A stretch of 64,000 nucleotides of DNA from Dyella subtropica (GTDB lineage: Bacteria > Pseudomonadota > Gammaproteobacteria > Xanthomonadales > Rhodanobacteraceae): positions 1 through 64,000 of the forward strand of contig NZ_JAPDPD010000020.1 in the NCBI RefSeq assembly GCF_026283965.1, read 5' to 3'. This document shows, piece after piece, positions 1-64,000 of this stretch. The translations under genes and the position numbers were made by a program. Each line of letters opens with the position of its first letter. Within the stretch, counting starts at the first letter, position 1. The notes under the pieces were generated by a model. It was not told where the DNA came from, made no database searches, and worked only from the letters and a program-made list of their open reading frames with translations.

Positions 1-57
1 TGCCACTGCCGCGCGGCTCGACCTGACAGCCAGTCAGGCGCTTCGCCACGCGGCAGT

Positions 58-61
<4 letters not shown>
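1..61. repeat. 13-bp inverted repeat at the window edge
   Basis: The arms TGCCACTGCCGCG (1-13) and CGCGGCAGTGGCA (49-61) are perfect reverse complements, and a smaller CTGAC/GTCAG pair sits between them. It lies upstream of murA. It could be a transcription terminator or a repeat element. No T-run follows, and the window edge hides whatever lies to the left, so the end of an upstream gene cannot be excluded. Confidence 0.5.
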
Positions 62-1418
<1,357 letters not shown>

Positions 1419-1460
1419 GCAGCGAGGCGGTAAGAAGTAAGTCGACGCTTCGCGTCTCGA

Positions 1461-1493
1461 GTAAGGCCGCGGGCGTGCGGCCTTACTTCTTTA
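1461..1493 (+). terminator. Rho-independent terminator after murA
   Basis: Stem GTAAGGCCGC / GCGGCCTTAC with a 6-nt loop is followed by TTCTTT. It lies 42 bp after the murA stop and between the convergent murA and DUF3108 genes. Confidence 0.75.
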
Positions 1494-1536
1494 CAGCCTG
1501 TGCGGTAGGCAACTTACCAGCCCGCAAAGCGGGCGC

Positions 1537-2244
1537 TCACTGGCCCTTGTAGCTCACCAGCTGCAGAGTGAGATTGCCGCCCTCGCTCTGCGCCAGTTTC
1601 ACTGGCACCGGATATTTCTGCGGGACATACCAGGCGCTGAAAGCCTTGTCGGAATGGCTGCGCTCCACGCGTTGTGCTTTGAAGCTGCCCGCCGGTACTT
1701 GCACGTTGTCGCTGCCGGCCACCTTGAACTCCTGATTTTCCACATTGCGCCTCACCGCCACCGGCAGGGTGACGGCCTGCTTGCCGCCGCGCAACGCGAG
1801 GCCGATGGCGTAGGGAGTGGTATTGCGATCGACCAGGCCCGGTGTGGCGGCATAGGTATCCGCGCCCTTGCCCTCATCGACCGAGACCTGGTTGGTCGAC
1901 CAGTTCACTTCGGTATGCCGCTGCTTCACTTTGAAGGCGTTCACGCGGGAATCGTAGGCGACGGTTTCCGGCGCGTTGTTGTTCCAGCGAAAGCGAGTGG
2001 TCTCGCTGGAGTTGGCTCCGAGGGCGGCGGCCAGCCCGGAGGTGCCGTGGGTCTGGTTGCTGTATTCCCATTGCCCGCTGCCTGCCGGCTTGAGGCTGAC
2101 CACGGCTTCGCCAATGACTTGTCCGCCTTGCAGCACTTGATAGGTCGCAGTGAACGGCGAGGGCGTCGCGGCGAAGACTGCGGTGGTGGAAACGGCCAGT
2201 GCGAGACCGGCGATGAACTTGCGCGCGGGAGTGAAGGTAGCCAT
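1537..2244 (-). CDS. DUF3108 family periplasmic protein
   Basis: A 235-residue protein with an N-terminal signal sequence (FIAGLALAVSTTAVFAA). The body matches the DUF3108 pattern: an F-x-A-x-Y opening strand (FTATYQVLQGGQVIG) and a C-terminal SAWYVPQKYPVPVKLA block. The family is exported and of unknown biochemical function. The ATG at 2244 is chosen because upstream in-frame extension would translate the 45-bp tandem repeats. It lies downstream of purM and purN in the same orientation, an arrangement typical of this order, but a 185-bp repeat-bearing gap separates it from purN, so it may have its own promoter. Confidence 0.85.
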   Translation of the reverse strand: MATFTPARKFIAGLALAVSTTAVFAATPSPFTATYQVLQGGQVIGEAVVSLKPAGSGQWEYSNQTHGTSGLAAALGANSSETTRFRWNNNAPETVAYDSRVNAFKVKQRHTEVNWSTNQVSVDEGKGADTYAATPGLVDRNTTPYAIGLALRGGKQAVTLPVAVRRNVENQEFKVAGSDNVQVPAGSFKAQRVERSHSDKAFSAWYVPQKYPVPVKLAQSEGGNLTLQLVSYKGQ

Positions 2245-2270
2245 GGCGCCGCAGTCTACGCGACGCGGCT

Positions 2271-2405
2271 GAACGCGGAGAAGGCACATGGATGTGCCTG
2301 GCTTTGAGGAGCGAGGAACGCGGAGAAGGCACATGCATGTGCCTGGCTTTGAGGAGCGAGGAACGCGGAGAGGGCACATGGATGTGCCCGGCTTTGAGGA
2401 GCGAG
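2271..2405. repeat. Three 45-bp tandem repeats between purN and the DUF3108 gene
   Basis: Units at 2271-2315, 2316-2360 and 2361-2405 differ at only a few positions. Each contains a 16-bp palindrome, GGCACATGCATGTGCC in unit 2 and one-base variants in the others. A fourth copy begins (GAAC at 2406) and decays. The unit length is divisible by three, so an open frame runs through all copies on the minus strand, but no start or ribosome site supports translation. Confidence 0.9.
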
Positions 2406-2429
2406 GAACACCTCGTTGAAGGTATTCGA

Positions 2430-3095
2430 TCAGCGCGTCAACGTATGGCCGCTGAGGCGTAGCGGCGCGGCCAGGCGTTGGCCGTCCAGCTCGACGCCAT
2501 CCGGCGCGGCCAAGGCTAGTCGACCTGCAGCAATCAGCCGGGTAACGGCCGGGAGCAGGCGATGCTCCTGTACCAGCAGGCGCTGGGCGAGGCTGTGCTC
2601 ATCGTCGCCGGCAAGCACGTCGATGCGTGCTTGCGCGATCACTGGTCCACCGTCCAGTTCCGCGGTGACGTAGTGGACGCTGACGCCATGTTCGCTGTCA
2701 CCCGCTTCCAGGGCGCGCCGATGGGTGTGCAGACCGCGATACTTCGGCAGCAGGGAGGGATGGATGTTGATCATCCGCCCGACCCAGGGCTTCAGTGCAT
2801 CCCCATCGATGATGCGCATGAAGCCGGCGAGTACCAGCAGGTCGGCGCCGCTGGCATTGAGGCGGGCGAATAGTTCGAAGTCGTAGTCGCGACGGGTGGG
2901 GAAGTCACGCGGATTCAACACGAAGCTGGGAATGCCCGCTCTTTTGGCCAGCTCAAGCGCACCAGCGCTGGCCTTGTCGCTGCCTACGGCCACGAACTCC
3001 ACTGGCAGCTCGCCCGCATCGCGCGCAGCGATCAGCGCTTGCAGATTGCTGCCGCGTCCGGAGGCGAGTACGGCGATGCGTAGAGGTGAGGGCAT
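2430..3095 (-). CDS. purN: Phosphoribosylglycinamide formyltransferase
   Basis: PurN transfers a formyl group from 10-formyltetrahydrofolate to GAR, the third step of de novo purine synthesis. The 221-residue product has SGRGSN near the N-terminus for phosphate binding and the catalytic set Asn110, His112 (NIHPSLLPKYRG) and Asp148 (ELDGGPVIA), matching the N-H-D triad of the E. coli enzyme. It lies 112 bp after purM in the same direction, consistent with one purMN transcript. No strong ribosome site is visible before the ATG. Confidence 0.97.
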   Translation of the reverse strand: MPSPLRIAVLASGRGSNLQALIAARDAGELPVEFVAVGSDKASAGALELAKRAGIPSFVLNPRDFPTRRDYDFELFARLNASGADLLVLAGFMRIIDGDALKPWVGRMINIHPSLLPKYRGLHTHRRALEAGDSEHGVSVHYVTAELDGGPVIAQARIDVLAGDDEHSLAQRLLVQEHRLLPAVTRLIAAGRLALAAPDGVELDGQRLAAPLRLSGHTLTR

Positions 3096-3121
3096 GCTGT
3101 GTAGCGGGTCGTCTTCTGTGC

Positions 3122-3151
3122 CGTCATCCCGGCGCAGGCCGGGATCCAGTG
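3122..3151. repeat. Short GTCATCCCGGC...GCCGGGAT palindrome
   Basis: This is an isolated copy of the palindromic module that forms part B of the composite repeats near 37.85, 43.85, 49.6 and 61.96 kb. It sits in the purM-purN spacer, where the hairpin could modulate read-through into purN. Confidence 0.6.
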
Positions 3152-3207
3152 CCGTGGTGCGGGTTTCGCGAATGAATGATGCGGGTGGCTGAGGCGCTTG
3201 AAGCGCC

Positions 3208-4236
3208 TCAATCGATATGCACGCGCTCTTCGCCCTTGGCTGGAACCACTTCGCCGATCACCGAGCTGGCCAGGCCATGCTTTGCCAGCAGCGCAGAGGC
3301 TGCCGGCGCCGCGTCGCGCGACAGGATCACGGTGAAGCCCACGCCGCAGTTGAAGGTGCGCCACATTTCTTCGCGTGCCACATTGCCTTCGCGCATCAGC
3401 CACTCGAACACCGGCGGCAGCACGATGGCCGAGGCGTCGAGCGTGATACCGAGCGAGTCGGGCACCACGCGGATGATGTTTTCCTTCAGGCCACCACCGG
3501 TGATGTGAGCCATGCCATGTACCGGTGCGGACTTCAGCAGTTCCAACATCGGCTTCACGTAGATGGTGGTCGGCGCCATCAGCGCATCGGCCAGCGTCAC
3601 GCCACCAAGATCGAGATCCAGCGGACGGCCGGCGCGATCCAGAATCTTGCGGATCAGCGAATAGCCGTTGGAATGCGGGCCGGACGAGGCCACGCCGAGA
3701 ATCACGTCGCCCGCCACGATGGCGTCGCCGCTGAGCAGCTGCGACTTCTCGACCGCGCCGACAGTAAAGCCGGCCAGGTCGTATTCGCCCGGCGGATACA
3801 TATCGGGCATTTCCGCCGTCTCGCCGCCGATCAGCGCGCAGCCAGCCAGTTCGCAGCCCTTGGCGATGCCGCCGACGACGGCGACCGTGGTGTCAACGTC
3901 CAACTTGCCGGTGGCGAAGTAGTCGAGGAAGAACAGCGGCTCGGCGCCTTGCACCAGCACGTCGTTGACGCACATGCCGACCAGGTCGATGCCGATGGTG
4001 TCGTGCCGGCCCAGCTGCTGAGCGAGCTTGAGCTTGGTGCCCACGCCGTCGGTACCGGAAACCAGCACCGGCTCCTTATAGCGACCGGACAGATCGAACA
4101 GGCCGCCGAAACCGCCCAGGCCGCCCATCACTTCCGGGCGGAAGGTGCGCTTGACCAGGGGCTTGATGCGTTCGACCACGGCATTGCCCGCGTCGATATC
4201 GACACCGGCTGCGCGGTAGGTGAGAGCGTCGGACAT
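3208..4236 (-). CDS. purM: Phosphoribosylformylglycinamidine cyclo-ligase (AIR synthetase)
   Basis: PurM closes the imidazole ring of FGAM using ATP, the fifth step of purine synthesis. The 342-residue protein has the expected length and the family landmarks [52 protein letters not shown] and [11 protein letters not shown]. The start [15 protein letters not shown] is typical. It is first in a leftward purM-purN-DUF3108 series and is transcribed divergently from the DUF2066 gene. Confidence 0.97.
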
Positions 4237-4329
4237 GGCGGAAACCGGCGTGGAGAAACGCGTAATGATAGACGCTAGGGGACGGATTGGGCAGACTTCG
4301 GCCAGTTTTCCCTTGATGCCTCCGAGCTT

Positions 4330-5313
4330 ATGCGCCTGTCACGCCTGCTGATCGTCGGCTTTCTGTTGGCTCTCTTGCTCCCTGGTGCGCATGCCCAGGG
4401 CCAGGTTTCGCCCTACACGGTGATCGTGCCGGTGAACGATACCAGCGAGGCACAGCGCGACGAGGCGTTCGGCGTGGCGCTCAGCCAGGTGCTGGCCCGC
4501 ACCGCCGGTGGCCAAGACCTGCGTAGCAAGCCTGGCTACGCCGACGCCCTGAAAGGCGCGCCGGGCATCGTGCAGCAGTACCAATACCAGCGCGGCACGG
4601 CCGGAACTGGCCTGAGCCTGCAGGTCACTTTCGATCAGGGTGCGGTGCAACGCATGATTGCCCAGATGGGCGTGGCCGGCACGACCGGCAAGCCGCCCGT
4701 GCTGCTGTTGGTGCGCGACGAGGATGGCAGCGTGCTGACCAAGGATGCGCTGGAGCCCCTTGCCCAAGCCATGGTGGCGCGCGGCTACAACGTGGTGCTG
4801 GCCGATCCGGGCAAGGCCACGGAGGCACCCACGGTGGCTTCGGCCGACCTCGAGCAGATCTTCAATCTGGCGCGCCAGTACAAGACCGGCCTGGTTCTGC
4901 TTGGCCAGCTGCATGGCGACGGTGCGGATTGGAATCTGGTCTCCGGCGGTCCGCAGCAACGCTGGAGTGGTGTGGGTACCAGCAGCGCGACCCTGTTCGC
5001 CGATGCCGGCAATGCGCTGGCCGATCGCCTTGGCAAGCAGCTCAACGTGATCGGCTCAGGCAATATCGACGGCAAGCTATGGGTGAGCGGTGTGAATTCC
5101 GCCATGGATTACGCCAACCTGCTGGCCACCTTGCGTGCCGATCCCATGGTTCGTCAGGTGGTGACGTTGAGCGCGCAGGGTGATGGCATGTTGCTCGGCA
5201 TGAAGACCGGCCTGCCATTGAACGCGCTGGCCAACAATCTCGCCGCGGGTGGCCGTCTGCTGGCAGGTGACGCCCACGCGGGTGCCGACGCCAGTCTGCG
5301 CTGGGTGCATTGA
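4330..5313 (+). CDS. DUF2066 family exported protein
   Basis: A 327-residue protein with a cleavable signal peptide ([17 protein letters not shown]). The mature part carries the DUF2066 pattern: [19 protein letters not shown], then a block with [11 protein letters not shown] and the IVQQYQYQR strand. The family is periplasmic or outer-membrane associated and has no established activity. It is commonly the divergent neighbour of purM and the first gene before a CDP-alcohol transferase, perM and hda, exactly as here. The following gene starts 31 bp after the stop, suggesting an operon. Confidence 0.88.
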
Positions 5314-5344
5314 GGCCGGGCGCAGACACCCGGAGCCCGCGGTG

Positions 5345-5929
5345 ATGCCTGCCACGCCACGCTCTCCCTGGCGTCACCTGCCCAACGCCATCTCGCTGTT
5401 GCGGATGGTGCTGGCGCTACCGATCGGTTGGGCCATCCTTGCTATGCAACCGCGCATGGCCTTGGGGTTGATCGCGGTAGCCGGCATTTCCGATGGACTA
5501 GATGGTTTTATCGCGCGTCGCTACCACTGGCAGAGCCGGCTGGGCGGCATCCTGGATGCGTTGGCGGATAAATTGCTGCTGGTCGCCTGCTTTCTGCTGT
5601 TGGCTTGGGTCGGTATGGCGCCGTGGTGGCTGGCGCTGTTGGTATGTGGGCGCGATGTGGTGATCGTGGCCGGCGCGCTGGCGTGGCGGCTGTTCATCGG
5701 TCCGATCCGTCCGGAGCCGAGCTCGCTTTCGAAGGCCTGCACCTTGCTGCAGATCGTGTATCTGCTGGCGGTGCTGGTCGCCGCCAGTGGCTGGCCATCG
5801 CCGCCGCTCGCGCCGCTGGCGATGCTTGCTGCGGTGCTGTGCATCGCCAGCGGTCTGGACTACGTGCTGCGTTGGTCGCGGCGGGCTTGGGTGACATGGC
5901 ACGCGCGCGACCCGGATAGCCCGCGCTGA
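5345..5929 (+). CDS. CDP-alcohol phosphatidyltransferase family membrane protein
   Basis: This 194-residue integral membrane enzyme carries the complete CDP-alcohol phosphotransferase signature at residues 50-75: Asp50, Asp53-Gly54, Ala57-Arg58, Gly67, Asp71 and Asp75. Family members swap the CMP of a CDP-diacylglycerol or CDP-alcohol for another alcohol. The acceptor is not readable from sequence; PgsA-like or cardiolipin-synthase-like activity are options. Several hydrophobic segments follow the motif. The ATG at 5345 places the motif at the usual distance from the N-terminus; a GTG one codon upstream is an alternative. Confidence 0.88.
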   Translation: MPATPRSPWRHLPNAISLLRMVLALPIGWAILAMQPRMALGLIAVAGISDGLDGFIARRYHWQSRLGGILDALADKLLLVACFLLLAWVGMAPWWLALLVCGRDVVIVAGALAWRLFIGPIRPEPSSLSKACTLLQIVYLLAVLVAASGWPSPPLAPLAMLAAVLCIASGLDYVLRWSRRAWVTWHARDPDSPR

Positions 5930-6015
5930 CAGCGCCCCCCTGCATGGGTCACACTTGCATGTGGCCCAGCCCGCCCCGGCAGCTGCCCCTGGCCCCGCCC
6001 CGACGAGCCGTGACG

Positions 6016-7194
6016 ATGACTCAAGATTCCTCCCGCCGCTGGCAGATGCTCGCGATCACCGCAGGCATCCTCTACGTGCTCTGGCTGCTGGCGCCGGTGC
6101 TGATGCCCTTCGCATTCGCCGCGACGATGGCCTACCTGGGCGACCCGCTCGCCGATCGCCTCGAGCGCATCGGTATGGGCCGCACGCTGGCGGTGAGCGT
6201 GGTGTTCATCGTGCTGGTGCTGGTCACGGTGGGCGCGCTGCTGCTGCTGATTCCGCTGATCTCGCGTCAGGTCGACAACCTGGTGCAGAGCTTGCCGCAC
6301 TACGTGGACTGGGTGCGCAACATTGCCTTGCCTTGGCTGGAGGCCAAGCTGCGCCTGGATCCCTCCGCTTTCGATACCGACCGTTTGATGGCCGACATCA
6401 AAGACCACATCGGCTCGATCGGTAGCGTGGCCTCGTCGGTGCTGGGCAAGCTCACCCGTTCCAGCATCGGCGTGGTGATGTGGATGACCAACCTGGTGTT
6501 GATCCCCGTGGTGGCGTTCTACCTGCTGCGCGACTGGGACCGATTGGTGGCGTGGATCGACGACATGCTGCCGCGCTCGATCGAGCCGACCATTGCCCAC
6601 CTTGCACACGAATCGGACCTTGTGCTCGGCGCTTTCGTGCGCGGTCAGCTGCTGGTAATGCTGGCGCTGGGCATTTTCTACGGTGCCTGCCTGACCTTCG
6701 TCGGCCTGTCGGTGGGACCGTTGATCGGCATGGTCGCTGGGCTGCTCAGTTTCGTGCCGTACCTGGGTTTCATCGTCGGCTTCGGTTCGGCCATCATCGC
6801 CGCGCTGGTGCAGTACGGCGACTGGAGTCATCTATTGATGGTGGTGGGCGTGTTCACCATTGGCCAGCTGCTGGAAGGCTACGTGCTGGTGCCGCGCCTG
6901 GTGGGCGAGAAGATCGGCCTGCACCCGGTGGCGGTGATCTTCGCCGTGCTGGCCGGGGGGTACTTGTTCGGTTTTCTGGGCGTTCTGCTGGCGCTGCCGG
7001 CCGCATCGGTGATCCTGGTGGTGCTGCGCTATCTGACGCAGCGCTATCGCCATAGCCGGTTGTACATGGAAGAGGGCAGGCAGGATCCGGTGATCGCCGA
7101 TGCATACGTCACAGTCGCTACGGATGAGGGCACAGTCGAGGCGAATGGGGCGATGAATCGTCCGACGGACAAGGGCGACAAGCATCAGTCATGA
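6016..7194 (+). CDS. perM: AI-2E family transporter (PerM-like permease)
   Basis: A 392-residue polytopic membrane protein of the AI-2E transporter/PerM family, with hydrophobic segments at the N-terminus (ILYVLWLLAPVLMPFAFAA) and a dense C-terminal set around GPLIGMVAGLLSFVPYLGF and AGGYLFGFLGVLLALPAA, both family landmarks. Members include TqsA-like exporters and sodium/proton antiporters; the substrate here is unknown. An in-frame extension to 5944 exists but the 6016 ATG starts near the first conserved segment. The stop overlaps the hda start by 4 bp (ATGA), so the two are probably translationally coupled. Confidence 0.88.
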   Translation: MTQDSSRRWQMLAITAGILYVLWLLAPVLMPFAFAATMAYLGDPLADRLERIGMGRTLAVSVVFIVLVLVTVGALLLLIPLISRQVDNLVQSLPHYVDWVRNIALPWLEAKLRLDPSAFDTDRLMADIKDHIGSIGSVASSVLGKLTRSSIGVVMWMTNLVLIPVVAFYLLRDWDRLVAWIDDMLPRSIEPTIAHLAHESDLVLGAFVRGQLLVMLALGIFYGACLTFVGLSVGPLIGMVAGLLSFVPYLGFIVGFGSAIIAALVQYGDWSHLLMVVGVFTIGQLLEGYVLVPRLVGEKIGLHPVAVIFAVLAGGYLFGFLGVLLALPAASVILVVLRYLTQRYRHSRLYMEEGRQDPVIADAYVTVATDEGTVEANGAMNRPTDKGDKHQS

Positions 7195-7901
7195 TTCCTC
7201 AGCTTCCTCTCGCGCTGCGCTGGCCGCGCCGCCAGCGCTTTGAACATTTCCACGCCGGCGCCAACGCGGCGACGGTAGCCGCCGTACAACGGCTGGCGAC
7301 CACGCCCGGGACTGCCTGGCTTTATCTCAGTGGCCCGGCCGGCAGCGGTAAGAGCCACCTTTTGATGGCGGCCTGCCAGGCGGCCAGCGAAGCCGGGCGC
7401 ACCGTGCAATACCTGCCGTTAGCCAGCATCGCCAACCGGGCTGCTGCCATCCGCGGTGTGGCTGGCAGCGAGTTTCTCGCGCTGGATGATCTCGGTGCCA
7501 TCGCGGGCGACCGCGAAGCGGAGCACGCGCTGTTCGATGTGTACAACCAGGCCAGGGCCGAAGGTTCGGCTTTGCTGTTCGCCGCGGAAGCGACGCCCCT
7601 TCAACTAGGTTTGGTTTTGCCCGATCTGCGCTCGCGCTTGGGCGCGTGCCAGCAGGCCGTGCTGAAGCCACTGGATGACGCCGAGCGGCGGGATGTGTTG
7701 AAAGGCCAGGCCACGGCGCGCGGCATCGAACTGGACGACACCGTGCTCGACTGGCTGTTCGCTCGCTATGCGCGCGATCTGGGCGCGCTGCTCCATCTGC
7801 TCGACAAACTCGATCTGGCCTCGCTGGCTGCGCAACGCAGGATCACGGTGCCGTTTCTGCGCGGATTTCTACGCGATGCGGGCGAAACGCCGCCGGTTTG
7901 A
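7191..7901 (+). CDS. hda: DnaA regulatory inactivator Hda
   Basis: Hda joins the DNA-loaded sliding clamp and stimulates hydrolysis of ATP bound to DnaA, preventing re-initiation. The 236-residue product has a clamp-binding peptide QLPLAL at residues 4-9 and a DnaA-like AAA+ domain with Walker A GPAGSGKS (48-55) and a Walker B-like LALDDLG (96-102). There is no DnaA-type DNA-binding domain, which separates it from DnaA and agrees with the length. It is coupled to perM by ATGA and followed by a terminator. Confidence 0.93.
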   Translation: MIPQLPLALRWPRRQRFEHFHAGANAATVAAVQRLATTPGTAWLYLSGPAGSGKSHLLMAACQAASEAGRTVQYLPLASIANRAAAIRGVAGSEFLALDDLGAIAGDREAEHALFDVYNQARAEGSALLFAAEATPLQLGLVLPDLRSRLGACQQAVLKPLDDAERRDVLKGQATARGIELDDTVLDWLFARYARDLGALLHLLDKLDLASLAAQRRITVPFLRGFLRDAGETPPV

Positions 7902-7932
7902 CGATTCCGTGCGATCGTCGTTCTGAAACGAA

Positions 7933-7954
7933 GAAGGCGCCCAAGGGCGCCTTC
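7933..7954. terminator. Bidirectional terminator between hda and suhB
   Basis: A GAAGGCGCCC/GGGCGCCTTC hairpin with a very short loop. It is flanked by TCTATATC on the right and by an AACGAAG stretch on the left, which reads as a T-rich tail on the minus strand. It serves the convergent hda and suhB genes. Confidence 0.8.
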
Positions 7955-7979
7955 TCTATATCCCGCGATGGGGGCTGAC

Positions 7980-8783
7980 TCAGGCCTTCAACAGCGCTGG
8001 TGTGGCCTGCGCACCGATGGCGTCCACCATCGCCTGCGCCACGTTCAGATTGCCGGCGACGATGTTGCCGCTGGCCGGGATGCCGTCGCGGCCGGCGAAG
8101 TCGCAATAGCGTCCGCCCGCCTCGCGCACCAGCAACACACCGGCAGCCATGTCCCACGGCTTCAGGCCGATCTCGAAGTAGCCGTCGTAGCGCGCGGCGG
8201 CCACATAGGCCAGGTCCAGTGCGGCCGAGCCGGAGCGGCGAATGTCCTCAGCCTGGCCGAGCAGGGCGCGGGTCATGTTGAGCTGCGATTCGAGATGACC
8301 GCGCTGGCGGTAAGGGAAGCCGGTGGCGATGATCGCGCCGCCGAGGTTCTCGCGTTTGCCGACGCGGAGGCGGCGGTCGTTGAGATAGGCGCCGTCACCC
8401 TTGCTCGCGGTGAACAGCTCGTCGCGCAGCGGATCGAACACCACGGCGTACACCGGCTCACCCTTGTCGAGCAAGGCGATGGACACGGAGAAGTGCGGGA
8501 TGCCGCGCAGGTAATTGTGCGTGCCGTCGAGCGGATCGATCACCCACTGCAGCGGGCCCTTGCCGATGGCGCCGCTTTCCTCAGCGAGGATGGCGTGGGT
8601 CGGGTAGGCGCGGCGAAGCTCCTTGATGATCTCGGCTTCGGCCAGCTTGTCGACTTCGGAGGCGAAATCCATGCGTTGTTTTTCGACGACGTTGAGTCCG
8701 TCGATGCGGTTCATATAGCGCAGGATGATGTTTCCTGCGGCGCGCGCGGCGCGCACCGCGACGTTGACGGCGGGTCTTGGCAT
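7980..8783 (-). CDS. suhB: Inositol-1-monophosphatase / Nus factor SuhB
   Basis: This Mg-dependent phosphatase of the inositol monophosphatase family also acts in rRNA antitermination in E. coli. The 267-residue length equals E. coli SuhB. Metal-binding motifs are readable: AEES near residue 69, IDPLDGT at 82-88 and the C-terminal LKPWDMAAG. The start MPRPAVNVAVRAARAAG matches family N-termini; a 29-residue extension to 8870 is not conserved-looking. It is divergent from trmJ, the same arrangement as in enterobacteria. Confidence 0.94.
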   Translation of the reverse strand: MPRPAVNVAVRAARAAGNIILRYMNRIDGLNVVEKQRMDFASEVDKLAEAEIIKELRRAYPTHAILAEESGAIGKGPLQWVIDPLDGTHNYLRGIPHFSVSIALLDKGEPVYAVVFDPLRDELFTASKGDGAYLNDRRLRVGKRENLGGAIIATGFPYRQRGHLESQLNMTRALLGQAEDIRRSGSAALDLAYVAAARYDGYFEIGLKPWDMAAGVLLVREAGGRYCDFAGRDGIPASGNIVAGNLNVAQAMVDAIGAQATPALLKA

Positions 8784-8905
8784 GGCTTCGGCTTTAGAAA
8801 AGAACGGGATGCGGCGCGGGATTCTAGCAGAGGGCGGCCGCAGGACGAAGCCAGCGCCTGGCGAGTCCACTATCCTTGCCGGCCAAACCCTGTCGGATCC
8901 GTCGC

Positions 8906-9667
8906 ATGACCACCGCTGAAGACCTAGCCTCCCGCATTCGCTATGTCCTGGTGCGCACCTCGCACCCGGGCAACATCGGTAGCGCGGCGCGGGCCATGCG
9001 GACCATGGGTTTCACGCGGATGGACCTGGTGGCGCCGCACCGTTTCCCCGATCGCGAGGCCTCGGCCCTGGCGGCCGGCGCCGACGACGTGCTGGAAAGC
9101 GCGGGCGTGCATGAGGGGCTGATCGATGGCCTGGCCGGCTGCAGCCTGGCGTTGGGCTTGTCGGCTCGCCGTCGCGGAGTGGACCTGCCGGAGATCTCCC
9201 CGCGCGAAGCCGCCAGTCGCGCACTGGCCGCCGCCGCGCGTGGCGAGCAGGTGGCACTGGTGTTCGGCAACGAGCGCACGGGTCTGGAGAACGAGGAGCT
9301 GGCGCGCTGTCACGCCATGGTTCGTATCCCCAGCGTGGACGATTTCAGCTCATTGAATCTGTCCCAGGCCGTGCAGGTGATGGCCTACGAGTTGCGTGTG
9401 GCCTTGCTCGGTGGCGAGACGCCGGAACCGCCGGTACGTGCCGATGTGGAGCCGCCGGCCGATGCCGCGCAGATGGAGCGTTTCTACGAACACCTGGCCC
9501 AGACGTTGGATGACATCGACTTCCACAAAGGCCGCGCGCCGACCACGATCATGTTGCGCCTACGCAAGCTGTTTCAGCGTGCGCAGATGGATGAGCGCGA
9601 ACTGCGCATGCTGCACGGGATTCTGGCGGACGCGCAGCGGATGGCGATGTTGGCGCGGCGGGATTAG
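8906..9667 (+). CDS. trmJ: tRNA (cytidine/uridine-32-2'-O)-methyltransferase
   Basis: This SpoU/TrmH-class SAM-dependent enzyme methylates ribose at position 32 of tRNAs. The 253-residue protein carries the three SPOUT motifs: HPGNIGSAARAM near the N-terminus, ALVFGNERTGLENEEL, and SLNLSQAVQVMAYEL, which build the trefoil-knot SAM site. A C-terminal helical tail follows, as in TrmJ rather than shorter TrmL. It is divergent from suhB. Confidence 0.93.
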   Translation: MTTAEDLASRIRYVLVRTSHPGNIGSAARAMRTMGFTRMDLVAPHRFPDREASALAAGADDVLESAGVHEGLIDGLAGCSLALGLSARRRGVDLPEISPREAASRALAAAARGEQVALVFGNERTGLENEELARCHAMVRIPSVDDFSSLNLSQAVQVMAYELRVALLGGETPEPPVRADVEPPADAAQMERFYEHLAQTLDDIDFHKGRAPTTIMLRLRKLFQRAQMDERELRMLHGILADAQRMAMLARRD

Positions 9668-9689
9668 TTGTTGCGCCAGGGATGGGCGG

Positions 9690-9850
9690 TGTCGCAAGGG
9701 CTTACCCCCTCCCAGCCTCCCCCTGCAAGCAAGGGGAGGAGCCAAAGCTTGCGATACCCTGCTCCCTCCCTCCCTTGCTTGCGACGCGAAGCTAGTCCCG
9801 TGGGACAGGGGAGGGCTGGGGAGGGGTAACGCTCTTGCGATAACCCTTCA
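9690..9850. repeat. CCCCTCCC/GGGAGGGG inverted repeat region
   Basis: Two GC-rich arms, about 9696-9745 (CTTACCCCCTCCCAGCC) and about 9797-9845 (AGGGCTGGGGAGGGGTAA), can pair across a CTTGCTTGCGACG centre. A related pair occurs at 52046-52165 and a single arm near 33728-33780. It fills the gap between the convergent trmJ and CorC-family genes, and may act as a terminator-like structure. Confidence 0.65.
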
Positions 9851-9855
9851 ACTAT

Positions 9856-11175
9856 TCACTGCTCGTCGTCAGCCAGATCAATCCGTCGCGCCGGTGTAAT
9901 CAGCAGCTTGTCGATGCGCGCCCCATCGAGATCCACCACTTCGAAACGGATGCCTTGCCAGGCGAACACTTCGCCGGTCTGAGGGATGTGGCCGAGCGCG
10001 GCCATCACCATGCCGGCGGCGGTGCGGTATTCGTGTTCCTGTTCGCCCGGCAGATGGTCCACATGCAGCAGTTCGCGCAAGTCGTCGGTCGAGATCGAGC
10101 CGTCGACCAGCCAGCTACCATCCTCGCGCGCCACGATCGGCGACGTTTCCTCTCGCCCTTGCCCCAGCTGCGTGGCGCCAATCACGGCAGCGAGCAGGTC
10201 GTTGATGGTGACCAGGCCTTCGATGTCGCCGTATTCATTCACCACCAGGGCCATCTGCGTTTCGGCGTCGCGGAATTCTTCCAGCAGGTCCAGCGCCCGC
10301 GCCGCGGCTGGCACGAACAGCGGCTTGGCCATGCGGCCGAACAGATCTGGCGAGCCGCGCCTGAAATTGCGCAGCAGGTTCTTTACCTCCACCACGCCGG
10401 CTACGTCGCTTTCGTCGCCGCGGTATACCGGATAGCGCGAATAGGGCGTGTCGCGCAGGATTTCGTCGTTATCTTCCTGCGTGGCGGACATGTCCAGCCA
10501 CGCAATGCGTGTGCGCGGCGTCATCACGCTGTCCACGGTGCGGTCACCCAGGCGCAGTACACGATTGACCATGTTGCGCTCGTCGGCATCCAGCAGGCCC
10601 TGTTCGGCGCTTTCGGCCACCAGCAGGCGGATTTCTTCCTCGGTCACGGTGCTGCTGCCGCGTTTTCTCACACGCAACAGGCGCAGCAACAGGTCACTGG
10701 AGAGGTTGAGCAGCCACACAAAGGGAGCGGTGATGCGCGATAGCACCAGCATGGGCATGGCGACATAGCCGGCCAAGCGCTCCGGTGCCGACAAGGCCAG
10801 CCGCTTCGGCACCAGTTCGCCGATCACGATCTGTACGAAGGAAATCAACGCGAAACCGAGCACGAAGCCAAGTAGCTTGGCGTAGGGTTCCAGCCAAGCG
10901 GCGCGTTCACCGTGAATGACCTCGGCGAAATGGTCGCCCAGGGCGTCGCCGGCCAAGGAGCCGGTGATCAGGATCACCAGGGTCATGCCCACTTGTACGG
11001 TGGACAGGAAATGTTCGGGGGCTTCAGCGTGTCGCAGCGCAACACGGGCGCTGCGGCTGGTCTTGGCCATCTGCTTGAGGCGGCTCTTGCGCGAGGCCAC
11101 CAGCGCCATCTCCGAGAGCGCAAAGAAGCCGTTGAACAGGGCGAGCACGAAGACAATCGCGATCTCAGTCAGCAT
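9856..11175 (-). CDS. CNNM/CorC-HlyC family transporter-associated protein with CBS pair
   Basis: The 439-residue protein has a DUF21/CNNM membrane domain at the N-terminus (MLTEIAIVFVLALFNGFFAL), then two CBS repeats (VMTPRTRIAWLD onward and ALVVNEYGDIEGLVTINDLL), then a C-terminal CorC_HlyC domain (IARED...WLVDGSISTDDL). Proteins of this design are tied to Mg2+ or Co2+ efflux and are often mis-labelled hemolysins; CBS domains bind adenine nucleotides. The ATG at 11175 puts the first membrane helix at the start; an upstream extension of 51 residues is hydrophilic and unsupported. Confidence 0.9.
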   Translation of the reverse strand: MLTEIAIVFVLALFNGFFALSEMALVASRKSRLKQMAKTSRSARVALRHAEAPEHFLSTVQVGMTLVILITGSLAGDALGDHFAEVIHGERAAWLEPYAKLLGFVLGFALISFVQIVIGELVPKRLALSAPERLAGYVAMPMLVLSRITAPFVWLLNLSSDLLLRLLRVRKRGSSTVTEEEIRLLVAESAEQGLLDADERNMVNRVLRLGDRTVDSVMTPRTRIAWLDMSATQEDNDEILRDTPYSRYPVYRGDESDVAGVVEVKNLLRNFRRGSPDLFGRMAKPLFVPAAARALDLLEEFRDAETQMALVVNEYGDIEGLVTINDLLAAVIGATQLGQGREETSPIVAREDGSWLVDGSISTDDLRELLHVDHLPGEQEHEYRTAAGMVMAALGHIPQTGEVFAWQGIRFEVVDLDGARIDKLLITPARRIDLADDEQ

Positions 11176-11409
11176 CCGTGTCTCAGGGGGCAAAGGAGGG
11201 GCATAGCGCCCAGTGTAAGGCCTGAAGGTCTGTTCGATGGCCTCGGAAGAGACTGGAATCGCTACGTGGACGCGGCGCGGCCAGCCATCGATGACTTTGA
11301 GGTTTTCTGGGGGGGGCTCCCTGGTCAACGTGGCTTGGTGCGGTGCGGTGGGGTGGGGCGCTCCTGTAACATAGCCGTCATTTGGCTCATTCCCCCAGGC
11401 ACTCTCCGC

Positions 11410-12039
11410 ATGTTTTCACTGCAAACGATCTTCGGCAAAGGCGACAAGTTCTATGGCCTGCTTGAGCAAAGCGCTGAGGCCGCGAAGGAAAGTGCACGGG
11501 CACTGCATGAGCTGCTCACCCACACCGATCATGCCCCAGTGATGGCGGCGTTCGCCTCGGCGCGCGCGAGAGAGAAGGCGCTGGCGGGACAGATCAGCGA
11601 GGAGCTGGTGAACACGTTTGTCACCGCGCTGGACCGCGAGGACATCGAAGCGCTGAATTCAGCGCTGTACAAAATCCCCAAGACCATCGAGAAGTTCGCC
11701 GAGCGCTACGAGATCGTCGCTTCGCGTGTCAGCGACATCGACTTCGCCCAGCGCGCGCTGGTGCTGGAGCGCGCCACCGCGGTGGTGTCGGAGATGATCG
11801 GCGAGTTGCGCCTCGGTTTGCGCATCGATCCGGTGAAAAAGCTGCAGGACCGTTTGCAGACGCTGGAATCCGAAGGCGACCGCATGCTGCTGTCGCCGTA
11901 CCGCACGCTGTATGTGGAAGGCAACGACGCCATGCGCGCGATGCTGGCGAAGGATCTGTTCGAGCTGCTCGAAAAAGCCATCGACAAATGCCGCGACGTC
12001 GGCAACATCGTTTATTCCATCGTGCTGAAAAACTCCTGA
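11410..12039 (+). CDS. DUF47 (PhoU-like) protein partnering a phosphate transporter
   Basis: A 209-residue, all-helical PhoU-like protein of the DUF47/TIGR00153 group (MFSLQTIFGKGDKFYGLLEQ, C-terminal KCRDVGNIVYSIVLKNS). These proteins are almost always encoded next to low-affinity Pit transporters and are thought to modulate them. Only 10 bp separate it from the Pit gene, so co-transcription is likely. The ATG at 11410 begins at the conserved MFS start; a much longer in-frame extension lies on the opposite strand of the CorC-family gene. Confidence 0.92.
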   Translation: MFSLQTIFGKGDKFYGLLEQSAEAAKESARALHELLTHTDHAPVMAAFASARAREKALAGQISEELVNTFVTALDREDIEALNSALYKIPKTIEKFAERYEIVASRVSDIDFAQRALVLERATAVVSEMIGELRLGLRIDPVKKLQDRLQTLESEGDRMLLSPYRTLYVEGNDAMRAMLAKDLFELLEKAIDKCRDVGNIVYSIVLKNS

Positions 12040-12049
12040 GGTCGCCGCG

Positions 12050-13168
12050 ATGAGCATGGTTGTCGCGGTGGTGCTGATCGCACTCGTCTTCACCTATATC
12101 AATGGTTTCCACGACACCGCCAACTCCATCGCCACGGTGGTGGCGACCAAGGTGCTCACACCCAGCCAGGCGGTGCTGCTGGCGGCGGTGACCAACCTGA
12201 TCGGCGCGCTGTGGGGCACGGCGGTGGCCAAGACGATCGCCGCCGGCCTGCTCGACACCCATGTGGTCGCCGCCGGTCCGCAGCTGCTGATCTGCGCTCT
12301 GGGCGCAGCCACGGTGTGGAATCTCATCACCTGGTGGCTGGGCCTGCCGTCCAGTTCCAGTCACGCCCTGGTCGGTGCACTGGTGGGTGCGGCCATCGCC
12401 GCTTCGGGCGACAACTTCCACTCGATCATCTGGATGCAGGGTGGCGATCATTGGTGGCTAGGCAAGGGTGTGATACCGAAAGTGATCGTGCCGATGGTGG
12501 TGTCGCCACTGCTCGGCTTCGTGATGGGCTTTCTGCTGATGGGCGCGCTATACGCGCTGCTCAGCTGGTTCTCCCATCGCGAAGGCTTCCTGCGCCGGTT
12601 CGGGCGCACGCCGTTCGTCAACAGCTTCTTCGGCAAGGCTCAGATCGCATCGGCCAGCGCCATGGGCCTGGCCCATGGCATGAACGACGCGCAGAAGAGC
12701 ATGGGCATCATCGCGCTGGCGCTCGCTGGTGCGACGGCGGCCGGTCAGTTCGACCAACTGCCGGATTGGTTGGGCTTTCTGCGCATCGCGGGATCGAGCG
12801 ATGGCGGTTTCAACGTGCCTGCCTGGGTGGCGGTCGTGTGTGCGTTGACCATGGCGGCCGGTACGGCCGGCGGTGGCTGGCGCATCATCAAGACGCTGGG
12901 CCACAAGATGGTCAAGCTGCATCCGATCAACGGTTTTGCTGCCGAAGGCAGTTCGGCGGCGGTGATCCTCGCCGCCTCGGCGTTCGGCGTGCCGGTGTCC
13001 ACCACACACAACGTGTCCGCCTCGATCATGGGCGTAGGTGCGGCCAAGCGCTGGAACGCCATCCGCTGGTCGGTGGTGGAGCGCATGGTGTGGGCATGGA
13101 TTCTGACCCTGCCGGTCACCGCGCTACTGGCCTACGGTGCGGTGCGCCTGGCTGCGCAGTGGTTCTGA
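12050..13168 (+). CDS. pit: Low-affinity inorganic phosphate transporter (PiT family)
   Basis: A 372-residue membrane transporter that moves metal-phosphate or phosphate with protons. It contains the duplicated PiT signature: NGFHDTANSIATVVATKVL at the N-terminus and AHGMNDAQKSMGII in the second half, plus the conserved LPSSSSHALVGALVGAA and VPVSTTHNVSASIMGVG loops. It forms an operon with the preceding DUF47 gene. Confidence 0.95.
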   Translation: MSMVVAVVLIALVFTYINGFHDTANSIATVVATKVLTPSQAVLLAAVTNLIGALWGTAVAKTIAAGLLDTHVVAAGPQLLICALGAATVWNLITWWLGLPSSSSHALVGALVGAAIAASGDNFHSIIWMQGGDHWWLGKGVIPKVIVPMVVSPLLGFVMGFLLMGALYALLSWFSHREGFLRRFGRTPFVNSFFGKAQIASASAMGLAHGMNDAQKSMGIIALALAGATAAGQFDQLPDWLGFLRIAGSSDGGFNVPAWVAVVCALTMAAGTAGGGWRIIKTLGHKMVKLHPINGFAAEGSSAAVILAASAFGVPVSTTHNVSASIMGVGAAKRWNAIRWSVVERMVWAWILTLPVTALLAYGAVRLAAQWF

Positions 13169-13200
13169 CGCCAGCGATAGGTTGGGGCGGTCACCCCGTC

Positions 13201-13234
13201 CCACGCATCTGAGAGACCCACGCATCTGAGAGAC
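13201..13234. repeat. 17-bp direct tandem duplication
   Basis: CCACGCATCTGAGAGAC occurs twice back to back in the gap after pit, immediately before the stop of the leftward gene at 13242. It is probably a slippage product. Confidence 0.85.
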
Positions 13235-13241
13235 AGCGTTC

Positions 13242-13646
13242 TCAGAGGTCGTCGCCACCCGCGGCGACGACGCGTTCCAGCTGATCGCCCAGGGTGCCCA
13301 GTTCATTGATCAGCCGCCTGAGTTCGGCGGTATTGAGCAGTTCGTAAGGGCGGTTCTCGCAGAGATGCAGATAGGGCGAGCCGTCCAGATCGGCCACTGC
13401 CAGGAAGCCGGTGCGCTGCTCCCAGTTGAAACGCAGGCAGCGGCGTGCATCCGAGCCGGCCAACGGGCCGATAGGCGTGGAGATGCGCAGATAGCGCCCC
13501 CCCGTTTCGTCCTCCAGCTCGGTCAGGTAGATACCCTGGTGGCGTCCGTGCGGCAGCTGCAGATCGAAGCTGATCAGATAAGGGTCGTTGTGACGCAGCT
13601 CGTGCATGCTGCCGATGTGGGAACGCACGGCTTCGAAGTGACGCAT
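13242..13646 (-). CDS. Conserved protein of unknown function
   Basis: A 134-residue soluble protein. The ATG at 13646 is chosen because GGGAG lies nine bases upstream. Alternating strands and a helical C-terminus (ELRRLINELGTLGDQLERV) together with an acidic YLTELED segment loosely resemble the YbjN/type III chaperone fold, but this is an impression of shape only. No catalytic motif, signal peptide or membrane segment is seen. It is convergent with pit and divergent from the alkyltransferase-like gene. Confidence 0.7.
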   Translation of the reverse strand: MRHFEAVRSHIGSMHELRHNDPYLISFDLQLPHGRHQGIYLTELEDETGGRYLRISTPIGPLAGSDARRCLRFNWEQRTGFLAVADLDGSPYLHLCENRPYELLNTAELRRLINELGTLGDQLERVVAAGGDDL

Positions 13647-13758
13647 GATGCGACTCCCATAATTATGAGCGCGCCCCATAGTCCGCACTCCCGCGCGAGG
13701 ACAGGCTCCAAGGTCGATCCTTCGCTACTCTGCCACGACTTTGTGTCAACGTCTCGCC

Positions 13759-14100
13759 ATGAACGAAGCCCAAGCCCGTATTTACGCCGCTATCGCGGCC
13801 ATTCCGCCCGGCCGGGTCGCCAGCTATGGAGCAATCGCCGCCCGCGCCGGCCTTCCGGGGCGGGCACGGCTGGTCGGGCGCCTGTTGGGCGAAGTGCCCG
13901 ACGGCATGGAGCTACCCTGGTTTCGGGTGTTGCGGGCCAGCGGGGAGGTTGCCCTGCCGGCCGGGAGTCGGGGCTTTCGCGAGCAATGCCGGCTGCTACG
14001 GGCCGAAGGCGTGGAGGTGAAGAACGGCCGGGTGCCGCTCTCCCGCTTTGGGCTGGACGCGGATGTCGATCGGGCGCTGTGGGGTATGCCGGGATCTTGA
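13759..14100 (+). CDS. Alkyltransferase-like (ATL) DNA repair protein
   Basis: A 113-residue member of the MGMT DNA-binding domain family, with the helix-turn-helix core VASYGAIAARAGLPGRARLVG. The methyl-acceptor motif PCHR of true alkyltransferases reads PWFR here, so the reactive cysteine is a tryptophan. ATL proteins cannot remove the alkyl group themselves; they bind O6-alkylguanine and hand it to nucleotide excision repair. The ATG at 13759 gives the standard ATL N-terminus. recQ follows on the same strand after 143 bp. Confidence 0.88.
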   Translation: MNEAQARIYAAIAAIPPGRVASYGAIAARAGLPGRARLVGRLLGEVPDGMELPWFRVLRASGEVALPAGSRGFREQCRLLRAEGVEVKNGRVPLSRFGLDADVDRALWGMPGS

Positions 14101-14105
14101 GTTTG

Positions 14106-14152
14106 CTGCCCCTTTCCCCTCTGGGGTGAGGGGCGGGTGCTCGCGACATCCT
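14106..14152. repeat. Fragment of the CCCTCTCC/GGGTGAGGGG intergenic repeat
   Basis: CCCCTTTCCCCTCTGGGGTGAGGGG followed by CGGGTGCTCGCGA matches module A of the composite repeats at 37.8, 43.8, 49.5 and 61.9 kb, but modules B and C are absent. Confidence 0.6.
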
Positions 14153-14243
14153 CTCCAACGCACATCTATCGGAGACAAGACGTACCCGATGGATCGCACT
14201 TCACCTGCAGGTAAGTCGATGCGCATTTGCTAGCATTCCGCAG

Positions 14244-16058
14244 ATGCCTTCCACGCCCCTCGACATTCTCAACAGCATCTTCGGTTACACCAGTTTCCGC
14301 GGCCCGCAGCAAGCCATCGTCGAGCACGTGACGGAGGGTGGCGACGCGCTGGTGTTGATGCCGACCGGCGGCGGCAAATCGCTATGCTTCCAGATTCCCG
14401 CACTGCTGCGGCAGGGCACGGGCATCGTGGTGTCGCCGTTGATTGCGTTGATGCAGGATCAGGTCGACGCGTTGCGCGAAGCCGGCGTGGCGGCGGCCTA
14501 CCTCAATTCCAGCCTGAGTGCGGAAGCCCAGCGCAACGTCGAGCGCCAATTGCTGGCCGGCGAACTGAATATGCTCTATGTGGCGCCCGAACGATTGCTC
14601 ACTGCGCGCTTCCTGAGCCTGCTGGAGCAGACCGAGGTCGCGTTGTTCGCCATCGACGAAGCGCACTGCGTATCGCAATGGGGACACGACTTCCGTCCGG
14701 AATATCGCGAACTGGCCGTGCTGCACCAGCGCTTTTCGCAAGTGCCGCGCATTGCGCTCACGGCCACGGCCGATCCACGCACGCGCGAGGAGATCGTCGA
14801 GCGGCTTGCGCTGCAGGACGCGCGCCAGTTCGTGTCGAGCTTCGACCGCCCCAACATCCGCTACCGCGTCGGCTTGCGCCACAACGCGCGGCGGCAATTG
14901 ATGGATTTTCTCGAAGGGCATCGCGGCGACGCGGGTATCGTGTATTGCCTGAGTCGCAAAAAAGTGGACGAGACAGCGGCGGCGCTGGCGGAGGCGGGCA
15001 TGGAAGCGCTGCCCTATCACGCCGGGCTGGATGCGGCGACGCGCGCAGCCAACCAGCAACGCTTCCTGCGCGAAGACGGCGTGGTGATGGTGGCCACGGT
15101 GGCGTTCGGCATGGGCATCGACAAGCCCGATGTGCGCTTCGTGGCGCACCTGGACTTGCCGCGCAGCATGGAAGGCTATTACCAGGAAACCGGTCGTGGT
15201 GGCCGCGACGGCCTGCCGGCCGAGGCGTGGATGATCTACGGCCTGTCCGACGTGGTGACCATGAGCCAGATGATCGCCCAGTCCGAATCGGCCGATGAGC
15301 GCAAGCGCATCGAGCGGCAGAAACTGGAGCTATTGCTGGCTTATGCCGAGGCCACGCGCTGCCGGCGCGAGCTGCTGCTTGCGGCGTTCGGCGAGAACTA
15401 CCACGGCCCTTGCGGCCACTGCGACAACTGCGTGGAGCCGCCCAAGACCTGGGACGCCACCGTGCCAGCGCAGAAGGCCTTGTCGGCGGTTTATCGCAGC
15501 GGCCAGCGTTTCGGCTCGGGCCATGTGATCGACATCCTGCGTGGCATCGACAGCGAGCGCATGACGCAGCTGGGGCATGATCGCCTCACCACCTTCGGCA
15601 TCGGCGCCGACATGGACGACAAACAGTGGCGCTCGGTGTTCCGCCAGCTGCTGGCGGCCGGCCTGCTGGAAGCAGATGCCGAGGGCTTTGGCACATTGCG
15701 TCTCACCAAGGCCAGCCGTGATGTGCTGGTTGGCAACCAGCCGGTACGCCTTCGCGAAGACGTGCGTCCGGAGCGTCGCTCGCGCCGCCGTCGCGACAGC
15801 CAGATAGTGACCGGCAGCAGCCTTGGCATCGAGGCATACGAACAGCCGCTGTGGGACGCTTTGCGTGCACTGCGCTCGCAACTGGCCAAGCAGCACGGCG
15901 TGCCGGCCTATGTGATTTTCCACGACGCCACCTTGTTGGCGATGCTGCGTGCCCTGCCATCCAATGAAGATGAGCTGGCCTCCGTCAGCGGCGTGGGCGA
16001 GGCCAAGCTGAAGCGTTACGGGCGCGATTTCCTCGCCGTGATTAACGCGCAGGAATGA
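14244..16058 (+). CDS. recQ: ATP-dependent DNA helicase RecQ
   Basis: A 3'-5' superfamily 2 helicase for recombination and stalled-fork repair. The 604-residue protein has the full RecQ order: Walker A MPTGGGKS (39-46), DEAH box [18 protein letters not shown] (from 137), helicase C domain with ETGRGGRDG, a zinc-binding region with [10 protein letters not shown] and CGHCDNC (about 370-395), a winged-helix RQC domain and a C-terminal HRDC domain ([13 protein letters not shown] to [12 protein letters not shown]). The ATG at 14244 fits family N-termini. Confidence 0.97.
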
Positions 16059-16114
16059 GCTTGGCGTCGGGCGCACGCTTGTGCTGATCGCCCGATGCAC
16101 TTACAACGAGAGTT

Positions 16115-16151
16115 AGGGATGCCCTGATCTATTCAACGTAGGCATCCCTCG
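16115..16151. repeat. GAATAGATCAGAG-type repeat, copy 2 (inverted orientation)
   Basis: AGGGATGCC and GGCATCCCT form 9-bp inverted ends around CTGATCTATTC, giving the clearest palindromic version of this family. It lies between recQ and ybaL, about 100 bp before the ybaL start. Confidence 0.7.
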
Positions 16152-16250
16152 TGTAGCGCGTGACCAGCGTCGGATGACGGCGGTTTGCGTTCTCCCTATG
16201 CGTCGATCTAGGCGCACGGACTTCCTCTCAGCCGTTCAAGGACCGTTGCC

Positions 16251-17975
16251 ATGCATGACGCCCCGCTTATCGCAACTGTAGTCGGCGGCATCGTGCTCGC
16301 CTTCGTGTTTGCGGCCATGGCGCATCGGCTGAAGCTGCCGATCCTGGCGGGCTATCTGCTTGCTGGCGTGGTCGCCGGGCCGTTCACGCCCGGCTTCGTG
16401 GCAGACGGACCACTGGCGCATCAGCTGGCCGAGCTTGGCGTGGTGTTGCTGATGTTTGGGGTGGGCCTGCATTTCTCGCTGAAGGATCTGCTGTCAGTGA
16501 AGGCCGTCGCGATCCCTGGCGCGCTTGGGCAGATGGCGGTGGCGACCCTGCTTGGCATGTTGCTGGCGTGGATGCTGGGCTGGCCGTTTGCGCAAGGCTT
16601 CGTGTTTGGCCTGGCCTTGTCGGTGGCCAGCACGGTGGTGCTGTTGCGCGCGCTGGACGAACGCCGCTTGATGGATACTGAACGCGGCCGCGTCGCTGTG
16701 GGCTGGTTGATTGTCGAGGACCTGGCCATGGTGTTGGCGCTGGTGTTGCTGCCGGCCATCGGTGCTTCCACCGCCGGTGATAGCGGCGCAGCGCTGTCGT
16801 TCGGCCAGATCGCCAGCACGGTGGGTTTGACCTTGGGCAAGGTGATGCTGTTCATCGCCCTGATGCTGGTGGTCGGCAAGCGGCTGATTCCCTGGATATT
16901 GAAGAACGTCGCGCATTCCGGTTCGCGCGAGTTGTTTCGCCTGGCCGTGCTCGCCATCGCGCTGGGTGTGGCTTTTGGAGCGGCTGGATTGTTCGGAGTG
17001 TCGTTCGAGTTGGGCGCCTTCTTCGCCGGCATGATGATGGGCGAATCCAAGTTGGCGCATGACGCCGCGGAAGAAACGCTACCGCTGCGGGATGCATTCG
17101 CGGTGTTGTTCTTTGTTTCCATCGGCATGTTGCTCAACTACCACATCTTGATCACCCATCCGCTGGTGGTGCTGGCGGCGTTGCTGATTATCCTGGTGGG
17201 CAAGTCGTTGGCAGCGCTGGGCATCGTGCGTGCCTTCGGTCATCCCATGCGCACCGCCGTGACCATCGCGGTCAGCCTGGCGCAGATCGGCGAGTTCTCC
17301 TTCATTCTGATTGGCGCCGGCGTGGCGCAGAATCTGGTGTCCCAGGAGGCGCAGGATGTTCTGCTTGCCGCGGCGATACTTTCCATCTTGATCAACCCCT
17401 TTCTGTTCAAGCTGCTCGACCGCGCCAAGCCCTGGCTGGATGCTTACGATGCGAGGCGCCAGCCCGCTGCTGAAGGCATGGCCGTGGGTGCTGCTCCCGT
17501 GGCGATGGGCGATCTGATCTCAGACGATGTGATCTGGCCGGTCAGCGGCTTGCGTGATCACGTGGTGGTTGCCGGTTACGGCCGTCTGGGCCAGCTTCTG
17601 GGTGAGGCCGTGCACGCGCGAGGCGACGCGTTGTTGGTGCTGGAGGAAGAAAAGGATCACGTCGAAGCTCTGCGACAGAACGGTATCGAAACCATCGTCG
17701 GCAATGCCTCGAGCGACGAGGTGCTGGCGGCGGCGAATCTTCCGCAGGCGCGCGTGCTGATGGTGACGGTGCCCCAGGCTTTTGAGAGCGGCGAAGTGGT
17801 GCGCGCGGCGCGGTTGTTGAATCCGAACCTCCGGATCATCGCTCGCGCCGATTCGGAAGAATGCCGCGAACACTTGCAACAACAAGGTGCGGATCTGGTG
17901 GTGCTTGGCGAGCGCGAATTGGCGCGCGCGATGGTCGATGGCTTGCGCCCCATCAGTGGCGACAGCCCTGCCTGA
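16251..17975 (+). CDS. ybaL: YbaL-type CPA2 cation/proton antiporter with TrkA-N domain
   Basis: A 574-residue monovalent cation:proton antiporter-2 family protein. About 12 membrane segments occupy residues 1-400 and a Rossmann-type RCK/TrkA-N domain follows (VVVAGYGRLGQLLGEAV, then LVLEEEKDHVEALR). The N-terminus VAGPFTPGFVADGPLAHQLA and GVGLHFSLKDL closely resemble E. coli YbaL, hence the symbol. The RCK nucleotide-binding glycine motif is intact, so gating by NAD(H) or a nucleotide is plausible; the transported cation is not proven. Confidence 0.9.
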   Translation: MHDAPLIATVVGGIVLAFVFAAMAHRLKLPILAGYLLAGVVAGPFTPGFVADGPLAHQLAELGVVLLMFGVGLHFSLKDLLSVKAVAIPGALGQMAVATLLGMLLAWMLGWPFAQGFVFGLALSVASTVVLLRALDERRLMDTERGRVAVGWLIVEDLAMVLALVLLPAIGASTAGDSGAALSFGQIASTVGLTLGKVMLFIALMLVVGKRLIPWILKNVAHSGSRELFRLAVLAIALGVAFGAAGLFGVSFELGAFFAGMMMGESKLAHDAAEETLPLRDAFAVLFFVSIGMLLNYHILITHPLVVLAALLIILVGKSLAALGIVRAFGHPMRTAVTIAVSLAQIGEFSFILIGAGVAQNLVSQEAQDVLLAAAILSILINPFLFKLLDRAKPWLDAYDARRQPAAEGMAVGAAPVAMGDLISDDVIWPVSGLRDHVVVAGYGRLGQLLGEAVHARGDALLVLEEEKDHVEALRQNGIETIVGNASSDEVLAAANLPQARVLMVTVPQAFESGEVVRAARLLNPNLRIIARADSEECREHLQQQGADLVVLGERELARAMVDGLRPISGDSPA

Positions 17976-17980
17976 AAAGA

Positions 17981-18205
17981 TCAGCCAGCCAGGCGCCAGC
18001 GGGTCGCCGGCTCGCCCGACACCCGGGAGTGGGCCAGCGCCAGTTCCGGCACATAACGCCAATCAGCGATTCGCGCTGGCAGTCGCGCATGCGGCCAGTT
18101 GAGACGCAGCGCTTCCAGCGCGGATTCGGCGCTGTCATGTCGATCGACTTCCTGCATGTCGAGCATGCTGCGCCAGCGACGACCATGGCGAACGATGCGG
18201 AACAT
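17981..18205 (-). CDS. Small hypothetical protein
   Basis: A 74-residue frame starting at MFRIVRHGRRWR and ending WRLAG, with a well-formed central part (DRHDSAESALEALRLNWP, then ADWRYVPELALAHSRV). The composition looks like coding sequence rather than a shadow frame, but neither start has a convincing ribosome site; a longer version begins at 18277. It is convergent with ybaL, with stops 5 bp apart. Function unknown. Confidence 0.5.
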   Translation of the reverse strand: MFRIVRHGRRWRSMLDMQEVDRHDSAESALEALRLNWPHARLPARIADWRYVPELALAHSRVSGEPATRWRLAG

Positions 18206-18369
18206 GCCTATCTTGGCGGAGTAAACGTATTGGGCGAGCACGGCGGGGAACTTCAGGGGACGGTACCCGGAAAGCATGCGATCGGCAGATGACCGGATCG
18301 TGATCGGCTTGAGACGAGTTTGTGGCGGCGGGCTCGATCCAGGCGAGCATCCCCTGTTAGAGCCTGTGG

Positions 18370-20526
18370 TCAGCGATGCGACTGGTCGGGAAAGCTCCCT
18401 CGTGCGGCGGCATCCTTGAGCGTGTCAGGCAGGCGCCAGTGCAGCAGTTCGCCACCGCTCAGCGCCCACAGGTCGGCGCCGTTCCATGAGAACGCCAGCG
18501 CATGCAGTTCGCCGCGCTCCGGTGCGCTGAGCCGTACCGGCGTTTGCGCTTTGGCGATATCCCACAGCACGACCTTGGGGCCGCGCGGTTTGATGCCGTT
18601 GGAGCCGATGGCCAGCAGGCGTCCGTTGGCGGAACGTGCGGCGGCTTGCAGCGTGTCGGCGCGGCCGAGCAGGGCGGACAGGCGCACACGGCCGTCTTTC
18701 AGGTCGACCACGTGCATACCGACGAAACGGTCGCTGCGGTTTGTGGCGCCGTCGAGCTTGGGCGGCATGCTGCCGTCGTCGGTCAGCATGAGCACGAAGC
18801 CGCTGGCGATCCAGCCGGCCTCCGGCGAACCCAGCGGCGTGGGCACCCAAGCCGCCGCGCCGCCTGCGTCGTTGCGGTCGGGCGTGCCGAAGCGCTGGGG
18901 CAGGGGCAGGGCACGCAGTACGTGGCCGTTGGCAGCATCCAGTTCGGCGATGCCGGGCTGGTCTTCGGTCCAGAAGGTCTTGGAGCCACGCCAACGTACG
19001 GGCCAGATATCGGTATTCCCCTTCATCCGCACATTCATCATGGACTGGCGAGCGGACGAGACCGCCAGCTGGAACGACCAGGTGCCGCCGGCAGCGGGCG
19101 GCGGCGTGGCCGGTCGCATCACGATCAGTCGTTCGCCGCCGAGCTTGCTGGCGTCCGCTTTGTCGCGATCGAACAGTGGCGCGGAGCGATGATCGAAGAT
19201 CACGGGCAGCTGATCGTCAGCCAGTTCCCAACGCCAGTTGTTGATACGGTTGTCAGTGTCGGGCAGGCCCAGGGTGTAGCTGGCGAGCTGGCGCGTCGCC
19301 ACGTCGTAAGCGTGCATCTGCGTTGCATCGTCACGCGTGGTATTGCTGGCGAACCACACGGTGTGCCCATCCGCACTGAGCGCAAGCTGGCGGGCGCTTT
19401 GGTCGCCGCGCCAAACGCTTTCCACTTTCCACTCGCCGTTGGCGTCACGCAGGCGCAACACCCGCTGTGACCAGCCGCTGGTGTCCAAGATTTCAGCGCT
19501 CAGCATCAGATCGCCATCGGGCAGGGCGAGCAGGTCCTGCGGATGGCGCAGGTCGCGTCCGGCACCGATGAGGGTATCCCAGCGGATCGGCTGCGCCTCC
19601 AGCGTTGGCTGGTCGCTGCTTGGCGCGGCCAGCGTGAATGCCGGCACCAGTGCGGTCAGGTCGGCCGGTATCGCCCAGGCCATTGGCGTAGGCGCGATGC
19701 TCATAGCATGCCCATCGGCCGCTTCGACGAGAGCGTTGCGCACGGCTTCGAACACCGGTGCGGGCACCACGCTATCGCCCAAGGTAGGTGACCGGCTGCC
19801 GCTCAGCACATTGAAGTCGCGCCAGCTCGCCAGTACTCCGTACTTTGGGTTGGGATAGCTGTCTTCGCGGCTGATGTGCACACTGGTCGCCGGGTATCCG
19901 AAGGCGGCCGAGACATCGAAAACGCGAACGGATAGCTTGCTGCTTCGTTTACCCGTCAGCCCGTAGCTGCGCTCCTGTTCCGCGTAGTAACTCGGATAAG
20001 CGACACGGAACGCATCCATGGTGGTGGGATGCTGTGGTACCGAAGTAACCCCGGCACGTGCTCGGGCGAGCCGTCGCTCCATCTCGTCGGAGGTGAGTGC
20101 GCCTTCCTTCACCGCCAGTTGTAGACGGGGTTTCTCGAAGCGAGTGGCTAGAGCATCGCGAAGATCGGGCCGGCGCGACAGCAGCACCTGGGCCCAGTCA
20201 TTGTCCAGGTAGGAAGTTTCAGTGTTGGAGGTGAATGCGCCAAGCGTAGCCAGCGCTTTTTGCACGGCCGGCTGGATTCTGTCGTACGGCGCCTCGACGA
20301 GCAGATCCACATCCGTGGCGACTTTCTCGCTGTCCTTGGTGCTCCACACCAGGATCGGCTCCTTGGCCTTGGCAGCCGGCCCGAGGTCTCTGAGGAACAA
20401 GTCGGCGGATTCAATCTTCCAACTCAATCCTTCGACGGCGGTGCTCTGTGCATGGGCGGTGTGGCCGAAGCCGAGGCTCGTGATGACCATGAGACCGGTG
20501 GCGATCCTCGCAAGATGTGCATTCAT
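18370..20526 (-). CDS. Exported protein with C-terminal beta-propeller-like region
   Basis: A 718-residue protein with a signal peptide (IATGLMVITSLGFGHTAHA). The C-terminal half contains repeated strands typical of WD40/quinoprotein-like propellers: RQLALSADGHTVWFASNTTR, RLLAIGSNGIKPRGPKVVLW and LHALAFSWNGADLWALSGGE. The N-terminal 300 residues match nothing I recognise. The ATG at 20526 follows GGAAG by seven bases; the frame continues upstream to 21309 but there it lies inside the M28 peptidase gene. It lies 86 bp after that gene on the same strand and is likely co-transcribed. Function unknown. Confidence 0.8.
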   Translation of the reverse strand: MNAHLARIATGLMVITSLGFGHTAHAQSTAVEGLSWKIESADLFLRDLGPAAKAKEPILVWSTKDSEKVATDVDLLVEAPYDRIQPAVQKALATLGAFTSNTETSYLDNDWAQVLLSRRPDLRDALATRFEKPRLQLAVKEGALTSDEMERRLARARAGVTSVPQHPTTMDAFRVAYPSYYAEQERSYGLTGKRSSKLSVRVFDVSAAFGYPATSVHISREDSYPNPKYGVLASWRDFNVLSGSRSPTLGDSVVPAPVFEAVRNALVEAADGHAMSIAPTPMAWAIPADLTALVPAFTLAAPSSDQPTLEAQPIRWDTLIGAGRDLRHPQDLLALPDGDLMLSAEILDTSGWSQRVLRLRDANGEWKVESVWRGDQSARQLALSADGHTVWFASNTTRDDATQMHAYDVATRQLASYTLGLPDTDNRINNWRWELADDQLPVIFDHRSAPLFDRDKADASKLGGERLIVMRPATPPPAAGGTWSFQLAVSSARQSMMNVRMKGNTDIWPVRWRGSKTFWTEDQPGIAELDAANGHVLRALPLPQRFGTPDRNDAGGAAAWVPTPLGSPEAGWIASGFVLMLTDDGSMPPKLDGATNRSDRFVGMHVVDLKDGRVRLSALLGRADTLQAAARSANGRLLAIGSNGIKPRGPKVVLWDIAKAQTPVRLSAPERGELHALAFSWNGADLWALSGGELLHWRLPDTLKDAAARGSFPDQSHR

Positions 20527-20612
20527 AGCGGCTTCCATTCGATGACGATGTCCTGATGCGAAGCGGCCCGCGCGAGGCGGGCCGTTCGCGAAGGGGCAGG
20601 ACAACCCGCTTC

Positions 20613-22265
20613 TTACTTGCGCTCGGAGGCACTCGCATCGCGAGCCGCGCGGAACTCCGAATCCTTGCTCCAGTTCGGCCAGGTGTTTGAATTGGCCAGA
20701 TCGCTGCCCAACGTGTAGAGGATCTGCAGGTCGCGCGCCATACCGGTGAACGGCCAGCTTGCCTCCCACTCGTCCGACGGCTGGTGGTAATGCTTGTCGG
20801 TGTACTCGTCCTCGGCCGCCTTGCCGGCCGCGAGGCCGCCATCCACCCAATCGTTGCCGGAATCGAAGGAGATCGCCGGCACACCGCGCTTGGCGAAGGA
20901 GAAGTGATCGGAGCGGAAGAAGTGGCCCGCTTCCGGCTTCGGATCCGGCGAGTAGACGAGATCCCACTTCTTCGCGGTGGCGATCAGTTCGTCGAGCAGG
21001 TCGAGCTTGGCGCTGCCGGAGATGGTGAAGTTGCGCGCCGGGCCGTGCGGATCGAGCGCATCCAGGTTGATCACGCCCACGGTCTTGCCCAGCGGGTACA
21101 GCGGGTTGGCGGCGTAATACTCCGAGCCCAGCAGACCTTTTTCCTCGGCCGTCACATTGAGGAACACGATGGAGCGCTCCGACTTCGGTGCCTTCTTGAA
21201 CGCGCGTGCCAGTTCTATCAGCGCAGCGGTGCCGGTGCCGTTGTCCACGGCGCCGTTGTAAATGCGGTCGCCCTTCGCGTCCGGTGCGCCAACGCCGAGG
21301 TGATCCCAATGGGCGCTGTAGATCACCGTCTCGTCAGGACGCTTGCTGCCTTCGATGCGACCGACGACGTTGTGCGAGGTGATGACCTTGCTGTCCACCT
21401 TGTAGTTGGCGGAAAAAGTTTCGCCCTTCAGTACCACCGGCTTGAACTCGCGCGTCTGCGCCTGCTTCTTCAGCGCCTCGAAATCCAGGCCGGCGTGCTT
21501 GAACAGGTCGACGGCGACATCGCGCTGAATCCACGCCTCCACCTGCGGATGCACCGCCGAAGGCTTGTCGCGCACGATGTCGAACATCGCATTGGTGTTG
21601 GAGTTCTTCACCGTCGCCCAGCCATAAGAAGCCGGCTCGGTCTCGTGCACGATCAGCACGCCGGCGGCACCCTGGCGTGCGGCTTCCTCGTACTTGTAGG
21701 TCCAGCGGCCGTAGTAGGTCATGGCCTTGCCGCCGAAGTCGCCTACGCCGGTCTCGAAGTCCGGGTCGTTGATCAGCACCACAGCGATCTTGCCGTGCAG
21801 ATCCACGCCCTTGAAGTCGTCCCAGTTACGCTCCGGCGCCTTCACGCCGTAGCCCACGAACACCAGCGGCGCATCGGTGATCGACACGGCCTTGGAGCCG
21901 TCCATTGCGGCGCGTACGGCGATCTGCTCGCCCTGGGTCAGCACCTGTGCCTTGCCGTCCACCTTCAGAGACAGCGATGGAGTGCCGGTGATCTCGGCAC
22001 GCTGCAGCGGCACCGCCTGCGTCCAGGTGCGCTTGCCGTTCTTCAAGTCGCCGCCCGGCTGCAGGCCGGCGGCTTTGTACTGGGCAATCAGGTAATCGAT
22101 GGTCTTGGTCTCGCCGGCCGTCGCCGGGCCGCGACCCTCGAAGGCATCCGAGGAAAGCGTCTTCACATCGGTGGAAAGGCGGTGTGTGTCGAAGCTGGGC
22201 GCATCCACCGCCATCACGGCAGCAGAGATGGACAGGGCGAGCACGGAGAGGGCAAGTCGTTTCAC
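20613..22265 (-). CDS. Secreted M28 family zinc metallopeptidase
   Basis: A 550-residue exported aminopeptidase-type enzyme with a signal peptide (LALSVLALSISAAVMA). A protease-associated (PA) insert covers about residues 130-260. The M28 metal ligands are visible in order: His in SAHWDHLG, Asp in GAVDNGTGTAALIELA, Glu-Glu in TAEEKGLLGSEYY, Asp in INLDALDPHG and His in RSDHFSFAKRGVPAI. It should release N-terminal residues from peptides outside the cytoplasm. The start codon is GTG at 22265, with AGGTAA upstream. Confidence 0.92.
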   Translation of the reverse strand: MKRLALSVLALSISAAVMAVDAPSFDTHRLSTDVKTLSSDAFEGRGPATAGETKTIDYLIAQYKAAGLQPGGDLKNGKRTWTQAVPLQRAEITGTPSLSLKVDGKAQVLTQGEQIAVRAAMDGSKAVSITDAPLVFVGYGVKAPERNWDDFKGVDLHGKIAVVLINDPDFETGVGDFGGKAMTYYGRWTYKYEEAARQGAAGVLIVHETEPASYGWATVKNSNTNAMFDIVRDKPSAVHPQVEAWIQRDVAVDLFKHAGLDFEALKKQAQTREFKPVVLKGETFSANYKVDSKVITSHNVVGRIEGSKRPDETVIYSAHWDHLGVGAPDAKGDRIYNGAVDNGTGTAALIELARAFKKAPKSERSIVFLNVTAEEKGLLGSEYYAANPLYPLGKTVGVINLDALDPHGPARNFTISGSAKLDLLDELIATAKKWDLVYSPDPKPEAGHFFRSDHFSFAKRGVPAISFDSGNDWVDGGLAAGKAAEDEYTDKHYHQPSDEWEASWPFTGMARDLQILYTLGSDLANSNTWPNWSKDSEFRAARDASASERK

Positions 22266-22398
22266 TGGCGGTTACCTGTGGGGGAGTCCGCCGCCGATAG
22301 TAGATAGCCGACGGGCCGCGGGTCCACTTTCTTGCCCGGGTTGCGCGGCGACAGTTCGCGAACGCCTACAATAACCCCCCATTAAGGCGGCAGCCCCC

Positions 22399-23121
22399 AT
22401 GACCGATCCGGTTCGCTTGGCCAAACGCGTGATTGAACAGATGCACTGCTCGCGGCGCGAAGCCGAGCTGTATATCGAGGGCGGTTGGGTGCGGGTGGAT
22501 GGCGAAGTCGTCGATCTACCGCAATTCATGGTGAGCGACCAGATCGTCACCATCGATCCCGATGCGGATCTGCAACCGATCGAACCTGCCACCATCCTGC
22601 TGCACAAACCGGTCATCGCCCAGGTCGGCCCGTGGCCGGTCACCGCCACCTCGCTGGTAACACCCGACACGCGCTGGGCGGAAGATGACAGCGGTATTCG
22701 CACGCTGAAACGGCACTTCGCGGCACTGACTTCACCGCTGCCGTTGGATCAGGACGCCAGCGGCCTGTTAGTGCTCACCCAGGACGGGCGTGTGGCGAGC
22801 CGCTTGAGCGAGGACGCCGATCGGATCGAACAGGAATACATCGTTGAGGTGTCCGGCACGATCGCGCCCGATGGCCTGCAGCGATTGAGTCATGGCCTGT
22901 CATACCAAGGCCGCGCACTTCCATCGTGCAAGGTCAGCTGGCAGAACGAGACCCATCTCCGCTTCGCCATCAAATTCGTACGTTCCGGGCAGATTCGATA
23001 CATGTGCGCCCAGGTCGGGTTGACGGTGGTGTCCGCCAAGCGCATTCGTATCGGTCGCATTCCGTTGCGCAAGATGGCGCCGGGCGAGTGGCGCTATTTG
23101 CCGGCGAGCGAGCGGTTCTGA
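22399..23121 (+). CDS. rRNA pseudouridine synthase (RsuA/RluB/E/F family)
   Basis: A 240-residue enzyme with an N-terminal S4-like RNA-binding domain (RLAKRVIEQMHCSRREAELYI) and a catalytic domain whose active-site block reads LDQDASGLLVLTQDG, with the catalytic Asp at LD. The usual GRLD is replaced by PLPLD, so it is a divergent member. The C-terminal QIRYMCAQVGLTVVSAKRIRIG block resembles RluF-like enzymes. The exact rRNA position modified cannot be assigned. Confidence 0.85.
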   Translation: MTDPVRLAKRVIEQMHCSRREAELYIEGGWVRVDGEVVDLPQFMVSDQIVTIDPDADLQPIEPATILLHKPVIAQVGPWPVTATSLVTPDTRWAEDDSGIRTLKRHFAALTSPLPLDQDASGLLVLTQDGRVASRLSEDADRIEQEYIVEVSGTIAPDGLQRLSHGLSYQGRALPSCKVSWQNETHLRFAIKFVRSGQIRYMCAQVGLTVVSAKRIRIGRIPLRKMAPGEWRYLPASERF

Positions 23122-23175
23122 ACCCGGTCTCCGGCGCGCACAATCAGTACACGCCAGCCGCGGTACGTTACTGCC

Positions 23176-23397
23176 ATGGTCAAGACCCGAGACGAGCTCA
23201 AGCTAGCCCTCGACAGTCTGCTGCTGCAGGTGCAAGGGCTATTGCGCCAGTCTGGCGACAGCGATGAGTTTTGGCCGATGTTCGCCTCCCTGGCCGATCC
23301 CATTCTCGACTCGGCCGGTCCTGATGATTTCGACTGGGCCAGTTCCCAGATCACCCATATCCTCGAGGCGAACAAGCTCACGCCGCCAGAGGCTTGA
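23176..23397 (+). CDS. Small hypothetical protein
   Basis: A 73-residue acidic, helical frame (MVKTRDELKLALDSLLLQVQ) starting 54 bp after the pseudouridine synthase. It ends cleanly, and its residue make-up is consistent with a soluble helical protein. No domain is recognised and no good ribosome site is seen. Confidence 0.55.
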   Translation: MVKTRDELKLALDSLLLQVQGLLRQSGDSDEFWPMFASLADPILDSAGPDDFDWASSQITHILEANKLTPPEA

Positions 23398-23592
23398 TCC
23401 TCGACGGTTGTGCATCGGCGAGGTTCCTGCAAAACGACGGGGCGATCCCGGGCCTTCACGGCCGCTACACAGCAGTGCATGGCCTCCTGAATATGGACGT
23501 TCCGCGCGTTGAATTTCCTTTCGGCACCAATGCTAGATTGGCCGGCGCAACGGAGTGACACCACCACCATCACCACCAAAGGGAGATCGACC

Positions 23593-24051
23593 ATGCAGAA
23601 GCAAGTTGCTCGTGCCGTGTTTGCCGTCTTGGCTGTATTTGCTTCGGGAGCCGCTTTTGCTGCTTCACCGTCCACCGGTCTGGGGCAAGCCTGGCCCAAC
23701 ACGGCGGATGTCAGCGCCCATCCGAATTTTCATGTCTATGTGTTTACGCTGGGTGGCGTCCAATACCTTCAAGTCAACGATATGAACGGTAACGTCCTGG
23801 GCGCCGTCGGCACGGCGGGCGGACAGTTCATCACGCTGCCCATTGGCCGGTTTGCGCAGCTGGTCGCCACCGAGCAGCAGCCCGCCGCCGCAACCACCAA
23901 TGCCACGCCTGCCGCGGTGCCGGCTACCGTTTACAACGATGGCGCAACGGCATTGACGGCCACGCCCATGAGCGATGGCACCGTGCAACTGCGTGCCACG
24001 GTTACACGGGCGGTGTGCGATCCAGTGGATTGCAATATCAAGGCTGAGTAA
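23593..24051 (+). CDS. Small secreted protein, unknown function
   Basis: A 152-residue protein with a clear signal peptide (AVFAVLAVFASGAAFA) and a good ribosome site (GGGAG upstream of the 23593 ATG). The mature part has a strand-rich N-terminal region (NFHVYVFTLGGVQYLQVNDM), an Ala/Thr-rich linker and two cysteines near the C-terminus (CDPVDC) that could form a disulfide. It is convergent with the MASE1 gene and sits at the start of an accessory-looking stretch. No family recognised. Confidence 0.75.
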   Translation: MQKQVARAVFAVLAVFASGAAFAASPSTGLGQAWPNTADVSAHPNFHVYVFTLGGVQYLQVNDMNGNVLGAVGTAGGQFITLPIGRFAQLVATEQQPAAATTNATPAAVPATVYNDGATALTATPMSDGTVQLRATVTRAVCDPVDCNIKAE

Positions 24052-24074
24052 TCCTGACGCCCACCTCGGCGGCA

Positions 24075-25670
24075 TCAGTCGCCGGGGTGGGTGGGGTTGA
24101 GCAACAGAACGATCAGGCGCCGCCCCTTCCGCAGCTGCCGTTCCCGCACGTGGCCCTCGAAGGTGGCCGCTCGGTCGGTGATGGCCTTGTGACCCAGCCC
24201 ACTCGTGCTGCGACGCAGCCGGGGCAGTAGTTCGCCCCACTGGATGTGGGGCAAATGAACGGGATTTGCCCGCGCATCTACTTGGACCACGGCCCACATC
24301 CTCCCCCGCACGCCACATCGGACCTTCACCAGGATGTCAGAGATGTCTTGCGAGACGCAGGCTTCGGCACAGGCTTCACCGATGATTCGATAGATCGCCA
24401 TGTGGATCGACTGCGTGAAAAGGCTCAGAGGCCCGCGCACATCGCACCAGAAATGAACGCCGGCTTCTGCGAGTGTTCGGGCCAAAGCGCCTTCCCGGAG
24501 CGCCGCGGACAAACCGCGCTCCCGCAGCGTCAATGGGTAGAGGCTGTCGGCGACGCGGAACAGTTGATCCTGCGTGTTTAGCGCCTTGTGGCGATAGCTG
24601 CCATCGTCACCGGCCGGCTGCGGATGACGCGACCGGCCAAGCATGGTGTGAAACGCGCTATCGATAGTCTCGCGGATTTGCTCCAACGCCTGGGCGGTCA
24701 CGCGCATTTGCGCTTCACCCATGTGGACATTGCGCTGCGCCAAGGCCAGCGCGAGGTGCATGTCGGCACGCACCTTTTCCGCCCGCCGATCCAATACGGC
24801 GATACGGGCGCCGACCAGCAACATGGTCGAGATCGCCATGGCAATCAGCGTTTCAGCTTGGAGCGTCGCGTGATCGTTGCGCGCCGGCATCATCACCATG
24901 ATGGCAAAGCTCGCCAACGTCCCACCTACGGCGGCGCCTTGCCAGCCGTGACGCAGGGCGAGCCAAATGACGGGCAAGAACATCGCCATTTGAGTGGCCT
25001 CTCGGGCGTGGGCGTCACGCAGTCCTATCCACACGAGAAGCGGGAGTGCAGTCGTGGCCAGGAAGGCCGCTTCAAACAGCAATCGGCTTTCAACGACCTC
25101 ATACGCCCATGATCGCCAGCGGCCATGGGCCTCGATGAAAAGCTGCCGGAACGCCAGGCTGATCGGTACGACGGTCAGGATGCCCAGGAAATTGCCCAAG
25201 ATCAGCCGTGCAACCAGTTCGCCGTATTGCAGCACGTACCCCGGCTGGAGTGGCGTGAGCAAGATTTGGCCGATGGTCACCGCCGTGGCCAGACTCGCAA
25301 CGATGAGCGAGCACAACAGCAGCGCTGGCATGTTCACGCTATTGCGAGCGGGGAAGAGATGCCAACGCTCGCGGAACCACCACACCACGGGGATGAAGTA
25401 GCAGATGGACGGAATGAGGTTGGCCAGCGACCACAGCAATCCGAACTGGGGATAGCAGGTGATGCTGACGTAGGCGAGGCGCGCCGCGTCGCCGACGATC
25501 AATGCTGGCCAATACTTGTATCGGGTCAGCAAGAGAACGCTGAGGTGAAAGCCCGTCAGGATGATCCAGTGCGGGATAGACAGCTGCCGAAACAGAATCA
25601 ATGCAGCGCAATACGTGGCGGTTATCGCTGCGTTTCGTAAAAGGGCCTTCGCCCATGGTCCATCTTGCAT
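24075..25670 (-). CDS. MASE1-domain sensor with apparently degenerate kinase output
   Basis: A 531-residue protein. Residues 1-290 form about eight membrane segments of the MASE1 sensory type (LLWSLANLIPSICYF, LILGNFLGILTVVPI). A helical linker and a NarX-like C-terminal region follow (SLYPLTLRERGLSAALREG; IYRIIGEACAEACV; GLGHKAITDRAATFEG). The phosphorylatable histidine box (ELHD-type) of HisKA_3 kinases is not visible, and the ATP-binding N box has lost its usual Asn. The ATG at 25670 follows GGGGTGGAG; an alternative start is five codons earlier. No response regulator is adjacent. Confidence 0.75.
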   Translation of the reverse strand: MQDGPWAKALLRNAAITATYCAALILFRQLSIPHWIILTGFHLSVLLLTRYKYWPALIVGDAARLAYVSITCYPQFGLLWSLANLIPSICYFIPVVWWFRERWHLFPARNSVNMPALLLCSLIVASLATAVTIGQILLTPLQPGYVLQYGELVARLILGNFLGILTVVPISLAFRQLFIEAHGRWRSWAYEVVESRLLFEAAFLATTALPLLVWIGLRDAHAREATQMAMFLPVIWLALRHGWQGAAVGGTLASFAIMVMMPARNDHATLQAETLIAMAISTMLLVGARIAVLDRRAEKVRADMHLALALAQRNVHMGEAQMRVTAQALEQIRETIDSAFHTMLGRSRHPQPAGDDGSYRHKALNTQDQLFRVADSLYPLTLRERGLSAALREGALARTLAEAGVHFWCDVRGPLSLFTQSIHMAIYRIIGEACAEACVSQDISDILVKVRCGVRGRMWAVVQVDARANPVHLPHIQWGELLPRLRRSTSGLGHKAITDRAATFEGHVRERQLRKGRRLIVLLLNPTHPGD

Positions 25671-25865
25671 CGCTCCACCCCTCATGGAATCTCTGACGCC
25701 AGACCAGCTTAAAATCTAGATCAAATCGAGCCGCGTGTGAAACCCCAGTGAAGCACACGCGACAGCGCGCATGTTGGCCAGCGGCGATGTCGGAGAGGAG
25801 CGGTTCAACGAACTGTGCGCCAGGGCGCGAACGCGATTTCTCGGTGGGGTTGTGCGACAGCCGGG

Positions 25866-26100
25866 TGGCTGGAGGCCCTTGGCAATAAGGCGGCTAAAAA
25901 GCATTTGAGCTCAACGGCTTCCACCTCTGAGGCTCGATGCCGGGCAAATTACCGGCGGCACCCGCATCGTCGAAGCCGGCGGGTATCGGGTTTACTTTGT
26001 GATGCGCCATGGCGCCATCGTGATCCTGCTTTGTGAAGGCGACAAGAAGTCTCGGCAGGCGGATATCAAAGCGGCAAAGGCGATGGCGAAAGAGGTGTGA
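25866..26100 (+). pseudogene. Decayed RelE/HigB-like toxin gene (HI1419 family)
   Basis: The C-terminal half, ending with TGA at 26098-26100, reads GGYRVYFVMRHGAIVILL followed by CEGDKKSRQADIKAAKAMA, the strongly conserved end of RelE/HigB-type addiction toxins. Upstream in another frame WLEALGNKAAKKH resembles the N-terminal helix region of the same family. A frameshift and probably a deletion lie between them near 25905-25930, and an in-frame TGA at 25906 blocks extension. The antitoxin relic starts 2 bp later. No intact toxin can be made from this copy. Confidence 0.7.
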
Positions 26101-26101
26101 C

Positions 26102-26501
26102 ATGACTATCAAGCTTTCCACATTCGACCTATCTGAATTCCTCGACAGCGAGGAAGCCATTGCCGAATACATCAGCCAGGTTCTCGCCGAGGGTGACCAG
26201 GATGAGCTTTTGCGCGCGCTCGGTTACGTCGCAAAAAGCAAAGGGAATGACGCAAATCTCCGAGCAAACCGGCGTTGGGCGTGAGAGCCTTTACAAGTCG
26301 CTGCGCCCTGGCGCTAACCCGGCCTTTTCAACCGTCAGCAAGGTCATGGCCGCGCTGGGGCTGCATATCGAGGTAAAGCCCGTTACGCCGGCGAAACTGC
26401 GCAAGACCGTCAAGAAGAAGGTTGTTGTGGCGGCGCATAAGCGAAAGAAAGTTGTAAAGCTCGCGCCGTCCGCATCTCGCAAGGCGAGGGCCACCGACTG
26501 A
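26102..26501 (+). pseudogene. Frameshifted HI1420-family antitoxin (HTH) gene
   Basis: Frame one from the ATG at 26102 reads TIKLSTFDLSEFLDSEEAIA and continues to GYVAKSKG. The helix-turn-helix continuation (GMTQISEQTGVGRESLYKSL, then GANPAFSTVSKVMAALGLHI) is in a different frame. Removing one A from the A5 run at 26233-26237 restores a continuous protein through AKAKGMTQ, the family consensus. The restored antitoxin has a long Lys-rich tail not usual for the family. Either a real single-base mutation or a homopolymer sequencing error explains this. Confidence 0.75.
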
Positions 26502-26598
26502 CTTCGTTTCACTCGGCGGGCAGTGAAGGGCGGAGGTGGTTAAGCAGAGTTTGGGTTTAACAACCTCCGTCCCCGAAATACCCAAAGGCAGGGCGATT

Positions 26599-27831
26599 TC
26601 AGGCTTCCTTCGCCAGCGCAACCGATTGGCTGCCTGGGGTGATGGCAGCATCGCGGGCGGGCTGGGGGCTGGCGCTCGTATCGCGGGACAGGGACCACTT
26701 TGCGAAGCGACGGGCCAGCCGGATCGCAGGCAGGTCGACCAGGTTCCTGAAATGCGTCGACAAGCCGAGCGACGCCACCACGGTAAGCAGCGAAGCGAGC
26801 AACGCGGCGGTCTGGTAACCCACCGGCGTGAGAAGCAGGCCGAACGACGCCAGCCCGATGCTCGACAGTACGAAGCTGTGGGTCAGGTAGAGCGAGAACG
26901 AAATGCTGCCGAGCCATGCCAGCGGCTTGCTGGAGAGTGCCGCCGATATCGTCTTGGAGTGGAGCACCAGCCAGGTGAGTAGCAACGCGCCCAGCGAAGG
27001 AAACAGGAACGACGGCTCCGCCCGGATGCGCTGCTCGGCGAGCCAAGCGGCCAAAGCCTGCAACGGTTGGTAGGACGTGCTTAGAGCGTGGAACCCGCCA
27101 AGTACCAGTGCGAAAGCCAGCAATAGGTATCTGACGACAGGCGAGGAGGGCGGTTTCGGCCACGCGTGCAGATAGGCGCCACCAAGGAAAAGCGCACTCA
27201 GCAGATAAGGCGGCTCTCCTCTCCAGACCAGTGCGCCCGCACACAGCAGTGCATAGATGCCAGCGCAACGTGAGCTGCCAAACAGCGCCATGAAGGCAAA
27301 CAAGCTGATCGAGCCGATGAACTCGATGTTGATCGTCCACAGGATGTAGTTGTAGCCCTGGTGCCCGTACAGCAGCGAGCCGAACAGCGCGTCCTTCAGC
27401 GCCAGGTAGATGCGCGGGTTGATGTGATACCAGTCACCTAGGAAGTTCCTGGCATTGGGCACCACATCGGGCACCAGGCCCAGCCGCATCACCGCATAGC
27501 CGAGCATTACCGAGGCGAACACCGGTATGCCCAGTCGCGGCAGCCGCTTCACCGCCGCCTCGTCCAGCCGCGCCGCATGCGGGTGTGCGAAATACTTGCG
27601 CGTCAGCACGTAGCCGCTCATGGCGAAAAAGATAGCCACGGAAAAGGTGCCGTTGTAGAGCACCCGCAACGGGCTTTCCTGTAGCCAGGGTTCCCAGCCG
27701 GCCACCTTGTCCGCCATCACCCCCGACTGCAGGTACGGGAAAAACGCCCACGCGCAATGCGACAACACCACCACCAGCGCCGCGATGCCGCGCAAGCCTT
27801 CCAATGCCTGGTTCTTGCCGTGATGGTCCAT
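26599..27831 (-). CDS. Acyltransferase 3 family membrane protein
   Basis: A 410-residue integral membrane acyltransferase (OafA/NodX type), with about ten hydrophobic segments. The family N-terminus is clear (QALEGLRGIAALVVVLSHCA), including the catalytic-type His in VVLSH, and YVLTRKYFAHP follows. Such enzymes O-acylate sugars, often lipopolysaccharide or exopolysaccharide. The ATG at 27831 begins just before the conserved block; a 20-residue extension to 27891 is possible. It stands alone between the toxin-antitoxin relic and tRNA-Phe, suggesting accessory DNA. Confidence 0.85.
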   Translation of the reverse strand: MDHHGKNQALEGLRGIAALVVVLSHCAWAFFPYLQSGVMADKVAGWEPWLQESPLRVLYNGTFSVAIFFAMSGYVLTRKYFAHPHAARLDEAAVKRLPRLGIPVFASVMLGYAVMRLGLVPDVVPNARNFLGDWYHINPRIYLALKDALFGSLLYGHQGYNYILWTINIEFIGSISLFAFMALFGSSRCAGIYALLCAGALVWRGEPPYLLSALFLGGAYLHAWPKPPSSPVVRYLLLAFALVLGGFHALSTSYQPLQALAAWLAEQRIRAEPSFLFPSLGALLLTWLVLHSKTISAALSSKPLAWLGSISFSLYLTHSFVLSSIGLASFGLLLTPVGYQTAALLASLLTVVASLGLSTHFRNLVDLPAIRLARRFAKWSLSRDTSASPQPARDAAITPGSQSVALAKEA

Positions 27832-28012
27832 GGGGGGGCGAAAGGATGAGGTGAAGGAGAGGCCTGCGCACAACGCACTAAGCCAGGGCAACGAAGCGGC
27901 CAGCCTGCGGCCGCTTTCGTCGAGTTCAAGCGTTGAAGTGTTGCAAGCCAGGCTGGCGCGGGCAATGGACGAAGGTCACGTTGCCCCGCGCGCCAGCACC
28001 GGGCCACCAGCC

Positions 28013-28047
28013 AAAAAGAAAAAGCCCCGCATCGCTGCGAGGCTCTT
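28013..28047 (-). terminator. Terminator downstream of tRNA-Phe
   Basis: On the minus strand the stem AGCCTCGCA/TGCGGGGCT with loop GCGA (one mismatch) is followed by TTTTTCTTTTT. It begins just past the 3' end of tRNA-Phe. Confidence 0.8.
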
Positions 28048-28051
28048 GAAA

Positions 28052-28127
28052 TGGTGGCCGGGGACGGAATCGAACCGCCGACACGGGGATTTTCAATCCC
28101 CTGCTCTACCAACTGAGCTACCCGGCC
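28052..28127 (-). tRNA. tRNA-Phe (anticodon GAA)
   Basis: A 76-nt cloverleaf on the minus strand. Acceptor arm GGCCGGG pairs with CCCGGCC, the D arm contains AGCTCAGTTGGTAGAGC, the anticodon stem-loop is GGGGATTGAAAATCCCC with anticodon GAA, and the T arm contains GGTTCGATTCC. CCA is encoded. A T-rich terminator follows. Confidence 0.98.
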
Positions 28128-28198
28128 AAGGGTGGACGACCGCTACGGTCATCGATACTGCGTGGAGCCGCGCATTAAACCGGATGTCGGCTTACGCG

Positions 28199-28477
28199 TC
28201 AAGATTCGGCGTCCGGGGCGACGTAGCCTTCGGGCTGCTTTACGTCCCCGCCGAACAGGAATTTTTCCATCTCGCCGCCCAGGAACTGGCGGGCCTTGGG
28301 GTCGAGCGGGTTGAGACGGTATTCGTTGATGAGCATGGTCTGGTGGGCCAGCCATTGCTGCCATGCGGGCTTGGAAATCTCGGCGTAGATGCGCTGGCCG
28401 AGCGGGCCGGGCCAGGGGGCGAATTCCAGGCCTTCGGCGTCGATGTCGAGCTTGGCGCAGTGAATGGTGCGACTCAT
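28199..28477 (-). CDS. yggX: Fe(2+)-trafficking / oxidative damage protection protein YggX
   Basis: A 92-residue cytosolic protein with the invariant YggX features: the N-terminal [17 protein letters not shown] with the conserved cysteine, [18 protein letters not shown], and [19 protein letters not shown]. It protects iron-sulfur clusters and limits oxidative damage. It lies 9 bp after mutY in the same direction, the usual mutY-yggX pairing. Confidence 0.96.
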
Positions 28478-28486
28478 CGTGGTTCC

Positions 28487-29533
28487 TTAAAGACTCTGCA
28501 GCAGGCTGCGTACGGGCGCGGGGAGGCCGAGTGCGGCGATCTCGCCGGTATCGCACCAGCGTAGCGAGGGATTATCGGCGATGGCGCGGTGTGCTGTCGC
28601 GTCGTCGAACAGCAGCGGCTCGATCTGCAGGCGGTAATGGCTGAAGACGTGGGTGAACGCCGTGAGCGCCTGTGCGTCGTCGATGCGCGCGAGTTGCTGC
28701 GCGGCGCGCCAGGCGTCGTCGTGGTCGCTGGCTTCGGGCAGGCTCCATAGGCCCGACCACACACCTTGCGGGCCGCGCCGTTCGAGCAGGATGCGCTTGT
28801 TCGCATCGCGTAGCACCAGCATCACGGTGGCGCGGGTGGGTATGGCCTTACCGGGCTTGGCGCTGGGCAGTTGGGCGGTGAGGCCGTCGCGATGCGCGAC
28901 GCAGCCGCCGGCTAGCGGGCAGCTGTCGCATAGCGGGCGTGAGCGCACGCAGGCGGTGGCGCCCAGATCCATGATGGCCTGGGTGTAGTCGGCGACGCGT
29001 TTGGTCGGTGTGTGTTCGTCCGCGTGTTGCCACAGCACTTTCTCGACGGCGCTTTGCCCGGGATGGCCATGGATGCCGTGATAGCGGGTGAGTACGCGTT
29101 TCACGTTGCCATCGAGAATGGGGAAGCGCAGGCCGTGCGCTTGGGCGAGGATGGCGCCGGCCGTCGAACGGCCGATGCCGGGCAGGGCAGTCAGCGCTCC
29201 GACATCGCGTGGCAGTTCGCCGCCATGTTGTTCAACGCAGAGTTGCGCGGCGCGATGCAGAAAACGTGCGCGCCGGTAATAACCCAGGCCGGACCACAGC
29301 GCGAGCACGGTGTCTTCGTCCGCCGCGGCAAGGGCGCGCAAGGTCGGCAGCTTGTCGATGAAGCGCTGGAAGTACGGAATCACCGTAGTCACTTGCGTCT
29401 GCTGCAACATCACCTCCGACAGCCAGACGCGGTAGGCGTCGCGCGGATGCTGCCAGGGCAGGTCGTGGCGGCCATGGCGATCGAACCACGCCAGCAGGGC
29501 CGTGGCGAAGGCGTTCTTGGTGGCGGCGGTCAT
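28487..29533 (-). CDS. mutY: A/G-specific adenine DNA glycosylase
   Basis: MutY removes adenine mispaired with 8-oxoguanine. The 348-residue protein has catalytic Glu40 in SEVMLQQTQV, the helix-hairpin-helix LPGIGRSTAGAILA with catalytic Asp141 (PILDGNVKRV), the 4Fe-4S cysteines 195, 202, 205 and 211 (C-x6-C-x2-C-x5-C), and a C-terminal NUDIX-like 8-oxoG recognition domain. Its start overlaps the stop of the upstream AsmA-like gene by 4 bp, so the two are translationally coupled. Confidence 0.97.
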   Translation of the reverse strand: MTAATKNAFATALLAWFDRHGRHDLPWQHPRDAYRVWLSEVMLQQTQVTTVIPYFQRFIDKLPTLRALAAADEDTVLALWSGLGYYRRARFLHRAAQLCVEQHGGELPRDVGALTALPGIGRSTAGAILAQAHGLRFPILDGNVKRVLTRYHGIHGHPGQSAVEKVLWQHADEHTPTKRVADYTQAIMDLGATACVRSRPLCDSCPLAGGCVAHRDGLTAQLPSAKPGKAIPTRATVMLVLRDANKRILLERRGPQGVWSGLWSLPEASDHDDAWRAAQQLARIDDAQALTAFTHVFSHYRLQIEPLLFDDATAHRAIADNPSLRWCDTGEIAALGLPAPVRSLLQSL

Positions 29534-30606
29534 TTCGTCTTGCGTGCCGGTGCGGGCTTGGTGGTGTTTTTTGCAGGCGCGGGTGCTGGCGGGGGCAGCG
29601 GCTCGACGCCAGCTTTGATACTGAGGCCTTCGATGGTGATGCTGCCCGCTTCAATCTTCGCGATATCGGCGGTGCCGGTGCCGGGCGGTACGGCGAGACG
29701 CGGCCCTTGCGGATGGTTGAGCTGCGACCACCAGTCGGCCAGTGCCAGCGGCGGCAGGCGCAGGTCGGCGTGGTTGTCGGGGCCGTCGAGTTTCACGGCG
29801 AGCAGCAGCGGATCGATCTGGTTCGCGGGCGTGAGTATGAGCGTGGTGTTGTACGTGCCCGCGTCGGCGTGGTCGAGCTTGCCGTCGAGTTTGAGCGATG
29901 CATCGGCGGCGCCATGCCAGCGCGCCTCACCGGTAAGTTGCAGGGTGAACGTGCTGCCCTGGGAAAGATGCAGGGCGATATCGTCCAGTCGCAGGGCGTC
30001 GCTCTTGATGCGCGGGGTGGCCGAAAGTCGCAGCTGCAGCGGCGTGCCTTCCGCATCCTTCGCCGAGATGGTGAGTGGGAACGGCTGGCCCGAGATGAGG
30101 CTGCCGGCGTCGAGCGACACATCGCTGAGCAGCATCTCGTTGCCGCGCACCAGGCTGCCACGGGTGATGCGTACACCGGCGTCGATGCGTGGAATTTCTG
30201 GTGGCGTACTTTCCTGGCGCGGCGGCAGCGCCGCCAGCCAGGCCTGAAGGGCGTCGAGGTCTACGCGGGGCGAGTCGATTTCCAGTCGCGAAATCGCCGT
30301 TTCATTGCCGAGCAACGCGCGCCATGGCAACTGCAGGCGACCGCGAGCGGCGAGCAGGATCGGCATGCTCGCGCCCTTCGCACTCAAGGTGAGCCCCTGC
30401 AGTTCGAGCGCGGGGCGCGGGAACAATGTAGGACTGGCTGGGCTGGCGAGGTTGAGGTCCAACCCGGCCTGGCCAGCCTGCGATTGCAGCATCGCAGTGA
30501 AGCGGCTGGGCTGCAGCAGCAGATAGAGCGAGATCACCGCAGTGATGATCATGACGAGCGCGACACTGCCAGCGCTCCACAGGCTGATGCGTAGCCAGCG
30601 TGGCAT
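29530..30606 (-). CDS. AsmA-like membrane-anchored protein
   Basis: A 358-residue protein with one N-terminal membrane anchor (SVALVMIITAVISLYLLL) and a long strand-rich periplasmic part. LEIDSPRVDLDALQAWLAAL and repeated LxLxG-type strands are in the style of the AsmA family, which shapes the outer membrane and moves lipids. It is shorter than typical AsmA (about 600 residues) and ends in a Pro/Ala/Lys-rich tail. It overlaps mutY by 4 bp and precedes mutY and yggX in one leftward operon. Confidence 0.75.
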   Translation of the reverse strand: MPRWLRISLWSAGSVALVMIITAVISLYLLLQPSRFTAMLQSQAGQAGLDLNLASPASPTLFPRPALELQGLTLSAKGASMPILLAARGRLQLPWRALLGNETAISRLEIDSPRVDLDALQAWLAALPPRQESTPPEIPRIDAGVRITRGSLVRGNEMLLSDVSLDAGSLISGQPFPLTISAKDAEGTPLQLRLSATPRIKSDALRLDDIALHLSQGSTFTLQLTGEARWHGAADASLKLDGKLDHADAGTYNTTLILTPANQIDPLLLAVKLDGPDNHADLRLPPLALADWWSQLNHPQGPRLAVPPGTGTADIAKIEAGSITIEGLSIKAGVEPLPPPAPAPAKNTTKPAPARKTK

Positions 30607-30638
30607 CGCGCTAGCTCCGTTGTCGCTGCGGGCGGCGC

Positions 30639-31787
<1,149 letters not shown>

Positions 31788-31864
31788 TGCGGCAGCGATT
31801 CAAAGACAATGGTGCGCATGCTAACACCCCCACCTGCACTGGCCGCTGAGCCAAGACGTCCCGT

Positions 31865-32431
31865 ATGAGCACCGGCTCTGGTCGCATCCGCATCATCGGC
31901 GGCCATCTGCGCAACTCCCGCCTCGACGTGCCTGACCTGCCCGGTCTGCGGCCCACCGCGGAGCGGGTGCGCGAGACCTTGTTCAACTGGCTGGCGCCCG
32001 TGATCGTCGGCGAGAGCTGCCTGGACCTGTGCGCTGGTACTGGCGCACTCGGCATCGAAGCGTTGTCGCGCGGCGCGGCGCGGGTGCAATTTGTGGAACG
32101 CGATCCGAAGGCAGTGCAGGCGCTCCGCGACAACCTGGCCAGGCTCAAGGTGACGACTGGCCAAGTGGTTACGGCCGACGCTGGCGCGTTCCTGCAAGGG
32201 CCGGCGCAGCCGCATGGTCTGGTGTTTCTCGATCCGCCGTTTGCGCTTGACCTGTGGGCTTCGCTGGCGCGACGGCTGGAGCAGGGCGGATGGCTCACCC
32301 CGGCAGCGTGGATCTACGTGGAATCGCCGCGCGGCAACGCGCCGGCATTGCCGGAAAACTGGCAGCCGCACCGCGAAGGGCAGGCCGGTGAAGTGCGCTA
32401 TGCGCTCTATCGCCGGGTTCCGCTAAGCTAA
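31865..32431 (+). CDS. rsmD: 16S rRNA (guanine-966-N2)-methyltransferase
   Basis: A SAM-dependent methyltransferase that modifies G966 of 16S rRNA in the 30S subunit. The 188-residue protein has motif I LDLCAGTGALGIEALSRGA (from 53) and the catalytic motif IV LDPPF (122-126). The N-terminal IIGGHLRNSRL is typical of RsmD. It is divergent from ftsY as in many gammaproteobacteria and followed by coaD. Confidence 0.96.
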   Translation: MSTGSGRIRIIGGHLRNSRLDVPDLPGLRPTAERVRETLFNWLAPVIVGESCLDLCAGTGALGIEALSRGAARVQFVERDPKAVQALRDNLARLKVTTGQVVTADAGAFLQGPAQPHGLVFLDPPFALDLWASLARRLEQGGWLTPAAWIYVESPRGNAPALPENWQPHREGQAGEVRYALYRRVPLS

Positions 32432-32968
<537 letters not shown>

Positions 32969-33157
32969 TCCCGGCACCGCCGCGATCGGCGGCGTCTAAG
33001 AGCCTTTCGTGTAGTGAGACCCAGGCTCGGTCGTGTATGCTCGCCGCCATCCTGCGGACAGGACAGGCATGGCCGCTGCGCGGGGCGCACGCAGGCTTTG
33101 CAGGGTCTCGTCTTCCGGGGGATCCGTGTCCAGACTCCACCACTCAGGGTGACCACT

Positions 33158-33664
33158 ATGTACAAGTACGCACTCATCGCCGCCATCGCCCTTACCGGCT
33201 CGCTGGCCCTCACCGGCTGCGGCAACAACGGCGACGAAAGCGCCAAGCAGACCACCGCGCAGGTCGCCCAGCTCGCCAAGCCGACCGATCCGAACGACGG
33301 CAAGGCGTGGAACGCCTACCTCGGTCAGATCGTGCAGAAGAACATGCAGGGCATGACCGCTGACCGCCCCTTCCCGTACCTGGTGAACGCCGGTGATACC
33401 GAGGAAGACCAGGCCAAGCGCCAGCGTCAGCTCGAAAACGTGCAGGACACCGTCGCCCGCGGCGTACTGCCCGGCAACATGCTGGTGTTTGCCGGTCCGG
33501 ATTCCACCAAGACCGGCGACCTGATCATTGCCGCCTTCAAGGACGCCAAGCCGGGTTCCTTCAAGGACGTGATCGTGCTCTTCATCGGCGACAAAGCCGA
33601 CCAGGAGCGCGTCACCAGCGCGCTGCAGCCGACCGGCGCCAACGTGCGCTTTGTGGCGATGTAA
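33158..33664 (+). CDS. Predicted lipoprotein, unknown function
   Basis: A 168-residue protein with a lipoprotein signal (YALIAAIALTGSLALTGC); the lipobox LTGC sets the mature N-terminal Cys. The body holds DPNDGKAWNAYLGQIVQKNM and a late strand-helix pattern (VIVLFIGDKADQERVTSALQ). No enzyme motif is seen. The ATG at 33158 is the only start that gives a proper signal. A strong terminator follows, so it is probably monocistronic. Confidence 0.8.
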   Translation: MYKYALIAAIALTGSLALTGCGNNGDESAKQTTAQVAQLAKPTDPNDGKAWNAYLGQIVQKNMQGMTADRPFPYLVNAGDTEEDQAKRQRQLENVQDTVARGVLPGNMLVFAGPDSTKTGDLIIAAFKDAKPGSFKDVIVLFIGDKADQERVTSALQPTGANVRFVAM

Positions 33665-33687
33665 GCCACGCGTAGCGATGTCGATAA

Positions 33688-34145
<458 letters not shown>

Positions 34146-34147
34146 GC

Positions 34148-35884
34148 ATGAGGTTTTGGTTGAAGTGGCCGGCGCTGAACGGTCGCGCTCTGTTGCTCGG
34201 TCTGTTGCTCGCAAGCAGCGCTGCCTACGCCGACGATCCCCGCACACAAACCGCTACGCACAAAGGTCCGGTCGCCCTGCGCGGGCCGGGTCGCGCCGCG
34301 ATCGCCAGTGCTAATTTCCACGCCACCGAAGCCGGCTTCGAAGTGCTCGCCAAGGGCGGCAACGCCTTCGACGCCGCAGTAGCCGTGGCTTCCACGTTGT
34401 CGGTGGTCGAGCCAGAAAGCTCTGGCATCGGCGGCGGTTTCATGGCGGTGTTGCATCGCGCCTGGGACGGCAAGGATTTCTTCATCGACGCGCGTGAGAC
34501 CGCGCCGGCCGCGGTGAACGTCAAGGACTACCTCAACAAGGACGGCACGCCCAATCGCGACACCGCGCTCAACGGACCGCTCTCGGCCGGCATTCCCGGT
34601 CAGCCGGCCGGCCTGGTGTGGTTGTCCAAGCACTACGGCAAGCTGCCGCTGCAGGCGTCGCTGGCGCCGGCCATCCGTATTGCACGCGATGGCTTCGAGC
34701 CGGACAGCCGTCTGATCAACGCCATCACCGAACGTCAGAAAGACATCAATCGCTGGCCAGCCGCCGCCGCCAAATTCCTGCCGGGCGGCAAGCCACCCGT
34801 GGCGGGGGCGACTTGGCGCGATCCCGATCAGGCCCGCACGCTGGAGCTGCTCGGCGAGAAGGGCTTCGACGGTTTCTATCGCGGCGAGACCGCACAGAAG
34901 TTGGTCTCAGCCGTGCGCGCGGCCGGCGGCAACTGGATCGCAAAGGACCTGGAAAGCTATCAGGTGAAGGAGCGCGAGCCGATCACGGTGAACTACCGCG
35001 GCTACCGCATCGTCACCGCGCCTCCGCCGTCCTCGGGCGGTGTGGCCGTGGCGGAGATCCTCAACATCCTGTCCGGTTTCGACCTGACCAAAATGGATGC
35101 CGCGCACCGCACGCATCTGATCATCGAAGCCATGCGCCGCTCATTCCGCGATCACAACGATTACCTCGGCGATCCCGATTTCGTGAAGATGCCGCTGGAC
35201 ATGCTGCTGTCGCCTTACTACGCCGACGGCCTGCGCCAGACCATCCTGATGGATAAGGCCACGCCGTCTTCGATGCTGCCCTCCAGCGCCGGTGCTGAGC
35301 CCGGCATGCACACCACGCATTTCTCCATTGTCGACGGCGAAGGCAACATCGCCTCGATCACGCTGACGGTGAACTATCTGCTCGGCTCCACCTTTGTGGC
35401 GCAGGGTACCGGCGTGCTGCTCAACGACGAGATGGACGACTTCGCGCTGGTGCCGAACAAGCCCAACGTCTACGGTCTGCTCGGCAGCAAGGCGAACGCG
35501 CCGGAGCCGGGCAAACGCATGCTGTCGTCGATGACACCGAGCATCGTGTTCGGCGCCGATCGTATCGGCGTGATCGGTTCGCCCGGCGGCTCCACCATCA
35601 TCACCCAGGTACTGGAAGGCATCCTGGCTTTCATCGATGGCAAGAATGCGCTGGGCATCGCCGGTCAAAAGCGCTTCCATCACCAGTTCATGCCGGACCG
35701 CGTGGACATGGAAGACGGCGTGTTCGACCAGGCCACCGCCGACGAACTCACCCGCATGGGCCATACACTCAAGCCGCGCGAACCGTGGGGCTATATGAAT
35801 GTGGTGACTTGGGATCTGAAGACCGGCACGCTCGATGCGGCCAGCGATCCGCGTCGTCCGTCGGGTTTAGGCAAGGTGCAATAA
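34148..35884 (+). CDS. ggt: Gamma-glutamyltransferase
   Basis: A periplasmic Ntn-hydrolase that cleaves gamma-glutamyl bonds such as those of glutathione. The 578-residue precursor has a signal peptide ([15 protein letters not shown]). The autocleavage site is in MHTTHFS with Thr389 as the nucleophile, splitting large and small subunits. [11 protein letters not shown] and [10 protein letters not shown] in the large subunit and [12 protein letters not shown] in the small one match the family. The start abuts an intergenic repeat, and the MBL gene follows 10 bp after the stop. Confidence 0.95.
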
Positions 35885-35894
35885 GAGGTCATCC

Positions 35895-36749
35895 ATGCAG
35901 CTATGGTCGATCATCGGTAACTCCCAACAGCTCGACGGCGGCGCCATGTTCGGCAATGCGCCGAAAGCGCTCTGGTCCCGCTGGATCACGCCGGACGCGC
36001 AGAACCGCATTCCGCTCGCCTGTCGCTGCCTGTTGGTGAAAGACCTCGACGGCCGCAATGTGTTGTTCGAAACCGGCATCGGTGCGTTCTTCGAACCCTC
36101 GTTGCGCGAGCGCTACGGCGTGGTGGAAGACCGTCATGTGCTGCTCGAATCGCTGGCGGCCGCCGGTCTTTCGCACGAGCACATCGACGTGGTGGTGTTG
36201 TCGCACCTGCACTTCGATCATGCCGGCGGTCTGCTGGCGGCGTGGCAGGAAGGCCAGTCGCCGCGTCTGCTGTTTCCCAAGGCGACGTACGTTGTCGGTG
36301 CCGAGCATTGGCGCCGCGCGGAACATCCGCATCCGCGCGACCGCGCTTCCTTCATCCCCGAGTTGCAACAGCTGCTGGTAGACAGCGGCCGGCTGGAGCT
36401 GGTCGAAGGCGAGCATTCGAAGGTGCTCGGCGACGCGGTGCGCTTCAGCTATTCGGACGGCCATACGCCCGGACTGATGCTGGCCGAAGTCGGCGGCGTG
36501 GTGTTCTGCGCCGACTTGATCCCCGGCCGCTTTTGGGTGCATCTGCCGATCACCATGGGCTATGACCGCTGGCCGGAGAAACTGATCGACGAGAAGCGTG
36601 CCTTCCTCGACGACAAGCTGGCCCGCGACATCCATCTGTTCTTCACCCACGATCACGACTGTGCGCTGGCTCGCGTCACGCGCGACGAGCGCGGCCGTTA
36701 CGGCACCGCTGACGAGCAGCGCGAACTGGCCGGATGGGTGCACCCATGA
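35895..36749 (+). CDS. MBL-fold metallo-hydrolase
   Basis: A 284-residue cytoplasmic-type metallo-beta-lactamase-fold protein. The metal motif HLHFDHAGG is complete, and later ligands are visible in [19 protein letters not shown] and FTHDHD. The overall layout resembles quorum-lactone or general hydrolases, but the substrate cannot be inferred. A TAAGAGG ribosome site precedes the ATG. It follows ggt by 10 bp, and its stop overlaps the next start by 4 bp (ATGA). Confidence 0.9.
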
Positions 36750-37780
36750 GTCGGGGGAGCGGGCTGCGACAGCTGGCTTTCGGCGTTGCAGGCAGCTTGC
36801 TGGTGTTGGCCGGCGTGGGCCTGGTCGCGATGACCGAGCAGGCGGCGATCCAGCATCGCGTGGCGGCCGACCGGCACGGAGGCCAGGTGCTGGATATCGC
36901 CCCGGACAGTCAGCCGGAAGCGGGGCAGCATGGCTACATGGTGCGCGTGAGCAGCGCGATCAATGTGGTGGAGGCGCCGCACGACGCTGAGTTCAACCAG
37001 CATGTGAAGACGCCCGTATTGATCCGCCACGTGGAGATGTTCCAGTGGCGCGAGGTGCGCATCGGTTCCGAGGTGCACTACGAGCAGGACTGGGTGGATC
37101 GCCCGCTCGATGCCAACCGTTTTGAGCACCCCGCCGGGCATGCCAACCCCGGCGCCTTTCCGGTCAAGGGCAAACAGTTCGATGCCGGGCTGACCAAGGT
37201 CGGCGGCTTCGCGCTGTCGCCAGTGTTGCTGCACGCCTTGCCGGGCAGTGATCGGATCGAGCCGGACACAAAGTCGTTGCCCACCAATCTGGCGGCGAGC
37301 TTTTCGCGCCATGGAGATTACCTCTCCACCAGCGCCAACCCTAACCATCCGCGCCTGGGCGATCTGCGTGTGAGTTGGGAAGCCGTGCCGCTCCAGGTGG
37401 TCACGGTTTTCGCGCGACTGGACGGCGATCAACTGGTGCCGGCCAGCGAGGCTGCCGACGGCAAGGGCTACGACGTGCAGGTCGGCGACCGCCGTCTTGT
37501 CGATGTGCTACCGGACGTGCCGGAGCCGCCCGTATTCGCCATGCCGCGACGCGTGCTGGCGGTGCTGCTGGCGACGCTCGGGGCGCTGTTGCTGTTGCGG
37601 GATCGGTTGCCGATGCCGGGCGCTGCGCCGATTTCTCTGGGGGCAGGGTTGTTGCTCATCGGGGCGGTGGCTGGGGTGATGTGGCTGGGGAATGATTTGC
37701 AGGCGAGTGCTTATTGGTTCGTGCTCGCGGTGCTTGGTCTCGCAGTTGCGGTGTGGCGCTTGCACGCTCGCACTGAGTGA
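36746..37780 (+). CDS. TMEM43 family membrane protein
   Basis: A 344-residue protein with one N-terminal membrane segment and three at the C-terminus ([47 protein letters not shown]), enclosing a large soluble domain. [13 protein letters not shown] and [12 protein letters not shown] are the hallmark of the TMEM43/LUMA family, best known from an animal nuclear-envelope protein; bacterial members have no assigned role. Its start overlaps the MBL-fold hydrolase stop, implying coupled synthesis. Confidence 0.85.
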
Positions 37781-37784
37781 CGGC

Positions 37785-38225
37785 TCCCTCTCCCCTCCGG
37801 GGAGAGGGTTGGGGGGAGGGGCGGGTGCTCGCGATAACACTCCCTACTTCGTCACCCCGGAGCAGGCCGGGGTCCAGCGGCGGTGACGTTCGATGTTCGC
37901 GTTGTCGCGACCTGGCTCGCCTGCCGCGGGCTTCCGTTCTCCTGCCGGAGGCCGGGTCACTTTCTCTTGCTTGCCCAAGAGAAAGTAACCAAAGAGAAGG
38001 GCACCCCGGTTCCGCGCCCTCCGGCTTCGCCTGCGGGTCCGTGAGGTCTGGCCGGGCTGACATGGGGACACGACGTCCCTGTCGTGTCGATGCCCCCTTC
38101 GGGGCCTGATCGTCCAGCCCTCACCTCTGCACAGGGGGCCCATGTACGGCTCGCTGACGCATCGCTTTGCTCTTGCTCCCTCTCCCCATCGGGGAGAGGG
38201 TTGGGGTGAGGGGTGGGCGCTCGGG
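37785..38225. repeat. Composite intergenic repeat, copy 1 (A-B-C plus extra A)
   Basis: This fills the 521-bp gap between the TMEM43-like and EAL-HDOD genes. Module A (CTCCCTCTCCCC/GGGGAGAGGG) is at 37785-37850, the GTCACCCCGG palindrome B at about 37851-37880, and module C at about 37890-38150, including the hairpin ACTTTCTCTTG/CAAGAGAAAGT (37959-37986). A further A module is at about 38177-38225. Frames that run through it carry no credible protein features. Confidence 0.85.
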
Positions 38226-38301
38226 ATGGCGTTTCTAGAGCATCACTGCGACAGCGCGCGTAAGCCAAAAAGCACAGTCGAACTACGTAGCCTTATAGCC
38301 A

Positions 38302-39573
38302 TCAATTCGGCCGCTGCTCCGCAAACGAATACACATGGTCGGCCCAGCGGAGTGCTTCGAGGTAGGCGGTGGCCATGCGGCGGATTTGCTGGGGCTGGAT
38401 GTCGCCGCTGCGCAGTTCTCCGGCTTCCCACTGCTGAACTTGTTCCAGCAGCGGCGCGAACGGCCCCTGCTGCTCAAGCAGGGCACTGCGGATATCGGGT
38501 GCCAGTGGCAGGTGCTGCAACAGCAACGCCATCGGCGCGCACATCAGGCTTTCCAGCAGCGAGAACAGGCCGGTGGTGAAGGCCATCTCGCGTTGTTCGC
38601 GCGGCATGCTCTGGGCGAGTTGTTCGCACATGTGCGCGCGAATCAGGGCGGCGCGCAGCAGTTCCGGCGGACGGTCGTCCATGCCGGTCAGCGTCATGGT
38701 GCTGATCCAGTTACGCATGCGCGTGAGGCCGAAGAAGATCGCCGCCTGCTCCACCGACTTCAACTGGCGGGGCAGCGCGAAATACGCGGAGTTCACGCAG
38801 CTCAGCAATTTGTAGCTGAGGATGACGTCATTGCGGATGACCTGGCCCAGTTCGACCGGGCCGGTAGCCTCTTCTTCCAGCGCGCGCAGCAGGCGCAGCA
38901 CGCTCAGCCGGTTTGCGCTGAGCACGGCCACGTCGACCTTTTCCGGGCGAAGCAGGTAGCGGCCCTGGATGGCGTGGAACGGCAGTGCCTGGCAGCGATG
39001 CCAGGTGTCGTGATCCTCGACGTTGCCGGCGATCACCTGCAGACCACGCGCATGCAGCATTTCGCAGCGTTCACGCAGGGCGTCGGGAGCGAGCTTGCTG
39101 GCATCGATGCGTACAAAGCGCACCAGGGTCAGCAAAGCGGAGAGCGCCACGCGCGATTCACCCGCGTCGATGTCCATGTCGCCCAGATCGAGCAGCAGGC
39201 TGCCACCGCGTTGCGCGACCTGCTGCAGGCTCTCCATCAGCGGCGGGTCGAGGGCGGCGGACAGCTCCACGATCACGCCGAGCCGGCGATGGTGCTGCAG
39301 CACGTCCGCCCTTTTGAGCAACAGCTCGCGCGAAAAGCGCAGGAACGCATAGTTGTCGCGCACCATCCGGGTAATCGCACCGTCGGCGATGGTAGCGAGC
39401 ACGCGCTGCATCAGCGTGGCTTCGTCGTCGACGTCGTGATTGAAGATCAGCTCGTAGGCGACCAGTTGGCGTTCGCGATCCAGCATGGGGATACGCACCA
39501 CCGGTAATGGGGCTTCGCCAAGAACGATCTGTGACTGTTCGCTGGAGACCATAGAGGCTGCAATTTCACTCAT
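38302..39573 (-). CDS. EAL-HDOD signalling protein
   Basis: A 423-residue cytoplasmic protein. Residues 1-210 form a degenerate EAL domain in which the catalytic EAL reads YEL (AYELIFNHDVDD), so c-di-GMP hydrolysis is unlikely. Residues 220-400 form an HDOD domain (LGQVIRNDVILSYKLLSCVN, QAAIFFGLTRMRNWI). Such YuxH-type proteins act as binding or scaffold proteins in motility and c-di-GMP control. The ATG at 39573 is preferred; a 20-residue extension to 39633 is possible. It lies beside flgNM at the edge of the motility locus. Confidence 0.88.
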   Translation of the reverse strand: MSEIAASMVSSEQSQIVLGEAPLPVVRIPMLDRERQLVAYELIFNHDVDDEATLMQRVLATIADGAITRMVRDNYAFLRFSRELLLKRADVLQHHRRLGVIVELSAALDPPLMESLQQVAQRGGSLLLDLGDMDIDAGESRVALSALLTLVRFVRIDASKLAPDALRERCEMLHARGLQVIAGNVEDHDTWHRCQALPFHAIQGRYLLRPEKVDVAVLSANRLSVLRLLRALEEEATGPVELGQVIRNDVILSYKLLSCVNSAYFALPRQLKSVEQAAIFFGLTRMRNWISTMTLTGMDDRPPELLRAALIRAHMCEQLAQSMPREQREMAFTTGLFSLLESLMCAPMALLLQHLPLAPDIRSALLEQQGPFAPLLEQVQQWEAGELRSGDIQPQQIRRMATAYLEALRWADHVYSFAEQRPN

Positions 39574-39723
39574 ATCGATCACAGTGCGTGGCTGATTTTC
39601 GCGGCCAGCGCGTGGCGCTGGGGCTGGGGTCATCGGGTCTGGGGTGATGCGGAGCGGGGTAATGAGGGGCGGGGGCGTCAGGACGGCTGTCGCCGCCCTT
39701 TGCAGTTAGCTGGTGTGGAGGGC

Positions 39724-40167
39724 TCAGGCTTGCGCCAGTGGTTGCGAACGTTGTGGCGAATGGAGCAAGCCGGCGGGATCGTAGACAGGCTCGTCGCGCT
39801 CACCGGTCAGCGCGGACAGAGCTCGCCGAACCTGCGCCAGGCGCTGGTTGACCAGGCCGCCATTGCGCTGATTGTGCAAGCGACACTTTTCAAGCGACTG
39901 CAGCACCTGCGTCCATGCCGGCTTGAGCCTGTCGGCGGCCTGCGGTGCGGCGTTGCTCAGCTGCACCCGCTCCGCGTCCAACCGATCGAGCTTGCGCATC
40001 TGGATCAGCTTGGTTGCACCGGCGCGATCGAGCGCGGGCGTGTCGGCATGTTCCAGTGCTTGATGCTCCTCGCCCAGCGTCGCCACCAGCGCATCGACCG
40101 TTTCGCGCATCTCCGCGAGGGTAGCTGCCAGTGCTTCGCTGAGCTCGGATGACATCGGCTTGTTCAT
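39724..40167 (-). CDS. flgN: Flagellar export chaperone FlgN
   Basis: A 147-residue helical protein expected to escort the hook-filament junction proteins FlgK and FlgL to the export gate. Identification rests on size, helical composition (EALAATLAEMRETVDALVAT), the C-terminal AYDPAG-like VYDPAGLLHSP segment and position directly after flgM, whose stop its start overlaps by 4 bp. Sequence conservation in the family is low. Confidence 0.85.
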   Translation of the reverse strand: MNKPMSSELSEALAATLAEMRETVDALVATLGEEHQALEHADTPALDRAGATKLIQMRKLDRLDAERVQLSNAAPQAADRLKPAWTQVLQSLEKCRLHNQRNGGLVNQRLAQVRRALSALTGERDEPVYDPAGLLHSPQRSQPLAQA

Positions 40168-40484
40168 GCCTTGCCGTCGATCTTGCCTTCGAGGGAGATC
40201 AGGCCGTCGGCGATCTTGCTGGCGTTGACGCGGTAGCTGCCGTCCGCCAGCGACTGGCGAATCTGTTCCACGCGCTTGGCGTCGAACGAGCTGCTACCGC
40301 CGCCGCGTGCTGCCTGCAAGGCGCGAGCGGATTCGGTCAGCTGCACGCGGTCGCCGCTGACGACGGGCGCTGCCGTGGCTTCGCTGCCCGTGGTCTGGCC
40401 CGCGCCGGCCGTGCCGGTGCTGGTCTGGCCGTTCTGCGGCTGCGGAAGCGCCGGAAGACCTTTGGATGTGATGGTGGTGTTCAT
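40164..40484 (-). CDS. flgM: Anti-sigma-28 factor FlgM
   Basis: FlgM binds FliA (sigma-28) and holds back late flagellar genes until it is exported through the finished hook. The 106-residue product is disordered and Ala/Gly/Ser-rich at the N-terminus. It carries the typical C-terminal sigma-binding region: VQLTESARALQAAR, KRVEQIRQSLADGSYRVN and ASKIADGLISLE. A near-perfect FliA promoter lies 59 bp upstream, so flgM is under control of the sigma factor it inhibits. Confidence 0.93.
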   Translation of the reverse strand: MNTTITSKGLPALPQPQNGQTSTGTAGAGQTTGSEATAAPVVSGDRVQLTESARALQAARGGGSSSFDAKRVEQIRQSLADGSYRVNASKIADGLISLEGKIDGKA

Positions 40485-40542
40485 GGGGTTCGTGTCTCGG
40501 AAGGTGCCGACTCTGTGAAGGTATTTGGCCCTGTGATCAAAG

Positions 40543-40569
40543 CTATCGGCGTTAGATCGGCAAACTTGA
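40543..40569 (-). promoter_or_regulatory. FliA (sigma-28) promoter of flgMN
   Basis: On the minus strand TCAAGTTT-N11-GCCGATAG matches the consensus TAAAGTTT-N11-GCCGATAA at 14 of 16 positions. The -10 end is 59 bp before the flgM start. Confidence 0.85.
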
Positions 40570-40574
40570 GAGCC

Positions 40575-40596
40575 AGGGATAGATCAGAGCATCCCT
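40575..40596. repeat. GAATAGATCAGAG-type repeat, copy 4 (short)
   Basis: AGGGATAGATCAGAGCATCC retains the core and forms AGGGAT/ATCCCT ends. It lies between flgA and the flgM promoter, next to the -35 element. Confidence 0.6.
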
Positions 40597-40623
40597 TGCA
40601 GAGGGTAATGTCGCGTGGGTGTC

Positions 40624-41322
40624 TCAAGGAAGCGCCTCCACCTGGCCTGCGGTAACCACCACGGCGTCGACCACCTTGCCCGAGCTGCCGTTGCGAACGC
40701 GAAGGCGGGCGCCGGTATCGCCGCCACCCAGGGCCACGCCGTCGGCACGGACCTCGATGCCGTCCAGCCGGGCCAGCATCTGCACGCTGTCGCCAGGGCG
40801 CACCAGTTGGCGGCCGGTAAACGTGGCGGGGGTCAGTACGCTGCCTGCGGGCAATGGCCGGGCGAGCGAACGGCCGCTTGCCTCTGCCACGTTGTCCAGG
40901 TAGCCGTAGCCGAGCCGGGCGATGTCGCGCTCTTCGGCACGCACGTCAGTAACGGCCAGGCCGTCGCCGCGCAGCAGAGGGCGGGTGGTCACCAATACCT
41001 GACGATAAATTTCCAGGCGCACCACCACGCGTGCCGTCCAGCCGCCCGGCACGGGACAGTGCAACTGCACACTGAGGCGAGATGTGGGTTGGGTGCGCGT
41101 GGGGAGTTGTGCTTGTGCCGCCGCCGGGCAGGGCGCCAGATGCAGGTGCGTGTCCAGGGCCTCGACGGAGGCAACGACACGCGTGCCTGGTTGTTCGTAG
41201 CGCTGGCGCACGGCCCGCTCGGCAAGTGAGCGCCACTCAGCGCCCGCATCATCGGCCGGCGCCGCGGTGGCGCCGGCGCTGAGCAGGGCCAGCGCCAACC
41301 AAGGGGCCACGCATGAGCGCAT
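40624..41322 (-). CDS. flgA: Flagellar P-ring assembly chaperone FlgA
   Basis: A 232-residue periplasmic protein that helps FlgI assemble into the P ring. It has a signal peptide (APWLALALLSAGATA), a paired-cysteine-containing first domain (HLAPCPAAAQAQL, VQLHCPVPGGW) and a SAF-type domain (RPLPAGSVLTPATFTGRQLV), ending LRVRNGSSGKVVDAVVV, a strong family motif. Its start shares one base with the chemoreceptor stop (TGATG), so it is coupled to mcp. Confidence 0.94.
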   Translation of the reverse strand: MRSCVAPWLALALLSAGATAAPADDAGAEWRSLAERAVRQRYEQPGTRVVASVEALDTHLHLAPCPAAAQAQLPTRTQPTSRLSVQLHCPVPGGWTARVVVRLEIYRQVLVTTRPLLRGDGLAVTDVRAEERDIARLGYGYLDNVAEASGRSLARPLPAGSVLTPATFTGRQLVRPGDSVQMLARLDGIEVRADGVALGGGDTGARLRVRNGSSGKVVDAVVVTAGQVEALP

Positions 41323-42629
41323 CAGTCCTCACTCGCCAACAGCAGGGCGAGCTGGACACCGATCGACTCGCGCTCGCTGTCCACCCGCGGTGGCAAGTGC
41401 GAGGCCTGATCGATCAATCCATCGCAGAGCAAGCCCACAAAGGTGTTGCCTTGTTCGCCAAGCCGCACGCCCACGTCCAGCAGCGTTTGCGCCGCAGGAT
41501 GTCCGGGATGTTGCGCGGCCAGGCGCTGCAGCGAGCGGTTCAGCGTGCTGGTATCGAACCAGCGGCGGTCCAATGACGTAGGTTCGCGCAGCGCAAGGTC
41601 CATGGCTTGTCGGATGCCTTGCACGGTTTCGCGCACGGTGAGGCTGAGGCTGGCAATGTCCTCGCCGCTCTCATGCTCCAGCCAGCCCAGGCTGAGGCGA
41701 TGGGCGAGCACGGCGGCGCGCTGTACGCCTTCGCTCTGGCGGCGGGTCTCCAGCATGCGCCGCTGCAGGGCGCCAAGCGCGGCTTGCGAGGCCGCGGCAC
41801 GGACCTGCTGCGTGTCCAGTCCTTCCTGCAGAGTGGTAACGCGCTCGCTAGCCGTGCGCAGCGCATCGGTGCCGCGGCGCAACGAGCCTTCCGTCTGGGT
41901 GATGCCGTTCTGCGCGCGCTCCAGGCGCTGCAGTCCATGCTGCACGTCGCCGTCCAGTTGCACGGAGAACTCGCCGATCGATCCGGTGACGGCTTCGATC
42001 TCGGCGGTGGCCTGTGTGGTCTTCTCGGCAAGCTGCTTCACTTCGTCCGCCACCACCGCGAAACCGCGGCCGGCTTCACCCGCTCGCGCGGCTTCGATGG
42101 CGGCGTTCAGCGCCACCAGGTTGGTCTGGTGCGCGATCTCCTGCACCGTGGCGGTGAGCTTGCGGATCTGCGCCACCTGCTCGGCCAACTTGCTCTGGTT
42201 GCGATTCATGGCCGACAACGCCGTACGCAACAGGCGCAACTGACCGTCCAGTTCGCTGACGGTCGCCTCGCTCAGTTCGCCGGCGGAGCGGGCGGTGCCC
42301 AGGCCGCTGGCGGCCTGCATCAGCGCCGTCGAAATCCCGGCGCCGCCCTCCGTCAAGCGACCGACGCCGTCACGGCTCTCGTGAATCGCCTGTTCGAGCG
42401 CCTGCTGTTCGCGTCCCAGCGTCTGCGCCGCGCCCAGCAGCAGGCTCTGTTGCTCGATCGCCTGCAAGGCCACGGAGGCCGGCGCACGTGGTTCGATGCG
42501 CGCCAGCAATGGCGTCAGGGCCAAGGCCACGCGAGGATGGCGGCGCGACAACAGATCGAGCTGGGCGACGTCGCCGTTTGCTGCGGCCTGTGCCAAGGCG
42601 GCGAGATGCTGGCTCCAGATGAGACTCAT
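41322..42629 (-). CDS. Soluble methyl-accepting chemotaxis protein
   Basis: A 435-residue receptor without membrane segments, so it should signal from the cytoplasm. The signalling tip is complete: [20 protein letters not shown] followed by [21 protein letters not shown]. The N-terminal 60 residues and the C-terminal 130 residues are unassigned, and no PAS or HAMP domain is evident. The ATG at 42629 is favoured over an extension to 42779, which would run through the FliA-type promoter. It is co-transcribed with flgA and divergent from cheV. Confidence 0.92.
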
Positions 42630-42664
42630 GGATGTGGCGATTCCTGGATGAAGTGGATGACCGC

Positions 42665-42691
42665 AGATCGTCGGATGCTTCGAAAACTTGA
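42665..42691 (-). promoter_or_regulatory. FliA-type promoter of the chemoreceptor-flgA operon
   Basis: On the minus strand TCAAGTTT-N11-GACGATCT matches the sigma-28 consensus in its -35 part and in GxCGATxx of the -10. It lies 36 bp before the chemoreceptor start. Confidence 0.65.
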
Positions 42692-42761
42692 GGAAGCAAG
42701 GGCTGTGCCATAAGCGAATGGCGAGCAAAAGCGAGGTTGCGATGCCCTGGCCGTTCCCCGC

Positions 42762-42789
42762 TAAAGCTCCCCTCCCCATCCGCCGATAC
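42762..42789 (+). promoter_or_regulatory. FliA-type promoter of cheV
   Basis: TAAAG and GCCGATAC are separated by one base more than the consensus spacing. The -10 end is 45 bp before the cheV start. Together with the divergent site it suggests that both chemotaxis genes are late-class flagellar genes. Confidence 0.55.
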
Positions 42790-42834
42790 CCCTCGGGTGC
42801 CGTCCATACGACGGCGAGATCTCGAGGAAGCGAA

Positions 42835-43752
42835 ATGGCAGGGGCGTTGCTGGAGAGTGTTGAGCGCTATACCCGTCTGGCCGGCCACAACCGGGTAGCA
42901 ATGATGTTGTTCCGCCTGGGCGATGCGCAGCTCTTCGGTATCAACGTATTCAAAGTGCGCGAAGTGCTGCGCCGACCGCCGCTGGAGCGCCTGCCCGAGG
43001 CGCATCCGCTTTTGGCGGGCTGCTGCGACTACCGCGGCCAGACCATTCCGGTCATTGATCTCGCCGCTGCGCTGGGCTATCCCTCATTGCTTGGCGAACC
43101 GACGGCGCACCTGATGGTCACCGAGTTCAATCGTACGGTGCAGGGTTTCCTGGTGGCCGATCTGCAGCGCATCGTGCATTGCGAAGGCGAATCACTGGCG
43201 GCGCCCAGCGCGGCGCTGGGTTTCGGCGCCCGCGTGAATGCGGTGACCCGTGTCGATGGCGCGCTGCTGGCGATCATCGATGTGGAGCATGTGCTGGCCA
43301 GCATCGAGGGCGCACCTGAAGAGCTATCCGAGCGTGTGCAGCAGGCAGCACAGCTGCATGCCCTGTCTTCGCACCGAGTCATGGTGGTCGATGATTCACA
43401 GCTCGCGCGCGGACGCATCATCGGTTTGTTCAAGCAGATGGGTATCGATTGCGTGGTTGCACAAGACGGCCGTGAGGCGCTGGAACGGCTGCACGAACTG
43501 GCGGAGGCGTCGCCCGACGAGGGTGTGCGCCTGGTGGTGTCGGATATCGAGATGCCGCGTATGGACGGCTATGCGTTGACGCGTGCGATTCGAGAGGCGC
43601 CTGAGTTGCGGGGGTTGAAGGTGTTGCTGCATAGCTCGCTGAGTGGGGTGTTCAATACGGCGATGGTGGAGGAGGTCGGCGCCGATCGCTTCGTCGCTAA
43701 GTTTCAGCCGGATGTGTTGGCGCAGGCTGTGCTGGACTTGTTGCCAGCCTGA
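42835..43752 (+). CDS. cheV: Chemotaxis coupling/response protein CheV
   Basis: A 305-residue fusion of a CheW-like domain (about 20-160: [35 protein letters not shown]) and a receiver domain (about 180-300). The receiver has the acidic pair Asp186-Asp187, phospho-acceptor Asp237 ([12 protein letters not shown]) and Lys289. CheV couples receptors to CheA and adapts signalling by phosphorylation. The ATG at 42835 has GAGGAAG upstream; longer in-frame starts would run through the promoter. Confidence 0.95.
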
Positions 43753-43766
43753 CGCTTCTGCATCTA

Positions 43767-44165
43767 CTCCCTCTCCCCCGTTTACAAGTTGTGGACGGGG
43801 GAGAGGGTTGGGGTGAGGGGTGGGTGCTCGCGATACCGCTCCCTACTTCGTCATTCCGGCGTAGGCCGGAATCCAGTGGCGTTGTCGCTTCGACTATCGC
43901 GTTATCGCATTCTGGTCGCCTTCGGCGTGTTCCGTCCTCCTGCCGGAGGCCGGGTCACTTTCTCTTGCTTGCCCAAGAGAAAGTAACCAAAGAGAAGGGC
44001 ACCCCGGTTCCGCGCTCTCCGGGCTTCGCCCTCCGAGTCCGTGAGGACTGGCCGGGCTTTTCGACACGACATCCCTGTCGTGTCGAAAAGGCATGGGCAT
44101 CCTTGCCCATGCCCCTGCGGGCCTGATCGTCCAGCCCTCACCGCTGCACAGGGGACCCCGAACAT
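43767..44165. repeat. Composite intergenic repeat, copy 2
   Basis: This occupies most of the 694-bp gap between cheV and flgB. Module A is at about 43767-43845, the TCATTCCGGC palindrome B at 43850-43879, and module C at about 43890-44165, with the hairpin ACTTTCTCTTG/CAAGAGAAAGT at 43957-43984 and a TCGACACGAC/GTCGTGTCGA hairpin near 44060-44090. It ends GCACAGGGGACCC as in copy 4. Confidence 0.85.
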
Positions 44166-44200
44166 CAAGAGCAAGAGCTGAAGAGCAAGGGCGCGCCCCT

Positions 44201-44275
44201 GTAGGAGCCCACCTTGTGGGCGACCGTTGTGGCGTCGCGCTCTATAGGGTTGTCGCGCACAGGGTGCGCTCCTAC
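44201..44275. repeat. REP-type palindrome pair (GTAGGAGC...GCTCCTAC)
   Basis: An inverted pair of extragenic palindromes: GTAGGAGCCCACCTTG at 44201 and CAGGGTGCGCTCCTAC ending at 44275. The same kind of pair occurs at 62341-62448. This resembles the GTAGGAGC REP families of Xanthomonadales and Pseudomonas. Confidence 0.8.
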
Positions 44276-44391
44276 TGTCTCGTGTTCGCGCGACAGAATG
44301 CCGTCCATCGGCGCGTCGGGATTTTGTCTTTCATCGTTGCGCGCTTCTTTCTCCATGCCGCAAAACCAGCTGCCATGCGCTTTCCGAGGCG

Positions 44392-44407
44392 TGGCACGCT
44401 AATTGCT
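44392..44407 (+). promoter_or_regulatory. Sigma-54 promoter of the flgB operon
   Basis: TGGCACG-N4-TTGCT is a perfect -24/-12 RpoN element with the required 10 bases between GG and GC. It ends 39 bp before the flgB ATG, so FleQ-dependent, RpoN-driven transcription of the rod and hook operon is expected. Confidence 0.88.
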
Positions 44408-44446
44408 GATGTGCTCCTGCGGTCAACACCGCATGGAGCGACAGCG

Positions 44447-44863
44447 ATGAGTATTAGCAACGACAACTTGTTCGGCGTGCATACGCAGGCACTTGGCTTG
44501 TGGCAGCGGCGTGCTGAGGTGCTGGCGAGCAATCTGGCGAATGCGGATACGCCGGGTTATCTCGCGCGCGATGTCGATTTTCGTACGGCGCTGGCGCATG
44601 CCGGTGGTAGCGACGGCGACAAGCTGGCGCTTGCCACACCTAGCGCGGGCCAGATCGATCCTGCGGCGCAGGGCGCGGCTCAGGCGAATGAGCAGCTTGC
44701 GTATCGCGTGCCGATGCAGCCGAGCATGGACGGCAATACCGTGGATGCGCAGGTGGAGCAATCGAGCTTCGCGCAGAACGGTGTGCACTATCAGGCGAGT
44801 CTCTCTTTCATCACCGCGCAGATCCGCATGATGCGAACGGCGATTACCGGAACGTCGAGCTGA
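44447..44863 (+). CDS. flgB: Flagellar proximal rod protein FlgB
   Basis: A 138-residue rod subunit assembled just above the MS ring. The N-terminal flagellar rod motif is complete (LWQRRAEVLASNLANADTPG) and the C-terminal helix ends with FITAQIRMMRTAITG. The ATG at 44447 lies downstream of the sigma-54 promoter; longer frames run into repeats. Its stop overlaps the flgC start by one base. Confidence 0.96.
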   Translation: MSISNDNLFGVHTQALGLWQRRAEVLASNLANADTPGYLARDVDFRTALAHAGGSDGDKLALATPSAGQIDPAAQGAAQANEQLAYRVPMQPSMDGNTVDAQVEQSSFAQNGVHYQASLSFITAQIRMMRTAITGTSS

Positions 44864-45291
44864 TGAGTCTCTCCAAGATTTTCGATGTGGCAGGTTCGGG
44901 CATGGCGGCGCAGTCACTGCGCTTGAATACGGTAGCCAGCAACTTGGCGAACGCGGAGAGCGTGGCCTCCAGTCCCGAGTCGGCGTATCGCGCCAAAGAG
45001 CCGTTGTTCGCGGCTGTGCAGCGTTCGCTTGCCGGTCAGGCGAGTAGCGAGCAGGGCGCCACGGCGTCGGTGCAGGTGAAGGGCGTTACCGAGAGCGATG
45101 CCACGATTCCGAGCCGCTACGAGCCAGGCAATCCCATGGCCGATGGCAATGGTTATGTCTATGCCAGCAACGTCAATCCCGTGGACGAGCTGGTCAACAT
45201 GATTTCCGCCTCGCGTTCGTATCAGAACAACGTCGAGGTGATGAACACCGCGAAACAGCTGATGTTGAAAACCCTCGAGCTCGGCAAGTGA
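44863..45291 (+). CDS. flgC: Flagellar proximal rod protein FlgC
   Basis: A 142-residue rod subunit. N-terminal FDVAGSGMAAQSLRLNTVAS with NLANAES and C-terminal YVYASNVNPVDELVNMISAS plus the SRSYQNNVEVMNTAKQLMLK helix match the FlgC family. It overlaps flgB by one base (TGATG), ensuring matched synthesis. Confidence 0.97.
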   Translation: MSLSKIFDVAGSGMAAQSLRLNTVASNLANAESVASSPESAYRAKEPLFAAVQRSLAGQASSEQGATASVQVKGVTESDATIPSRYEPGNPMADGNGYVYASNVNPVDELVNMISASRSYQNNVEVMNTAKQLMLKTLELGK

Positions 45292-45323
45292 GCCCAGAGT
45301 GACTAAGTCATGAGGAGCAAGCC

Positions 45324-45995
45324 GTGAGCACGATTCCAAGTACGAACAACACCAGTAACAGCAGTTCGGGCACTGGCTCGTCGGTCAATTCGGCCATGTC
45401 CAAGAGCATGAGTCAGGCCGATTTCCTGAAGTTGATGACGACCCAGCTGCAGGCGCAGGACCCGACTCATCCGGTGGACAACTCGCAGTTCGCCTCGCAG
45501 ATGGCGCAGTTCAGCCAGCTGTCGGCGACACAGGATCTGCTGACCTCGATCAATGCCTTGAGCACCAGCGTCAACAACGCGATGCAGACCTCGCAGGTAC
45601 TGAATTCATCGAACCTGATCAATCGCTCGGTGATGGTGCCTTCCACCAGCGTCGGCTACAGCGGTACTGCGCTCACCGGTGCGGCCAACGTGGTCAGCGC
45701 GGGTGCCGTGACGGTGCAGGTGAAGGATGCCAGCGGCAATGTGGTGCGCACGCTGCCGCTGGGCAACCAGGGAGCAGGGCTGGCCCAGTTCACCTGGGAC
45801 GGCAAGGACGATAACGGCAACACGGTGGCGACCGGCAATTACACGCTCAGTGCCAGCAGCGGTGGCGCCAAGCTCGATACCTATGTGTCCGGCAAGGTCA
45901 CCGGTGTCGGTTACGGCGGCGGCTCGCTGGGTACCTATCTGCAAGTGGCTGGTGTGGGCGGCGTCGCGCTCAGCCAGGTGGCCCAGATTCTCTGA
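45324..45995 (+). CDS. flgD: Flagellar hook assembly scaffold FlgD
   Basis: A 223-residue hook cap protein needed to polymerise FlgE and then discarded. The conserved N-terminal export and assembly block is DFLKLMTTQLQAQDPTHPVDN with SQFASQMAQFSQL. The C-terminal FlgD Ig-like/TUDOR part contains VVRTLPLGNQGAGLAQFTWD and GNTVATGNYTL. The start is GTG at 45324 with GAGGAGC upstream. Confidence 0.96.
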   Translation: MSTIPSTNNTSNSSSGTGSSVNSAMSKSMSQADFLKLMTTQLQAQDPTHPVDNSQFASQMAQFSQLSATQDLLTSINALSTSVNNAMQTSQVLNSSNLINRSVMVPSTSVGYSGTALTGAANVVSAGAVTVQVKDASGNVVRTLPLGNQGAGLAQFTWDGKDDNGNTVATGNYTLSASSGGAKLDTYVSGKVTGVGYGGGSLGTYLQVAGVGGVALSQVAQIL

Positions 45996-46017
45996 ACCCT
46001 TCTCACGAGGAACCGAA

Positions 46018-47238
46018 ATGGCACTGAACACAGCGCTCAGCGGCATCAATGCTGCCCAGTCCGATCTCAACGTCATCGCCAACAACATCTCCAACGCGAA
46101 CACCACCGGCTTCAAGGGGTCGCGCGCCGAGTTCAAGGACATCTACGCCGTCACCGGCCTCAACCTCAACTCCACCGCCATCGGTAGCGGCACGCGTTTG
46201 CAGGATGTGGCGCAGCAGTTCACTCAGGGCGACATCGAAACCACCAACAACAGTCTGGATCTGGCGGTGAGCGGCAATGGCTTCTTCACCATCAACAACG
46301 GCAATGGCGTGACCTACACGCGCGCCGGCAATTTTCATCAGGACAACAACGGCTACGTGGTCACCAACTCGGGTGCCCGCCTGCAGGTTTATCCGCCCAA
46401 TGGCATTGGTGGTTTCGACGGCAGCACGCTGACCGACCTGCGCCTGGTTACCGCGCAGAGCAGCGCGACCGCTACCAGCAAAATCACCATGACCTCGAAC
46501 CTGCCGTCGAGCGCGACGATACCGCCCACCGCGCCGTTCAACCCTACCGATGCGACCAGCTACAACCAGGCGCAGCCGGTGACGGTGTACGACTCGCAGG
46601 GCGGCTCGCACCAGGCCACCCTCTACTACGTAAAGACCGCGACCAACACCTGGAACGCGAACCTCTACGTCGACGGCCAAAGCGCCGGTACACAGCCGAT
46701 GACGTTCGACACCAGCGGCAAACTGGCCACGCCGGCTAGCGGCAACCTCACTTTCACGCCGGTGGCGCTGGGCAACGGTTCCAATCCGTTGGCGCTCACG
46801 GTGAACATGACCAACACCACCCAGTTCGGTACCGATTACGCCGCCGGCACCATCGCGCAGAACGGCTTCGAGGCCGGCACGCTGTCGAAGATCGACATCA
46901 ACAACAAGGGCGTGGTCACCGCCTATTACTCCAACAACCAGAGCACGCAGATCGGTCAGCTCGCGATCGCGAACTTCGCCAACTTGCAGGGCCTGCGTCA
47001 GGTCGGCGATACCACCTGGGCGGCCAGCACCGATTCGGGCGTGCCGGTGATGGGCACCGCCGGTGCCGGCCAGTTCGGCACCATCCAGGCGGGTGCGCTG
47101 GAGTCGTCCAACACCTCCGACACCACCGCGCAGCTGGTCAATATGATCAAGGCGCAGCGCGACTACCAGGCCAACGCGCAGGTGCTGTCCACCGACAACA
47201 CGCTGGCGTCGGCGTTGTTCACCGCCGTCTCGCGCTGA
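46018..47238 (+). CDS. flgE: Flagellar hook protein FlgE
   Basis: A 406-residue hook subunit. The N-terminus LSGINAAQSDLNVIANNISN with NTTGFKGSRAEF and the C-terminus (ALESSNTSDTTAQLVNMIKA, then QRDYQANAQVLSTDNTL) are the axial-protein signatures. The central domain (ITMTSNLPSS, QPVTVYDSQGGSHQATLYYV) is typical of FlgE. The ATG at 46018 has GAGGAACC upstream. Confidence 0.97.
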   Translation: MALNTALSGINAAQSDLNVIANNISNANTTGFKGSRAEFKDIYAVTGLNLNSTAIGSGTRLQDVAQQFTQGDIETTNNSLDLAVSGNGFFTINNGNGVTYTRAGNFHQDNNGYVVTNSGARLQVYPPNGIGGFDGSTLTDLRLVTAQSSATATSKITMTSNLPSSATIPPTAPFNPTDATSYNQAQPVTVYDSQGGSHQATLYYVKTATNTWNANLYVDGQSAGTQPMTFDTSGKLATPASGNLTFTPVALGNGSNPLALTVNMTNTTQFGTDYAAGTIAQNGFEAGTLSKIDINNKGVVTAYYSNNQSTQIGQLAIANFANLQGLRQVGDTTWAASTDSGVPVMGTAGAGQFGTIQAGALESSNTSDTTAQLVNMIKAQRDYQANAQVLSTDNTLASALFTAVSR

Positions 47239-47248
47239 TCGCTGAGCC

Positions 47249-47989
47249 ATGGATCGTTCCGTTTACCTATCGATGACCGGGGCGACGCAGATCATGCGCG
47301 CCCAGGACGCGGTGAGCCACAACCTGGCCAACGCTTCCACCGTCGGCTTTCGCACCGAACTCAACGCGTTCCAAAGCGTGCCGGTGCTCGGCGACGGCGA
47401 GGCCTCGCGCATCAACGCGGTGGCGCAGGGCGTGGGACAGGATCTGCGCCAAGGCTCGTCCATCACCACCGGTAATCCGCTGGACGTGGCGGTGCAGGGC
47501 GCAGGCTGGATCGCCGTGCAGACACCGGACGGAACGGAGGGCTACACCCGCGCCGGCGATCTGCAGCTCACCGGCGACGGTCAGCTCACCGATTCGCGCG
47601 GCAACGCGGTGCTCGGTGGATCGGGGCCGATCACGCTGCCGCCCGCGGCACAGGTAAGCATCGGACAGGACGGCACGATTTCGGCCGTGCCACTGGGGCA
47701 AGGGCCGAGTTCGGTGACCACGCTGGAGCGTATCCGGTTGGTCAATCCGGACCCGACTCAGCTGCAGCAGGGCGCCGATGGCCTGATGCACATGGCCGAC
47801 GGCAGCCAGGCGCCGGCCGATACCGGAGTGAAGCTGGCCTCGGGCGTGCTCGAAGGCAGCAATGTGAATCCGTCCGCTGAGCTGGTGCGCATGATCGCGT
47901 TGTCGCGCCAGTACGACATGCAGGTGAAGTCCATCAAGAGTGCCGAGGACAACGCCGATTCCGCCAACAAATTGCTGCAGGCCAATTGA
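47249..47989 (+). CDS. flgF: Flagellar proximal rod protein FlgF
   Basis: A 246-residue rod subunit. The N-terminus DRSVYLSMTGATQIMRAQDA is specific for FlgF, and the C-terminus VLEGSNVNPSAELVRMIALS followed by RQYDMQVKSIKSAEDN fits. It lies 10 bp after flgE in the operon. Confidence 0.96.
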   Translation: MDRSVYLSMTGATQIMRAQDAVSHNLANASTVGFRTELNAFQSVPVLGDGEASRINAVAQGVGQDLRQGSSITTGNPLDVAVQGAGWIAVQTPDGTEGYTRAGDLQLTGDGQLTDSRGNAVLGGSGPITLPPAAQVSIGQDGTISAVPLGQGPSSVTTLERIRLVNPDPTQLQQGADGLMHMADGSQAPADTGVKLASGVLEGSNVNPSAELVRMIALSRQYDMQVKSIKSAEDNADSANKLLQAN

Positions 47990-48016
47990 ACCGCAAGCTC
48001 GCCTTTGGAGTGACCG

Positions 48017-48802
48017 ATGTTTTCATCCTTGTGGACCGCCAAGACCGGCCTCGATGCGCAGCAGACGCGCATGGACGTCATTTCCAACAACCTGGCCAAC
48101 GCCAACACCACCGCATTCAAAAGTTCGCGCGCGTCGTTCCAGGATCTGATGTACCAGAACAAGGGACAGCCAGGCGGCCAGACCACGGAGCAGACACTGT
48201 CGCCATCGGGCCTGATGCTGGGCACCGGCGTGCGCGTGGTCGGCACCGAAAAACTCTTCACCGAAGGCAACATCTCGCAGACGGGCAATTCGCTGGACGT
48301 GGCGATCCAGGGCCGCGGCTTTCTGCAGGTAAGCATGCCCGACGGCACCGTGGCGTATACCCGCGATGGCTCGCTGCACACCGATGCGAACGGGCAGGTC
48401 GTCACCGGCGACGGCTATCCGCTGGAGCCGGCGATCACCCTGCCCAAAAACGTGCAGAGCGTGAGCATCGGCAGCGACGGCACCGTATCCGCGACCACCA
48501 CCGGCACCGCCGCGCCGGTCGTGGTCGGCACCATCCAGCTCGCCGATTTCGTTAACCCGGCCGGCCTGCAGCCGCAGGGCCAGAACCTGTATCTGGAGAG
48601 CGCCGCCAGCGGTTCGCCGCAGACCGGGCAGCCGGCCTTGAACGGCATGGGTTCGTTGGCACAGGGCTCGCTGGAATCGTCGAACGTCAACGTAGTGGCC
48701 GAGATGGTCAACATGATCGAGACGCAGCGCACCTACGAGATGAACTCCAAGGCGATCAGCAGCACCGACCAGATGCTGCAGACCCTGACCGACAAAATGT
48801 GA
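48017..48802 (+). CDS. flgG: Flagellar distal rod protein FlgG
   Basis: A 261-residue distal rod subunit. The N-terminus [20 protein letters not shown] with [20 protein letters not shown] and the specific block [13 protein letters not shown] identify FlgG. The C-terminal [20 protein letters not shown] region is the other half of the coiled D0 domain. It is followed by flgH with a start overlapping the stop. Confidence 0.97.
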
Positions 48803-49491
48803 GCACGCCGATGTCGCCGAAACTTCCATTGCGCACCGGCCTGCTGCTGGCCGTCGCCATGCTCGGCGGCTGCGCCATGCCGATGCCGCGCGACGATGCC
48901 GCCTGGGCACCGACACCGCCGCAAGAACCGGCCGTGGCGCCGCCCTCGGATGGCGCGATCTACCACGCCGATCAAGGCATGGAATTGTTCGCCGATCCGC
49001 GCGCGCACCGTGTCGGCGACATCCTCACCATTGCACTGGTGGAAAGCACCCAGGCCAGCAAGAAGGCCACTACCAGCACCAGCAAGAAAGATAAAACCAG
49101 CATTGGCGCGCCGACGCTGCTTGGGCAGAGCGTCACGCTCGGTGGCAAGCCCGTGGACATCACCACGAACGGCGATCGCACCTTCGACGGCAGCGGCAAC
49201 AGCAGTCAGAGCAATCAGCTGACCGGTCAGATCACCGTCACCGTGGCGCAGCGCTTGTCCAACGGCAACCTGCTGGTGCGCGGCGAGAAGTGGCTGACCA
49301 TCAATCAGGGTCAGGAGTTAGTACGCATCTCCGGCATCGTGCGGCCACAGGATATTGGGCAGGACAACAGTGTGCCTTCGACACGTGTGGCGGATGCGCG
49401 CATTGCTTATACGGGGCGCGGGACGCTGGCTGAGGCCAACACTAAGGGATGGTTGTCGCGGTTCTTCAGTTCCAAGTGGATGCCGTACTGA
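48799..49491 (+). CDS. flgH: Flagellar L-ring protein FlgH
   Basis: The outer-membrane lipoprotein ring of the basal body. About 230 residues from a GTG at 48799 that overlaps the flgG stop; an ATG at 48811 is an alternative. The lipobox is LGGC. Family blocks [39 protein letters not shown] and the C-terminal [17 protein letters not shown] are present. It is separated from flgI by an unusual 419-bp repeat-filled gap instead of the short spacer expected. Confidence 0.95.
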
Positions 49492-49527
49492 TGGAGGGTT
49501 TGCGGTCGCCGCACGCCACCGCTCTAG

Positions 49528-49901
49528 CTCCCTCTCCCCTCCGGGGAGAGGGTTGGGGTGAGGGGCGGGTGCTCGCGACGCCGCCTCTACTCCGTCATTC
49601 CGGCGAAGGCCGGAATCCAGTGCGTTGTCGCTTCGATTGTCGCGTTGTCGCGACCGGGCTCGCCTGCCGCGGGCTTCCGTCTCGCTGCCGCGAGCCGAGT
49701 CACTTTTCTTTGCTTGCCCAAAGAAAAGTGACTCGGCCTCCGGCAGGAGGACGAAAGCCCGCGGCAGGCGAACCAGGCCGCGACAACGCGAACATCGAAG
49801 CGCTCCACTACTGGGTCCCTGCCTACGCAGGGACGACGATAGCAACGCTGACGCAAGCACCCACCCCTCACCCCAACCCTCTCCCCAAAGGGGAGAGGGA
49901 G
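49528..49901. repeat. Composite repeat, copy 3: head-to-head inverted pair between flgH and flgI
   Basis: Modules A, B and the left part of C (49528 to about 49712) are followed by their inverted counterparts C', B', A' (about 49719 to 49901). The centre is a perfect 16-bp hairpin, GAGTCACTTTTCTTTG/CAAAGAAAAGTGACTC, with loop CTTGCC (49697-49734). The B modules in the two arms are different sequence variants, so the whole is an imperfect 374-bp palindrome inside the flagellar operon. Confidence 0.85.
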
Positions 49902-49910
49902 CACTCACTT

Positions 49911-51056
49911 ATGCAACGGGTACGCAACATGCGACTCAAAGCAATCACGTTATTGGCGACCCTCGTGCTGGCAACGGGCCTCATCGCGCGCCCAGCCCAC
50001 GCCGACAAAATCCGCGATCTGGCCCAAGTCGCAGGCGTCCGCAGCAACCAACTCATCGGCTACGGCCTCGTCGTCGGCCTCGACGGCAGTGGCGATCAGA
50101 CCACGCAGGCGCCGTTCACTACGCAAAGCCTGGAGAACATGCTGCAGCAGTTCGGCATTACGGTGCCGGCGAATGTGCGGCCGCAGTTGAAGAATGCGGC
50201 GGCGGTGACGATCACGGCGCAATTGCCGCCGTTTGCGAAACCGGGGCAGCAGATTGATGTCACGGTGGCTTCGATCGGTAACGCCAAGAGCATTCGGGGT
50301 GGTGAGTTGTTGATGACGCCGCTGCGCGGTGCCGATGGCAATGTCTATGCGATGGCGCAGGGCAGTGTGGTGGTTGGAGGCATCAGTGCGCAGGGCAAGA
50401 GCGGCTCCAGCGTGCAGGTGAATATTTCCGCCAGCGGTCGCGTGCCGAACGGTGCGACAGTGGAGCGCAGTGTGGCGTCATCGTTTGGTGGCGGCACTGG
50501 CAGCAATAGCGATCTGGTGTTGAATCTCAACACGCCAGACTTCGTCACCGCTGGCCGCATTGCCGATGCGGTGAATCGCGCTTACGGCACAGGCACGGCG
50601 CAGCCGCTCGATGGCGGTTCGGTGGCGGTGCGTGCGCCGCTCGATCCCAGTCAGCGCGTGTCCTGGCTGGGCGCCATCCAGTCGTTGGATGTCACGCCAG
50701 GCGATGCGCCGGCGCGTGTGGTGGTCAATTCCCGCACCGGCACGGTGGTGATCGGCTCGGATGTGCGGGTCAGTGCCGCGGCGGTGGCGCACGGTTCGAT
50801 CCAGGTCACCATCGGCGAGCAGCCGCTGGTCAGCCAGCCGGCGCCGTTCGGTCAAGGCCAGACGACGGTGGTACCCAGCAGCTCCGTGCAGGTGAGTGAG
50901 AACGGTGGCCACATGTTCAAGTTCGGGCCCGGTGCCAGCCTGGATGCAATCGTGCGTGCGGTGAATCAGGTGGGTGCTTCGCCCAACGATCTGATTTCGA
51001 TCCTGCAGGCGCTGAAACAAGCCGGTGCGCTGCATGCGGAATTGGTGGTGATCTGA
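49911..51056 (+). CDS. flgI: Flagellar P-ring protein FlgI
   Basis: The periplasmic P-ring subunit. The product is 381 residues from the ATG at 49911 or 375 from 49929. The signal peptide ([18 protein letters not shown]) is followed by the FlgI hallmark [33 protein letters not shown] and the C-terminal [20 protein letters not shown]. The first ATG is preferred because GGGAGAGGGAG, the end of the repeat module, lies about nine bases upstream; the second ATG has no ribosome site. Confidence 0.96.
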
Positions 51057-51057
51057 C

Positions 51058-51990
51058 ATGACGCTGCCCGGCGACGTCATGCGCAGTGTGGATACCTGGA
51101 CTGATCTGTCCGGGTTCAAGACGCTGCAGCAATCCGCGCAAGCGGATGCGAAGTCTGCGCTACCGGTGGTGGCGAAGCAGTTCGAGTCGATCTTCACCCA
51201 GATGATGCTCAAATCCATGCGCGACGCGAGCGGCAGCGACGGGCTGTTCGATAGCCAGGCCAGCAACACCTGGCGCGAGATGTTCGATCAGCAGCTGTCC
51301 CTCAATCTGTCCCAGCACGGCAAGGGCCTCGGTATTGCGCAGATGCTGGTGCGCCAGCTTGGAGGCGCATCGAGCGGCACGGATGCAGCGGCCACCCCGA
51401 CAGCCGACGATTGGCAACAGCGTCTCGGCTCGGTGATGCATGCCGCCGGCTCGGTCGCGGAGAAAGCCGTGAGCTGGCTGCCGGAAGATGCGCAAGCGTT
51501 CGTGCGCGATCTTGCGCCGCAAGCGGCGAAGGTGGCCAAACAGCTCGGCGTATCCGTACGTGCTGTGCTGGCGCAGGCTGCGCTAGAGACGCAGTGGGGT
51601 CAGCACATGCCGCAAAGCCAGGGCAAGAGCAGCAACAATCTGTTCGGCATGAAGGCCGGTTCGAGCTGGGACGGGGCCAAGGTCAACGTGCCGACGTTGG
51701 AATTCGAGGATGGCGTGGCGGTGCGCCGCAACGCGCAGTTCCGCGCTTACAAGTCGCCGGCAGATTCGCTGGCCGACTACGCGCGGCTGATTACCGACAA
51801 CCCGCGCTACGCCCAGGCGCTGGGTCACGGCGACGACGTGCTGGGTTTTGCCAAGGGCCTGGTCAATGGCGGCTACGCCACTGACCCGTCGTATGCGCAC
51901 AAGCTGGCCGCCATCGCGAACAGTCCGCAGATGCGCCAGGCGCTTGATGCGCTCAAGAAAGTGATCGGTGCGCCGATCCCCTCAGAGTGA
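51058..51990 (+). CDS. flgJ: Flagellar rod-cap and muramidase FlgJ
   Basis: A 310-residue bifunctional protein. The N-terminal rod-binding domain (VAKQFESIFTQMMLKSMRDA, SGLFDS-like DGLFDSQASN) caps the growing rod. The C-terminal glucosaminidase-type domain (VLAQAALETQWGQHMPQSQG, SNNLFGMKAG, YKSPADSLADYARLI) opens the peptidoglycan; Glu in LETQWG is the expected catalytic acid. The start follows flgI by one base. Confidence 0.96.
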   Translation: MTLPGDVMRSVDTWTDLSGFKTLQQSAQADAKSALPVVAKQFESIFTQMMLKSMRDASGSDGLFDSQASNTWREMFDQQLSLNLSQHGKGLGIAQMLVRQLGGASSGTDAAATPTADDWQQRLGSVMHAAGSVAEKAVSWLPEDAQAFVRDLAPQAAKVAKQLGVSVRAVLAQAALETQWGQHMPQSQGKSSNNLFGMKAGSSWDGAKVNVPTLEFEDGVAVRRNAQFRAYKSPADSLADYARLITDNPRYAQALGHGDDVLGFAKGLVNGGYATDPSYAHKLAAIANSPQMRQALDALKKVIGAPIPSE

Positions 51991-52045
51991 TGTATCCAGG
52001 AAAACCCTACGTGATGAGTGTCGAGTCTCGGCTAGCGCGATTTTC

Positions 52046-52165
52046 TCCTCCCCTTGCTCGCAGGGGGAGGCCGGGAGGGGGTGAGCACTTGCGAAAGCCT
52101 CTATCGAAACGCTTTCTCAAGTACTCACCCCTCCCCAGCCCTCCCCTGCAAGCAGGGGAGGGAGC
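52046..52165. repeat. CTCCCCTTGC/GCAAGGGGAG-type inverted repeat between flgJ and flgK
   Basis: Arms CTCCTCCCCTTGCTCGCAGG (from 52047) and CCCTGCAAGCAGGGGAGGGA (to 52163) with inner GGGAGGGGGTGAGCACTTGC and GTACTCACCCCTCCCAGCC-like stretches can fold together. It is related to the element at 9690-9850. It interrupts the hook operon before flgK. The text AGGAAAACCC occurs both before it (52000) and after it (52201). Confidence 0.65.
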
Positions 52166-52209
52166 AGTAACTCGCGAAGCTGAGATTCGGTGCGAATCAG
52201 GAAAACCCC

Positions 52210-54087
52210 ATGGCTAACCTACTCAGTACCGCGGTGTCGGGACTCAACGCGGCCCAGGTCGCGCTGAATACCGTCGGTAACAACATCAGCAACACGAACA
52301 CCGACGGCTATAGCCGCCAGATCGTGCAGCAGGTGGAAAGTGTCACCCAGCCCGGTCCTCAGTACACCATCGGCACCGGCGTGGACGTGGTGTCGGTGCA
52401 GCGCGCTTATAGCGATTATTTGACCCAGGCGGTGTGGAGTAACAACTCCAGCCTGCAGCGCGCGACCGCCTACAACGGTCTGGCCGGCAGCTTGAACAGC
52501 CTGCTCAGCAATGGTGGCGATCTGCAAGGTTCGCTGGATGGTTTGTACGGCGGCTTCAGCGCGGTGGCGAATACGCCGGGCGTGTCGTCCACGCGTCAGG
52601 CCTTGCTCGGCAGCGCCAGCGCATTGACCACCGTATTCAACACGCTGGGCCAGCAGCTGGCTTCGCAGCAGAGCCAGGTCAACGGCAAGATCGGCAGTAC
52701 GGTGCAGAGCATCAACTCGGCGGCCAGCAGCATCGCCGATCTCAATGCGCGCATTGCCCAATCCGGCACCACCGGTGTGCCCAACAATCTGCTCGACCAG
52801 CGCGATGCGATGGTGAAGACGCTCTCCGGTTATCTGGGGGTTTCCAGCTACAACCAGCCCGACGGCACCGTCAGCGTTTACTCCAGCAACGGCCAGGCGC
52901 TGGTGGTCGGCGGCAAATCGTATGCGCTGTCGACCGCGAGGGACGCCTACGATACGAACCGCACCAACGTGCTCGACAGCAGTGGCACGGATGTCACCAG
53001 CAAGATCAGTGGTGGCTCGCTCGGCGCGTTGCTGGATTTTCGCGGCAATGTGCTGGACAACGTGCAGAACCAGTTGGGCCGGGCTGCGGTGGCACTGTCT
53101 TCCAGCGTCAATGCGCAGCAGGCCAAGGGCCTGGACATGAATGGCCAGCAGGGCGGGCCGATGTTCAGCGTGCCTTCCCCGGCGGTGCTGCCCAACGGTG
53201 GCAACCAGGGCAGTGCGACGATCGCGGCCAGCGTCAGCGATGTTTCCAAGCTGACCAGCGCCGACTACGTCATGCGTTACGACGGCAGCGCGTGGAACCT
53301 CAAGACCACGGCGGGCCAAAACGTGGCGTTGACGACGAATGCCGACGGCAGCCTGTCGGCCGATGGGTTGACCCTTGCGCTCTCGGGTACGCCGAAGGCA
53401 GGCGACAGCTATCTGATCGAGCCGACGCGCCAGGCAGCGAGCGGCCTCACCATGACCATGACCGATCCGAACAAGATCGCCGCGGCCGCCGCGCTGACGA
53501 CCTCGGCCAGTGGCACGAACACGGGCAGCGCCAAGGTCGCCGGCATCAGCGTGCAGGATGCGTCCAATGCAGCGCTGCTCAGCAATGCCAAGGTGAGCTT
53601 CCCTACGGCAGGCACGTATCAGGTCGCCAACAGCGCAGGTACGGTACTCGCCAGTGGCAGCTACACAGCGGGCCAGACGATCTCCGCCAACGGTTGGAAT
53701 ATGACGCTGTCGGGCACGCCGGCTGCCGGCGACAGTTTTGCCGTGAGCGCCAACAGCAATGGGCTCAAGGACAACAGCAACGCCCTGGCGCTGGCCGGGC
53801 TGGCCGACAAGGGTGTGCTGGATGGCGCGGCCACGTCGGTGATCGCCGCCTACGGCAACCTGACAACCCAGGTCGGCACCGTCGGCAGCCAGGCCGCGAC
53901 CGGTCTCACCACGCAAACCAGTCTCTACAACCAGGCAGTGTCGTCCCAGCAAAGCGTGTCCGGCGTCAATCTCGACGAAGAGGCCGCGAGCATGGTGCGC
54001 TATCAGCAGGCCTATCAGGCTTCGGCCCAGGTCATTTCCACGGCGCAGACCATCTTCGGAAGTCTGCTCAACGCCATGCACGGGTGA
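52210..54087 (+). CDS. flgK: Flagellar hook-associated protein 1, FlgK
   Basis: A 625-residue junction protein between hook and filament. The N-terminus LLSTAVSGLNAAQVALNTVG with NNISNTNTDGYSRQIVQQ and the C-terminus SGVNLDEEAASMVRYQQAYQ followed by ASAQVISTAQTIFGSLLNAM are diagnostic. The middle region is Ala/Ser/Thr-rich and contains two similar segments (LALSGTPKAGDSYLIE and MTLSGTPAAGDSFAVS), suggesting an internal domain duplication. AGGAAAA precedes the ATG. Confidence 0.96.
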   Translation: MANLLSTAVSGLNAAQVALNTVGNNISNTNTDGYSRQIVQQVESVTQPGPQYTIGTGVDVVSVQRAYSDYLTQAVWSNNSSLQRATAYNGLAGSLNSLLSNGGDLQGSLDGLYGGFSAVANTPGVSSTRQALLGSASALTTVFNTLGQQLASQQSQVNGKIGSTVQSINSAASSIADLNARIAQSGTTGVPNNLLDQRDAMVKTLSGYLGVSSYNQPDGTVSVYSSNGQALVVGGKSYALSTARDAYDTNRTNVLDSSGTDVTSKISGGSLGALLDFRGNVLDNVQNQLGRAAVALSSSVNAQQAKGLDMNGQQGGPMFSVPSPAVLPNGGNQGSATIAASVSDVSKLTSADYVMRYDGSAWNLKTTAGQNVALTTNADGSLSADGLTLALSGTPKAGDSYLIEPTRQAASGLTMTMTDPNKIAAAAALTTSASGTNTGSAKVAGISVQDASNAALLSNAKVSFPTAGTYQVANSAGTVLASGSYTAGQTISANGWNMTLSGTPAAGDSFAVSANSNGLKDNSNALALAGLADKGVLDGAATSVIAAYGNLTTQVGTVGSQAATGLTTQTSLYNQAVSSQQSVSGVNLDEEAASMVRYQQAYQASAQVISTAQTIFGSLLNAMHG

Positions 54088-54092
54088 TCGCG

Positions 54093-55319
54093 ATGCGCCT
54101 TTCCACCAGTTGGATGTACCAGCAGTCGCTGAGCAGCATGCTCAACCAGCAAAGCTCTGTGGCTGCTTCGCAGAACCAGGTCACCACCGGCAAACGCATC
54201 AACGTGCCTTCGGACGATCCGGCCGGGGCGGGGCAGGTGATCAGCCTCAACCACATCATGGCGGCCAATACGCAGTATTCGAGCAACATCGACAGCGCGA
54301 CCACGCGACTCAACACCGAAGCCAGCGTACTCACTTCGGTCAACGGTTTGCTGGACCAGGCGCGCACGCTGGGCCTGCAGGGCATCAACAGCACGCTGGC
54401 GCCCGCCGACCGCGCCAGCATGGCCAGCCAGCTCAGCCAGATGCGCGATCAGCTGGTGCAGCTGGGCAACAGCACCGACAGCAACGGCAACGCACTGTTT
54501 GCCGGAACGGCCACTACCACGGCGCCGTTCCAGGCGGGCGCGGGCGGCAATGTGAGTTATGTCGGCAATGGTGTGCAGCAAATGGCCGCGATTGGCGCGG
54601 GTCTGCAGCTGCCGACGGGCGACTCCGGTGCCGGCTTGTTCATGAATATTCCGGCCGGCAACGGCAGCTTTGTCGCCGCGGCGGGCAGCACCAATACCGG
54701 CTCGCTGCTGGTGGGCGCCAACAGCGTGGCGGATCTATCGGCGTGGAACGCCGCGCTGCCAGCCAGTGGCGGCGGCTACACCATCACCTTCGGTGCGGGC
54801 GGCGCATGGACTGCGGCGGATGCGCATGGCAATCCGGTGTTGAACAGCAGCGGCAGCCCGGTGGGCGGTACCTACACCGACGGCGGCAGCATCAGTTTCA
54901 ACGGACTCACCGTTGCCATGAGCGGCACGCCGGCAGCGGGCGACACCGTGTCGGTGAAGGCCGGCACCCAACAAGATGTTTTCACCACGCTCAACACCAT
55001 GATCGCCACGCTGCAAGGCGGCGGCAGCGAAGTGCAGATCGCCAACGGCTTGAGTCGCCAACTGGAATCGTTGGATCAGGCGCAGTCCGCCGTGGCCAAT
55101 GTGCAGGTATCGGTCGGCGGTCGGCTCAACACCTTGCAGACGCAGCAGAACACCTATACCGACCTCAACGTCACCTACAAGGCGGCGCTGTCGGGCGTGC
55201 AGGATGTCGACGCCTATACAGCGATCAGCAACCTCAGCCTGCAGTCGGCCTCGCTGCAGGCATCGCAGCAGGTGTTTGCGCAGGTGAAGTCGATGAGCCT
55301 GTTCAACTATCTCAAGTGA
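54093..55319 (+). CDS. flgL: Flagellar hook-associated protein 3, FlgL
   Basis: A 408-residue junction protein related to flagellin. The N-terminus MRLSTSWMYQQSLSSMLNQQ with VTTGKRINVPSDDPAGAGQV and the C-terminal SGVQDVDAYTAISNLSLQSA followed by LQASQQVFAQVKSMSLFNYL are typical. The central part contains a YTDGGSISFNGLTVAMSGTP segment like those in FlgK. The start is 5 bp after flgK. Long frames on the other phases and strand are shadows of its biased codons. Confidence 0.96.
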   Translation: MRLSTSWMYQQSLSSMLNQQSSVAASQNQVTTGKRINVPSDDPAGAGQVISLNHIMAANTQYSSNIDSATTRLNTEASVLTSVNGLLDQARTLGLQGINSTLAPADRASMASQLSQMRDQLVQLGNSTDSNGNALFAGTATTTAPFQAGAGGNVSYVGNGVQQMAAIGAGLQLPTGDSGAGLFMNIPAGNGSFVAAAGSTNTGSLLVGANSVADLSAWNAALPASGGGYTITFGAGGAWTAADAHGNPVLNSSGSPVGGTYTDGGSISFNGLTVAMSGTPAAGDTVSVKAGTQQDVFTTLNTMIATLQGGGSEVQIANGLSRQLESLDQAQSAVANVQVSVGGRLNTLQTQQNTYTDLNVTYKAALSGVQDVDAYTAISNLSLQSASLQASQQVFAQVKSMSLFNYLK

Positions 55320-55389
55320 TCTGTTGCGCGGGCCAGTGGTTTTGTGACCTGCGCCTAATGCATGCGGGCGAACGACGCAAGCAAAGCTC

Positions 55390-55416
55390 TCAAGTAATTC
55401 CGATCAGAGCCGAAAC
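55390..55416 (+). promoter_or_regulatory. FliA (sigma-28) promoter of fliC
   Basis: TCAAGTAA-N11-GCCGAAAC matches the sigma-28 consensus at most positions with the exact spacing. It lies 97 bp before the fliC ATG, leaving a long leader whose ribosome site is TAGGAGA. Confidence 0.8.
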
Positions 55417-55513
55417 ACTCCTTGAGGCGGATGGCACTCCGAGACAAAGGAACCTTGCCGCCGGGATGAGTAAGGCCCAAACAATCCGGCCAATGGTTCC
55501 GTAGGAGATATCC

Positions 55514-56998
55514 ATGTCACTTGTTATCAATACCAACGTTTCTTCGCTGACCGCCCAGAACAACCTGACGAAGTCGCAGAGCGCCCTGGCCATGGCCACC
55601 CAGCGCTTGTCCTCGGGCCTGAAGATCAACAGCGCCAAGGACAACGCCGCGGGCTACGCGATCTCCACCCGCTTCACCACCCAGATCGGCGGCATCGGCC
55701 AGGCCAGCTCCAATGCCAGCGACGCCATCTCGCTCTCGCAGACCACGCAGTCGGCACTGGACCAGGTCACCTCCAACCTGCAGGCCATCCGCGACCTCGC
55801 CGTGCAGTCGGCCAGCGGCAACTACACCACCACCGACCGTCAGGCGATCGACACCGAAGTGCAGCAGCGCCTGTCGGAAATCACCCGCATCGCCAACCAG
55901 ACCGACTTCAACGGTAAGAAGGTGCTGGACGGTTCCACCGGCACGCTGACCTTCCAGGTCGGTGCCAACGTGGGCCAGACCATCAGCGTGTCGATGAACC
56001 AGGGCGTGAAGACCAGCCAGCTGGGCGCGATCTCCGAGGTCTCCACCGGCGACATCGCTGCGGCCACCTTCAACACCACCACCACGCCGGCCACGGCGGG
56101 CTCGGTCGTCGGCAGCATCGCCGCTCCCACCGACTACAGCGTCACCTCCGCCGCATTCACGGTGGACGGCCATGCCGTGAACCTCAATGCCAACTACGGC
56201 ACCGCCGCCGCCACGGTAGCGGCAGTCCAGACCCAGTTGAACGCAGCCGCTCCGGGCACCTATTCGGTCTCCAGCGCGGGCGGCAAGCTGAGCATCGCGA
56301 CCACCGCTACGGGTGCCGGCGCCGCCGCCCCGGTGCTGGCGGGTGCCGGTGTGGCCACTGCCTTCGGTGGCGCTCCGGTGTCCACCGCAGGTGCAGCGGC
56401 GGTGACCACCCCTGCGCCGATCGCCAGCGAAGGACTCACCGTCAACGGTACCGCGATCGATACCAGCAAAGTGAAGACCGTGCAGGACCTGTCTGACGCC
56501 ATCAACGCCTCCAATATCAGTGGCGTGAGCGCGGCGGTCAGCTCCGACGGCAAGGGCATCAACATCTATTCCAGCGATACCACCAATGGCTTGAAGGTCG
56601 GCGATACCGGCGCTGCGGTCATCACGGGATCCTCCACCGGCAACGGTGCTGCCTACACCGCCAATACCCAGCTGACGGCAGCGGGCTCCCTGGCCACTGG
56701 CAACGTGCAGACGGTGGATTCCTCGAACGATCTGATCTCGCGCGTCGACGTTGCGCTGAGCACGGTGAGCAACTTGAACAGCACGCTGGGCGCGGTGCAG
56801 AACCGCTTCCAGTCCACCATCTCCACGCTGAGCTCGATGTCGACCAACTTGACGGCTTCGCAGTCCACCATCCGCGACGCCGACTTCGCTACCGAAACGG
56901 CGAACCTCAGCAAGGCCAACATCCTGCAGCAGGCCGGTATCTCGGTGCTGTCGCAGGCCAACTCGCAGCCGCAGCAGGTGCTGAAGCTGTTGCAGTAA
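55514..56998 (+). CDS. fliC: Flagellin FliC
   Basis: The filament subunit, 494 residues. Conserved D0/D1 segments flank a variable Ala/Thr/Gly-rich centre. The N-terminus is LVINTNVSSLTAQNNLTKSQ and SSGLKINSAKDNAAGYAIST; the C-terminus is STIRDADFATETANLSKANI and LSQANSQPQQVLKLLQ. The centre contains a FAP-type block (EGLTVNGTAIDTSKVKTVQD) and is the likely surface-exposed antigenic part. A FliA promoter precedes it and a terminator follows. Confidence 0.97.
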   Translation: MSLVINTNVSSLTAQNNLTKSQSALAMATQRLSSGLKINSAKDNAAGYAISTRFTTQIGGIGQASSNASDAISLSQTTQSALDQVTSNLQAIRDLAVQSASGNYTTTDRQAIDTEVQQRLSEITRIANQTDFNGKKVLDGSTGTLTFQVGANVGQTISVSMNQGVKTSQLGAISEVSTGDIAAATFNTTTTPATAGSVVGSIAAPTDYSVTSAAFTVDGHAVNLNANYGTAAATVAAVQTQLNAAAPGTYSVSSAGGKLSIATTATGAGAAAPVLAGAGVATAFGGAPVSTAGAAAVTTPAPIASEGLTVNGTAIDTSKVKTVQDLSDAINASNISGVSAAVSSDGKGINIYSSDTTNGLKVGDTGAAVITGSSTGNGAAYTANTQLTAAGSLATGNVQTVDSSNDLISRVDVALSTVSNLNSTLGAVQNRFQSTISTLSSMSTNLTASQSTIRDADFATETANLSKANILQQAGISVLSQANSQPQQVLKLLQ

Positions 56999-57010
56999 CA
57001 GAGGACGGCC

Positions 57011-57054
57011 GGCCGGGACTCTCCTGTGTCCCGGCCGTCTGGCCGCTGGTTTTT
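57011..57054 (+). terminator. Terminator after fliC
   Basis: Stem GGCCGGGAC/GTCCCGGCC with an 8-nt loop and a T5 run at 57050-57054. It separates the abundant fliC message from fliD. Confidence 0.75.
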
Positions 57055-57106
57055 CCGTTCGACGGCATCGCGACAAACGATGCCGCCGAGCGCAAACAGG
57101 AGCCGC

Positions 57107-57122
57107 CGGCAAAGTCCTTGCG
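57107..57122 (+). promoter_or_regulatory. Possible sigma-54 promoter of fliD
   Basis: CGGCAAA-N4-TTGCG keeps GG and GC with exactly 10 intervening bases but deviates from TGGCACG at three positions. It lies 82 bp before fliD. Confidence 0.4.
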
Positions 57123-57203
57123 TCCGGGCGAGGGTTTTGCCGGCGACTCGCGCAGTCCGCTTCGCGCAGGAGCGGTATGGATTGAATACTGACGAGGGTC
57201 GCC

Positions 57204-58670
57204 ATGACGACTACCAGCGCTACATCCGGCAATAGCCTGAGCTCCTTGCTCAGTTCACTGACATCGGGCGGTTCGTCGGGCTCGTCCTCGAGCGGCGGGT
57301 CATCGTCCACTTCGGGGACCGGCACGCTCAGCTCGGCGGGTATCGGCTCGGGTCTCAACGTGACCCAGATCGTGACTGCGCTGGTCAATGCCAGGCAGGC
57401 GCCGCAGCAGGGACAGATCAACACACACACCAAGCAGACCAACGATCTGCTCAACGGCCTGTCATCGCTCAGTTCCGCGCTGACCCCGCTGCAGGCCGCG
57501 CTTACCAAGCTCGCCGCCGGCAGCACCTTCAGCAGCTATGCGGCGAGCCTGAGTACGTCCAGCGTCGGCACGGCCAGCACCTTGAGCAACGCCACGCCTG
57601 GCAACTACGCGCTCAATGTCACCCAGTTGGCCACCGCGCAGAAGCGCACCAGCGATTCCTATGTCAGCGGCACCGCGGTGGGCGCGGGCACGCTGAACAT
57701 CGCGGTGGGCAGCAGCAGTGTGAGCATCAGCGTGTCGGCCACGGCTTCGCTGTCGGACATCGCCACGGCGATCAACCAGGCATCCGGCAATCCGGGCGTC
57801 ACCGCCTCGGTGGTCAACGGTAGTGCCGGCTCGCAGCTGATGGTGAGCTCCAGCAAGACCGGCATCGCCAACGGTTTCTCGATCAGCGCCGGCAGCGGCA
57901 GCAGCGCGGGCCTTGCCACGCTGGCCAACAAACTCAACACCGCCGGCAGCAATGAGGCGCTGGACGCGCAGCTGACCATCGACGGCATCGCCGTCGACAG
58001 CGCCACCAACACCGTGACCGGCGCCCTGAACGGGGTGACGCTCAACCTGGCGGCCACGGGCAGCACGCGGCTCGTGGTGACACAGGACAACAGCGGCCCG
58101 CAGGCGGCGGTACAGGCCTTCGTCGACGCGTACAACGGCTACGCCGGTACCGTCGCGCAGCTGTCCAGCTACGACAAGACCAGCGGCACCGCTGGCGTGC
58201 TGCTCGGCGATACCACCCTTGGTTCCTTGCAGCGCCAGATGTCAGGCGTGCTGGGCAGCGCGGTTCCCGGCAACAGCATCGGTACGCTGGCCAGCCTGGG
58301 CATTACGCGCAAAGCCGACGGCTCCATGGCGCTCGATACCGGCAAGCTCACCGCGGCGCTGAATGCGAACCCGAATGCCGTAAGCAGCCTGTTCGGCGGT
58401 AACAACGGCTACGCGACCCGGCTCAATACGGCGCTCAATGGCTATACCTCGCCCAACAGCATCATTCCGTCGCGGATCAAGAGCCTCAATGCCGCACTGA
58501 CCAAGCTGAGCGGCCAGCAGACCGATCTCAATGCGCGCATGGCGACGTATCAGAAACAGTTGCAGACCCAGTACACCAACCTCGACTCGCTGATGTCGCA
58601 GTTGAACAGCACCAGCAGCTACCTGACCACGGTGCTGCAGCAAATGACGTCCAGCAATTCGAAGAACTGA
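57204..58670 (+). CDS. fliD: Flagellar filament cap protein FliD
   Basis: The 488-residue filament cap (HAP2). After a Ser/Gly-rich N-terminal stretch, the FliD_N domain has LSSAGIGSGLNVTQIVTALV and LNGLSSLSSALTPLQAALTK; the C-terminal FliD_C domain has LASLGITRKADGSMALDTGK and a final coiled coil (QTDLNARMATYQKQLQTQYT) ending LTTVLQQM. It leads the fliD-fliS-FliT-like series. Confidence 0.96.
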   Translation: MTTTSATSGNSLSSLLSSLTSGGSSGSSSSGGSSSTSGTGTLSSAGIGSGLNVTQIVTALVNARQAPQQGQINTHTKQTNDLLNGLSSLSSALTPLQAALTKLAAGSTFSSYAASLSTSSVGTASTLSNATPGNYALNVTQLATAQKRTSDSYVSGTAVGAGTLNIAVGSSSVSISVSATASLSDIATAINQASGNPGVTASVVNGSAGSQLMVSSSKTGIANGFSISAGSGSSAGLATLANKLNTAGSNEALDAQLTIDGIAVDSATNTVTGALNGVTLNLAATGSTRLVVTQDNSGPQAAVQAFVDAYNGYAGTVAQLSSYDKTSGTAGVLLGDTTLGSLQRQMSGVLGSAVPGNSIGTLASLGITRKADGSMALDTGKLTAALNANPNAVSSLFGGNNGYATRLNTALNGYTSPNSIIPSRIKSLNAALTKLSGQQTDLNARMATYQKQLQTQYTNLDSLMSQLNSTSSYLTTVLQQMTSSNSKN

Positions 58671-58686
58671 TCGCTGAGGAACCGAG

Positions 58687-59118
58687 ATGAGTTACGGATA
58701 CATGCGCAACGCTAGCGCGATCTACCAGGAAAACAGCGCCCGTGGTGGCGTCGAGGGTGCCGATCGCCATCAACTGACCGCCATGCTGTTCGACGGCTTG
58801 ATCGATCGTATCAATCAGGCCCGTGGCGCGATGATGTGCGGCAATGTGGCGACCAAGGGCACCAATTTTTCTCGCGCGCTCGCCATTATCGGTGAGCTGC
58901 GCGATAGCCTGGATCACGAGGCCGGCGGCGAACTGAGCGCACGCCTCGACGCGCTGTACGACTACGTCGCACGCCGTCTGCTGCACGCACAGCTCCATGA
59001 CGACGTGCGTGCCATCGACGAGGCTTTGCGGTTGCTTGCGCCGGTGCGGGAAGCCTGGCTGCAGATTCGCGATACCTATTTGGCCTCGCAAGATCAGGCA
59101 CAGGGCGCGGCGGCGTGA
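58687..59118 (+). CDS. fliS: Flagellin export chaperone FliS
   Basis: A 143-residue helical chaperone that keeps flagellin unfolded for export. The motif HQLTAMLFDGLIDRINQARG and the L-Y-x-Y-x-x-x-x-L region (LDALYDYVARRLLHAQLHDD) are typical. GAGGAACC precedes the ATG at 58687. The stop overlaps the next start (GTGA). Confidence 0.95.
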   Translation: MSYGYMRNASAIYQENSARGGVEGADRHQLTAMLFDGLIDRINQARGAMMCGNVATKGTNFSRALAIIGELRDSLDHEAGGELSARLDALYDYVARRLLHAQLHDDVRAIDEALRLLAPVREAWLQIRDTYLASQDQAQGAAA

Positions 59119-59396
59119 GCGGGCTGGCCCATGCCCTGCAGCTGAGCACGCAGATGCTGGAGTGCGCGCGGCGCGGTGAATGGGAGCGAGTGGCGGAGCT
59201 GGAAGCCGAAAGAGCGGCTGCGTTGACCTCGCTGGTCGAGGCCGAGCCGGCGGCCGTGCACACGTTGTTGGAGCAGAATCGCGAGTTGACCCTGCTGACG
59301 GCGGCGGCTCGGGGTGAGATAGGCCGCGCGATGGGCGAGCAACGTCATGCGCATCGGGCGCTGAACGCTTATCTTGGCGCCGGTGTTGAGGCCTGA
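59115..59396 (+). CDS. fliT: FliT-like flagellar chaperone
   Basis: A 93-residue all-helical protein starting at a GTG that overlaps the fliS stop. The pattern CARRGEWERVAELEAERAAA resembles FliT, which binds FliD and, in enterobacteria, FlhDC. The sequence is short and low in family-specific motifs, so the call leans on position after fliS. Confidence 0.7.
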   Translation: MSGLAHALQLSTQMLECARRGEWERVAELEAERAAALTSLVEAEPAAVHTLLEQNRELTLLTAAARGEIGRAMGEQRHAHRALNAYLGAGVEA

Positions 59397-59526
59397 CGCG
59401 GAGAAATTCACTGCGGACGGCGCTGCGCGAATGCACCATTCCCGACGGCGACGCCCAGCCCCGGCGTCGAGGCTCCGTCGCCTGACGGGGTAGATGGCGG
59501 CATGCGCCGCCCATGGCGAGGGGCTT

Positions 59527-60084
59527 ATGCGAGACGAATCCTGGCAGGCGTTTTCCGAACGGGTCGACTACGAGGACCGCCTTCACGTCGATTGCATGGC
59601 ACTGAGTGAGCCCATGCACGAGGCCGAGGCCACTGCGTTGCGCGAGCGGAACCTGAACGTGCTTACGACGTTGACGGCATTCGATGAGCGTCGCAGCGAT
59701 GCCATCGAAGACGAAACGCCGCTGATGCAGGAGCTGGCGCGCATCGACAGCAAGTTGAATGTGTTGATGGCGGTGGTCGATCGTCTGTTGTTGCCGGAAG
59801 TGAATCTTCCCGCGCGCCAACCCATTCGCTTCAACGCCGTTGGCGCCTTGCTGCCCGGCGCATTGCTACCGCCTGGCGCAGCTTCCATTCTCCTGCGTAT
59901 CCATTTCGACGCTTGTCGCGCTTTGCCACTGGAATTGCCGGCAAATATCACCGCGCATCGCATCGACGACATGGCTTTCGTTGCATTCGAAACCGTTGGC
60001 GAATCGGTCGGCGAAGGGCTGGAACGGCTCGTGTTTAGACACCACCGACGCAAAGTGGCAGGTGCGCGTCAGTCTGCGCAGTGA
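59527..60084 (+). CDS. Atypical PilZ-domain protein
   Basis: A 185-residue protein. An opening strand region (SERVDYEDRLHVDCMAL) and a later strand-rich part (RFNAVGALLPGALLPPGAAS, ILLRIHFDACRALPLELP) frame a long helical insertion (ALRERNLNVLTTLTAFDERR to LNVLMAVVDRLLL). The canonical c-di-GMP motif RxxxR followed by (D/N)xSxxG is not seen. Helix-containing non-canonical PilZ proteins that form tetramers are known from Xanthomonas and fit this layout. The ATG at 59527 is preferred over 59494. Confidence 0.7.
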   Translation: MRDESWQAFSERVDYEDRLHVDCMALSEPMHEAEATALRERNLNVLTTLTAFDERRSDAIEDETPLMQELARIDSKLNVLMAVVDRLLLPEVNLPARQPIRFNAVGALLPGALLPPGAASILLRIHFDACRALPLELPANITAHRIDDMAFVAFETVGESVGEGLERLVFRHHRRKVAGARQSAQ

Positions 60085-60132
60085 CATTTCGACAATGTGC
60101 TCTTCACAAATGTGAATAGCGTCGTTAACGCA

Positions 60133-60148
60133 TGTGATCAACATCACA
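60133..60148. promoter_or_regulatory. CRP/Clp binding site upstream of fleQ
   Basis: TGTGA-N6-TCACA (TGTGATCAACATCACA) has both half-sites perfect. In Xanthomonas and relatives the CRP-like protein Clp, whose DNA binding is blocked by c-di-GMP, controls motility genes. It lies 180 bp upstream of the sigma-54 element. Confidence 0.7.
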
Positions 60149-60327
60149 AATTCGACGGCTTGTCTCGCGAGATCGTGACAGGTGGCACGATTTTTATGCG
60201 CGTCCGCTCAAGTTAGGAATGTTCGTAAACCTTAGAAATTCATGTGTTTGTGGTTTCTTGCGATGCCGCATAGTCGCTTTGGATCGAGCGAAGTGACGCA
60301 TTTGGTACGACGAAACAGTGATTGCCT

Positions 60328-60343
60328 TGGCCTCTTTTTTGCT
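60328..60343 (+). promoter_or_regulatory. Sigma-54 promoter of fleQ
   Basis: TGGCCTC-N4-TTGCT has GG and GC separated by 10 bases and an intact -12 element. It lies 111 bp before the fleQ start, suggesting RpoN-dependent, possibly self-activated transcription. Confidence 0.65.
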
Positions 60344-60453
60344 GAACAGTTCCCAACGGGCGACAAGGATTTGTCGCGACCGGATTAGGGGGGCCCGTCC
60401 TCAGGTACAGGTCCGGAATCAGCAGTGCTTGCAGTACGAGTAGAGACACGCCA

Positions 60454-61884
60454 ATGCATACCTTCGATATCCCCGTCATCGAATCTGATGCCATCCGCGC
60501 CGACGCTGTCGTGTCGGCTCTCCAGTTTCTTGGTCACCGCCCTCAGCTTCGCGACGATTGCTTGACGGCCCGCGGTGCGGCGCAAGATTGGCGCGCGATC
60601 TATATCGGACACGTAACCGATATCGACACCTTCCATCGGCAGCTCAATCAGCTGGGTGAACGCGAACGACAGCTGCCGATCCTGCTTGCATCGGACTCGC
60701 CGCTGGTCGGTGTTTTGACGGCGATGGATTCCCGTCACGCCAGCCGGGTCGAACTGATCGAATTCCCGTTGCGCTATGAGCGCGTCGCCGAGGCCATGCG
60801 CAGCCTGCTCGCGCGCGCATCCGCCAGTCATCAAGGCCAGGGGCGTTTCGTTGGCAGCTCAAACACCATGAGTCGCGTGCACTCGCTGGTGCGACAGGTG
60901 GCGCCCTTCGATTCCAGCGTGCTGGTGTTGGGCGAATCCGGCACCGGCAAGGAAATGGCTGCGCGCATGATCCACGATTGCTCGACGCGAAGGGATCAAC
61001 CGTTCATCGCCATAAATTGCGGAGCGATTCCGGCGGAGCTGCTTGAGAGCGAGTTGTTCGGACACGAAAAGGGCGCATTTACCGGTGCGATCAGCTCCCG
61101 CAAAGGGCGGTTCGAGCTGGCTGAGGGGGGCACGCTGTTCCTCGACGAAATCGGCGACATGAGTCTGTCGATGCAGGTGAAGCTGCTGCGTGTGTTGCAA
61201 GAGCGCGTGTACGAACGCGTCGGCGGCAATCGCACACAGCGCTGCGATGTACGCATCATCGCGGCGACCCATCGCAATCTTGAGCAAGCCATCGCCAACG
61301 GCCAATTCCGCGAAGACCTTTTCTATCGTCTCAGCGTGTTTCCGTTGGAGATGCCCTCGCTGCGTCAACATCTCGACGATCTGCCCGAGCTGATCGGCGA
61401 ATTCAATCAGCGCCTGCTGCGTCGTGGACTTGGCGGTGTGCGCCTGAGTGTCGGTGCCATGAACGCGCTGCGCGGCTATCCGTGGCCGGGCAATGTGCGC
61501 GAGCTGTCGAATCTGATCGAGCGTCTGGCGATCCTGTATCCCCACGGCGAGATTCGCGTCGGCGATCTGCCGGAAAAATATCGCGGCGCGCTTCCGACCG
61601 ATGAGGTCTGCGGCGCAGCCCTCATCGCCCTGATGGAAGATCGCGCAAACACATCGTCGATGGCGCTGCCGGAGCTGGCGACCGAATCACTGGTCTTGCT
61701 GCCCGAAGGCGGTCTCGATCTTAAAGATCATCTGGCTGACATCGAGGTGGGCTTGATCCGTCAAGCGCTCGACGCCACCGGCGGTGTGGTGGCGCATGCG
61801 GCGAAGTTGTTGCGCATGCAACGCACGACGTTGGTGGAGAAGCTGCGCAAGTACGGCTTGCAGGCCAGCTTGCAGGTTTCGTGA
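60454..61884 (+). CDS. fleQ: Sigma-54-dependent flagellar master activator FleQ
   Basis: A 476-residue enhancer-binding protein. Residues 1-120 form a FleQ-type receiver-like domain without the phosphorylatable Asp pattern. The AAA+ domain has Walker A GESGTGKE (160-167), the sigma-54 contact loop GAFTGA (207-212) and Walker B DEIGD (231-235). The C-terminal Fis-type HTH reads [20 protein letters not shown] with [15 protein letters not shown]. It activates flagellar class II promoters. Of the c-di-GMP motifs of Pseudomonas FleQ, the LFRS segment is replaced by GQGRFVG and KExxxRN reads KEMAARM. Confidence 0.92.
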
Positions 61885-61891
61885 AGCTTCG

Positions 61892-62275
61892 CTCCCTCTC
61901 CCTTTTGGGGAGAGGGTTGGGGTGAGGGGCGGGTGCTCGCGACAACCTCTCATTAGTCGTCACCCCGGCGCAGGCCGGGGTCCAGTGGCGTTGCCGTTTG
62001 ATGTTCGCGTTGTCGCGACCTGGCTCGCCTGCCGCGGGCTTTCGAACCGCTGTCGCGGTCCGAGTCACTTTCTCTTGCTTGCCCAAGAGAAAGTAACCAA
62101 AGAGAAGGGCACCCCGGTTACGCGCCCTCCGGCTTCGCCTGCGGGTTCGTGAGGTCTGGCCGGGCTTTTCGACACGACGTCCCTGTCGTGTCGAAAAGGC
62201 GCAGGCATCCATGCCTACGCCCCCTTCGGGGCCTGATCGTCCAGCCCTCACCGCTGCACAGGGGACCCGTGCACG
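61892..62275. repeat. Composite intergenic repeat, copy 4
   Basis: This occupies over half of the 700-bp fleQ-fliE gap. Module A is at about 61892-61945, the GTCACCCCGG palindrome B at 61957-61986, and module C at about 61995-62275, with the hairpin ACTTTCTCTTG/CAAGAGAAAGT at 62067-62094 and TCGACACGAC/GTCGTGTCGA near 62168-62196. It is closest to copy 2. Confidence 0.85.
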
Positions 62276-62340
62276 GCTCGCTGGCGCATCGCCGCGCGTT
62301 GCTCACCGCTGCACAGCGGCACAACGTCAAAAGCAAACCT

Positions 62341-62448
62341 GTAGGAGCGCACCCTGTGCGCGATTCGGCCCGACAGGGCCGCGCTCTTTCGACTCACTAC
62401 TACCGGGCACTGCTTTGCAGAGCCTTCGCGCACAGGGTGCGCTCCTAC
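62341..62448. repeat. REP-type palindrome pair with perfect 23-bp arms
   Basis: GTAGGAGCGCACCCTG begins the left arm at 62341-62363 and CAGGGTGCGCTCCTAC ends the right arm at 62426-62448; the arms are perfect reverse complements over 23 bp. It lies between composite repeat copy 4 and the fliE promoter and parallels the pair at 44201-44275. Confidence 0.85.
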
Positions 62449-62487
62449 CGATGCGTGATGCGCGTGCATTGCCACGTCGACAACACA

Positions 62488-62503
62488 TGGCACGCCTCGT
62501 GCA
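62488..62503 (+). promoter_or_regulatory. Sigma-54 promoter of the fliE operon
   Basis: TGGCACG-N4-GTGCA matches the -24 element perfectly and the -12 element with one change, with 10 bases between GG and GC. It lies 40 bp upstream of the first ATG of the tandem leader and 82 bp upstream of the fliE ATG. Confidence 0.75.
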
Positions 62504-62542
62504 TCTACCCACTTATTCGTGGTCACGCGTTGGAAATCCGTC

Positions 62543-62588
62543 ATGAGTCAGCCGTCATGAGTCAGCCGTTATGAGTCAGCCGTTATGA
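62543..62588 (+). promoter_or_regulatory. Tandem minicistron leader: 14-bp repeats with overlapping ATGA
   Basis: ATGAGTCAGCCGTC/T occurs in tandem with ATGs at 62543, 62557, 62571 and 62585. The first three open five-codon frames (MSQPS, MSQPL, MSQPL), and each TGA stop overlaps the next ATG as ATGA. The fourth ATG is fliE (MSQID). GGAAAT lies about eight bases before the first ATG only, so ribosomes may enter there and re-initiate stepwise into fliE. Confidence 0.7.
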
Positions 62589-62914
62589 GTCAGATCGATA
62601 TCAACAGCATGTTGTCTCAGATGCGACAGCTCTCCACGCAGGTGCGCATGCCGGAGACTTCGTTCGCTCGCGCGGCGAATGCGGCGCAGGGTGAAGACTT
62701 TGGCGCGCTGTTGCGTCAATCAATCATCGCGGTCGGACAGACTCAGATGGAAGCCGGTCGGCTCGCCGCGTCGTTCGAGCGCGGCGATGAAGGTGCTGAT
62801 CTGGGTCGCACGATGGTGGCGGTGCAGAAGGCCGGTCTCTCGCTGAGCGCGCTGACGGAAGTGCGTAACAGGATGGTGGATGCCTACAAGGACATCATGA
62901 ATATGCCCGTTTGA
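62585..62914 (+). CDS. fliE: Flagellar hook-basal body protein FliE
   Basis: A 109-residue protein that joins the MS ring to the rod. It shows the family patterns FGALLRQSIIAVGQTQMEAG and AVQKAGLSLSALTEVRNRMV with VDAYKDIMNMPV at the end. The ATG at 62585 is the last of four tandem ATG units. It is followed by fliF, as in most gammaproteobacteria. Confidence 0.96.
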   Translation: MSQIDINSMLSQMRQLSTQVRMPETSFARAANAAQGEDFGALLRQSIIAVGQTQMEAGRLAASFERGDEGADLGRTMVAVQKAGLSLSALTEVRNRMVDAYKDIMNMPV

Positions 62915-62923
62915 GTGAGGCGT

Positions 62924-63032
62924 AAGGAGTGATGAGTGAGAGCGCGAAAATCGAGGCGCTCCGCGTGCTGGATGTGCCCAGCAATCCCACGTCCTGATCT
63001 CTTACTCCTCACTCCTCATCACTCACTCCTGG
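62924..63032. repeat. Imperfect AGTGATGAG-type inverted repeat between fliE and fliF
   Basis: AAGGAGTGATGAGTGAGAG (from about 62925) and CTCTTACTCCTCACTCCTCA (from about 62999, continuing TCACTCACTCCT) are imperfect inverse copies rich in AG on one arm and TC on the other. They could form a stem-loop in the fliE-fliF spacer. Confidence 0.4.
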
Positions 63033-63083
63033 CTCCATACCTTTCCCGCGTCTACGAACGCCTCCCGACCCTGAGCGACCTAA

Positions 63084-64000
63084 ATGGCCGAGAACGCCCT
63101 CGCGCAGTCCGACAACGGTACGCGCCTGGACCCCCTGAAGAATCTCGCGCAGAGCCCCGCCGCAAGGCAGCTGCTGTTGCTGATCGGCGTGGCGCTTGCG
63201 GTGGCGTTCGGTGTGGCTGTGGTGTTGTGGTCGCGCGGTCCGAACTTTGCGTTGTTGTATGCAGGGCTCGATCAGAAAGATGCCGCCGCGGTAACGCAGG
63301 CGTTGCAGGCATCCAATACGCCGTATCAGTTGGGCACGGATGGCTCGTCGATCTCGGTGCCAGCGGCGAGTCTCGCCGCCGTGAAGTTGAAACTCGCCGC
63401 GCAGGGCCTGCCGCAGGGCAGCGTCGGCAGCACCAGCGTGCCGGGTGCCGACTCGCCATTCGGTATGAGCGATCTGGCTGAGCGCACGCGTTACCAGCAG
63501 ATGCTGGAGACGGACCTGGGTAACACCATCGCCGGGCTGCAGTCGGTGCGCGCCGCGCGTGTGCATCTGGCGCTGCCCAAGCCCTCCGCCTTCATTCGCG
63601 ACAATCATCAGGCCAGCGCATCCGTGCTGGTCACGCTTTATTCGGGACGCCAGCTGGATGCCAGCCAGGTGGCGGCGATCGTGCATCTGGTGTCGTCCAG
63701 CGTGCCCGAACTCGATCCGAAGCAGGTGTCCGTGGTCGATCAACAAGGCCAGCTGCTCACCACCACCGATCCGGATAACGCCGCCGCGGTGGGCGACAGC
63801 CGGCTGCGTCTGGCTACGCGTATCGAGAACACCTACGCGCAGCGTATCGAGGCATTGCTGACGCCCTTGGTGGGGCCGGGCAAGGTGCGCGCGCAGGTCT
63901 ACGCGGATCTTGATTTCAGCCAGACCGAGAAGGCCACCGAGACCTACGATCACGAACACCCCGCGCTGCGCAGCGAGCAGACCAGCAGCCAGCAACACAA
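63084..64000 (+). CDS. fliF: Flagellar MS-ring protein FliF (N-terminal part)
   Basis: The membrane-embedded ring that is the foundation of the basal body. 305 complete codons are visible before the window ends. The N-terminal membrane helix (LLLLIGVALAVAFGVAVVLW) is followed by YAGLDQKDAAAVTQALQASN, the ring-building YscJ/FliF domain (FGMSDLAERTRYQQMLETDL, RAARVHLALPKPSAFIRDN) and the start of RBM3. The C-terminal FliG-binding tail lies outside. Confidence 0.95.
   Translation, partial: MAENALAQSDNGTRLDPLKNLAQSPAARQLLLLIGVALAVAFGVAVVLWSRGPNFALLYAGLDQKDAAAVTQALQASNTPYQLGTDGSSISVPAASLAAVKLKLAAQGLPQGSVGSTSVPGADSPFGMSDLAERTRYQQMLETDLGNTIAGLQSVRAARVHLALPKPSAFIRDNHQASASVLVTLYSGRQLDASQVAAIVHLVSSSVPELDPKQVSVVDQQGQLLTTTDPDNAAAVGDSRLRLATRIENTYAQRIEALLTPLVGPGKVRAQVYADLDFSQTEKATETYDHEHPALRSEQTSSQQH

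Follow-up and report, generated by a model that had tools for sequence, protein, structure and literature searches.

Tandem repeats that lie beside a start codon and vary in copy number are known as phase-variable or tunable leader repeats, and the first cistron of a synthetic bicistronic design (BCD) usually has an embedded ribosome site. Coupling by termination-reinitiation over an ATGA overlap joins two real genes (PMC6728339, PMC10666635). In E. coli reinitiation drops steeply with the distance from stop to start, an overlap or a very short gap being needed, though as little as the final 15 nt of the upstream gene may do (PMC10666635). Without a strong SD sequence, it ranged from none to full depending on the gene pair (PMC6728339). 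Leader genes near structural genes were proposed to boost expression via reinitiation; the survey presented one non-overlapping leader per gene, most often 10-11 bp away, and neither tandem chains nor ATGA overlaps (PMC4833913).

In Dyella subtropica the start of fliE is preceded by a ladder of three five-codon minicistrons, located in the window, i.e. the whole stretch of 64,000 nucleotides analysed. The ladder is like the known ATGA coupling in the 4-nt stop/start overlap at each step, its upstream frames are however three five-codon copies of the start of fliE itself. With the leader genes it has in common a very short frame that stops close to where the real gene begins, and with the BCD leaders (e.g., PMC5995908 and PMC10367133) a short first cistron that would feed reinitiation. 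Those leaders are engineered and single, whereas the window has three natural ones, the later ones almost without SD. As in phase-variable repeats, the array adjoins the start and its copy number can change; unlike at on/off loci, any whole number of 14-bp units keeps the frame of the fliE ATG and the ATGA chain open. The repeated regulatory codons of attenuators and leader peptides are absent, and the last leader runs into fliE with no untranslated stretch in between. A search of the open-access literature retrieved no description of repeat-built minicistron chains.

Architecture of the fliE start

The array consists of four exact-length copies of the 14-bp unit CCGT(C/T)ATGAGTCAG, spanning -5 to +9 relative to the fliE start (Table 1). 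The ATGs were read directly at 62543, 62557, 62571 and 62585, and stop and next start overlap by 4 nt (ATGA) at all three junctions. The preliminary description of this DNA, with four ATGs 14 bp apart, three five-codon frames, ATGA overlaps and fliE at the fourth ATG, agreed with this reading; the 14-bp tandem unit stood as well, the array limits were corrected to a true start at 62538, which includes the five bases 5' of each ATG. A ribosome site had been ascribed to ATG1 alone. This turned out to be a matter of degree: ATG1 has a GGA with -3.3 kcal/mol, ATG2-4 have only a GAG, derived from the preceding ATGAG, with -2.2 kcal/mol against the anti-SD. This 3-nt GAG is all that resembles an SD motif within the upstream frames; such a motif is common in coupled cistrons and not required. 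ATG4 is about 50 nt away from the conserved ribosome site, a distance too large for it to use that site directly.

Table 1. Coordinates of the features at the fliE start and of two further ladders in the same genome
Feature	Position	Strand	Description and evidence
FleQ-like sigma-54 activator gene	60454..61884	+	Pfam Sigma54_activat 4e-74, FleQ domain 7.5e-9, HTH_8; upstream of the fliE operon
sigma-54 (-24/-12) promoter TGGCACGCCTCGTGCA	62488..62503	+	sequence and same element in relatives
GGAAAT, ancestral weak ribosome site for ATG1	62532..62537	+	-3.3 kcal/mol to anti-SD
tandem array	62538..62593	+	period 14, 4.0 copies, 97% matches (Tandem Repeats Finder)
minicistron 1	62543..62560	+	MSQPS*; ATG AGT CAG CCG TCA TGA; sits on the ancestral fliE start codon
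minicistron 2	62557..62574	+	MSQPL*; ATG AGT CAG CCG TTA TGA
minicistron 3	62571..62588	+	MSQPL*; ATG AGT CAG CCG TTA TGA
fliE	62585..62914	+	109 aa; Pfam PF02049 4e-25
fliF	63084..63998, continues beyond the window	+	Pfam YscJ_FliF 3.8e-58
L219	G000:C19:57953-57984	-	HAD hydrolase; last rung MKSAR* near-copies the gene start MKSAL...; a coding-like frame upstream closes on the first ATGA
L231	G000:C2:152748-152779	-	methyltransferase

Three ATGAs at 14-bp spacing occurred twice in the window, both times in the array, and not once in 100 dinucleotide-preserving shuffles. The exact unit had no second occurrence in the 4.95-Mb genome. Copies 3 and 4 carry a C-to-T change absent from copies 1 and 2, hence the array grew in at least two rounds. 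The chain was built by tandem duplication of the -5 to +9 region. A sequencing or assembly artefact is unlikely, as the array measures just 56 bp and similar fliE arrays were present in independent assemblies. Another tandem repeat of the window, at 2271-2409, has a 45-bp unit (3.1 copies, 95% matches).

The first frame of the chain has an upstream sigma-54 promoter and a GGAA site at a conserved distance from ATG1. From the usual spacing to the -12 element, transcription is expected to start near 62514, which would give a 29-nt leader before ATG1. A REP-like long inverted repeat (GTAGGAGCGCACCCTGTGCGCGA ... TCGCGCACAGGGTGCGCTCCTAC, 62340-62450) lies between the fleQ-like gene and the promoter. 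The closest FliE found was that of Dyella sp. OK004 (83% identity). Since fliF starts 169 nt past the end of fliE, it is not coupled to fliE by overlap. The gap between both genes contains a 21-codon frame (MSESAKIEALRVLDVPSNPTS, 62932-62997) beginning AAGGAGTG-ATGAGTGAG; it is bracketed by roughly inverted 7-bp repeats, GAGTGAG... (62913-62940) and ACTCCTC... (63004-63030), and 7-bp arrays of this kind were also seen in other genomes of the family.

The ladder in relatives

fliE was sought in 233 genomes of the family Rhodanobacteraceae, one per species, and the comparison covered about 100 leaders. Nearly all single-ATG relatives, in Dyella and other Rhodanobacteraceae, have 54-57 nt between the promoter TGG and the fliE ATG, and the leader typically ends with GCGTTGGAANNCCGTC-ATG. 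The GGAA is kept in most relatives at matching distance from the first ATG. In the window the promoter TGG is 55 nt away from ATG1 and 97 nt from the present fliE start. Because the former distance matches that of the single-ATG relatives, ATG1 is evidently the ancestral fliE start with its old ribosome site and ATG2-4 are downstream duplicates; the fliE start codon has been shifted 42 nt downstream by repeated duplication.

The number of rungs differed between species. Most have none; one 14-bp step was present in D. tabacisoli (MSQLP*) and several Rhodanobacter (OK091 MRQST*, glycinis MRQVS*, T12-5 MGQPT*), two in Rhodanobacter UBA5168 (MRQAP* and MSQPT*) and three in the window. R. fulvus and Root480 have an 11-bp step, MRQP*. 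In nine Rhodanobacter an uncoupled upstream ATG lies at 16 nt, one has an upstream ATG in frame 21 nt from the fliE start, and several have lost ATG1. In most Rhodanobacter with an altered start, the old start now reads ATGAGG or AGGA (-4.3 to -6.0 kcal/mol) and so provides a fair ribosome site to the present fliE start. In a Rhodanobacter-like genus (g22, e.g., L152, L153, L174), the ancestral ATG is gone and fliE starts about 27 nt further downstream; an inverted repeat, CCCGTCGCGYGACGGG, adjoins the old ribosome site in these leaders.

The sister genome OK004 has a single ATG. In a tree of fliE and fliF, the nearest rows to the window were OK004 and D. tabacisoli with its one step, in a weakly supported order, and the Rhodanobacter ladders formed a separate group. 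The ladders of the window and D. tabacisoli may have arisen independently, or once with a later loss in OK004; both are possible. Strict conservation of the ladder, for which a comparison of repeat numbers had been proposed, was not observed: the steps indeed vary from 0 to 3 between species, and most relatives have a single ATG. The ladder was thus rejected as a conserved fliE feature and appears to be a recurring, unstable outcome.

The differences between species indicate that the copy number changes on evolutionary time scales. The preliminary description had gone further, to slippage that would add or remove rungs and could tune the FliE output. On this reading the rung number would change within a population and the array would work like a volume control on flagellation. 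Rung numbers of 0, 1, 2 and 3 across species and the at least two rounds of growth visible in the window are in line with such a tuner, yet a short array of four copies that already differ by one base should slip less readily, and most relatives have no array at all; we consider this reading improbable.

Possible routes to FliE

The best explanation, and a moderately probable one, is a duplication of the ancestral start combined with ribosomes being passed from ATG1 to ATG4 by serial termination-reinitiation. Since the unit of 14 bp is 3n+2 and fliE begins with ATGA, every new copy is a closed five-codon cistron overlapping the next start. Ribosomes would load at ATG1 and make MSQPS, then restart over ATG2 and ATG3 and reach ATG4, where FliE begins. 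Some ribosomes would drop off at each rung, thus FliE synthesis is probably slower than it was in the ancestor with its one ATG; fliF would initiate independently and so be unaffected by the ladder. The authors of a Salmonella FliE study speculated that fliE requires more expression than other basal-body genes (PMC8546590), which counts against a ladder that lowers FliE. Termination-reinitiation would be the likeliest route to FliE. Serial reinitiation over three rungs is possible; three steps might pass very few ribosomes, because SD-less reinitiation ranges from none to full by gene pair. The ladder would survive because duplicating 3n+2 bases where a gene opens with ATGA leaves the path to that gene open; the cell need not require the ladder. 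That 3n+2 keeps this path open and 3n+1 does not would be enough to account for its tolerance.

Neutral tandem duplication would leave ATG1-3 as vestiges and the overlaps as a by-product, the 30S initiating directly at ATG4 with the GAG in an accessible leader. The ATGA overlap follows from the unit length arithmetically, and the sister species does without a ladder. Rhodanobacter whose upstream ATG lies 16 nt away or in frame at 21 nt, or which no longer have ATG1, suggest that the overlap is dispensable; their spacings and lost ATG1, together with the GAGG and AGGA sites, make direct initiation at the real start appear clearly reachable. A maintained regulatory role is opposed by the single ATG in most relatives including the sister and by the fate of the extra unit in Rhodanobacter, which often became a ribosome site or lost its ATG. 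In the window, however, the conserved ribosome site still lies before ATG1 and no more than a 3-nt match before ATG4, so most loading is expected at ATG1. Together with the lengths of duplications at other genes (see below), this leaves neutral duplication with direct initiation a rather unlikely account. A chain of coupled minicistrons at fliE is a plausible reading, now with an evolutionary history.

14-bp ladders at other gene starts

The pattern ATGA-N10-ATGA-N10-ATGA had matches in 65 of the 233 family genomes. Other periods in the same search matched in 24 (11 bp), 15 (13 bp), 20 (16 bp) and 34 (17 bp) of them, and in a set of 101 genomes the 8-bp and 20-bp periods matched in 9 each and the 14-bp period in 26. 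Loci were assigned to gene starts if the last ATG opened a coding-like frame that is preceded by a stop in the same frame, and called repeat-like if the units were at least 60% alike. Thirty of 40 14-bp loci were at gene starts, 25 with repeat-like units, fliE ladders being excluded and the 40 having been picked from 60 because their frames were open and their units highly identical; some of the 25 are orthologous, and 22 remained after collapsing three. The other periods, taken nearly whole, gave 4 of 15 loci (1 repeat-like) for 13 bp, 4 of 21 (0) for 11 bp, 5 of 25 (2) for 17 bp and 1 of 19 (0) for 16 bp. The repeat-like contrast, at least 25 versus 0-2, is not much affected by the selection, nearly all high-identity loci having been taken at every period. 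The search demands ATGA, its conservation among the matches is thus no evidence. A reversed-pattern control was weak: 7-bp arrays probably raised its count at 14 bp, and AGTA is less common than ATGA.

Duplications of 3n+1 length (13 or 16 bp) hardly occurred at the gene starts of the family, with repeat-like units there in 1 of 34 loci. This speaks against neutral duplication and would follow if it matters that the rungs are translated. The 3n+2 arithmetic alone was rejected as the cause of the family excess, as 11-bp and 17-bp periods follow that rule too and had 0 and 2 repeat-like loci at gene starts versus 25 for 14 bp.

All 20 of the 14-bp ladder genes tested had hits in Pfam, including RuvC, a KdpE-like response regulator, a CoaBC-type flavoprotein, an M20 peptidase, a carboxyltransferase, a radical SAM protein and AhpC/TSA. 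In about one third of the ladders a coding-like upstream frame stops on the first ATGA, in the order gene, rung, rung, gene. The genome of the window has two more ladders at gene starts (L219 and L231, Table 1). In other Pseudomonadota 14-bp ladders were found at genes for a GuaA-like amidotransferase, a NiFe hydrogenase large subunit, a TsaD-family protein, Maf and phosphatidylserine decarboxylase. Viral contigs did not support a preference for 14 bp that holds everywhere: among the matches listed, arrays of four ATGAs stood ahead of a long frame in 6 of 76 (14 bp), 0 of 79 (11 bp), 11 of 68 (17 bp) and 5 of 79 cases (13 bp), the viral arrays being mostly non-genic repeats. One phage contig (L467) has four identical 14-bp MKTFQ* rungs leading into a 229-codon frame (MKPVLYGIVDGN...).

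The units at different genes are unrelated in sequence and have in common only the ATGA and the length of 14 bp. Unit-gene identity drops on both sides of the ATG, explainable by mixed phases and divergence, thus no fixed phase is claimed. The SD energies of the rungs had means of -1.1 to -1.8 kcal/mol versus -1.7 kcal/mol for random upstream 13-mers. That each unit copies a good ribosome site was therefore rejected in general, the rungs being like random sequence; it holds for some Rhodanobacter fliE units only, the ATGAGG units reaching -5.6 to -6.0 kcal/mol.

FleQ binds in the leaders of some Pseudomonas flagellar genes. At fliE the unit lies just 3' of the sigma-54 promoter and adjoins a fleQ-like gene, so the repeat might multiply a binding site, e.g., for FleQ, or form an RNA structure, with the ATGs incidental. 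This DNA or RNA signal is very improbable: the unrelated units elsewhere disagree with it, as does the repetition of fliE's own first codons, and a literature search on FleQ sites in the fliE leader yielded nothing relevant.

We tentatively propose, at low confidence, that the 14-bp ladders are a recurring, undescribed class of SD-less translation leaders in Rhodanobacteraceae and other Pseudomonadota, in which tandem copying of a gene's start region at a privileged length of 14 bp would yield chains of five-codon cistrons that hand ribosomes on to the gene, and the number of rungs would set the output. This class is more interesting than the fliE case. Annotation misses such ladders because each frame has just five codons. 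Most surprising is that 14 bp is preferred to the other 3n+2 lengths (8, 11, 17 and 20 bp), for which the tolerance arithmetic gives no reason. If the rungs are translated, the ladders would be natural serial reinitiation devices, one ribosome restarting several times within about 50 nt, and would allow one to test directly if ribosomes can restart after termination in the absence of an SD site, and with what efficiency. They would also show how duplication can relocate a start codon with the operon coupling staying intact.
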